Shown one piece after another: positions 1-37,687 of a stretch of 37,687 bases of DNA (position 1 is its first letter; every line of letters begins with the position of its first letter). The position numbers and the translations under genes are program-made. The DNA lies in NCBI GenBank assembly GCA_016869765.1, contig VGES01000035.1, positions 1-37,687 of the forward strand. Direction: 5' to 3'. The notes below the pieces were generated by a model. That model was not told where the DNA came from and did no database searches. It saw only the letters and a list, made by a program, of their open reading frames with translations. The stretch comes from Alphaproteobacteria bacterium. GTDB lineage: Bacteria; Pseudomonadota; Alphaproteobacteria; SHVP01.

Positions 1-955
1 AAGGTCGCGTGAGTCCTTTTAGGTAGTCCTTGACCATGACGTCGCGATTAATGGCGTAGTTCGCCGCAAGTCGAACACGCCGATCGGCAAAGGGCGGCTT
101 GCCGCCCCACTTATTTGCGAAGTCTTTGGTGAAAAGAGCGATGGAAGCAACAAAGGGCGCTCCCTCGACTGCAGCAATGTGCCCGGCTGCCTGTACTCGG
201 GGAATATCATCCGGCGCCAGATTGAAGGCGATGTCCACCTCGCCCGCCGCGATCGCGGCCAACCGCGTGGCTCCTTCGGGGACGTTGACGATGCGCATGT
301 GCTTCGCCTTCGCCGGTCGCCAACTCTTGTCGAACGCGGTCGAGGTTTGCTCCTGATCGGTCCAACCGGTGATCTTGAACGGGCCCGATGCGACCGGTTT
401 CACAGAAAAGTTTGCAACTCCCATTTCGGCGAAGGCAGCCATGTCGATCACGTAAAACGCCGCCAGCTTGGGGATAAACAAAGCGTCTGGATGCGCGGTG
501 ACAAACTCCACAGTGTGGGTGTCGACCGCCTTGAAGCTTGCGAGCTTCATGTTGCGCATGATGCCAGCAGTTTTCCCGGCCTCGCTATGTAGATAGTCGA
601 AAGCTTTGACGATGTTGGCCGCGTCGTTCTTGCGGTCGCTCCAGAACGTCAAATCCTTGCGAAAGGTAACGCGATGCGTCGTTTGGTTAATGAGTTCCCA
701 CTTCTCCGCAGCGAACGGCAAAACCTGTGCCTTGTCGTCGATCCGAACGAACGAATCGTAAGAACCTTCCCACCAGTACATGTGGGGCCAGACGAAGTTC
801 AGGCCGTACACGTTGCCGCGTGGCGTTGCCTGCTGGTACATGGCCACGCGCAGCGTTTCCTTTGCATCCTGGGCGCGGACTCGCTGGATGTCCGCAGCAG
901 TCAGCGTTCCAACGACGGAGCCAAGCATGAGCAAATAACTGAACCGCTTCAGCAT
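1..955 (-). CDS. ABC transporter solute-binding protein, family 5 (3' end outside window)
   Basis: The frame is open from an ATG at 955 to the left edge, giving 318 codons with no stop, so the C-terminus is missing. The N-terminus is a short hydrophobic export signal (MLKRFSYLLMLGSVVG). The mature part follows the DppA/OppA/NikA pattern: an N-terminal 'ETLRVAMYQQ' strand, then 'PFAAEKWELI', 'VTFRKDLTFWSD', 'SGPFKITGW' and 'VPEGATRLAAIAAGEVDIAF'. Proteins of this family capture peptides, nickel or other small solutes in the periplasm for an ABC importer; the ligand cannot be read here. GGAGG sits about 5 nt before the ATG. The coding sequence uses visibly more A/T-ending codons than its neighbours, which suggests recent acquisition. 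Family assignment is firm and substrate is unknown. Confidence 0.85.
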   Translation of the reverse strand, partial: MLKRFSYLLMLGSVVGTLTAADIQRVRAQDAKETLRVAMYQQATPRGNVYGLNFVWPHMYWWEGSYDSFVRIDDKAQVLPFAAEKWELINQTTHRVTFRKDLTFWSDRKNDAANIVKAFDYLHSEAGKTAGIMRNMKLASFKAVDTHTVEFVTAHPDALFIPKLAAFYVIDMAAFAEMGVANFSVKPVASGPFKITGWTDQEQTSTAFDKSWRPAKAKHMRIVNVPEGATRLAAIAAGEVDIAFNLAPDDIPRVQAAGHIAAVEGAPFVASIALFTKDFANKWGGKPPFADRRVRLAANYAINRDVMVKDYLKGLTRP

Positions 956-979
956 GAGGGCCTCCTTCAGGACTCAATC

Positions 980-1036
980 CAGCATTGTACGCTCGGGCCA
1001 GCATTGTACGCTCGGGCCAGCATTGTACGCTCGGGT
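980..1036 (-). repeat. Three tandem copies of a 19-bp unit upstream of the partial solute-binding gene
   Basis: The plus-strand unit cagcattgtacgctcgggc occurs head-to-tail at 980-998, 999-1017 and 1018-1036; the last copy differs only in its final base. On the minus strand, in the direction of the downstream gene (start at 955), each unit carries TACAAT, a good -10 match. The array may therefore be a repeated promoter or operator. It could also be a simple tandem duplication. Confidence 0.8.
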
Positions 1037-1297
1037 GCAGCGTTCCCAAAAAACATACCGGCACGAGAGCCGGCTTGGTTCCGAACCAGAGCCGGGAATG
1101 GCCGAGCTAAACGGTGGAGGGGTCTGCAAGCGTCGCCCTCCACGCGATATAGCTACCGCTGGCCCGCTCCCCTCAGGTCAGGAAGTGCACCCGCGGCATG
1201 ATCTCTTCGACCATCTTTCGCAGCGCCGCCATGTGCTGCTGCGTCCAAAGCGTGAGGCGGATTCGGTCCGGTTCCGGTATTCGTGCATCACGGCCCG
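1037..1297. other. Intergenic region between the two solute-binding genes
   Basis: No convincing gene is visible. A minus-strand frame across 1173-1297 ends in a protein-like tail (LTLWTQQHMAALRKM) and may be the end of a lost gene, but it has no recognisable start or domain. No clear terminator follows the stop of the solute-binding gene at 1298. Confidence 0.4.
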
Positions 1298-2821
1298 TCA
1301 GCCGCCCAGTTCGATGTCGGCCCAGTTGATGCGCCAGTTTTCGCTCTTGTAGTTCTTGACCTTGCTCGAGACGGCGTCGAGCTCGTACTGCTCGTAAAGC
1401 CAGATCGCCGGCGCCTGTTCGTTGTAGAACTGGGCGATCCGCCGCAGTCCGGCCGCGCGCTTGGCCGGATCGAACTCGGTGTTCACCATGTTGATGGTGT
1501 CCTCGATCTCGGGGAAGCACGTCCACTTCTGGGCGTAGCGGCAGGAGTGGAACGCGTTGATCGACCGCATCATGTCGATCGAGGGGTTCGAGCCGTAGTT
1601 GAACACGTGCATCTCGCCCTCCGGCTGTTTGGCGCCGTTCACGCGCGCGACCAGGTCCGGCAAGCTGATGATGCGAAGCTCCATGTTGACGCCGACGCGC
1701 GACAGGTTCTGCGCCACGTGCTGGTAGGTGTTGGTGAGGTCGGCGTTGTTGGTGACGATCTCGGCCACGACCTTGAGCCCGTTCTTGAAGCCGGCCTCGG
1801 CCAACAGCGCCTTGGCCCGATCCGGGTCGAACGGGTAGGGCGGGATATCCGCCTGGTAGCCGTTGACCGTGCGCGCCGCCGGCTGATTGGCCGGACGGCC
1901 GAATCCGCCCAACAACGTTTGCGTGTAGCTCTTGTCGACCGCCAAGTTCATCGCCAGTCGCACACGGCGGTCGGTGGTGAAGCCGCCCTTCGATTGGTTG
2001 AACGTGAGCACGCTCACGCTCGGTGCCGGCCCGGTGTTGATCGTGCCACCGGCAGCCTGGATCGCGGCCCGCGAGTCGGAACCGATGCCGAGTGCGATGT
2101 CGACCGCACCGGATTGGAACGCTTGGACACGAGTGGCTCCTTCCGGCATGAAGTATATGAGAAGCCCCGCGACCTTGGGTTTGCGGACGCCGTCCATGTA
2201 GCGCGTCGCTTCCATCTTGGTGTTGTCCCAGGACGTCACGCGGAACGGGCCGGTGCCTGATGGCGCCTTGCCAAACCCATCGCGGCCGAGGTCCGCCCAG
2301 GCCTTGTTGTCGACGATCTTCAGCGCGCCGATCTCCCAGGGCAGGATCGGACTCGGCCCGGTGGTCTTTACCTCGACCGTCAGGTCGTCGACCTTGGTCG
2401 CGCCGGCGAGATGACGGAGCGAGCCGTAGACCGCCGCCGCCTGGGTCTTGCCGTCGTCGGAGATGATGTAGCGCACCGAGCTCACGATGGCGTCGGCGGT
2501 GAACGGTTGACCGCTGTGGAACTTGACGCCGGGTCGGAGTTTGAACACCCAGGTATCGGGCGACTTGTTTTCCCAACTCGCAGCCAGCCGCCCGACGGGC
2601 TTGCCATCGGGATCGACGCTTGTAAGCGAGTCGTGCAGCGCCTCCCAGGTGTAGACGTGCTGGTAGCTGAGGCCGGTCTGCGGGTCGCCGCGATTGGGCG
2701 GCGCGTCCAGGTTGGCGACCCGGAGGGTCTGTGCTTTGACTTCGGCGGATGACGTGGTTGCGAGCGCGGCCAACAGCGCCGCCGCCGACACATAGCCGAT
2801 GAGACGCAGATTCCTTTTCAT
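1298..2821 (-). CDS. ABC transporter solute-binding protein, family 5
   Basis: This 507-residue protein begins with a signal peptide (MKRNLRLIGYVSAAALLAAL, cleavage probably near residues 26-31). No lipobox cysteine is seen, so it is probably free in the periplasm. Family-5 hallmarks appear in order: 'LAASWENKSPDTWVFKLRPG', 'KFHSGQPFTADAIVSSVRY', 'GTGPFRVTSWD', 'ATRVQAFQSGAVDIALGI', and a C-terminal 'QFYNEQAPAIWLYEQYELDA'. The family feeds dipeptide, oligopeptide, nickel or opine-type ABC importers. No permease or ATPase gene lies beside it in the window, so the ligand is unknown. The ATG at 2821 is set by the signal peptide and by a GGGGAGG Shine-Dalgarno. It is oriented like the partial paralogue downstream but is only moderately similar to it. 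Confidence 0.9.
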   Translation of the reverse strand: MKRNLRLIGYVSAAALLAALATTSSAEVKAQTLRVANLDAPPNRGDPQTGLSYQHVYTWEALHDSLTSVDPDGKPVGRLAASWENKSPDTWVFKLRPGVKFHSGQPFTADAIVSSVRYIISDDGKTQAAAVYGSLRHLAGATKVDDLTVEVKTTGPSPILPWEIGALKIVDNKAWADLGRDGFGKAPSGTGPFRVTSWDNTKMEATRYMDGVRKPKVAGLLIYFMPEGATRVQAFQSGAVDIALGIGSDSRAAIQAAGGTINTGPAPSVSVLTFNQSKGGFTTDRRVRLAMNLAVDKSYTQTLLGGFGRPANQPAARTVNGYQADIPPYPFDPDRAKALLAEAGFKNGLKVVAEIVTNNADLTNTYQHVAQNLSRVGVNMELRIISLPDLVARVNGAKQPEGEMHVFNYGSNPSIDMMRSINAFHSCRYAQKWTCFPEIEDTINMVNTEFDPAKRAAGLRRIAQFYNEQAPAIWLYEQYELDAVSSKVKNYKSENWRINWADIELGG

Positions 2822-2858
2822 CCTAAGCCTCCCCGCTTAGGTCGCTCCCAAGAGCGAC
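2822..2858 (-). promoter_or_regulatory. Two back-to-back hairpins abutting the solute-binding gene start codon
   Basis: In the minus-strand mRNA, GTCGCTC (loop TTGG) GAGCGAC at 2858-2841 is followed by CCTAAGC (loop GGGGAG) GCTTAGG at 2841-2822; the two stems share base 2841. Both stems are 7 perfect base pairs, and the second arm ends exactly one base before the ATG at 2821. The Shine-Dalgarno GGGGAGG is in the second loop and at its edge. This could present or restrict the ribosome site and is a candidate for control by RNA structure, a protein or a small RNA. Confidence 0.5.
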
Positions 2859-3250
2859 ACTTCCGCCAGTCTGCGCGCCGCGTCGGGTTGGGCGCAAGCC
2901 GGCCGTCGCTTGCCTCGCGGGCGTGTTACCGTTTGGCGTGTGCCCCGATCGCCCGCCGCATCCCTTCGACCTAGGCTTTCCGGAGTACGCTGTCGTGGCG
3001 ATCGTCGGCGGGGCCGGCCTCGCCGTCGCGACCGTGATCGAGGCCATCGTAGCTCAAGCCTAGCCTCCTTGACCGTTGGCAAGGCGCAACCGGGAACATG
3101 GTTGACGCTATAGACCGGGAACATGGTTGACAGTCTTCCTGGTTTGTTCGGTCGGCCGTAGGCGCCAGCCCGGCCGGGCCGGCTGGGCGGAGACTTAGAT
3201 GAGCGGGCTCGAACCTGGATCGACCGATGCCGGATGCGGCGCGACCCCGG
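2859..3250. other. Intergenic region with insertion-sequence-like debris
   Basis: No gene is supported. A plus-strand open stretch ending at a TAG near 3063 encodes a hydrophobic tail (VVAIVGGAGLAVATVIEAIV) but has no good start. The region contains the double repeat at 3089-3131. Confidence 0.4.
3089..3131. repeat. Two direct copies of an 18-bp sequence resembling an insertion-sequence end
   Basis: accgggaacatggttgac occurs at 3089-3106 and 3114-3131, a 25-bp period. Paired 'gtcaaccatgttcccggt' copies of this kind resemble insertion-sequence termini I associate with IS481-type elements; that family link is recalled, not verified. No transposase lies beside it, so it is best read as a solo end or remnant. 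Confidence 0.45.
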
Positions 3251-4213
3251 TCAGCGCGGCAGTCCGAGGTGTTCGCCGACGAACAGTTTGACGCGCTCGC
3301 GGGCGGCGGCCGCGTGCCGGCTGTCGCCGCCGCGGACGGCGCCATAACCGGGACAGCCGTTGGCGTAGCTGGTGCGTTGCGCCGAGGTCAGGGTTCGACC
3401 GTCGAGCAGCACGGTTTCGAACGTGTCCATGTTCTGGAGCATCCGGCAATTCCTGAAGTTCTGCACCATCGGCATCGATTGCCGGGGAAAGTCCGTGTCG
3501 AAACCGTGGAGCGCGCCTTGGTAAACGACCAGTTCGGCCGTGGTTCCCGGCTCGCGCAGGATGTCCGTCACCTTGCGGCACAGATCGGGATGGTTGAAGT
3601 CGTCCTCGCTGCCGATCAGGGTGAGGACCGGACGCCCGGTGGTCCTGGCATATTGGGTGCAGCCGCCGTAGAAGACGACGTGCAGCGCGAATGCCGCGCC
3701 GTCCGCCCCGAGAACACCGGCGCGAAACCGCTCAAAACCGGAGTTCATGGCGGCGACGGCGCCGCGGGAAAATCCGATCACGCCGATCCGCTTGGCATCA
3801 ATTCTCGGATCCTGGGTCAAGATCTTGAGGGTGCTCAGCGAATCGACCACACCCGCCGGAAAGGTCAGCCGCTCGGCGCTCTGTTCGGTCAGACCCCGCG
3901 GGGTGAAGCTGTCGACGACGAGCGTGGCCACGCCGAGGTCATTGAACATTCTGGCCCAGTCCCGAATGGTGGCCACGACACCGCGACTCGAATGCATGAT
4001 GACCATCGCCGGAAACGGGCCTGAGCCGGTCGACGGCAACTGCAGGTCGCCTTGGATGCGATCGCTATAGGCGATCTTGCCTTGGAAAATCTGGGCGACG
4101 GTGCTGTCTCTCGCCGCGGAACCGAAATAGAGGCGCTCGGCGCCGGCGCTTGCTGAGCCGAGGATCAGCGCCGCGGCGGCGAGACACGCGACGAGCCTTC
4201 CAATCGCTAGCAT
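3251..4213 (-). CDS. Secreted dienelactone hydrolase-like alpha/beta hydrolase
   Basis: This 320-residue protein starts at the ATG at 4213, which is followed by a signal peptide (MLAIGRLVACLAAAALILGS, cleavage about residue 25). The domain is a dienelactone-hydrolase-type alpha/beta hydrolase: the nucleophile elbow G-F-S-R-G has Ser149, the likely acid is Asp204 or Asp205 in 'GSEDDF', and the likely base is His236 in 'ALHGF'. Cysteines at 185, 212, 256 and 287 could form disulfides in the periplasm. The family hydrolyses ester or lactone bonds in small molecules; the substrate here is unknown. The open frame continues upstream but overlaps the divergent monooxygenase gene, so the signal-peptide start is preferred. 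Confidence 0.85.
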   Translation of the reverse strand: MLAIGRLVACLAAAALILGSASAGAERLYFGSAARDSTVAQIFQGKIAYSDRIQGDLQLPSTGSGPFPAMVIMHSSRGVVATIRDWARMFNDLGVATLVVDSFTPRGLTEQSAERLTFPAGVVDSLSTLKILTQDPRIDAKRIGVIGFSRGAVAAMNSGFERFRAGVLGADGAAFALHVVFYGGCTQYARTTGRPVLTLIGSEDDFNHPDLCRKVTDILREPGTTAELVVYQGALHGFDTDFPRQSMPMVQNFRNCRMLQNMDTFETVLLDGRTLTSAQRTSYANGCPGYGAVRGGDSRHAAAARERVKLFVGEHLGLPR

Positions 4214-4408
4214 GGCCCGGCTGCCCGCTGATGGAAACGGTGGACCCAGCTTAGGCTCAAGCCCGACCGTTTCCAAATCCCAGGTCCCCGGGATAGCAGA
4301 TAGGCCGCCGCCGCGCGCTTGCCCAGCCAGTGGCGCCGTGCCACGAATCGGCGCCGTTTTCCGGCGGGGTTCGTGGTGGGGAACGCAAAGAATCGAAAGA
4401 AACCGGCG

Positions 4409-5590
4409 ATGCCGAGTCTCGATGACCTGGTGGCCCAGGCCGAGGCGCTGGCACCTGTGTTCCGTGAGCGCGCCGCCGAGACCGAACGTGCCCGAACGCC
4501 GCTCGCGGCCACCATGCACGACCTGTTTGAGGCCGGCCTGTTGCGCTATTTCCAGCCGGCCCGGTACGGCGGCTGGGAAATGGAGTGGGGCGCCCAGCAC
4601 GCGCTCGGCCGGGTGATCGCGCGCGCTTGTCCGTCGACCGCCTGGATCGTCGCTGTCGTCGGCGCTCACGCTGCCTTCCTTGCCCGCTACGAGCCGCGCG
4701 CCCAGGACGAGATTTGGGGCGACACTCCGGACGCGCTGATCGCCACCGCCTCGGTGCGTCGCAACGCGACCATCAAGCGGGTCGCCGGCGGCTACTTCGT
4801 CAACGGCGCCTAGGCGTTCGCGAGCGGCGTCGATCACGCGGCCTGCGCCATCGTGCCGGGCCCGGTCGAGGACGCGGGCCAGCCCACCGCCGAGCGCATC
4901 TTCTGTTTGTTGCGGCGCGGCGAATTAACGATCGAAGACACGTGGCACGTCGCCGGGATGCGCGGCACCGGCACCAAGGACGTGCGCGCCGACGAGCTGT
5001 TCGTGCCGGCGCATCGCACCGTGAGCTTCAAGGCCTTCAACAGCACCTCGCCGCCGGGCGCCGCACTCCACCGGGCGCCGCTCTATCGCTTCGCCCGCGG
5101 CCCGGCGTCGCTCGGCGGCAACATCCTGTGGCCGATGCTGGGCGCGGCCGAGGGCGCGCTCGCCGACTACGTCGCCGCGACCCGGGTCCGGGTCGGCGCG
5201 CTGTTCGGCGACAAGCCGGCCGAGCAGAGCCCGGTGCAATTGCGGCTCTCGGAGTCGGCGGCCGAGATCAAGGCGGCGCGCCTCCTGCTCGAGGCCGAGA
5301 ACCGCATCGTTGCCGGCCGGATCCGCGACGGCTCGGCGTTCACCGACGACGAGAACGTCGAATTGCCGCGCGATCGTGCCTTCGCCGCCAAACTCTGCGT
5401 CCAAGCGGTCGAGCGGCTGGTCCTGCAGATGGGCGCCACGACGATCTACGATCCGAGCCCGGTGCGCCGACACTTCCGCGACCTCAACGCCATGGCGACC
5501 CAGATCGGCGTCAACTGGGATCTGACCATGCCGCCCTACGCGCGCCGGGCCCTGGGTCTGCCGGTCGCGGCGGCGCTGGGTGGGCACTGA
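4409..5590 (+). pseudogene. Acyl-CoA-dehydrogenase-fold flavin monooxygenase interrupted by one amber codon
   Basis: The ATG at 4409 opens a reading frame that would encode 393 residues but has a TAG at 4811-4813 (codon 135). The same frame then continues without interruption to TGA at 5588-5590. Both halves match the intact gene that follows: 'STAWIVAVVGAH' before the stop and 'FASGVDHA', 'RGTGTKDV', 'RDRAFAAKLCV' after it. The paralogue reads G-T-W-R-F-A-S-G where this gene reads G-A-stop-A-F-A-S-G, so a single TGG-to-TAG change explains it. If intact it would be the oxygenase of a two-component aromatic or steroid hydroxylase (HsaA/HpaB-like). No flavin reductase gene is in view. It could be a true pseudogene, strain variation or a base-call error. 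Confidence 0.85.
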
Positions 5591-5591
5591 G

Positions 5592-6833
5592 ATGGTGAAA
5601 AAAGCCCGACCGCCCGGACGTCGCAGCCCACCGACGCCGGAGCAGCTCGTCGGACGCGCCCGCGAACTCGCGCCCGTATTGCGCGAACGCGCGCAGGCGA
5701 CCGAGGCTCTACGGCGGCTGCCGGACGAAACCATGCGGGCACTCTACGACGCCGGTTTCCTACGCATTCTGCAACCCAAACGCTACGGCGGCTACGGCAT
5801 GGGCTGGGGGCCGAACACGCGGGTCGCGCGCGAGCTCGCCAAGGTCTGTCCGTCGACCGCCTGGATCATTGCCGTGGTCGGCATGCATTCGACGGTCGTC
5901 GCGCGCCTGCCCAAGCGCTGCCAGGACGCTGTCTGGGGAACGAGCGAGGACATGTTGATCTCCACCGGCTCGGCCCAGACCACCGGCACGATCCGCAAGA
6001 CCGCTGAGGGCTACCGGGTGGCCGGTACCTGGCGCTTTGCCAGCGGGGTCGATCACGCGCCGTGGGTCATGGTCGCGGGACGGGTTGAAACCGAGGATGG
6101 CAGTGCCCATCCGAATGCCCGTGTGCTTTTCCCCAAGGGCGAGATCGAGGTGGTCGACACCTGGTATGTGGAGGGTATGTGCGGCACCGGCAGCAAGGAC
6201 ATCAACGTACCGGACGTGCTGGTGCCCGAATGGCGGGTCGAGAACGCGATGCGCAATTTCGGCGCCAATCCGCCTGGGGCCGCGGTCAACGACGACTACC
6301 TGTGCCAGGTGCCGTTTCAGCCCTATTTCAGCAACGCTCTTTTCTCGGTCATCGTCGGCTCGGCGGAAGGCGCCTACATGGACTACCTCGAGATCACCGG
6401 CGTGCGCAAAGGCGCGATCTTCGGCAACCCGATACGCGAGCTGGCGCACGTGCAACAGCGCTTGGCCGAGTCCTCGGCCGAGATCAAGTCAGCCGGACTG
6501 CTCTACGACTGGGCCGTGCGCCTGCTGCATGAGCGCGGGATCGCTCGCAGCGGACTTTCCGCGAGCGACTCGGTCGAACTCGCCCGAGATCGGGCCTTCA
6601 TCGCCAAACTCTGCGTCAGCGCCGTGACCCGGCTCGTCCGCCAGATGGGCGCGATGGGCCTCGGCGACGACAATCCGGTGCAGCGCCACTACCGCGATCA
6701 GCTCGTGATGGCGAGCCAGATCGGCGCCAACTGGGATCACCATGGCACGGCCTTCGGGCGCCATGCGTTCGGGCTCGCGGCGGTCACGCCGGGTGGCGGC
6801 GTGACCGCCGCCGCGCCTGCCGCCAAGAACTGA
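5592..6833 (+). CDS. Acyl-CoA-dehydrogenase-fold flavin-dependent monooxygenase (HsaA-like)
   Basis: This 413-residue protein has the acyl-CoA dehydrogenase fold. It has an N-terminal helical part ('ALYDAGFLRILQPKRYGGYG', 'CPSTAWIIAVVG'), a middle beta domain with the flavin-site segment 'GTWRFASGVDHA' and 'GMCGTGSKDI', and a C-terminal helical bundle ('RDRAFIAKLCVSAVTRLVRQ'). Group D two-component monooxygenases such as HsaA use reduced flavin from a separate reductase to hydroxylate phenolic or steroid-derived rings. No catalytic thioester-dehydrogenase partners or reductase are nearby, so the substrate is open. The ATG at 5592 lies one base after the preceding stop; a GTG at 5580 in the same frame is an alternative. 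It is clearly paralogous to the upstream gene, so the pair probably arose by tandem duplication. Confidence 0.85.
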   Translation: MVKKARPPGRRSPPTPEQLVGRARELAPVLRERAQATEALRRLPDETMRALYDAGFLRILQPKRYGGYGMGWGPNTRVARELAKVCPSTAWIIAVVGMHSTVVARLPKRCQDAVWGTSEDMLISTGSAQTTGTIRKTAEGYRVAGTWRFASGVDHAPWVMVAGRVETEDGSAHPNARVLFPKGEIEVVDTWYVEGMCGTGSKDINVPDVLVPEWRVENAMRNFGANPPGAAVNDDYLCQVPFQPYFSNALFSVIVGSAEGAYMDYLEITGVRKGAIFGNPIRELAHVQQRLAESSAEIKSAGLLYDWAVRLLHERGIARSGLSASDSVELARDRAFIAKLCVSAVTRLVRQMGAMGLGDDNPVQRHYRDQLVMASQIGANWDHHGTAFGRHAFGLAAVTPGGGVTAAAPAAKN

Positions 6834-6896
6834 AGTCCTGGTCGACCGTGGAAGCCGGAGCGGTGATCGAATCAGCGTTGCGTCGATGACGCGGCT

Positions 6897-7075
6897 CGAT
6901 GATCCGGCGCGACCGAGAGCCTCGTGCGGCCGTTCGTCGTTGAAGTCCTGGCGGAAGTGATCGAAGCGGGCCCGTTGGGCCGCGGCGTTCGCCGCCGGCA
7001 GCTTGGCCGTCTCGGCCTTCAGCGTCGCATACATGTCGTGACGGCCGTTCAGTTGCGGCGCCCGCCGGATCGGCG
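6897..7075 (-). mobile_element. C-terminal remnant of an IS481/IS3-type transposase (integrase-core end)
   Basis: On the minus strand from about 7075 to 6908 a frame reads 'RAPQLNGRHDMYATLKAET', then 'ARFDHFRQDFNDERPHEALG'. This is the recognisable end of the DDE integrase-core transposases of this group (NGRHERM...TLK, then FN-ERPHEALG). The catalytic Asp-Asp part and the N-terminal helix-turn-helix are absent, and after EALG the frame drifts into non-transposase sequence. The rest of 6834-7230 holds no other supported gene. Confidence 0.75.
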
Positions 7076-7230
7076 CGGATCTCCCCGGTTCAGACCGGCC
7101 CCCCCTCCCCTTGGGCTAGGGTGAGGCCGGAAACGAGGACGGCGATGCCAAGTCTGCGCCGGTAACGCTTACCCGACGCCTACCCAAGAATCAAAAGACC
7201 CCGTCGCTTTTGAATAGTCATTGATTGGAT

Positions 7231-7306
<76 letters not shown>

Positions 7307-7383
7307 GCGCGGCTGCCTATAGCAAACCGACCCCGGGTTGTCGAGAAAAGGCGGTCGGCCGGACGAACGTCCGCGAAAGCGCC

Positions 7384-8532
7384 TCAGAACAGGTCGAAGG
7401 GACCGCGGCGCGGGATCGGAACGTCGCGATGGATCGACACCGAGAGCACGAGGCCAAAGCCGACCAGGATCGTCACCATGGCCGTACCGCCATAGGACAC
7501 AAGCGGCAACGGAATACCGACGATCGGGACGAGCCCCATGACCATAGCGACGTTCACGAAGATGTAGATGAAGAACGTGATCGTGACCCCGAAGGCGACC
7601 AGGCGACCGAACTGGCTTCGCGAGCGGACGCCGATCGCGAAACCGTATGCCAGAATCATGATGTAGACCGCGAGCAGCGCCACGCCGCCGATCATGCCGA
7701 ATTCCTCGGCCAGCGTCGTAAACACGAAATCGGTCTGTTTCTCGGGCAGGAAGTTGAGATGGCTCTGGGTTCCCTGCAGGAACCCCTTGCCCCACAGACC
7801 ACCCGAACCCAACGCGATCTTCGATTGCAGGATGTGATAGCCCGCCCCGAGTGGATCGCGTTCCGGGTTCAGGAAGGTGAGAATCCGGTCCTTCTGATAG
7901 CCGTGGAGCCGTTGCCAGGCGAGCGGCATCGCCGCCAGAGCGACGACCGCGACCACCGCGAATTTCCACCACCGAACGCCGACGAGAAAAAGGATTCCCG
8001 CACCGGTCATCATCGTGAGGAGCGCGGTTCCGAGGTCGGGCTGAATGATCACCAATCCCGCCGGCAACACGATCATCAGCACCGGAATGACGATCCACCG
8101 CACCCTGCCGATGTCCTCATAGGACAGGGAATGAAAGTACCGCGCCAGCGCCAGCACGAGCGCGAGCCGCATCAACTCCGAGGGCTGAAGATTGATGATC
8201 CCGAGGTCGAGCCAACGCTGCGCCCCCATGCCGATCGAGCCGAAGAACTCGACGATCGCGAGCAGCACCAGGGAAACGAAATAGAACGGATAGGCGATGC
8301 GCATCAGCGCCCGGATATCGACCATCGCCACTGCCATCATCAGCGTCGCGCCCAAGGCGAAGCGCATCATCTGGCGGGAGGCCCAGGGGTCGATCTTGCC
8401 GCCGGCAACCGAATAGAGAGCAAAAAACCCGGTCGTCGCCACGAGGCCGAGCAGCAACACCAACAGCCAGTTGATGTTGCGCACCTTCTGCAGGAATGTC
8501 AGTTCGCCGTTTCGCGTACCGATGAAGGCCAT
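7384..8532 (-). CDS. rodA: Rod shape-determining SEDS glycosyltransferase RodA
   Basis: This 382-residue polytopic membrane protein of the SEDS family polymerises lipid II into glycan strands for sidewall growth, together with PBP2. Visible family signatures include 'NLQPSELMRLALVLALARYF', 'IIQPDLGTALL', 'GLWGKGFLQGTQSHLNFLPE' followed by TDF, 'LAEEFGMIGG' and 'PLPLVSYGGTAM'. About ten hydrophobic segments are seen. The ATG at 8532 is 3 nt after the mrdA stop, so translation is probably coupled. It is the last gene of the mre operon, followed by tRNA-Lys. Length and motifs are normal for RodA. Confidence 0.96.
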   Translation of the reverse strand: MAFIGTRNGELTFLQKVRNINWLLVLLLGLVATTGFFALYSVAGGKIDPWASRQMMRFALGATLMMAVAMVDIRALMRIAYPFYFVSLVLLAIVEFFGSIGMGAQRWLDLGIINLQPSELMRLALVLALARYFHSLSYEDIGRVRWIVIPVLMIVLPAGLVIIQPDLGTALLTMMTGAGILFLVGVRWWKFAVVAVVALAAMPLAWQRLHGYQKDRILTFLNPERDPLGAGYHILQSKIALGSGGLWGKGFLQGTQSHLNFLPEKQTDFVFTTLAEEFGMIGGVALLAVYIMILAYGFAIGVRSRSQFGRLVAFGVTITFFIYIFVNVAMVMGLVPIVGIPLPLVSYGGTAMVTILVGFGLVLSVSIHRDVPIPRRGPFDLF

Positions 8533-8535
8533 AGG

Positions 8536-10422
8536 TCAGCCCCCACCCTGGGTTCGACCACCCGACAGATCGACCGATCGAATCGTTTGCTCAGCCCGTT
8601 TCTTGTCCAGTCGCTGCGCCTCGCGGATGACATCGCGGGCGACCGGGGACGCGGCCGCCGAGCCCGAGCCCCCGTGTTCGATGACCACGGCGATCGCGTA
8701 ACGCGGCTCATGAACCGGGGCATAGGCGACGAACAGGGCGTGATCACGATCCTCCCACGGCAACTCTTCGTTCTTGAGGATTCGTGTTTCACGCTCCTGA
8801 CGCGTAATGCGGCGCACCTGGGACGTCCCGGTCTTGCCGGCGATCTGGTAGCTCTTGTCGGGTATGCGCGAGCGAAACGCTGTTCCGGACGGCGAGTTGC
8901 TGACCCGGTTCATGCCCTCGAGCACGATCGCGAGGTTGCTGCGCGACAGTCCGAGCGACGGCGCGTGCTCCCGCGCCAGTTCGGCCTCGGACGATGGTGA
9001 ACGCTGGGGCGCGACCAACCGCGGCGTCACGGCGAAGCCACCGTTGGCCAAGCGCGCTGTCATGATCGCGAGTTGCAGTGGAGTCGTCAGCACATAACCC
9101 TGGCCGATGCCGGTGATCACGGTCTCGCCCGGATGCCATACGTCGTTGAGCGCCGCGCGCTTCCACTCGCGCGTCGGGATCAAGCCTTTGCGCTCGGACG
9201 GGAGGTCGATGCCGGTCTGCCGCCCGAGGCCGAGTTTGAAAGACATCTCGGCGATTCGTTCGAGGCCGATTCGGCGTGCCAAGTCGTAGAAATAGACGTC
9301 ACAGGACTGTTCGAGCGCCTGGAGCATGTTGAGGCCGCCATGGCCATGCTTCTTCCAGCAATGGAAGCGGGCGCTGCCGAGATCGAAATGGCCGGGACAG
9401 TAGGCGATGTGGTCCTTGGTCAGGCCGCTCTCCAGCGCCGCCAGCGCCACCACGAGCTTGTACGTCGAGCCGGGAGGGTACTGGCCGGCGATGGCCTTGT
9501 TGACGAGCGGTGCCCTGGGGTCCGACTGCCATTCCTGCCAGGTTCTCTGGGTCAAGCCGACGCTGAACACCAGCGGGTCGAAGGACGGCGTCGAGGTCAT
9601 CACGAGCACGTCTCCCGACGTCACGTCGACGACGACGACGCTGCCGGCCTCCTCGCCCAGGCGATTGGCAGCAAACTCCTGAAGCTCGGCATCGATGGTC
9701 AGTGAGACGTCGCCGCCGGGCTGCCCCTCCCGCCGGCTCAGCTCGCGGATGACCCGGCCGACCGCGTTGACCTCGACCCGACTGACCCTAGCTCGGCCGC
9801 GCAGCACGTTCTCTTGCATGCGCTCGATGCCGCTCTTGCCGACACGAAAGCCCGGCAACTGCAGCACCGGATCACCGTTGAGGTCGTCTTCGCTCGGCGC
9901 CGCCACGTAGCCGATGACATGCGCGAGCGACCGCGAACGGGCGTAGGACCGCGATTCGCCGATCTCGGGATGCAGACCCGGCAGATGCGGGCTGTTGACG
10001 TTCACGGCCGCAAACTGGTCCCACGACAGGTTCTCGAGCACGGTGACCGGGATGAAGCTCCGGCGGCGCAACGTCTCACGCAGGATCTTGTTGCGTTCGT
10101 GATCGGCGAGCGGCACCACCTTGGCCAGGGCATCGAGCGTCCGTTCGACGCTCGGCGTCTGCTCGGCGATCATGACGACGCGGTAGTTCTGCTGATTGGC
10201 CGCGATCTCGGCACCGTAGCGATCGAGAATTCGGCCGCGCGGCGGCGGCAACAGGCGCAGGCTGATCCGGTTGTCCTCGGCCAACACGGTGTATTGCTCG
10301 GACTCGAGGATCTGGAGCTGATACATGCGGCCGACCAGGGCCGACAGCAAAAGCAATTTGCCGCCGCCGAGGAAGATGGCGCGCCGGGTGAACGTCCGCT
10401 GGCTGCTCGCGTCCCGCTTCAT
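8536..10422 (-). CDS. mrdA: Penicillin-binding protein 2, elongasome transpeptidase
   Basis: This 628-residue class B PBP crosslinks peptidoglycan during elongation. A single membrane helix near residues 16-32 is followed by a dimerisation domain ('PPPRGRILDRYG') and the transpeptidase domain. The active-site motifs are in order: S319-T-Y-K322, S373-C-D and K530-T-G. Two cysteines (342 and 355) lie between the first two motifs. The ATG at 10422 begins MKRDASSQ, 2 nt after the mreD stop. The open frame extends further upstream but would overlap mreD entirely. It works with RodA, encoded immediately downstream. Confidence 0.95.
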   Translation of the reverse strand: MKRDASSQRTFTRRAIFLGGGKLLLLSALVGRMYQLQILESEQYTVLAEDNRISLRLLPPPRGRILDRYGAEIAANQQNYRVVMIAEQTPSVERTLDALAKVVPLADHERNKILRETLRRRSFIPVTVLENLSWDQFAAVNVNSPHLPGLHPEIGESRSYARSRSLAHVIGYVAAPSEDDLNGDPVLQLPGFRVGKSGIERMQENVLRGRARVSRVEVNAVGRVIRELSRREGQPGGDVSLTIDAELQEFAANRLGEEAGSVVVVDVTSGDVLVMTSTPSFDPLVFSVGLTQRTWQEWQSDPRAPLVNKAIAGQYPPGSTYKLVVALAALESGLTKDHIAYCPGHFDLGSARFHCWKKHGHGGLNMLQALEQSCDVYFYDLARRIGLERIAEMSFKLGLGRQTGIDLPSERKGLIPTREWKRAALNDVWHPGETVITGIGQGYVLTTPLQLAIMTARLANGGFAVTPRLVAPQRSPSSEAELAREHAPSLGLSRSNLAIVLEGMNRVSNSPSGTAFRSRIPDKSYQIAGKTGTSQVRRITRQERETRILKNEELPWEDRDHALFVAYAPVHEPRYAIAVVIEHGGSGSAAASPVARDVIREAQRLDKKRAEQTIRSVDLSGGRTQGGG

Positions 10423-10424
10423 GA

Positions 10425-10937
10425 TCAGATATGACTCACGGCCCGCCGCAAGCGGACCATGGTCCAGTTTAGGACCGGATAGAGCGCGATCGAAAGCAGT
10501 CCCTGGGTCAAGAACAGCCCTGGTTGCAACAACCGGCCAAAATAGGCGGAGGTCACCGCCCACGAGGCGAAGGTGACCGTGAGGGCGACAACGCCGAAAC
10601 CGAACCATTCGATGGCGAAGGCCCGCCCGACGAAACTTCGCCGCTGTTGGGCCATCACCGCGCGAACGGCCACATAAACCGCCGCGAACAGGCCGGGCGG
10701 CCCACCGGTCAACAGGTCCTGGAACAGACCGATCGCAAAGGCCGCGGCGAGCGGCAGCAGATCGGGGCGGTAAATGCCCCAGAAGAACACGGCCATGAGC
10801 GCAAGCGGCGGCATCACCAAGCCGACCTGGGTGATTCCGAGCGGCAGCTGACTGACCAGAATCAACACCAACGCGATGAGGGACGGCGTCGCCTGGCGGC
10901 TGCGGAGCGCAAGACGCGAACCGCGGTCGTCCGCCAT
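10425..10937 (-). CDS. mreD: Rod shape-determining membrane protein MreD
   Basis: This 170-residue integral membrane protein has about five hydrophobic segments. The segments 'PPLALMAVFFWGIYRPDLLP' and 'LFQDLLTGGPPGLFAAVYVA' are typical of MreD. It connects MreC and MreB with the RodA/PBP2 synthase in the elongasome; no enzymatic function is known for the family. It lies 4 nt after the mreC stop and 2 nt before mrdA, so the operon is tightly packed. The assignment rests on the membrane pattern plus the mreC-mreD-mrdA context, since MreD is poorly conserved. Confidence 0.92.
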   Translation of the reverse strand: MADDRGSRLALRSRQATPSLIALVLILVSQLPLGITQVGLVMPPLALMAVFFWGIYRPDLLPLAAAFAIGLFQDLLTGGPPGLFAAVYVAVRAVMAQQRRSFVGRAFAIEWFGFGVVALTVTFASWAVTSAYFGRLLQPGLFLTQGLLSIALYPVLNWTMVRLRRAVSHI

Positions 10938-10941
10938 GGCG

Positions 10942-11811
10942 CTAATCGTTGACCGCGGGCTCCTGACCAGCCGGTGCCAATCGCGGCAAGTCGTAGCGCA
11001 CGATGCGCACGAATTCGAGCTGATCGGAGTTCGCCAGCAACTGGACGCGGATCACGCCGTCGACGCCCGACACGACGCCAACCGGAAGTCCCTGCGGCAA
11101 TACACCGCCGTGACCGGAGGTGACGATGCGATCGCCCACGGCCACCTGCATCTGATTGGGCAGGAACGCGAGCTGCGGCCGCTCCCGGTTATCGCCGGCG
11201 AGGACGCCGCGCAAACCGGAGTTGAGGTTGGTCACTGGCACCCGGGAATTGAGGTCGGTGAGCAGCAGAATACGCGCCGAGCGCTCACCGACTTCGACGA
11301 CGCGACCGAGGAGGCCATCGGCATTCATGACGGCCTGACCGCGCCTGATCCCGTCCCGGTGACCGGCATTGACCAGCACCGTGCGAACGAACGGCACGCC
11401 GGCGTCGGCGATGACCCGGGCCGAAATGAAGCTCGGCGGCTGGTCGCTGCGGACGTTGAGCAGACCGCGCAGGCTGGCATTCTCGGCTTCTAGCCGACGC
11501 GCCGCCGCCTGCCACTGTCTCAGCCGCTCGTTCTCGTCGCGCAACCGATCGAGTTCGTCGTGCAGCGTCAGCCACGCCTGGACGTTGTCGACCCCGCGGT
11601 TGACGGCTGCCAACGGCTGCGATGCAGCGTCCAGGATCGGTGCCGCCACGTCGGTGACGACGAGGCGGACGCGCTCGACGGTGGCAGGATCGAAGCGGCC
11701 GAACAACATGATCGCGAAAGCAGCACCGATGAACAATGCCGGCGCAAAACGCTGCGCCAAGTGCCACAGCGGCAAGGCCAGTCGCGTCGCGTTGTTCTTC
11801 TGCCCCCTCAC
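10942..11811 (-). CDS. mreC: Rod shape-determining protein MreC
   Basis: This 289-residue protein has a short basic cytoplasmic tail and one membrane helix near residues 22-38. A coiled coil follows at about residues 83-118 (HDELDRLRDENERLRQW and onward). The two periplasmic beta-barrel domains come next, with 'ARVIADAGVPFVRTVLVNAG', 'NADGLLGRVVEVG' and 'VTSGHGGVLPQGLPVGVVSG'. MreC oligomerises in the periplasm and activates PBP2. The ATG at 11811 lies 22 nt after the mreB stop, and length and order are normal. Confidence 0.95.
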   Translation of the reverse strand: MRGQKNNATRLALPLWHLAQRFAPALFIGAAFAIMLFGRFDPATVERVRLVVTDVAAPILDAASQPLAAVNRGVDNVQAWLTLHDELDRLRDENERLRQWQAAARRLEAENASLRGLLNVRSDQPPSFISARVIADAGVPFVRTVLVNAGHRDGIRRGQAVMNADGLLGRVVEVGERSARILLLTDLNSRVPVTNLNSGLRGVLAGDNRERPQLAFLPNQMQVAVGDRIVTSGHGGVLPQGLPVGVVSGVDGVIRVQLLANSDQLEFVRIVRYDLPRLAPAGQEPAVND

Positions 11812-11833
11812 GTTCAGCCCTCAGATTCCCGAC

Positions 11834-12880
<1,047 letters not shown>

Positions 12881-12924
12881 CTACTTGCTGACAAAAGGAA
12901 CCACCACGCCGAAACGCCGCCGGC

Positions 12925-14478
12925 TCATGCCGAAAGCGCCGCCGGCGCAGACTTCTCGCGCTTCACCAACAGCTTGTTGAGCGCCGTGACATACGCACGG
13001 ACGCTCGCGACCAGGGTGTCGGTGTCGGCCCCCTGACCGTTGACGGTCTTACCGCCCTCTTCCAACCGCACCGTGACCTCGGCCTGCGCGTCGGTGCCGT
13101 GAGTCACCGCATGGACTTGGAACAACTGCAGCTTCGCATCGTGCGGGAACAACGCCTTGATGGCATTGAACGCTGCGTCTACCGGACCGTCGCCCGAAGC
13201 CGTGGTCGCCTTGGTCTGACCGTTGATCTCGAGCTCCAGGTCCGCCGTTTGCGGGCCGAACGTGCCGGCCATGACACGGAGCGAGACCAGTTTGATGCGG
13301 TCGTTGACGCGCATTACCTGATCGTCGACCAACGCGATGAGGTCTTCGTCGAAGACATCCTTCTTCTTGTCGGCCAGGTCCTTGAACCGACGGAACGCAT
13401 CCTCGACCGCGTTCTCGCCCAGCTCGAAGCCCAGCTCCTTGAGCTTGTTGCGGAAGGCATGCCGGCCGGAGTGCTTGCCGAGGACGAGGTTGGAATTGGT
13501 CAGCCCCACCGATTCGGGCGTCATGATTTCGTAGGTCCGCGCGTGTTTGAGCACGCCGTCCTGGTGGATGCCGGCCTCGTGGGCGAAGGCATTGGCGCCG
13601 ACGATCGCCTTGTTCGGCTGGACCGGAAAGCCCGTGACGGCCGACACCAGGCGCGAGGTCTTGGTGATCGCCTCGGTCTTGATGCCGCTCCAATAGGGCA
13701 TGGCGTCGGCGCGCGTGCGCAGCGCCATCACGATCTCCTCGAGTGCGGCATTGCCGGCGCGTTCACCGAGACCGTTGATCGTGCACTCGACCTGCCGGGC
13801 ACCGGCCGTCACGCCGGCCAACGAATTGGCCACCGCCAAACCGAGGTCGTTGTGGCAGTGCACCGACAGACGGGCGCGATCGATGTTGGGAACGCGGTTG
13901 CGGATCGTCGTGATCAGCGTCGCGTATTCGCTCGGGATCGTGTAGCCGACCGTGTCGGGGATGTTGATCGTGCTCGCGCCGCACTTGATGGCGCTTTCGA
14001 TCGTCCTGCACAGGAAGTCGATGTCGGAACGTGTGCCGTCTTCGCACGACCACTCGACGTCGTCGCACAGGTTGCGCGCCCGCGTAACCGAATCGATGAC
14101 GGCCTGGTGCACGGCTTCCGGCGTCATCTGCAGCTTGTACTTCATGTGCAGCGGGCTGGTCGCGATGAAGGTGTGAATCCGTTTCCGTTTGGCTGGCCGC
14201 AGCGCTTCGGCGGCGCGATCGATGTCCTTGGCGCCGGCGCGAGCCAAGCCACAGATCACAGACTGGCCGATGATCTTGGCAATTTCATGGACGGCCTCGA
14301 AGTCGCCGTTGGAGGCGATCGGAAACCCCGCCTCGATGACGTCGACGCCGAGCGATTGCAGCATCTCGGCGATACGCAATTTTTCTTCGAGGTTCATCGA
14401 CGCCCCCGGCGACTGCTCGCCGTCGCGCATGGTGGTGTCGAAAATGACGACTCGGTCTGACTCGGGGAACTGGCTCAT
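12925..14478 (-). CDS. leuA: 2-isopropylmalate synthase
   Basis: This 517-residue enzyme condenses acetyl-CoA with 2-oxoisovalerate, the first committed step of leucine synthesis. The N-terminal DRE-TIM barrel has '[16 protein letters not shown]' and the metal-binding '[13 protein letters not shown]', followed by '[14 protein letters not shown]' and '[16 protein letters not shown]'. A C-terminal LeuA regulatory domain, for leucine feedback, covers about residues 370-510. The ATG at 14478 is preceded by AAGGA at an 8-nt spacing inside an inverted repeat (see the leader feature). The ilv genes upstream supply the pathway that makes its 2-oxo acid substrate. Confidence 0.97.
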
Positions 14479-14483
14479 GGTGT

Positions 14484-14580
14484 TGGTCCTTCGTGACAGT
14501 GGCAGTGGCGCTCGACTTCCCCCAAACGAGATCGCCTCTCCGGCCGCATCCCGCTCAGGGGCGGCTAAGTCGAAGGACCA
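14484..14580 (-). promoter_or_regulatory. Candidate leuA leader: 10-bp inverted repeat sequestering the Shine-Dalgarno
   Basis: In the minus-strand RNA, TGGTCCTTCG (14580-14571) is perfectly complementary to CGAAGGACCA (14493-14484), with 77 nt between. The second arm contains AAGGA, the only good Shine-Dalgarno for leuA, 8 nt before its ATG. The first arm falls in Val/Leu codons of a possible leader peptide. Pairing would hide the leuA ribosome site, and a ribosome stalled for Leu or Val on the first arm would free it. The geometry is seen directly; the mechanism is inferred. Confidence 0.5.
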
Positions 14581-14647
14581 GGACGCAACGCACCGCGCGC
14601 AACCCGCCGAAGGGCCCGATCGAAGAATCTGGAATCACTACGGCCAC
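14555..14647 (-). CDS. Possible leuA leader peptide rich in Val/Leu codons
   Basis: A small open frame starts at GTG (14647) and ends at TGA (14557-14555), giving 30 codons. Later GTG or TTG starts in the same frame (for example GTG at 14593, 12 codons) are also possible. Its end reads V-R-C-V-L-V-L-R-L-S-R-P, with five Val/Leu codons in the last ten. These codons overlap the first arm of the inverted repeat that can mask the leuA ribosome site. No start has a strong Shine-Dalgarno, so translation is uncertain. Confidence 0.35.
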   Translation of the reverse strand: MAVVIPDSSIGPFGGLRAVRCVLVLRLSRP

Positions 14648-14879
14648 TTGGTTTGCTCGGCGCCCGAGGCGCTACGCTCCGTCAGTCTTTTCGGATCAAC
14701 AGGTTACAATGAAATTCTCGACTAACAACTTGCGAGAAAGCACGTAAACGCGATAACGCAACGACAAACTTTGCCGCGGCTCAAGAATTATTACGCCTTT
14801 TCCACAGCCGTTCGCAACACCTTTCCCGTGCGGTGTTGCCGCAAAGTGACATTTTCCTGGCCCGAACACCCGCCGGCAG
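14581..14879. other. AT-richer intergenic region upstream of leuA
   Basis: Between DUF924 and leuA the sequence becomes visibly AT-richer around 14700-14800 and probably holds the leuA promoter, although no single -35/-10 pair stands out. A hairpin GCAACACC/GGTGTTGC with a 10-nt loop lies at 14814-14839, about 40 nt after the DUF924 stop. It lacks a T run, so it is only a weak terminator candidate. Confidence 0.4.
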
Positions 14880-15455
14880 TCAGAACGACGAGTTCGGTTC
14901 CTTGAGGAACTCCGACTCTTGCGGCGTCGACGCCCGGCCGAGGATGTGGTTGCGGTGGGGAAACCGACCGAAGCGCACGATGATCTCGTGATGGCGTCGC
15001 AGCGACCGCCGCGCCTCGGTATGAACCTCGCCGTCGGGAATGGTGTCGAACAGCGCCAGGGCCCGCTCCTGATCGATCAACGCTTCGGAATGAACGAACG
15101 GCAGGTACATGAACCAGCGCGCGACCGGGGCGGGCCGGCGATCGAATCCGCGGGCCACCGCGTGGACGGCGACGGTGCGCGCCTTCTCGTCGCACGAATA
15201 CATCTTCGCGGTATCGCGAAACATGTTGCGGGGAAACTGATCGAGCAGGATCAGCAACGCCAGGCAACCCTCGGGGTTCGCCAGCCATGCATCGAGTCCG
15301 CCACGTTCGGCGACCTCGACCATGGCGGCGAAACGCTCGCGAATCAACTGGTCGAAAGCGGGGTCCTTCTTGAACCACCGCTCCTGCGGCTCGACCGGCG
15401 CATCGAGCGTGGCCGAGCCGAACCAGAACGTAAGCACCTCGCTAGGCGTCGTCAC
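14880..15455 (-). CDS. DUF924 family protein
   Basis: This 191-residue protein matches the DUF924 family: 'VLTFWFGS' near the N-terminus, 'RWFKKDPAFDQLIRERFAAM', 'GCLALLILLDQFPRNMFRDT', 'FMYLPFVHSEALIDQERALA' and 'RFGRFPHRNHILGRASTPQE'. The fold is a TPR-like helical protein with conserved His/Asp/Arg positions; its biochemical role is not established. The start is taken as GTG at 15455 (V-T-T-P-S-E-V), which places it 17 nt after ilvC; no upstream ATG avoids running through ilvC. It probably rides on the ilv transcript. Confidence 0.8.
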   Translation of the reverse strand: MTTPSEVLTFWFGSATLDAPVEPQERWFKKDPAFDQLIRERFAAMVEVAERGGLDAWLANPEGCLALLILLDQFPRNMFRDTAKMYSCDEKARTVAVHAVARGFDRRPAPVARWFMYLPFVHSEALIDQERALALFDTIPDGEVHTEARRSLRRHHEIIVRFGRFPHRNHILGRASTPQESEFLKEPNSSF

Positions 15456-15472
15456 GGCGTCGCACCGCGGCG

Positions 15473-16516
<1,044 letters not shown>

Positions 16517-16522
16517 TCAGGG

Positions 16523-17038
16523 TTACAGCGCGCCAGGACCGCGGCTGATCGCCACGATCCCCGTTCGCGCCACTTCGATCAGTCCGAGCGGCCGCATGAG
16601 ATCAACGAAGGCATCGACCTTGTCCGTCGAACCGGTCAACTCGAAGACAAAGGACTCGGTGGTCGAATCGACGACGCGCGCGCGGAAAATGTCCGCGATG
16701 CGAAGCGACTCGACGCGCGGCTCGCTTTTGCCGCGCACTTTGACGAGCGCCAGTTCACGCTCGACGCTCGGTCCATCGGTCGTCAGGTCGCTGACCCGCT
16801 TGACCGGCACGAGACGACTCAGTTGCGCCTTGATCTGCTCGATCACCATCGGCGTACCCGAGGTCACGATCGTGATCCGCGACAGGCGATTCACCGGATC
16901 GGTTTCGGACACCGTCAGACTCTCGATGTTGTAGCCACGGCCCGAGAACAGGCCGATGATCCGCGCCAATACGCCGGGCTCGTTGTCGACGAGTACGGCG
17001 ATGGTGTGGAACTTGGTTTCCTTCGTGTTGTCGCCCAT
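16523..17038 (-). CDS. ilvH: Acetolactate synthase small (regulatory) subunit
   Basis: This 171-residue regulatory subunit has an N-terminal ACT domain ('IAVLVDNEPGVLARIIGLFS', 'YNIESLTVSETD') that binds valine for feedback inhibition. A C-terminal ACT-like domain follows ('FRARVVDSTTESFVFELTGS'). It activates and regulates the catalytic subunit encoded 5 nt upstream. The ATG at 17038 gives MGDNTKETKFHTIAVL, the usual family start. The same frame is open upstream, but that part would overlap ilvI. Confidence 0.96.
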   Translation of the reverse strand: MGDNTKETKFHTIAVLVDNEPGVLARIIGLFSGRGYNIESLTVSETDPVNRLSRITIVTSGTPMVIEQIKAQLSRLVPVKRVSDLTTDGPSVERELALVKVRGKSEPRVESLRIADIFRARVVDSTTESFVFELTGSTDKVDAFVDLMRPLGLIEVARTGIVAISRGPGAL

Positions 17039-17043
17039 GACGG

Positions 17044-18801
17044 TCAGACCAATGCAAGCCCTTCGGTCGTCGCCTCGGGCTTGCTCGCGGCCGAGCCGAG
17101 GATCATCTCGTAGTGCGCACGGCCCGACGGGATCATCGGGAAACAGTTCTCGGCCGGATCGACCACGATGTCGGCGACGACCGGTCGATCGACCGCCATC
17201 ATCTCGCCGATCACGTCGTCGACCTCGTCGGGCCGCTTCGCCCGCAGCCCGACGCAGTGGAACGACTCGGCCAGCTTGACGAAGTCCGGCAACGCCGCCG
17301 TGTAGCTCTCGGCGTAGCGGCCGCCATGCAGGAGTTCCTGCCATTGCCGGACCATGCCCATGTATTCGTTGTTGAGGATGAAGACCTTGACCGGCAGTCG
17401 GTACTGCACCGCCGTCGACAACTCCTGGATGTTCATCAGGATCGAGGCTTCGCCCGCGATGTCGACGACGAGCGCCCCGGGATTGCCGAGCTGGACGCCG
17501 ATCGCGGCCGGCAAGCCGTATCCCATGGTGCCGAGACCGCCCGAGGTCATCCAGTGATTGGGGCGCTGGAACTTGTAGAACTGCGCCGCCCACATCTGGT
17601 GCTGGCCGACCTCGGTGGTGATGAACGGATCACGGTCCTTGGTCAGGGCGTACAGTCGCTCGATCGCGTACTGCGGCTTGATGATCTTGCTGTCGCGGTC
17701 GTAACGAAGACAGTCGACCCCGCGCCATTCGTCGATCTGCTGCCACCAGCCCTCGAGGGCCGCGGGGTCGATCCGGTACCGGCGTGCGTCCCACACCGTG
17801 ATCATGTCTTCGATGATGCTGGCCGCATCGCCGATGATGCCGATCTCGACCGAGACGTTCTTGTTGATCGAGGCCGGATCGATGTCGACGTGAATCTTGC
17901 GTGAATTCGGGCTGAACGCATCGATGCGCCCGGTGATGCGGTCGTCGAAGCGGGCGCCCAGGCACAGCATGACGTCACAGTTGTACATCGCGAGGTTGGC
18001 CTCGTAAGTCCCGTGCATCCCGAGCATGCCGACGAACTGACGGTCGGTGGCCGGGTAGGCGCCGAGGCCCATCAGGGTATTGGTGATCGGCACGCCGAGT
18101 TTCTTGACCAACGCCACCAACAGTTCGGCCGCCCGCGGCCCCGAGTTGATGACGCCGCCGCCGGAATAGACGATCGGGCGCTTGGCCTGGGCCAGGAGTT
18201 CGACGGCCCGTTCGATGGCCCTGGCATCGCCCTTGATCCTCGGCTGGTAAGTGCGATGACGAATGTCCGTCGGCCCGACGTAGTCGCCGCTCGCGAGTTG
18301 CACGTCCTTCGGCAGATCGACCACGACCGGACCAGGCCGGCCGGCGCGCGCGACATAGAACGCCTCGTGGATCGTGTGCGCCAGGCGGTTGACGTCCTTC
18401 ACGAGGTAGTTGTGCTTGGTACAGGCGCGGGTGATTCCCGTGGTATCGGCCTCCTGGAACGCATCGTTGCCGATGAGGTGCGTCGGCACCTGGCCCGTGA
18501 GGCACACGATCGGAATCGAGTCCATCAAAGCGTCGGTCAAGCCGGTGACGGTATTCGTCGCACCCGGCCCCGAGGTGACCAGCACGACGCCAGGCTTTCC
18601 CGTCGAGCGCGCGTAGCCTTCCGCGGCATGGACCGCCCCTTGCTCGTGGCGTACCAGGATGTGGCGCAGATGATTCTGCTGGAAGATGGCGTCGTAGATC
18701 GGAAGCACGGCGCCCCCCGGATAGCCGAACACCGTGTCGACGCCCTGATCGACCAGGGCCTTGATGATGATCTCGGCCCCGCTCATGCGTGCCTGACTCA
18801 T
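17044..18801 (-). CDS. ilvI: Acetolactate synthase large (catalytic) subunit
   Basis: This 585-residue ThDP enzyme condenses pyruvate with pyruvate or 2-oxobutyrate, the first common step of Val/Ile/Leu synthesis. The N-terminal domain has 'GYPGGAVLPIYDAIF' and the ThDP-activating Glu53 in 'RHEQGAVHAAEGYARSTG'. The central domain has 'GARFDDRITGRIDAF'. The ThDP domain ends with 'VVDIAGEASILMN' and 'FILNNEYMGMVRQW'. Its metal-binding motif reads Gly-Glu451 rather than the classical Gly-Asp, 27 residues before Asn477-Asn478; this may be a lineage variant. The ATG at 18801 has GAGG upstream at 6 nt; an internal ATG at 18786 is an alternative. Confidence 0.96.
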   Translation of the reverse strand: MSQARMSGAEIIIKALVDQGVDTVFGYPGGAVLPIYDAIFQQNHLRHILVRHEQGAVHAAEGYARSTGKPGVVLVTSGPGATNTVTGLTDALMDSIPIVCLTGQVPTHLIGNDAFQEADTTGITRACTKHNYLVKDVNRLAHTIHEAFYVARAGRPGPVVVDLPKDVQLASGDYVGPTDIRHRTYQPRIKGDARAIERAVELLAQAKRPIVYSGGGVINSGPRAAELLVALVKKLGVPITNTLMGLGAYPATDRQFVGMLGMHGTYEANLAMYNCDVMLCLGARFDDRITGRIDAFSPNSRKIHVDIDPASINKNVSVEIGIIGDAASIIEDMITVWDARRYRIDPAALEGWWQQIDEWRGVDCLRYDRDSKIIKPQYAIERLYALTKDRDPFITTEVGQHQMWAAQFYKFQRPNHWMTSGGLGTMGYGLPAAIGVQLGNPGALVVDIAGEASILMNIQELSTAVQYRLPVKVFILNNEYMGMVRQWQELLHGGRYAESYTAALPDFVKLAESFHCVGLRAKRPDEVDDVIGEMMAVDRPVVADIVVDPAENCFPMIPSGRAHYEMILGSAASKPEATTEGLALV

Positions 18802-18931
18802 GTCTCACCTCGCGCGGCCCTTGGCCGCCACAAGAACGAAACCGTCCCACCCTGCCCCGCGACGGGCCGGCCCAAGACGGACAACGATGGACGAATCGGG
18901 AAAAACCCCGGAAATCCAACGATTTCGCGGG

Positions 18932-18960
18932 AACCTATCCGCTTGATCGTCTCAGGTCAA
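18932..18960 (-). promoter_or_regulatory. Candidate ilvI promoter
   Basis: On the minus strand TTGACC (18960-18955), a 17-nt spacer and TAGGTT (18937-18932) resemble a sigma-70-type promoter with a good -35 and a weak -10. It begins inside the last codons of miaA. It would give a leader of about 120 nt before ilvI, containing a GCGGCC-CTT-GGCCGC hairpin (18814-18828) just before the ribosome site. Confidence 0.4.
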
Positions 18961-19890
18961 TAACGATTTTAGAATTTTTGGAAAGTTTTTGTTAAGGAAA
19001 CTTTCTATTTGTTGCGATTCGAAGTCCCACGACGACATTTGATTGCGGAACCAAGTGCCCTGACGCTTGGCCAGTTGGCGGCTCGCCCGCGCGCCGAGGC
19101 TGATTGCCGTCGCCAGATCGTGCTCTCCGCGCAAATGCGCGGCGATTTCCGCGACGCCGACCGCCCGACGCAAGGGCGCGATTGGCGGCAGGTCGAGAGC
19201 TTCGAGGCGCCGGACCTCCTCGATCGCCCCGCCGGCGATCATGCCGGCAAAGCGCTCGGCGATGCGTTGGTCCAGAACCTCACGCGGCGGATCGAGCACG
19301 AATCCGAGGAAGGTCCCGGGAAACGGGTCTCCCGGTTGCCGCTGCCAGGTGCTCAGCGGAATACCGGTCGCCGCGATAACCTCCCACGCACGCGCCACGC
19401 GCTGCCGGTCGCCCGGGCGAATGCGCGCCGCCGCCTCGGGATCTCGCATTCGGAGTTTGGCGTGGATCGCCTCCGGGCCCTCGGTCTCCACCAGACGGCG
19501 CGCTTCGCTGCGCACGCTGGGATCGATGACCGGGATCGGCGCCAGACCTGCGATCAGCGCTTTGAAATAGAGCCCGCTGCCACCGACTACGAGCGGGACA
19601 CGGCCCTCCTGCCAGCACGACTCGATGGCCGCCATCGCGAGGTCCCGCCATACCATGGCCGAAAACCGCTCGTCGGCAGCGATGGCGCCGTAGAGATGGT
19701 GCGGCACCCGCGCCAGGTCGTCGTCACCGGGACGCGCGGTCAGCACGCGGAGCTCGCGATAGACCTGCATACTGTCGGCATTTATGATCCCGGCGCCGCC
19801 GTGCGGGGCGAGCGCTTCGGCAACGGCCATGGCGACGGCCGACTTGCCGCTTGCGGTCGGACCGGCAATGAAAATGGCAACACGGGGCAT
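18952..19890 (-). CDS. miaA: tRNA dimethylallyltransferase
   Basis: This 312-residue enzyme adds a dimethylallyl group to A37 of tRNAs reading UNN codons. The P-loop is 'GPTASGKSAVAMAVAEAL' near residues 9-26, followed by 'GIINADSMQVYREL' with the catalytic Asp and Thr region, 'GGSGLYFKALIAGLAPIP', 'RIRPGDRQRVARAWEV' and the C-terminal 'RQLAKRQGTWFRNQ'. Length is normal. It lies upstream of ilvI on the same strand and is transcribed divergently from serB, 54 bp away. The last 20 codons are A/T-rich compared with the rest. Confidence 0.96.
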   Translation of the reverse strand: MPRVAIFIAGPTASGKSAVAMAVAEALAPHGGAGIINADSMQVYRELRVLTARPGDDDLARVPHHLYGAIAADERFSAMVWRDLAMAAIESCWQEGRVPLVVGGSGLYFKALIAGLAPIPVIDPSVRSEARRLVETEGPEAIHAKLRMRDPEAAARIRPGDRQRVARAWEVIAATGIPLSTWQRQPGDPFPGTFLGFVLDPPREVLDQRIAERFAGMIAGGAIEEVRRLEALDLPPIAPLRRAVGVAEIAAHLRGEHDLATAISLGARASRQLAKRQGTWFRNQMSSWDFESQQIESFLNKNFPKILKSLLT

Positions 19891-19944
19891 CGTCGTTTCC
19901 GGGCGGATCGCCGTGGCTTACCACTCTCCTTCCAAGGCTCAAAG

Positions 19945-20844
19945 ATGCATTGGGTGCTGAGTCTGATCGGCAGCGACGCGCGACCCGCGGTCACCCCGGC
20001 CGTGGTCGATAGCGCTGCCAGCGCCTTGAGCGCCGGGGATGCCACGGTGGTCGAGATCCGCTGGCTGGCGCGTGGGATTGCCGCCGAAATCGTGTTCGTC
20101 GGCGAGCGCCCCTCGGCCGGCAGCGCGGCCCAGCGCGCCACCCGGTACGCTGCTGTCGATTGCGTGGTCCAACCCGCCGCGGGGCGGCGGAAACATTTGC
20201 TGGTCGCCGACCTCGAGTCGACCATCATCGCTCAGGAATGCCTGGAGGAGCTTGCGGCCTACGTCGGCAAACGGGTCGAAATCGCCGCCATCACCAACCG
20301 AGCGATGCGCGGCGAAATCGATTTCGAGGGCGCGCTCCGCGAGCGAGTCGCGATGCTGGGTGGCTTGGCCGAAACGACCCTGCAGGAGGTCTATGACCAT
20401 CGCGTGTCGCTCAATCCCGGAGCGGCGACCCTCGTCGCGACCATGCGCCGCCACGGCGCCACGGTCGCTTTGGTCTCGGGCGGCTTCACGTTCTTCACCG
20501 AACGAATCCGCCGCGCCCTCGGTTGCGACTACGATCAGGGCAACCGCCTCGAGATCGCGGCCGGTCGGCTCACGGGGAGCGTCGCCGAACCCATTCTCGG
20601 GCGCGCCGCCAAGCGCGAGGCGCTGGCGCGCCTGTCGGCCGAGCGCGGTCTCGCGGCCGCCGATACCATGGCCGTGGGTGATGGAGCCAACGATCTCGAA
20701 ATGCTGAGGGCGGCAGGTCTGGGGGTGGCGTATCACGCCAAGCCGGCCGTCGCCGAGGCGGCGGCCGCCCGGATCGACCATGGCGACCTGACCGCTCTCC
20801 TCTACCTGCAGGGCTACCGGCAGGACGAGTTCGTCGCGGCTTAG
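19945..20844 (+). CDS. serB: Phosphoserine phosphatase
   Basis: This 299-residue HAD-family enzyme hydrolyses phosphoserine to serine. An N-terminal ACT-like region of about 80 residues precedes the HAD domain. HAD motif I reads D89-L-E91-S-T rather than the usual D-x-D-x-T; motif II is 'LVSGGFTFFTERI' (Ser178) and motif IV is 'VGDGANDLEM'. Glu in place of the second Asp of motif I is unusual for HAD phosphatases but may be a lineage form. The ATG at 19945 (M-H-W-V-L-S-L-I-G-S) is chosen because the longer open frame runs antisense through miaA. Confidence 0.92.
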   Translation: MHWVLSLIGSDARPAVTPAVVDSAASALSAGDATVVEIRWLARGIAAEIVFVGERPSAGSAAQRATRYAAVDCVVQPAAGRRKHLLVADLESTIIAQECLEELAAYVGKRVEIAAITNRAMRGEIDFEGALRERVAMLGGLAETTLQEVYDHRVSLNPGAATLVATMRRHGATVALVSGGFTFFTERIRRALGCDYDQGNRLEIAAGRLTGSVAEPILGRAAKREALARLSAERGLAAADTMAVGDGANDLEMLRAAGLGVAYHAKPAVAEAAAARIDHGDLTALLYLQGYRQDEFVAA

Positions 20845-20859
20845 CACGTTGGGCGCCCG

Positions 20860-20875
20860 GCGCCTCGAGAGGCGC
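20860..20875. terminator. Perfect 16-bp palindrome between convergent genes
   Basis: gcgcctcgagaggcgc is a perfect GC-rich palindrome in the 54-bp gap between the convergent serB and degP stops. A hairpin here could end transcription from both sides, although there is no T tract on either strand. Confidence 0.4.
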
Positions 20876-20898
20876 AGCGGCGGGCGACGTCGCGCTGG

Positions 20899-22419
<1,521 letters not shown>

Positions 22420-22548
22420 GAAAGAACCTCCAACGACCAGGAAATCGCGCCGGCGCCTCTTCCGCCAGCGGGCGATGACCAGACTATAGGTAGCGTGCCG
22501 AGGCCGTACAACGGCCAGCCGCGGCCGCCTGATCCCAATACCGTGACC

Positions 22549-22743
22549 TCAGGGCGATCCGCCGCGCACCAGCCAGACCACCCCGACCCCGATCGCCGCC
22601 GCGACGACCCCACCCACCCTCAAGCGTGAGCTTTCCTGGCTGAGGAGTACCGACATGCGCTGCTTCATGGCCTCGGGCAGGAGCGCCATCAGCGCCCCCT
22701 CGATCACCAAGGCGATGCCGATGCCGACCGCGAGGTCGTCCAT
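22549..22743 (-). CDS. DUF2065 small membrane protein
   Basis: This 64-residue protein has two hydrophobic helices (about residues 5-24 and 43-60) joined by a basic segment 'LPEAMKQRMSVLLSQESSRL'. It matches the DUF2065 family, which is commonly found just after hflC, as here (6 nt after the hflC stop). Its function is unknown; position suggests an accessory to the HflKC complex. Confidence 0.85.
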   Translation of the reverse strand: MDDLAVGIGIALVIEGALMALLPEAMKQRMSVLLSQESSRLRVGGVVAAAIGVGVVWLVRGGSP

Positions 22744-22749
22744 CGACCG

Positions 22750-23655
22750 TTAGCGGCCCGCGGGTGTCCGCGACTGGGGCCGGCTGAACAGCGTGCGCTC
22801 GTAATCGTTGAAATAGCGGAAGAACTCGCTGTCGGGCGAAAGCACCATCGTCGTGCCGGTCTCCAGGGCCTGCTGATAGGCCTGCATGGCGCGATAGAAC
22901 CCGAAGAACTCGGGATCCTGGCCGAACGCCTCGGCGAACACGCGGTTCTTCTCGGCGTCGCCTTCACCGCGCAGGATCTGCGCCCGGCGCTGAGCCTCGG
23001 CCAGAATGATCGTACGATCGCGTTCGGCCTGCGAGCGGATGACGGTCGCGGCCTGAGCACCCTGGGCGCGGAACTCACGCGCCTCGCGCTCACGTTCGGA
23101 CTTCATTCGGTTGAAGATCGCCACGCTGTTCTCTTGCGGCAGATCGGCGCGCTTGATGCGGACATCGACGATCTCGATCCCACTCTCGCGCAGCTCCTGG
23201 TCGACGCGGTTGGTGATTTCCCGCATCAACTGGGATCGTTCCTCGGTGAGCACGGAGGCGAGCGGCACGCCGCCGAGGACCTGTCGAACCCGCGAATTGA
23301 CGATCGCGCCGATTTGCTGGCGCGCACGCGCCTCGTTGTTAAGCTTCTGGAAGTAGAGCAACGGATCGACGATGCGGTAGCGCGTGAAGGTATCGACGAC
23401 GAGTCGCTTCTGGTCGAGCGCGATGATTTCTTCGTTGCCCGAATCGAAGGACAGGATGCGGCGGTCGAAGCGTTTGATGTCCTGGACGAATGGCACCTTG
23501 GCGCTCAGGCCCGGGGCCGTCACGACGCGTTGCGGCTCGCCAAACTGCAGGACCAGCGCCTGCTCGGTCTGGTGCACCGTGAAGAACGTCGACAAGACCG
23601 CGACCGCGCCGACCGCCAATACGACGGCCCCGCCAATGAGCAATCGACGGTTCAT
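22750..23655 (-). CDS. hflC: HflC, SPFH/band-7 regulator of FtsH protease
   Basis: This 301-residue protein has one N-terminal membrane helix (about residues 5-24) and an SPFH/band-7 domain ('QTEQALVLQFGEPQRVV', 'DTFTRYRIVDPLLYFQ', 'IEIVDVRIKRADLP'). A long charged helix follows (SEREREAREFRAQGAQAATV and onward). HflC and HflK form a cage around FtsH in the inner membrane and modulate its proteolysis. Its ATG at 23655 overlaps the hflK stop by 4 bases (ATGA), indicating translational coupling. Confidence 0.95.
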   Translation of the reverse strand: MNRRLLIGGAVVLAVGAVAVLSTFFTVHQTEQALVLQFGEPQRVVTAPGLSAKVPFVQDIKRFDRRILSFDSGNEEIIALDQKRLVVDTFTRYRIVDPLLYFQKLNNEARARQQIGAIVNSRVRQVLGGVPLASVLTEERSQLMREITNRVDQELRESGIEIVDVRIKRADLPQENSVAIFNRMKSEREREAREFRAQGAQAATVIRSQAERDRTIILAEAQRRAQILRGEGDAEKNRVFAEAFGQDPEFFGFYRAMQAYQQALETGTTMVLSPDSEFFRYFNDYERTLFSRPQSRTPAGR

Positions 23656-24803
23656 TGCTGACCTCCCGCGCTGGTCGGGGCCGGCCGCTGCCGCATCAAC
23701 TCATTGAGCGGCAGATAGGGGACGACCCCACCTCCACCCTTGTCTTGGTCGATGATCACCTTGTTCATCCCACCCAAGACTCGTTCCATGGTTTCGAGAT
23801 ACATGCGCCGTGCCGTCACCTCGCGGGCACCCTTGTATTCCTTGTAGATCGACAGGAAGCGCTGGGCGTCGCCGCGCGCGGTGAGGATCACCTGCTCCTT
23901 GTAGGCTTCGGCCTCCTGGATCAGGCGTTCAGCATCGCCTTTGGCCCGCGGCACGATGTCGTTTTGATACGCCTCGGCCTCGTTGCGCTGGCGCTCGAGG
24001 TCGGCGCGGGCGCGCTGCACGTCGCGGAAGGCATCGATCACCTGGCCCGGCGGGTCGGCGCGTTGCAGCTTGGCCTCGGTGATGCGCACGCCAGCGCCGT
24101 ACTGATCGACGATGCGCTGGATCAGGTCACGTGTCTGCGCTTCGATCGGTGCGCGTCCCTCTGCCAGCACGTAGGAAATCTTGTTGCGTCCGACGACCTC
24201 GCGCATGGCGCTTTCGGAGGCCGCTTTCACGGTACCCGCGGGATCCTGGATATTGAACAAGAACTGGCCGGCGTCCCGGATCACCCACAGCACGGAGAAG
24301 CGAAGGTCGACGATGTTCTCGTCGCCCGTCAGCATCAAGCTTTCTTCGAGAAGATCGCCCTCGCGACCACGGCGCGTTTCGGTCACGGTCCGGAAGCCGA
24401 TGTCCTCGCGGTTCACGCGCGTGACCTTGGGCTTCAGCACCTCTTCGATCGGTGACGGCAGATGATAGTGGAGACCCGGATCGGTGGTGCGTACCCATTT
24501 TCCGAAGCGCAACACAACGCCTTGCTCGTCAGGGGCAACTTGAAAGAAGCCCGACACGAGCCAAAGCGCGACGAAACCCAGAATGATGAGGCCAAAGGCG
24601 CGGGGGCTTCGCGGGCCACCCGGCAACACACGCTTGAAGCGCTCCTGACCGCGGCGCAGAAGATCTTCGAGATCGGGCGACTGCGGCCCGCGGCCACCGC
24701 CGCCTCCGCCACTGCCTCCGCCACCGCCCTGCGATGGACCTTGACCCCAGGGGCCACGACCACCACCCGGCTGCCAGCCACCACCCTGATTGTTCCACGG
24801 CAT
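23652..24803 (-). CDS. hflK: HflK, SPFH/band-7 regulator of FtsH protease
   Basis: This 383-residue protein has a Gly-rich cytoplasmic N-terminus (residues 1-40), a membrane helix at about 69-87 and an SPFH domain ('APDEQGVVLRFGKWVRTTDP', 'GLHYHLPSPIEEVLKPKV'). A long charged helix follows ('VQRARADLERQRNEAEAYQN'). It partners HflC in the FtsH-regulating complex. It is the first gene of hflK-hflC-DUF2065, with a candidate promoter about 70 nt upstream, and is divergent from mrp. Confidence 0.95.
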   Translation of the reverse strand: MPWNNQGGGWQPGGGRGPWGQGPSQGGGGGSGGGGGGRGPQSPDLEDLLRRGQERFKRVLPGGPRSPRAFGLIILGFVALWLVSGFFQVAPDEQGVVLRFGKWVRTTDPGLHYHLPSPIEEVLKPKVTRVNREDIGFRTVTETRRGREGDLLEESLMLTGDENIVDLRFSVLWVIRDAGQFLFNIQDPAGTVKAASESAMREVVGRNKISYVLAEGRAPIEAQTRDLIQRIVDQYGAGVRITEAKLQRADPPGQVIDAFRDVQRARADLERQRNEAEAYQNDIVPRAKGDAERLIQEAEAYKEQVILTARGDAQRFLSIYKEYKGAREVTARRMYLETMERVLGGMNKVIIDQDKGGGGVVPYLPLNELMRQRPAPTSAGGQQ

Positions 24804-24869
24804 TCTCAGGCCCCCCTCGAGCGGACGTCAAAATCGCGTCGGCCGCCGTTTCTCTTTACGTTTCGTAGG

Positions 24870-24898
24870 CTTATATGACACCTACCCTGGCCTGGCAA
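24870..24898 (-). promoter_or_regulatory. Candidate hflK promoter
   Basis: On the minus strand TTGCCA (24898-24893), a 17-nt spacer and TATAAG (24875-24870) make a good sigma-70-type promoter. It would start transcription near 24863, about 60 nt before the hflK ATG, in the divergent hflK-mrp gap. Confidence 0.5.
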
Positions 24899-24964
24899 AA
24901 CAAACCTGACCGCGACGCCAAGCCGGCCTCCCCCATATGCGGATCATGCAAGGAGTGTTCAAGG

Positions 24965-26095
24965 ATGGCGGCGATCGGTGAACCGGAGATTCTGGCCGCC
25001 CTGCGCAAGGTCGTGCCGGCAGGCCACACCGCGGATGTGGTCGCGCTGAAGTGGATCGGCGGCGTCAAGTCCCAGGCCGGTCACATCGGCTTCACCATCA
25101 CCCTTCCCCTCGGGGTCGATCGAGAGGCGGTGAAGCGACGGTGCGAACAGGCCGTATTCGATCTGCCCGGCGTCCTGACGGCGACCGCAACCTTGGCAGC
25201 GGCGGCAGGCGGTGCGGCAGCGCCAAGTGGTGGCGCAGCTTCGGTGGCGCAGGCGCGCACCCAAGCGCAGGCTCAAGCCAATGCCAAGCCGGGGGTTCCC
25301 GGCGTCCAAGCGATCATCGCCGTGGCCTCGGGCAAAGGGGGAGTCGGCAAGTCGACGACCGCCGTCAATCTCGCCCTCGCCCTGCGCCAGTTGGGCCTGA
25401 GCGTCGGCCTGATGGACGCAGACATCTTCGGCCCATCGGTGCCACGCATGATGGGCCTGTCGGGCAGACCCGACAGCAAGGACGGCCGCACCATCGACCC
25501 CAAGGAGGCCCACGGCGTCAAATGTATGTCGATCGGATTCATGGTGCCGCAGGACACCGCCGTCATCTGGCGCGGGCCCATGGTGATGAGCGCGGTCGAA
25601 CAACTGATCCGCGACGTCAACTGGGCCCCCCTCGACGTGCTGGTCTGCGACCTGCCGCCAGGGACGGGGGACGCGCAACTGACGATGGCTCAGCGCGTGC
25701 CGCTCACGGGGGCCGTCGTCGTCTCCACGCCCCAGGAGGTCGCGCTCGGCGATGTTCGCAAAGGCATCGACATGTTCCGCAAGGTCAACGTGCCGTTGTT
25801 CGGCGTCATCGAGAACATGAGCTACTACGTTTGTCCGAGTTGCGGTCATCGCGCCGAATTGTTCGGCCACGGCGGCGCCCGGCAGACCGCCCTGGAACTC
25901 GGCGCCGATTTTCTCGGCGAGATTCCGCTGCACCTGGCCATTCGCGAACACGCCGACGCGGGCACACCGATCGTCGTGGCCCAGCCCGATAGCCCACACG
26001 CCAAGGCCTACCGGTCGATCGCCGAAAGGGTCCACGCCAAGATCGACTCGGCGCTCGCCTCCACGCGCCGCGGCCCCCGCATTGTGATGGAGTAG
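24965..26095 (+). CDS. apbC: Iron-sulfur cluster carrier ATPase Mrp/ApbC
   Basis: This 376-residue protein has an N-terminal MIP18/DUF59 domain (residues 1-78), an Ala/Gln-rich linker (78-112) and a ParA/MinD-like ATPase. The P-loop is 'GKGGVGKSTTAVNLALAL' from residue 123, the Walker-like segments are 'DADIFGPSVPRMMG' and 'DLPPGTGDAQLTMAQ', and the CxxC pair is Cys290/Cys293, which holds a bridging Fe-S cluster in the dimer. It transfers Fe-S clusters to target enzymes; the class I fumarase in this window is one plausible kind of client. The start is set at ATG 24965, preceded by AAGGAG; the frame is open 30 codons further upstream. Confidence 0.94.
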   Translation: MAAIGEPEILAALRKVVPAGHTADVVALKWIGGVKSQAGHIGFTITLPLGVDREAVKRRCEQAVFDLPGVLTATATLAAAAGGAAAPSGGAASVAQARTQAQAQANAKPGVPGVQAIIAVASGKGGVGKSTTAVNLALALRQLGLSVGLMDADIFGPSVPRMMGLSGRPDSKDGRTIDPKEAHGVKCMSIGFMVPQDTAVIWRGPMVMSAVEQLIRDVNWAPLDVLVCDLPPGTGDAQLTMAQRVPLTGAVVVSTPQEVALGDVRKGIDMFRKVNVPLFGVIENMSYYVCPSCGHRAELFGHGGARQTALELGADFLGEIPLHLAIREHADAGTPIVVAQPDSPHAKAYRSIAERVHAKIDSALASTRRGPRIVME

Positions 26096-26107
26096 AAACC
26101 CCCTCCG

Positions 26108-26276
26108 CCGTGCTACGCACGGCCGCCTCCCCCTTCCAGGGGGAGGAGTCGCCTTTCTCCGACCCGCTCGAGGCCAAACGTATCAACCGCGGGGACGATC
26201 GTTCTGCCTGCGCAAGGATCACGGGACCTCTCCCACTGGGAGAGGTCGAGTGGTCGTCGCAGAGCGACGATCACTC
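26108..26276. repeat. REP-like intergenic repeat with four hairpins
   Basis: Four perfect or near-perfect stem-loops follow mrp: CCGTGC-TAC-GCACGG (26108-26122), CCTCCCCCT-TCC-AGGGGGAGG (26126-26146), GACCTCTCCC-ACT-GGGAGAGGTC (26225-26247), and a 13-bp stem with one mismatch around AGA (26248-26276), followed by 'GGGTGAGGG'. This layout resembles dispersed extragenic palindromes known from alphaproteobacteria. The second hairpin may also terminate mrp transcription. Confidence 0.6.
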
Positions 26277-26282
26277 GGGTGA

Positions 26283-26420
26283 GGGCGACTTGCCGATCGC
26301 GGCTCACTCGAAGCTTATTTCGCCAGCGCCGACCGCGACCGCTTCTGGCGGGAACTCGACGTGTTCAAGGACATGCACTACTCGGAACGATTCTGGGGCA
26401 CCGTCGACTGGGCGCGGTGA
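26283..26420 (+). pseudogene. C-terminal remnant of an unidentified protein
   Basis: A 45-codon open stretch with no start codon of its own reads, near its end, 'DRFWRELDVFKDMHYSERFW' followed by G-T-V-D-W-A-R and TGA (26418-26420). Its aromatic and charged make-up looks like real protein rather than chance. It is bounded upstream by an in-frame TGA (26280-26282) inside the REP-like region. I do not recognise the parent family. It probably marks a gene lost by deletion. Confidence 0.35.
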
Positions 26421-26478
26421 GCGCCCGCAGAACGATGCCCGCTCGCCGGCATGACAACGATTGCTCGTCCGAGGGGCC

Positions 26479-27348
26479 TTACTTGTCCAGCCAGTCGCCG
26501 AATACTCTGCCGAGCGCGCGAATCTCCTCGTCGCTCGCCAGATTCTCGGCGTTGTCCTGCGGCTGCACCAGCTTGGTCGCCCCGGGCACGAGTCGGGCCA
26601 CCTCGTCGAGCGCGGCAAACGGACTGTCGTGACGGGCGCAGGTGGCGAGCACCGGCATTTTCAGTAGCGGCAACCGGGCCGGCGAGTCATAGAGCACCGC
26701 CGCACGGTAGGCGGTGTGACTCGTCGGATAGCTCTTCAGCACCTCGACGACGTGATCGTGAAACAGCGATAAGGGCGGCAGGCCGTTGGGTCGGACGTTG
26801 GCCGCCAACCGCTTGTGCGCCGGCCGAAACAGGTAGGCGTCCTTGAGGTCGTTCCATGCGCGGAAAAACTGCGTGCCGATCTGATCGATGAGGTGGCGCT
26901 TGTCGAGGGTCTTGGCGTATTCGCGCGCCTGTTCGGTTGGCGCGGCGCTCATGCCATCGAGGATCACTCTGCCCACGCGCGACGGCGAAGCGATCGCAAA
27001 CTCGGTCGCGATGCGCGCCCCGGTGTGATGCCCCAACAGGTCGACTTGACCGGTCACGCCATACCAATCGAGGCCGCGGCGCGCGGCATCGGCGAAGTAG
27101 GTCATGTCGGCGTCTTCGCGGGCCGGCGGCGAGGAGTCCCCCATACCGAGCGTGTCCAACGCCATCACCGGCCGCGAACCGGCCATGGCGAGAATCAGCC
27201 GCTCCAGTTGCTTGGAGGATCCGGGCGAGCCGTGGAACATGACCAGCGGCCGTTTCTTGGCCTTCCGGGGATCGCCGCCGGCGGCGCGAAAGTGAATTTG
27301 TCCCTCGGCGATGTCGAGGAAGCCGCGTTCGATCGTCAACGTCGTCAT
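26479..27348 (-). CDS. Alpha/beta-hydrolase-fold protein with His at the nucleophile position (paralogue 1)
   Basis: This 289-residue alpha/beta-hydrolase-fold protein has the oxyanion-hole strand 'LVMFHGSPGSS' (39-45) and 'LDTLGMGDSS'. The nucleophile elbow is G106-H-H108-T-G110 instead of G-x-S-x-G. An acid candidate is present in 'CARHDSP', but the usual C-terminal His is not seen ('LVQPQDNAENLASD'). It is therefore unlikely to be a classical serine hydrolase; related GHHTG-type proteins exist but their chemistry is unclear to me. The ATG at 27348 has AGGAG upstream. It is the last of three tandem paralogues and the most diverged. Confidence 0.8.
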   Translation of the reverse strand: MTTLTIERGFLDIAEGQIHFRAAGGDPRKAKKRPLVMFHGSPGSSKQLERLILAMAGSRPVMALDTLGMGDSSPPAREDADMTYFADAARRGLDWYGVTGQVDLLGHHTGARIATEFAIASPSRVGRVILDGMSAAPTEQAREYAKTLDKRHLIDQIGTQFFRAWNDLKDAYLFRPAHKRLAANVRPNGLPPLSLFHDHVVEVLKSYPTSHTAYRAAVLYDSPARLPLLKMPVLATCARHDSPFAALDEVARLVPGATKLVQPQDNAENLASDEEIRALGRVFGDWLDK

Positions 27349-27358
27349 GACCTCGCTC

Positions 27359-28201
27359 CTAGGAATCGAGCCAATCGCGGAACATCGGCGCCGCGGCACC
27401 ATAGTCGCCCGCGATGGCACCCTCCGGATAGCGCCTGGCGGTGCAGTTGGCAATCATCTTGGCCACCTGATCGAACGCCGCCGCACTGCCATCCATCGCC
27501 GCCACCGTGTAGAGCACGGGCTGCGGGATCAAGGGGTACTTCCGCCCACCGGGATTGGCTTCGAAGGCGGCGATGTAGGCCTGATGGTAGGTCCGGAGGT
27601 TGCGCAACAATTCGAGCGCCCGGCGATGCAGGTCGGAAGGCGATCCCATGTCGCGCTTGCGCCGGTGGACCGTGTCGCGGTCGTAGTACGGGAAGAAGAG
27701 ATAGAGGTCCTGGGCCGTCTGGAAGGCCCACATCATCTGGGCGCCGGTGTAGTCGAACGGCGGGCGCTCACGCAGATGGGCCACGTATTCGTTCTTGAGC
27801 GTTTCGTTGGGCAAGCCGACGCCGTCCAAGATCAATCGCCGCACCCGCTTGGGGTGACGGATGGCGATGTCGATCGCGACGTGCGCCCCGGTGTGGGTGC
27901 CGTAGAGGTCCGCAGCGGCGATCCCGAGCGCATCGAAAAACGCGATCATCTTGTCGCTGAAGTACTCGACCGGCGGCTCGGCGAGTGTGGGCGCACAGGA
28001 GTCGCCCTGGCCCAGATGATCGGGCGCGATCGCCCAACGTGACTGGCCCATCGGTTCGGTGAGCGCGTTGAGGCTGCGGCCGGAGAACGGCGAGGCGTGC
28101 AACAGCACCAGGGGTGGCTTGGCGGAGCCCCGGTGCTCCTCGCCGGCGGTCCAGTAGTGCACTTGACCGATGTCGATCGAGGCGAAGCGACGTTTGACCA
28201 T
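27359..28201 (-). CDS. Alpha/beta-hydrolase-fold protein with His at the nucleophile position (paralogue 2)
   Basis: This 280-residue paralogue starts M-V-K-R-R-F-A-S-I-D-I-G and has the family pattern 'LVLLHASPFSGRS' (oxyanion region), 'DHLGQGDSCAP' and the elbow G101-T-H103-T-G105 in 'ADLYGTHTGAHVAIDIAI'. The Ser nucleophile is replaced by His, and the C-terminal part shows no candidate catalytic His. It is strikingly similar to the next gene upstream, including 'IGQVHY-TAGEEHRG' and 'FDYTGAQMMWAFQTAQDLYL'. Gaps to its neighbours are 9-10 nt, so all three are co-transcribed. Substrate and reaction are unknown. Confidence 0.8.
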   Translation of the reverse strand: MVKRRFASIDIGQVHYWTAGEEHRGSAKPPLVLLHASPFSGRSLNALTEPMGQSRWAIAPDHLGQGDSCAPTLAEPPVEYFSDKMIAFFDALGIAAADLYGTHTGAHVAIDIAIRHPKRVRRLILDGVGLPNETLKNEYVAHLRERPPFDYTGAQMMWAFQTAQDLYLFFPYYDRDTVHRRKRDMGSPSDLHRRALELLRNLRTYHQAYIAAFEANPGGRKYPLIPQPVLYTVAAMDGSAAAFDQVAKMIANCTARRYPEGAIAGDYGAAAPMFRDWLDS

Positions 28202-28210
28202 CGGTCCTCC

Positions 28211-29050
28211 CTAGGAATCCAGCCAAGCCGCGAACTTGATCGCACCAGCCGCGTAGTCGACAGCGCTGGTCTGCGGGTAGCGATAGACCTCGACGCCGGG
28301 GATCATCGCCGCAGTCTCCTCGAAACCGCCCTCGATCGCATCCATGGCCGCGGCCGTGTACAGCGTCGGCACCTTGAGCGCCGAATACTTGCGGCCCCCC
28401 GGGTTGGCTTGGAACGCCGCGATGTAGGCCAAGTGAAACGTATCGCGGCGGCGCAGCAGTTCGAGGGCGCGCGCATGGATATCGAGTGCGGGTGGCAGAT
28501 CGCGCACCCGCCGATGGGCGGTGTCGCGTTCGTAGTAGGGAAAGAACGTCAGCATGTCGCGCGCGGTCTGGAACGACCACATCATTTGCGCACCGGTGAA
28601 ATCGAACGGCGGCGCCTCGCGCAAATGGGCGACATAGGAGCGCGTCAACTCGGGCCTGAGGATGCCGATGCCGTCGAGGATCAACTTGTGGACGCGCTTG
28701 GGATAGCGCAACGCCACATCCATCACCGTGTGGCCACCGGTGTGGGTGCCATAGAGATCGGCCTCGGCGATCCCGAGCGCATCCAGGAACGCGACCAGTT
28801 TGTCGCCGAAGTATTCTATCGTCGGCGAGGGGTGCTGCGGGGCACACGAGTCGCCCTGGCCCAGGTTGTCCGGCGCGATCGCCCGGCGTGTCGTCCCCAT
28901 CGCTTCCGTCAGCGGGCTCAACGCCCGCCCGGGAAACGGCGACGCGTGCATCAGGATCAGCGGCCGGCGTCCGTTGCCCCGATGCTCCTCGCCGGCGGTG
29001 CGGTAGTGCACCTGGCCGATGTCGATGGTGGCGAAGCGACGCTTGAGCAT
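28211..29050 (-). CDS. Alpha/beta-hydrolase-fold protein with His at the nucleophile position (paralogue 3)
   Basis: This 279-residue protein is close to paralogue 2 along its whole length. It starts M-L-K-R-R-F-A-T-I-D-I-G and has 'LILMHASPFPGRAL', 'DNLGQGDSCAP' and the elbow G101-T-H103-T-G105 ('LYGTHTGGHTVMDVALRYP'). As in its paralogues, the nucleophilic Ser is His and no C-terminal His base is apparent. The ATG at 29050 is 17 nt after the thyX stop. The shared changes mean the substitution was in the common ancestor and has been kept, which argues for a selected function. Confidence 0.8.
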   Translation of the reverse strand: MLKRRFATIDIGQVHYRTAGEEHRGNGRRPLILMHASPFPGRALSPLTEAMGTTRRAIAPDNLGQGDSCAPQHPSPTIEYFGDKLVAFLDALGIAEADLYGTHTGGHTVMDVALRYPKRVHKLILDGIGILRPELTRSYVAHLREAPPFDFTGAQMMWSFQTARDMLTFFPYYERDTAHRRVRDLPPALDIHARALELLRRRDTFHLAYIAAFQANPGGRKYSALKVPTLYTAAAMDAIEGGFEETAAMIPGVEVYRYPQTSAVDYAAGAIKFAAWLDS

Positions 29051-29067
29051 GGCGGGGGCCTAGAAGC

Positions 29068-30009
29068 TCACTGTTCGCTGCGCTCCAGCGCCGCCATCAG
29101 TTCGCGCCACTCGCGTTTCGACAGCGCCGAGGATTCCTGCGTTACGGCTTCGCCGGCGATCAACCGCTTGACCACGTCGAGCGCTTTGGCCGACAGGCGC
29201 ACGCCCCCGAGGCCGTACTCGACGAACGCCTCGTAGGTGTGCGGCACCCAGCGCTGCAGCACGTCGAGCATGGCCTCGGCGTAGACGCGGATTTCGTACT
29301 GGGCGTGGGCATCGGCGCGCAGACTGAGGAAGTGCAGGAAATTGTGCAGGTTGGTCTTCCAGTACCATTGCGTGAAAAAATTGAGCGACAGGTTCATGCG
29401 CGCCAGCTCGCGTGCAAGCCCCTGTCGCGAGGGGTCACGCCGGTTTCCGGAGGAATCCGCGTTGAGCATCTCTTCATAGTGGGCGTAGGCGCGCGCCGAA
29501 TCCTCGCGGAGCAACGCCAGGACGCGCTCCGCCTCAGCCCCGGTCAGGACGTCCCCCCGCCCCTGGCGGTTGGTCGCCGACTGCGCCGCCAAGTGCTCGG
29601 CGGCCGGAATGTAGAACTCGTTGTCGAGGATCGAGTAGCGCGCCGAGTATTCGTTGACGTTGGCGGTGCGATGCCGGATCCACTGCCGCGCGACGAAAAT
29701 CGGCAGCTTCACGTGGAACTTGATCTCGGCCATCTCGAAGGGCGTCGTGTGGCGGTGGCGGATCAGATAGTTGATCAGCCCCTTGTCCTCCGAGATTCGC
29801 TTGGTGCCCTTGCCGTAGGAGACGCGGGCGGCCTGCACGACCGCGGCATCGTCCCCCATGTAGTCGACGACGCGGACGAAGCCGTGATCGAGCACCGGGA
29901 TCGCCTCGTAGAGAATCTCCTCGAGCGCCGGCACGGTGGCCCGGCGGGTCGTATGGGACTCCGCCCGCTGCGCCGCGATCTCTTGTCGTTGCTGGTCGCT
30001 GATCGGCAC
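29068..30009 (-). CDS. thyX: Flavin-dependent thymidylate synthase
   Basis: This 313-residue enzyme makes dTMP from dUMP with methylene-tetrahydrofolate and reduced FAD. The ThyX signature R-H-R-x7-S is seen as R112-H-R114 to Ser122 in '[16 protein letters not shown]'. Other family segments are '[14 protein letters not shown]', '[20 protein letters not shown]' and '[20 protein letters not shown]'. Length fits alphaproteobacterial ThyX. It heads a minus-strand run with three alpha/beta-hydrolase-fold genes and is divergent from the toxin-antitoxin module. Confidence 0.96.
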
Positions 30010-30057
30010 GGTGGCCTCCTGCGCGCGACCTTAGCCAACCGACCCTGGAAAGACCAC

Positions 30058-30086
30058 TTGCCTGATATACGTCATTGACGTATAAT
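30058..30086 (+). promoter_or_regulatory. Toxin-antitoxin promoter with a 19-bp palindromic operator over the -10 box
   Basis: TTGCCT (30058-30063), a 17-nt spacer and a perfect TATAAT (30081-30086) form a strong promoter. A perfect palindrome, tatacgtca-t-tgacgtata (30066-30084), covers the spacer and enters the -10 box, a classical place for an autorepressor. Transcription should start at about 30092-30093, which is the toxin ATG itself, so the mRNA is probably leaderless. Confidence 0.75.
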
Positions 30087-30091
30087 GAGCG

Positions 30092-30373
30092 ATGGAGTTC
30101 GAATGGGACGAGCACAAGAGTGCCTCGACCCGGGCTCGTCGCGGCTTTGGATTCGACTACGTGGTGAGGGTGTTTCTCGACCCTGAACGAATCGACCGCG
30201 TGGACGACCGCCGCGACTATGGTGAGATTCGCTATCAGACGATCGGTCGCATCGGCGATCGAGTCTTCATGATTGCCTACACGGTTCGCGGCAAACGAAT
30301 CCGGATCATTTCAGCAAGGAGGGCGCATGACCACGAGGAAAGAACGTACCGTCAGGGTCAAACTCAGCGTTGA
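30092..30373 (+). CDS. brnT: BrnT family toxin
   Basis: This 93-residue protein matches BrnT, a RelE-fold ribonuclease toxin. Visible parts are 'FEWDEHKSASTRARRGFGFD', 'VFLDPERIDRVDDRRDYGEI', 'IGRIGDRVFMIAYTVRGKRI' and 'RIISARRAHDHEER'. BrnT toxins cleave mRNA and arrest growth until bound by their antitoxin. The ATG at 30092 lies 5 nt after the -10 box, with no room for a Shine-Dalgarno, so translation is probably leaderless. The 3' end overlaps the antitoxin gene by 47 bases. Confidence 0.9.
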   Translation: MEFEWDEHKSASTRARRGFGFDYVVRVFLDPERIDRVDDRRDYGEIRYQTIGRIGDRVFMIAYTVRGKRIRIISARRAHDHEERTYRQGQTQR

Positions 30374-30731
30374 CGGAACGTTGCGCCGTCGGGGTTCTAT
30401 GGGGGCAGCCGGCGGAGTCATCCGCTCGAAAGTCGACTACGCCAAGCTCGACTCGGCGGCGGCGTTCGCCCCGGACGCCGACACTCCGAAATTGACCGTG
30501 CGCGAATTGCAGGGGATGCGCCGCCCACGTGGCGAAGTCGTTTCCGATTCTGCCGCTATTCGCGCCCGCCTCCGAATGTCACAGGCCGCCTTCGCGGCCC
30601 TGTTTGGACTTAGCGTTCGCACCATCCAAGAATGGGAACAGGGCCGCCGGAGACCCGATGGCCCAGCGCGCGCCCTGCTCCGCGTCATCGAGCGGGAACC
30701 CGCCGCCGTCCGTCGCGCCCTGGCGAGTTGA
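30327..30731 (+). CDS. Xre-type helix-turn-helix antitoxin partner of BrnT
   Basis: This 134-residue protein has a C-terminal Xre helix-turn-helix: residues about 74-120 include 'IRARLRMSQAAFAALFGLSV' then R-T-I-Q-E-W-E-Q-G, as in HigA-type antitoxins. Its N-terminal 70 residues are basic then Ala/Asp-rich and probably bind the toxin. The ATG at 30327 has AAGGAGG upstream, a far stronger ribosome site than the toxin has, which would favour antitoxin excess. BrnT usually pairs with the ribbon-helix-helix BrnA, so this is a hybrid module. It is the likely repressor acting on the 30066-30084 palindrome. Confidence 0.85.
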   Translation: MTTRKERTVRVKLSVDGTLRRRGSMGAAGGVIRSKVDYAKLDSAAAFAPDADTPKLTVRELQGMRRPRGEVVSDSAAIRARLRMSQAAFAALFGLSVRTIQEWEQGRRRPDGPARALLRVIEREPAAVRRALAS

Positions 30732-30738
30732 GCAGCGC

Positions 30739-30767
30739 TTCAAAACCGCCAGCGCGCGACCTATATT
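30739..30767 (+). promoter_or_regulatory. Candidate ssrA promoter
   Basis: TTCAAA (30739-30744), a 17-nt spacer and TATATT (30762-30767) lie in the 40 bp between the antitoxin stop and the start of the tmRNA gene. The predicted start is near 30774, close to the first bases of the acceptor piece. Confidence 0.5.
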
Positions 30768-30770
30768 GAA

Positions 30771-31050
30771 GGGGCCGGGCAACCGGCTATGGCGATAAAC
30801 GCTGCGCGGAATAGGCGTTACGGACCCGGGGGCGGTACCCGGCGCCTCCACCACAAGCACCGTTGTCGACGGTGGTTGTGCTGGGGGCGAACTAGGATCG
30901 ACGTGCGTAGTAAAGGTTCAGTTTTCGCCCGGGATGATTCCTCCGTTATCGGGTCAATTCTAGAAGTGCCAACGATAACGAAATGGCGCTCGCTGCCTAA
31001 CTTTGTTGGGTAAGCGCGGTACGGGGGGCACCGGGCAACAGAAGCCCCCC
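30771..31050 (+). ncRNA. ssrA: Transfer-messenger RNA, circularly permuted two-piece type
   Basis: The acceptor piece comes first (about 30771-30853) and ends CGCCTCC-ACCA with a T-arm-like CCGGG/CCCGG stem. A processed spacer (30854-30882) follows, then the coding piece from 30883, starting GGGGGCG. The 7-bp acceptor stem GGGGGCG/CGCCTCC joins the two pieces and has a G3-U70 wobble, the alanine identity mark. The tag frame starts at GCC 30968 and ends at TAA 30998-31000, giving A-N-D-N-E-M-A-L-A-A. tmRNA rescues stalled ribosomes and tags the products for proteolysis. The permuted order is typical of alphaproteobacteria. Outer ends are approximate. Confidence 0.93.
31023..31050 (+). terminator. 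Hairpin at the end of the tmRNA gene
   Basis: GGGGGGC (31023-31029) and GCCCCCC (31044-31050) form a 7-bp stem, followed by a T/C-rich stretch (acttccttttcctt). It is probably the ssrA terminator. Part of the right arm may instead pair with the 5' GGGGC of the acceptor piece. Confidence 0.6.
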
Positions 31051-31099
31051 ACTTCCTTTTCCTTCGCGCCCGCGCCGACTAAGATCGGATCGAATCGGA

Positions 31100-31618
31100 A
31101 TGGCCTCGATGCGCGATCAATTCAACTACCACCAGATGGTCGATCGTTCGCTGCGCGGCGTCGTGCGCGAGGCGTTGTCGCTGGTCGCGCGCGACGGGCT
31201 GCGCGGCAACCACCACATGTACATCTCGTTCCGCACCGAATATGCGGGCGTCGTCCTGGCCGAGTACTTGCGCGCCAAGTACCCGAAGGAAATGACGATC
31301 GTGCTGCAGCACCAGTTCTGGGACCTGGACGTGCGCGAAGATGGCTTCGACCTGACGCTGTCCTTCAACAAGGTTCCCGAGCGCATCACCGTGCCGTTTG
31401 CGGCCATGACGGGTTTCGCCGACCCGAGCGTCCAGTTCGGCCTCCAGTTCCAAGGCGCCGAGCGCAGCGAGAATGACGACAAGGCGCCGGCAATGCCCAT
31501 CCCGCGTCCGGAAACCGCTACGAACGCCGCGGTCGAGAAGCTTGCCCCGCCGACACCACCGTCGCCTCCGCCAGCGGGCGAAAAGGTCGTCGCCCTCGAT
31601 CAGTTCCGGAAGAAGTAA
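31100..31618 (+). CDS. sspB: ClpXP adaptor protein SspB (alpha type)
   Basis: This 172-residue SspB-family protein has a substrate-binding domain at about residues 5-118 ('[20 protein letters not shown]', '[20 protein letters not shown]', '[20 protein letters not shown]') and a Pro-rich flexible tail. The tail ends in [10 protein letters not shown], the expected ClpX-docking segment. SspB tethers ssrA-tagged proteins to ClpXP. It lies 50 bp after the tmRNA gene on the same strand, linking the tag and its reader. The second codon Met (31112, M-R-D-Q-F-N-Y) is an alternative start. Confidence 0.92.
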
Positions 31619-31721
31619 GACATCGCCATACGACGGCGCGGTGAGGGATTGCGGCCGCCCTCCCTCATCCCATCGCCAGGTCACGCACCGAGCCCACGGA
31701 GACGTACCACGAGGAATTGCC

Positions 31722-33343
<1,622 letters not shown>

Positions 33344-33347
<4 letters not shown>

Positions 33348-34771
33348 AGGTTCGGACAAAGCGAACGCGGCGGGAGAACGCGCCGGTCCTGCCGGACGTG
33401 CTCGCCGATGATCTCGACGTCGTGTTCTGTGGCAGCGCCGTGGGGGCCGCCTCGGCCAAGCGACGCGCTTACTACGCCGGCCCGGGGAACAAGTTCTGGC
33501 CGACGCTGGCCGAGATCGGGCTCACGGATCGGCCGTTGCGGCCGGAGGAGTACCCGCTCGTGCTCACCTACGGCGTCGGCCTCACCGACATGAACAAGAC
33601 CGAGGCCGGCGGCGACAGCGATCTCACGAGTGCGGCCGACGATCCCGCCGGTTTGCGCGCCAAGATCGAGCGTTACCGCCCACGCGCTCTGGCGTTCAAC
33701 GGGCTCCGTGCCGGCCGCGCCTTCCTCGGGCCGAGGGCCGCGATCGGTCGTCAGCGCGAACGAATCGGGGAGACCGCCATCTACGTCCTCCCCTCGACGT
33801 CCGGTATGGCGTCTGGCGCCTGGGATCCCGAACCCTGGCAGGCCATGGCGTCACACCTGCGACAGGCACGACGGTTTCGGCGGGATGAGCCTGACCTCTC
33901 CCGGCTGACCGATGTCGCCAAGGAGGACATGCGGGTCGCGCTCAATCGCCGGCTGTATCACCGCATCGGTCTCGACCTGCGCAAGAAGCGCGACGAGAGC
34001 GAGTTCGCCTCGCGCCCGACCTCCGCCGCCCAGCAACGGGCGCAGCAGAGTGCCGTCGCCGAGGCGATCGCGGCGTTCCTGGAGGGGCCTGGCCGATTCT
34101 GGCCGCGCCGGGCGGAGGCGTCGGAACTGGTCGCGGCGTTCTTCGCGCGCTACCCCGAACGCCCCGTCGCCGACAACGAGGGCGGCATCAAGCTCGCCGA
34201 CTCGCTATGGCTCTATGTGCTCGCCGGTCTGCTCGATCCACGATGGATCGTCGAAAGCGGCACGCACCGCGGCCACTCGTCGTGGATCTTGCGCACCGCC
34301 TGCCCGACCGCCGCGATCCACTGTTTCGACATCAGTTTCCGCAACTTGTCCTGGCGTGATCCCCGGATCCTCTATGGCGAGCATGATTGGACCGCGGCAA
34401 TGCTCGCCCCGCCCTCGCGTGATCGGGCGTTGTGCTATTTCGACGATCACATCAGCCACGCGCAACGTATCCGCGAGGCGAGCGAGCTCGGCTATCGTTG
34501 GCTGGTGCTGGACGACGACGTCGCCGCCTATCAATTGCACGCGACGGGGCACCCGCCGCTTCCCACCTGTTCGGTCATCGGCGACACGAGCCTTCGTGAT
34601 CGCGAGCGACTGACGTGGATGCGTCACGGGAAGCCGCAGCAGTGGACCATCGACCGGGCGGATATCGCCTCCGCGCGGCGATGCCTACGGCATCGCGCCC
34701 GCACGCCGGACCTGTCGCCGATCCTGCGATCACGACCGCAGTCGGGCATGGCCGTGGTCGAGTTACGGTGA
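33344..34771 (+). CDS. Mug-like DNA glycosylase fused to a methyltransferase-like domain
   Basis: This 475-residue protein starts at GTG 33344, overlapping the fumarase stop by 4 bases. Residues about 20-175 form a Mug/TDG-type uracil or mismatch DNA glycosylase domain: '[20 protein letters not shown]', '[20 protein letters not shown]', '[12 protein letters not shown]' and '[12 protein letters not shown]'. The E. coli Mug motif G-I-N-P-G is replaced by G-S-A-V-G, so the catalytic Asn is absent at that spot, as in a glycosylase subgroup I recall. Residues about 195-475 are unrelated: '[20 protein letters not shown]', '[13 protein letters not shown]' and '[16 protein letters not shown]' resemble a SAM-methyltransferase-like fold. 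No stop separates the halves. Domain functions are inferred, and the fusion is seen directly. Confidence 0.8.
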
Positions 34772-35415
34772 TCCTGCTCGATGGGCCTCTGCTCGTCGCT
34801 TACGCCGTGACGGCGGCGGCGACGGTCATTTCTCCCGGCCCCGATACGATCCTCATCCTGCGCCACGCCTTGGCGGGAGGACCGCGCCCGGGCCTGGCCG
34901 CGGTCGCCGGGGTCCAGCTCGGGATCGTCGTCCACACCGCAGCGGCCGCCCTTGGCCTCTCGCTTCTGATCGCCAGCGAGCCCCTGCTGTTTCGTGCGAT
35001 CGCCGTCGCCGGGGCGCTCTACCTCGGCTGGCTCGGCTATCAAGGACTGCGCGCCGGGCTCCTGGACCCGGCGAGCCTTGCCGGGGCGGTTTCGGTCAGC
35101 CGCACCCGCGCCGCCCGTGATGCCCTCGCCACGAACCTGCTCAACCCCAAGGTCATCGTGCTGTTCGTCGCCCTGCTGCCCAACTTCGTCCGCCCGGAAC
35201 TCGGGCAAGTGTGGCTGCAGCTCGCGTGGCTCGGGTTGATCCTGATCGCCATCAATTCAGCCTGGCAGGTGATGTTGGCCCTCGCCGCCGATCCCATCCG
35301 GCGCTGGCTCAGCCGGGCGCGGGTGCAACGGCTGGTCTCGTGGACGACCGGCGCCGTGCTGCTCGCTTTTGCCGTAGGCTTCCTCGTCGAACATGTGTTC
35401 GCCGCGCTGGCGTAA
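34768..35415 (+). CDS. LysE/RhtB family amino-acid exporter
   Basis: This 215-residue inner-membrane protein has about six hydrophobic helices. The LysE-family signature S-P-G-P-D is at residues 22-26 ('TVISPGPDTILILRHALAGG'), followed by 'AGVQLGIVVHTAAAALGLS', 'LGWLGYQGLRAG' and 'NLLNPKVIVLFVALLPNFV'. The family exports amino acids or related metabolites. The start is GTG 34768, overlapping the upstream stop by 4 bases (GTGA). The substrate cannot be told from sequence. Confidence 0.9.
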   Translation: MILLDGPLLVAYAVTAAATVISPGPDTILILRHALAGGPRPGLAAVAGVQLGIVVHTAAAALGLSLLIASEPLLFRAIAVAGALYLGWLGYQGLRAGLLDPASLAGAVSVSRTRAARDALATNLLNPKVIVLFVALLPNFVRPELGQVWLQLAWLGLILIAINSAWQVMLALAADPIRRWLSRARVQRLVSWTTGAVLLAFAVGFLVEHVFAALA

Positions 35416-35426
35416 GATCGAGCGCT

Positions 35427-36820
<1,394 letters not shown>

Positions 36821-36824
<4 letters not shown>

Positions 36825-37036
36825 AAAAACGTTCGGTCACGATCCAGGGCCACCCGACGAGCGTGTCGATCGAGGACGAGTTCTGGATGGCGCTGCAGGC
36901 CCTCGCCCGCGACCAGACGCGGACCATCAACGATCTCGTCGGCGAGATCGATGGAGCGCGCACGTCGGACACCAATCTGTCCAGCGCGATTCGCCTCTAC
37001 GTCCTGCGCGCGCTCCAGCGACGACGCACGGCCTAG
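36821..37036 (+). CDS. Small ribbon-helix-helix domain protein
   Basis: This 71-residue protein starts at ATG 36821, overlapping the fumC stop by 4 bases (ATGA). It has a basic strand 'MKKRSVTIQGHPTSVSIEDE', then two helices 'FWMALQALARDQTRTINDLV' and 'LSSAIRLYVLRALQRRR', matching the RHH_4-type ribbon-helix-helix family of small alphaproteobacterial proteins. It may bind DNA as a dimer; its target is unknown. Tight coupling with fumC suggests an operon regulator or a passenger. Confidence 0.8.
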
Positions 37037-37335
37037 ACCCCAGGTTCGTCGCGGGCTGAGGCGAGAACTGTTCGCGCACATCCTGCGGCTGATCGATGGA
37101 CTGCGACGAAGACCAGCCCCAGCGTAAGACCGAACGGGGCGAATGCGTCGTCACCACGGGAGAGGTGCGTCTGAATGACGATGGGAGAAAGAGCCAAATC
37201 GATGGATCAAACGTCGTTCGGGAGGTCGTACAGGGCGGAGGCAGCGGGAAACGGGTTGCCCGCCCATGGCTTCCCCGGAACCAGCCAGACTGCTATGGTT
37301 TGCACCGTTCCAGGGGTTCATCTGGGGAATGTCGG
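37037..37335. other. Intergenic region upstream of the amidohydrolase
   Basis: No gene, RNA or strong promoter is visible. The amidohydrolase frame stays open back to an ATG at 37096, but those 80 codons encode a low-complexity, charged sequence without family features, so they are not taken as coding. Confidence 0.5.
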
Positions 37336-37687
37336 ATGAAACCGCTTGTTGAGCGTTACCAGGTCATCGACACCGACACCCACCTTACCGAACCCTACGA
37401 TCTGTTCACGTCACGGGTGTCGGTTGCGACCTGGGGCGATCGGGTTCCGCACGTGCGCTGGAGCGAAACCGGACAGGAAGAAAGCTGGTTCTTCGGCAAC
37501 GAGCGGATCGCACCCGCGGCGGGATCGGCGATGGCCGGCTGGCGGGAGTACAACCCCGACAAGCCGAAACGGCTCTCCCAGGTCGATCCTGCCGCATACG
37601 ACGCCCGCGTCCGCCTCGAGCGCATGGACGAGTACGGTATCTACGCCCAGGTCATCTATCCCAACATCGGCGGCTTCGGCGGCGCCC
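37336..37687 (+). CDS. Amidohydrolase family metal-dependent hydrolase (3' end outside window)
   Basis: The frame from ATG 37336 is open to the right edge (117 codons), so the C-terminal part is missing. The start 'MKPLVERYQVIDTDTHLTEP' has the D-x-D-x-H metal-site strand of amidohydrolase-2 (PF04909-type) proteins, followed by 'RLERMDEYGIYAQVIYPNIG'. Such enzymes decarboxylate or hydrolyse small aromatic or heterocyclic acids. GGGGAAT precedes the ATG by 6 nt. The substrate is unknown. Confidence 0.85.
   Translation, partial: MKPLVERYQVIDTDTHLTEPYDLFTSRVSVATWGDRVPHVRWSETGQEESWFFGNERIAPAAGSAMAGWREYNPDKPKRLSQVDPAAYDARVRLERMDEYGIYAQVIYPNIGGFGGA

Follow-up and report, generated by a model that had tools for sequence, protein, structure and literature searches.

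In enterobacteria, a leader peptide with leucine codons upstream of leuA governs the leu operon by transcription attenuation, and in translational attenuators of the Erm/cat type the drug-dependent stalling of a ribosome on a leader peptide frees a sequestered Shine-Dalgarno sequence (SD). The idea that leucine codons themselves pair with the leuA SD is already published for Actinobacteria: the accessible text on the LEU element (Seliverstov et al. 2005, PMC1262725), which covers that group, describes an open reading frame (ORF) with a run of leucine codons whose pairing with the leuA SD encloses a pseudoknot, reports mutations of these codons at odds with classical attenuation of the actinobacterial element, and leans to a protein regulator. 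Within the Alphaproteobacteria, 5′ leaders of biosynthetic genes are treated in the work of Corbino et al. on leader RNAs (2005, PMC1273637) and in that on ilvIH attenuation in Caulobacter (PMC4117421), and no leuA element is mentioned in the accessible parts of either. Similarly, no description of an alphaproteobacterial leuA leader that masks the SD was found in the full-text literature; subscription papers may hold one.

Here, we analyzed the region upstream of leuA in a 37,687-nucleotide stretch of alphaproteobacterial DNA (hereafter, the window). Its leader resembles the enterobacterial attenuator in placing a leucine leader peptide before leuA and in the presumed sensing of leucyl-tRNA by stalling, whereas it has neither terminator nor T-tract and its output is the leuA SD. 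Stalling on a leader peptide that frees a hidden SD would be shared with the Erm/cat systems, but the signal would here be a lack of amino acid, and the control codons themselves contain the anti-SD.

The leuA leader of the window

The region comprises the following features, in which P1, P2 and P3 denote three helices and R1 a covariance model of the element:

12925-14478, minus strand: leuA, 2-isopropylmalate synthase, the putatively regulated gene (517-aa ORF; NCBIfam TIGR00973/PRK00915 above cut-off)
14484-14493, minus strand: 3′ arm of P1, the leuA SD region CGAAGGACCA (perfect 10-bp inverted repeat; partner covaries over 157 rows)
14512-14518, minus strand: 3′ arm of P2, AAGTCGA (inverted repeat; P2 covariation)
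14519-14532, minus strand: 3′ arm of P3, ATCTCGTTTGGGGG, TCAGGGG in most relatives (RNAfold; alignment A1, pair counts)
14548-14561, minus strand: 5′ arm of P3, CCCCTGAGCGGGAT, holding the leader stop TGA at 14557-14555 (RNAfold; alignment A1, pair counts)
14567-14573, minus strand: 5′ arm of P2, TCGACTT (inverted repeat I18; P2 covariation)
14571-14580, minus strand: 5′ arm of P1, the anti-SD TGGTCCTTCG within leucine and valine codons (inverted repeat; own-partner pairing tests)
14518-14584, minus strand: element core found by R1 (E 9.6e-15; the window row is in the training set)
14555-14647, minus strand: candidate leader ORF, 30 aa from a GTG, C-terminus VLVLRLSRP-stop (start uncertain; leucine-rich end kept in relatives)

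The leuA product scored 727.6 bits against TIGR00973 (cut-off 598.7), within the leuA_bact/PRK00915 families, and starts with the ATG at 14478 on the minus strand. The next gene upstream on the same strand (14880-15623) presumably encodes a DUF924-type protein, which it resembles. Between both genes, the leader frame offers only GTG and TTG as start candidates, with no in-frame ATG, and ends in AGC CGC CCC TGA.

On the plus strand, the perfect 10-nt arms of the inverted repeat read TGGTCCTTCG (14484-14493) and CGAAGGACCA (14571-14580), with a spacing of 77 nt. On the leuA strand, the SD GAAGGA lies inside the proximal arm, 8 nt before the ATG, and the distal arm sits in the codons GTC CTG GTC CTT CGA CTT of the leader frame, i.e., in Val-Leu-Val-Leu-Arg-Leu, exactly where an earlier note on this DNA had placed it. 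That note had also held such a match to be improbable by chance, and when the leader was shuffled 5000 times with its dinucleotides kept, only 34 of the shuffles had a perfect inverted repeat of at least 10 bp with a spacer of 60–120 nt; a chance origin is therefore unlikely, but the repeat is not decisive on its own. Folding of the whole leader (RNAfold) was no more stable than that of shuffled sequences (z +1.41, 184 of 200 shuffles being as good), so global folding energy was dropped as support. With regard to known families, the region around the leader matched none in Rfam 15 (the sole match, to RF03006, lay elsewhere, at E 4.7 and far below the gathering score), the leader fitted no T-box, riboswitch or other Rfam covariance model, and an NCBIfam scan of four leader peptides returned no family.

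Leader frame and element among relatives

The relatives found were Alphaproteobacteria, with LeuA identities of 78–82% in genomes of the same family. Upstream of their leuA genes, a leucine-rich frame ends in L-(R/L)-L-x-x-P-stop, written CTTANNNNCCCCTGA, and is followed after about 15–50 nt by the pairing partner of CCCCTGA, TCAGGGG. The element consists of a leucine-rich frame ending in CTTANNNNCCCC-stop and a hairpin that includes the stop codon (P3), with no terminator. Among the 385 genomes of the class, 58 contained the strict pattern, each at one place, versus a single genome for a reversed control pattern, and leuA lay at most 450 nt downstream in all 97 strict-motif loci fetched, some of which had been chosen for holding leuA and others for holding the motif.

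The covariance model R1 was built from 79 aligned rows (alignment A1, i.e., 79 of 81 representatives, with L038 and L078 left out) and, at E ≤ 0.01, found the element in 135 of the 385 genomes of the class. When 398 genomes of the phylum were scanned, 78 had matches at E ≤ 0.001, of which 76 belonged to the class, and the two outside it were weak (E 3e-4 and 5.5e-4); a regular-expression search for the leader in 28 non-alphaproteobacterial leuA loci (L081, L083-L086, L088-L110) found none. An occurrence of the element independent of leuA was considered for the nine of 72 R1 loci with no leuA downstream and rejected, these matches (all E ≥ 2.3e-4) being taken as false positives. These nine, together with L208 and L210, whose leuA lies far behind another ORF, and L242, which was not placed, were left out of the pairing test (12 of 72), as were five of 105 distinct rows with unclear leader or start (L049, L131, L156, L145, L124). 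In L208 and L210, which belong to one family, a small ORF starting MHKINLSEK or MKTINLAEK lies between leader and leuA, about 460 nt apart.

In ten rows (L229, L230, L245, L248, L249, L252, L255, L258, L261, L264), one of which was scanned against NCBIfam, the gene behind the element encodes a LeuA of the TIGR00970/PRK03739 type, a family different from that of the window's enzyme. P1 is kept in several of them, such as L245 (CGGCCTTG/CAAGGCCG) and L264 (CTATCGCT/AGCGATAG), as if the switch had outlasted replacement of the enzyme.

Coding of the leader frame was apparent from the comparison of these sequences. Codon -18 is leucine in 105 of 121 cluster representatives and is written in four ways (CTT 47, CTG 32, CTC 14, CTA 12), codon -12 is leucine in all 121, partly through the selection of rows, and leucine accounts for a fraction of 0.379 of the last codons in frame 0 versus 0.147 and 0.039 when the other two frames are read. 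The stop position holds TGA in 99 representatives, TAG in eight, TAA in four and TGG in five, and most rows have an in-frame ATG some 25–50 codons upstream. Four synonymous leucine codons and interchanging stops at a fixed place are signs of translation; we therefore infer that the frame is a gene that is translated in vivo. As in the actinobacterial LEU element, a leucine-rich frame thus precedes leuA (105/121 representatives; 97/97 strict-motif loci), and, as in classical attenuators, the leader peptide carries control codons for the amino acid that the pathway produces.

The usual stop is lost in L205, L211, L222, L239, L236, L244 and L247 (CCCC-TGG or CCCTGGG), where the leader would run into P3; in L205 the next stop follows four codons later. 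Helices of 10–11 bp between the leucine codons and leuA are still present in three of these variants, L236, L244 and L247.

Covariation of the leader helices

Pairing in P1 was assessed between leader positions -36..-3 and the 22–25 nt before leuA, with each leader's own partner compared with swapped partners. Covariation of both arms, which the earlier note had named as a check, was borne out over 157 leuA/leader rows (z -9.25) and over 121 cluster representatives (z -8.4), and it recurred in the 46 later representatives alone (z -4.9). Earlier sets had given p < 5e-5 (49 loci), z -7.3 (100 rows) and z -7.1 (81 representatives). Against dinucleotide-shuffled own leaders, P1 gained 1.98 kcal/mol (p 1.8e-8) versus 0.01 for the control with the leuA codons. 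In the smaller set, the controls stayed near zero for an upstream leader segment (z -0.4) and the first leuA codons (z 0.1), with z -1.0 for the stretch 28–50 nt ahead of the start codon; with the larger set of rows, the control with the upstream leader segment became slightly positive (z -2.2; by shuffling, -0.58 kcal/mol, p 0.012). When windows were slid along the non-Rhizobiales representatives, the signal peaked at leader -36..-3 versus leuA -33..0 (z -9 to -10); windows that overlap these gave weaker values, and little signal was left farther out. Since the signal is limited to the leucine codons and the SD, the masking helix P1 is kept by covariation, and comparison with the relatives moves SD masking from a suggestive to a strong observation. 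The pairing and the small frame, on whose conservation in relatives the earlier note had made its proposal depend, were both conserved.

Individual loci illustrate this pattern. Near relatives change both sides of P1, as in L247 (CGATTCTTCG/CGAAGAATCG) versus L244 (AGATTCTTCG/CGAAGAATCT) and in L218 versus L221, and long P1 helices occur in rows of unrelated sequence (L087, GATTAGTCCT/AGGACTAATC; also L009, L047, L058 and L077). The leader of Paracoccus denitrificans (L283) likewise has a strong P1 (TCCTTCTTC/GAAGAAGGA).

The base stem between leucine codons and leuA SD, as described for the LEU element, was thus found except in one subgroup, the 22 rows with a Rhizobiales-type hairpin (GGGC...GCCTGGGC). 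These rows gave no P1 signal (z -0.44), and sliding windows revealed neither a consistent own-partner excess nor any other partner; single leader windows scattered (z -3.0 and -2.1, others +2.4 and +2.5), which in 22 related rows we read as noise. Because P1 signal was absent and P2 weak (p 0.025) in these rows, the mechanism is not uniform.

In P2, GACUUANNN pairs with the segment just after P3, as in L119 (GACUUACGCG/CGCGUAAGUC), with a covariation of z -7.3 and, later, z -8.2. In P3, the base CCCCUGA/UCAGGGG is nearly invariant and the upper stem covaries, seven of 13 pairs being changed on both sides; 84.4% of P3 cells were paired, versus 29–56% after sliding by 1–3 columns. Comparison of the aligned sequences thus showed conservation of all three helices. 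A pseudoknot between a leader segment and its own P3 loop, the sole form examined, was unsupported (z +0.69, 118 rows). The motif CUUA-N4-CCCCUGA and its partner UCAGGGG hardly vary within the class (14566-14569 and 14555-14561 in the window), beyond the needs of pairing.

Proposed attenuation mechanism and its alternatives

We consider it probable that the leuA leader is a cis-acting, leucine-responsive translational attenuator. When leucine is plentiful, ribosomes would complete the leader and depart, and the RNA would fold into P3, P2 and P1, hiding the leuA SD. When leucyl-tRNA is scarce, a ribosome would stall on the leucine codons and cover the anti-SD arm, so that P1 and P2 could not form and leuA would be translated. 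With leucine codon -18 in the A site, a ribosome would reach to just short of CCCCTGAG and leave P3 free to form ahead of it. The earlier note had envisaged a response to leucine and valine; the leucine part agrees with control codons that are mainly leucine, and for the same reason valine is unsupported as a co-effector.

The folding model fits stalling on the leucine codons as the event that frees the SD. With the ribosome footprint at codon -18 masked, the SD became cheaper to open in the model, the mean cost dropping from 6.6 to 4.8 kcal/mol and that in the window from 6.1 to 2.5 kcal/mol. The mean fall was 1.78 kcal/mol over 100 rows versus 0.22 with swapped leaders, and it exceeded 1 kcal/mol in only 52 of the 100.

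The attenuation model does not account for how little CUUA-N4-CCCCUGA/UCAGGGG varies. As the conservation of CTTANNNNCCCCTGA/TCAGGGG exceeds pairing needs, the folded leader might instead bind a protein or another ligand that controls leuA translation, the frame being incidental or secondary; a Streptomyces leuA experiment that disagreed with classical attenuation, according to the accessible text of PMC1262725, points the same way. We regard this alternative as unlikely, since leucine is kept through synonymous codons, stops interchange at a fixed place and the anti-SD arm lies on the leucine codons.

Still less probable is control of transcription, either by classical attenuation with leader peptide, antiterminator and intrinsic terminator or by Rho-dependent termination in the leader. 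A hairpin that covers the stop codon of a leucine leader peptide does resemble the pause hairpin of classical attenuators, but the conserved pairing targets the SD. A search of 14000-15000 gave no terminator-like site, in keeping with the earlier note's reading that a T-tract terminator is absent; only 14 of the 157 rows had any T-rich stretch (at least six T among eight letters) on the way from P3 to leuA, at scattered positions, and comparison thus showed no consistent intrinsic terminator with a T-tract before leuA.

A constitutive structure, in which P1 sets the basal level of leuA translation and the frame serves to couple or recruit ribosomes with no leucine sensing, would account for comparative data that speak of structure and coding, not of response, and reinitiation at leaders has been proposed elsewhere (accessible part of PMC4833913). 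This we hold to be very improbable, because the leucine codons are concentrated exactly on the anti-SD arm and the distance from leader stop to leuA start, mostly about 75–200 nt, is too far for simple coupling. An artefact of composition, by which pyrimidine-rich CUU/CUC codons would always resemble an anti-SD to purine-rich SDs (swapped partners already reach about -12 kcal/mol), is effectively refuted for the non-Rhizobiales group by the excess of own partners over swapped ones and over dinucleotide shuffles, which the later rows reproduced; its likelihood is negligible.

The attenuation reading brings the alphaproteobacterial leader close to the LEU element as portrayed in the accessible text of PMC1262725, with which it shares an upstream ORF with a run of leucine codons, a base stem between these codons and the leuA SD and the lack of an obvious terminator. 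The cores differ: the LEU element has an internal pseudoknot, whereas pairing of leader and P3 loop had no support in the alphaproteobacterial set, whose P2 has its downstream partner beyond P3 and whose P3, CCCCUGAG/CUCAGGGG, includes the leader stop. Two of four actinobacterial leuA leaders share CTTCTTAGCTGCC with Bradyrhizobium leaders, and R1 gave two weak matches to the four (E 1.5e-4 and 3.2e-4). The leader is thus best filed, on sequence comparison, as working like the LEU element with a different core, and strict membership is not claimed. Outside the class, the betaproteobacterial leuA on the megaplasmid of Cupriavidus metallidurans CH34 (L286), missed by R1, has a perfect 10-bp helix between leucine leader and SD (TTCCTCGCTA/TAGCGAGGAA, the latter overlapping the SD).

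Far more tentatively, a single ancient leucine-sensing switch, whose leucine codons are the anti-SD, might control leuA across Alphaproteobacteria, Actinobacteria and some Betaproteobacteria and have outlasted the replacement of LeuA by a distant family, with the invariant CUUA-N4-CCCCUGA/UCAGGGG serving an added function, e.g., a programmed pause of ribosome or polymerase; we think this rather doubtful.

If the proposed mechanism is true, leucine synthesis in a large bacterial class would be attenuated at its first committed step through translation, not transcription. The device would be unusually economical, the codons that sense leucine being at the same time the sequence that represses. 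The LEU-element paper of 2005 (PMC1262725), in its accessible text, left undecided whether leaders of this kind sense leucine through a stalled ribosome or are bound by a protein; the alphaproteobacterial set, with its strong covariation and cultured members, makes this question directly testable.

Follow-up and report, generated by a model that had tools for sequence, protein, structure and literature searches.

The alpha/beta-hydrolase fold defines one of the largest superfamilies of enzymes. According to a recent survey, its nucleophiles are Ser, Cys, or Asp, a few lyases lack the Ser and rely on an acid-His dyad, and the catalytic His comes from the beta8 loop (PMC11878206). In HOD and MKS1, which share the fold, the nucleophile is not needed and a His-Asp or His-Thr base is used (PMC10548524). 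However, the base of HOD, His251, is separate from the elbow residue Ser101 (PMC10548524), whereas in the three proteins described herein the His itself occupies the elbow position. The C-terminal-loop His with which HOD/QDO-type enzymes form a His-Asp dyad is absent from these proteins.

Several other described enzymes are similar in structure. The meta-cleavage product C-C hydrolases HsaD, BphD, and MhpC are alike in fold, size, and core alignment, but they use a Ser-His-Asp triad, whereas the three proteins carry His in place of Ser and lack the C-terminal His. The NCBIfam HsaD model is the best-scoring named model for two of them (P0001 and P0003, see below), at ~47-48 bits, and the equivalog cut-off for meta-cleavage product hydrolases (HsaD/MhpC) is not reached (48 versus 400 bits). 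The closest solved structures are PcaD 3-oxoadipate enol-lactonase (2xua), a T. terrifontis esterase (4uhd), and a type-A feruloyl esterase (7dq9), with Z scores of ~24-25 and deviations of 2.3-2.9 Å over ~230 residues. Unlike the His-elbow proteins, all are serine esterases or lactonases. Fluoroacetate dehalogenase scores nearly as well (Z ~24), and fluoroacetate and haloalkane dehalogenases and epoxide hydrolases have in common with our proteins an H-x-x-P loop before the oxyanion hole. However, these enzymes have an Asp nucleophile and a C-terminal His, whereas His occupies the nucleophile position here.

No closer described family emerged. Pfam and NCBIfam yield only the general fold for the three proteins, and the Pfam Abhydrolase_1 model is above its cut-off for P0001 and P0003 and below it for P0002. 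When the PDB was searched with a profile of His-elbow sequences, the five matches read residue by residue have an elbow Ser or, in a mutant entry, Ala. Neither that search nor the open-access literature yielded a characterized GxHTG member. Literature searches for the motifs GHHTG, GTHTG, GYHTG, GDHTG, and GXHTG returned nothing relevant, and those for alpha/beta-hydrolases with His for Ser or without a nucleophile returned only precedents with other layouts. We class the His-elbow proteins as a new form of the alpha/beta-hydrolase fold, outside any named enzyme family.

The window, meaning the whole 37,687-nucleotide stretch of alphaproteobacterial DNA that was analyzed, carries these proteins in the following setting.

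29068-30009, minus strand: thyX (Thy1; Pfam Thy1, 3.7e-57), the first gene of the apparent operon, which serves as syntenic context only.
28211-29050, minus strand: P0001, a single-domain His-elbow alpha/beta-hydrolase-fold protein of 279 aa, with GTHTG (H103), D126 (beta6), H206, and D237 (beta7), and without a C-terminal His.
27359-28201, minus strand: P0002, a paralogue of 280 aa with GTHTG (H103) and orthologues in the relatives G002, G003, and G006.
26479-27348, minus strand: P0003, a diverged paralogue of 289 aa counted from ATG, with GHHTG (H108) and orthologues in G002, G003, G005, and G006.
24965-26095, plus strand: a Mrp-type P-loop ATPase (family read from sequence), the convergent neighbor.

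The four minus-strand genes are separated by gaps of 17, 9, and 10 bp. For P0003 we took the ATG start, and a longer version in the open reading frame list, from a TTG at 27453, overlaps the upstream gene. P0001 and P0002 are 63% identical, and P0003 is ~33-36% identical to either. The preliminary description held that His replaces the elbow Ser in three tandem paralogues and that the usual C-terminal catalytic His is missing. Both statements are borne out. The reading frames are real and intact, and none of the three sequences has a His after the beta7 Asp.

A P0002-like/P0003-like pair sits between thyX and mrp/hflKC in three relatives (G002, G003, and G006), with the Mrp-type ATPase gene kept on the other side, and a P0003-like gene stands alone at this place in a fourth (G005). 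All syntenic orthologues retain the elbow His, D61, D126, and D237, and one has lost H206. Between two genomes of the same genus (G003 and G006), the two orthologues have dN/dS values of 0.044 and 0.053, compared with 0.074 for thyX. Such low ratios indicate strong purifying selection on these orthologues. The earlier proposal that the proteins have a conserved non-canonical function and are not decaying is therefore well supported by these dN/dS values and by retention of the His across genera in syntenic orthologues. The third window copy is probably a tandem duplicate that arose within the lineage, since the identity between P0001 and P0002 (63%) exceeds that of either to the genes of relatives (55-60%). 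Another copy from the same genome (contig C13), 57-62% identical, reads GTQTG, with Gln at the elbow and Ser in place of H206, and therefore the family also includes natural elbow-less members. In three relatives, the gene directly upstream of the orthologous pair (L103:5755-6543 and L143:5349-6146 are examples) is absent from the window, and the L103 copy matches the FkbM methyltransferase model.

The preliminary description also considered the triplication unusual as a unit. This view did not hold up, because the pair occupies the same place in three relatives and the window genome carries ~75 such domains at dozens of loci; for this lineage, triplication is ordinary. A profile of the three window proteins gave 88 matches in this 3.99-Mb genome. 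A broader profile, built from 67 His-elbow domains and applied at E <= 1e-30, detects 75 domains there; 73, 44, 43, 22, 15, and 10 in six relatives of the same family (G002, G003, G006, G005, G004, and G001, respectively); and none in three genomes of other families. The distribution is patchy in the class, with the family present in 30 of 385 genomes at E <= 1e-40, and the named loci nearest in sequence belong to Roseomonas and to Rhodospirillales/Rhodospirillaceae MAGs. Because one bacterium holds ~75 domains, many of them fused in pairs, the chemistry of the family seems important to the lineage.

The elbow His is a family trait. It is present in 129 of 201 aligned domains extracted from the window and from fetched loci (51 of 76 for the window genome). 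Among 398 genomes scanned across the phylum, five other than that of the window gave matches at E <= 1e-60, and the matched domain is GxHTG in every case, whereas the weaker matches that were read (E 1e-34 to 1e-27) have Ser at the elbow, or Asp or Tyr in a few. From this sequence pattern we conclude that GxHTG marks a discrete family, not the tail of ordinary hydrolases. Close relatives from Rhodospirillaceae MAGs (L064:6004-6828, L065:5995-6561, and L062) carry an elbow Ser (GSSLG), and the full-length L064 protein also has no C-terminal His.

Structure predictions place the His as the motif implies. AlphaFold models of two of the window proteins, made with a shallow alignment of the window proteins and contig proteins from the same genome, have pTM values of 0.79 and 0.77, with pLDDT below 50 in parts of the cap. 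Both models have the alpha/beta-hydrolase core, with best Z scores of ~24-25 to true members of the fold. His103 lies between strand 97-102 and helix 104-115, and His108 lies between strand 102-107 and helix 109-120, each at the apex of the turn from strand beta5 to the next helix. Thus, the geometry and glycines of the G-x-Nuc-x-G elbow are present, with His rather than Ser, Cys, or Asp at its center. When the family profile is aligned to solved esterases, the His faces the catalytic Ser and D237 faces the acid of the beta7 region, and no consensus His faces the catalytic His. D237 and D126 are found in all orthologues of the window type. The canonical His on the loop after strand 8, absent from all three window proteins, appears in 9 of the 67 domains of the wider family.

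These 67 domains were selected for the elbow His but are mutually diverged, with a mean column identity of 32%. The residue after the His is Thr in 62 of them, the next is Gly in 65, and the beta7 position is Asp or Glu in 59. In the family, the elbow His codon is both CAC (85 cases) and CAT (41 cases), which, together with the conserved Thr and Gly, argues that it did not arise by chance. Chance or an annotation artifact is likewise ruled out by conservation and dN/dS. The beta7 position is Asp in a fraction of 0.93 of the His-elbow domains, and Asp or Glu in 0.96 (n = 123), versus 0.60 in related non-His domains. This association between the elbow His and D237 is suggestive, and it does not reach significance in a phylogeny-aware test (median p 0.375 over 10-11 independent pairs).

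Most members of the family are two-domain fusions. We identified 57 proteins of ~550-600 aa that contain two such domains, and their N- and C-terminal elbows are His/other in 33, His/His in 20, other/other in four, and other/His in none. Accordingly, a single His is always in the N-domain (33:0 by a sign test that ignores shared ancestry). In a FastTree tree of 188 domains from which the elbow columns had been removed, the N-domains of His/other fusions form one clade (39 domains, 35 with His), and their C-domains form another (36 domains, two with His and the remainder with about ten other residues). The C-domain clade adjoins the singles of the window type (44 domains, 29 with His), among which a subclade of 11 has Arg, Met, Ser, Asn, or Leu at the elbow. 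The simplest reading of these sequences would be that the domains fused long ago, and that selection then preserved the His in one of them as the other drifted. The elbow thus appears to be held where it matters and free elsewhere, because 35 of 39 N-clade domains have retained the His versus two of 36 in the C-clade. Fusions in which one half is preserved and the other drifts offer a natural test of which residues matter. One fusion (L147, from G005) is built from two GTHTG domains of the window type. Because of this protein and the many other two-domain fusions among relatives, it is plausible that the window paralogues form a heteromer or act in pairs.

The genes surrounding family members suggest a catabolic setting. 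Within two genes of family members in the window genome, the commonest neighbors are SBP_bac_5, methyltransferases, AMP-binding proteins, VOC, GST, SDR, and MmgE/PrpD. For SBP_bac_5, enrichment over distant genes at the same loci is not significant (12 of 136 versus 6 of 126, p 0.23). One fusion setting, pieced together from two loci (L089 and L092) and kept in other genomes, comprises two acyl-CoA ligases, Amidohydro_2, an FAD-linked oxidase, an isochorismatase-fold amidase, and a cupin. A second includes HsaA-type monooxygenases and VOC proteins, along with a CaiB-like CoA transferase and an amidohydrolase that were assigned by reading the sequence only. Both settings suggest participation in degradation pathways. 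The VOC neighbors gave no NCBIfam match as extradiol dioxygenases. In two genomes, a double-domain His-elbow protein has a tandem array of two or three HsaA-type flavin monooxygenases beside it (L091:13008-16716 and L118:5463-7927).

A second family has expanded in parallel. Its members are methyltransferase-like proteins of ~370-400 aa with a SAM domain in the C-terminal half and no Pfam match before residue ~185-200; one copy (L087:10806-12008) is the same gene as C54:10809-12005 of the window genome. There are at least 61 copies in the window genome and 59, 42, 41, 18, 15, and 8 in G002, G003, G006, G005, G004, and G001. These counts track those of the His-elbow family domains (r = 0.99, taking the at-least-61 count for the window genome). 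Among the 385 genomes, those outside the window genome's own family include 14 with both families, 11 with only the hydrolase family, six with only the methyltransferase-like family, and 349 with neither (Fisher p ~1e-14, kinship ignored). In four of the 14 co-occurring genomes (G068, G182, G254, and G277), the two families are <=2 kb apart. Many methyltransferase-like copies in the window genome are not adjacent to His-elbow genes, and gene clustering places no member of this family in the window. Still, a partnership between the two families appears likely from these counts.

Given these findings, we tentatively favor the view, at a strength just short of probable, that the products of the three genes are catalytically active and belong to an undescribed family, that the elbow His serves as a base together with a conserved Asp, and that the proteins are catabolic enzymes. 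Because the beta7 acid and T104 are kept and the canonical C-terminal His occurs in so few of the diverged domains, it would be natural to infer that the catalytic His has moved from the beta8 loop into the elbow to form a base dyad with Asp. The elbow His would then act as the general base in place of the missing C-terminal His, pairing with Asp237 and possibly also with Asp126 after beta6. The oxyanion might be stabilized by the H-x-S-P loop and the residue next to the elbow His, and a covalent acyl-enzyme would be absent. Likely reactions would be C-C cleavage of the lyase or retro-Claisen type, or C-C/C-O hydrolase chemistry. Alternatively, the proteins might activate water to attack degradation intermediates of the ring-opened or dicarbonyl kind. 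Having many copies would allow many substrates to be handled. Within a fusion, the N-domain would be the active part, and a C-domain whose elbow is degenerate would be a structural or regulatory partner. The apex position of the His in a well-formed elbow, retention of the beta7 acid, the rarity of the canonical His, the finding that the His is never only in the C-domain, dN/dS near 0.05, the catabolic neighbors, and the sub-threshold HsaD scores all speak for active enzymes. What speaks against them is that Gln, Arg, Met, Leu, Ser, or Asn can stand at the elbow of close single-domain paralogues, as Gln does in the C13 copy, and that the link between the elbow His and D237 is not significant with phylogeny. 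The low pLDDT in parts of the cap and the lack of significant SBP_bac_5 enrichment also count against this view.

This tolerance would fit pseudo-enzymes or binding proteins without catalysis, such as sensors, chaperones, or allosteric partners, that retained the fold and use the elbow residue only to help bind a ligand. Neither the usual nucleophile nor the usual base is left, and the elbow residue has been lost from several single-domain paralogues and from most C-domains of His/non-His fusions. However, GxHTG and the beta7 Asp are retained across the 67 diverged members more strictly than binding needs, and only four of 57 fusions have lost the His from both domains, and so we regard this explanation as fairly unlikely. 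A still less probable reading is that the His is a covalent nucleophile, forming acyl- or phospho-histidine in a nucleophilic hydrolase or transferase. The residue does occupy the nucleophile position, with the oxyanion loop and the beta7 acid in place, and some enzymes of other folds, such as acid phosphatase, do use a His nucleophile (PMC8938923). Yet the recent survey includes no His nucleophile among alpha/beta-hydrolase triads (PMC11878206), and a second His that could serve as the base for deacylation is missing from the usual place in most members.

Comparably improbable is an ordinary hydrolase with a displaced nucleophile, in which Thr104 or Ser37 of the H-x-S-P loop attacks and His103 is the base. 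In its favor, T104 is present in 96% of His-elbow domains versus 37% of the others, and S37 is conserved in 81%. However, the residue after the nucleophile normally provides an oxyanion-hole contact (PMC11878206), and S37 is replaced by Thr, Ala, or Gly in many members. Finally, decaying, pseudogene-like duplicates could account for the loss of catalytic residues relative to serine hydrolases, but this has next to no chance of being correct in light of the intact frames, dN/dS near 0.05, synteny across genera, and use of both CAC and CAT for the His. For the orthologous pair, decay is refuted by dN/dS.

If the proteins are indeed active enzymes that use the elbow His as a base, then a family under purifying selection with ~75 domains in one genome would add a catalytic layout to the fold and would point to an undescribed metabolism. 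A bolder proposal is that the elbow His and beta7 Asp dyad defines a new catalytic class which, with the co-expanded methyltransferase-like family, supports a many-substrate degradation that dominates one alphaproteobacterial family. We consider this version doubtful at present. The proteins are remarkable in four respects, namely that an elbow His characterizes the family, that the expansion is so large, that the fusions are asymmetric, and that a second family has expanded with them.

Two other regions of the window are also worth describing. The gene at 33344-34771 (plus strand) encodes a 475-aa protein of unusual architecture, in which a uracil-DNA-glycosylase domain (residues 18-156) is followed by a long C-terminal extension with no Pfam match at E <= 0.001. 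At 30092-30731 (plus strand), a BrnT-type ribonuclease toxin (PF04365, 2e-23) is followed by an overlapping gene for an HTH protein, which is probably its antitoxin.
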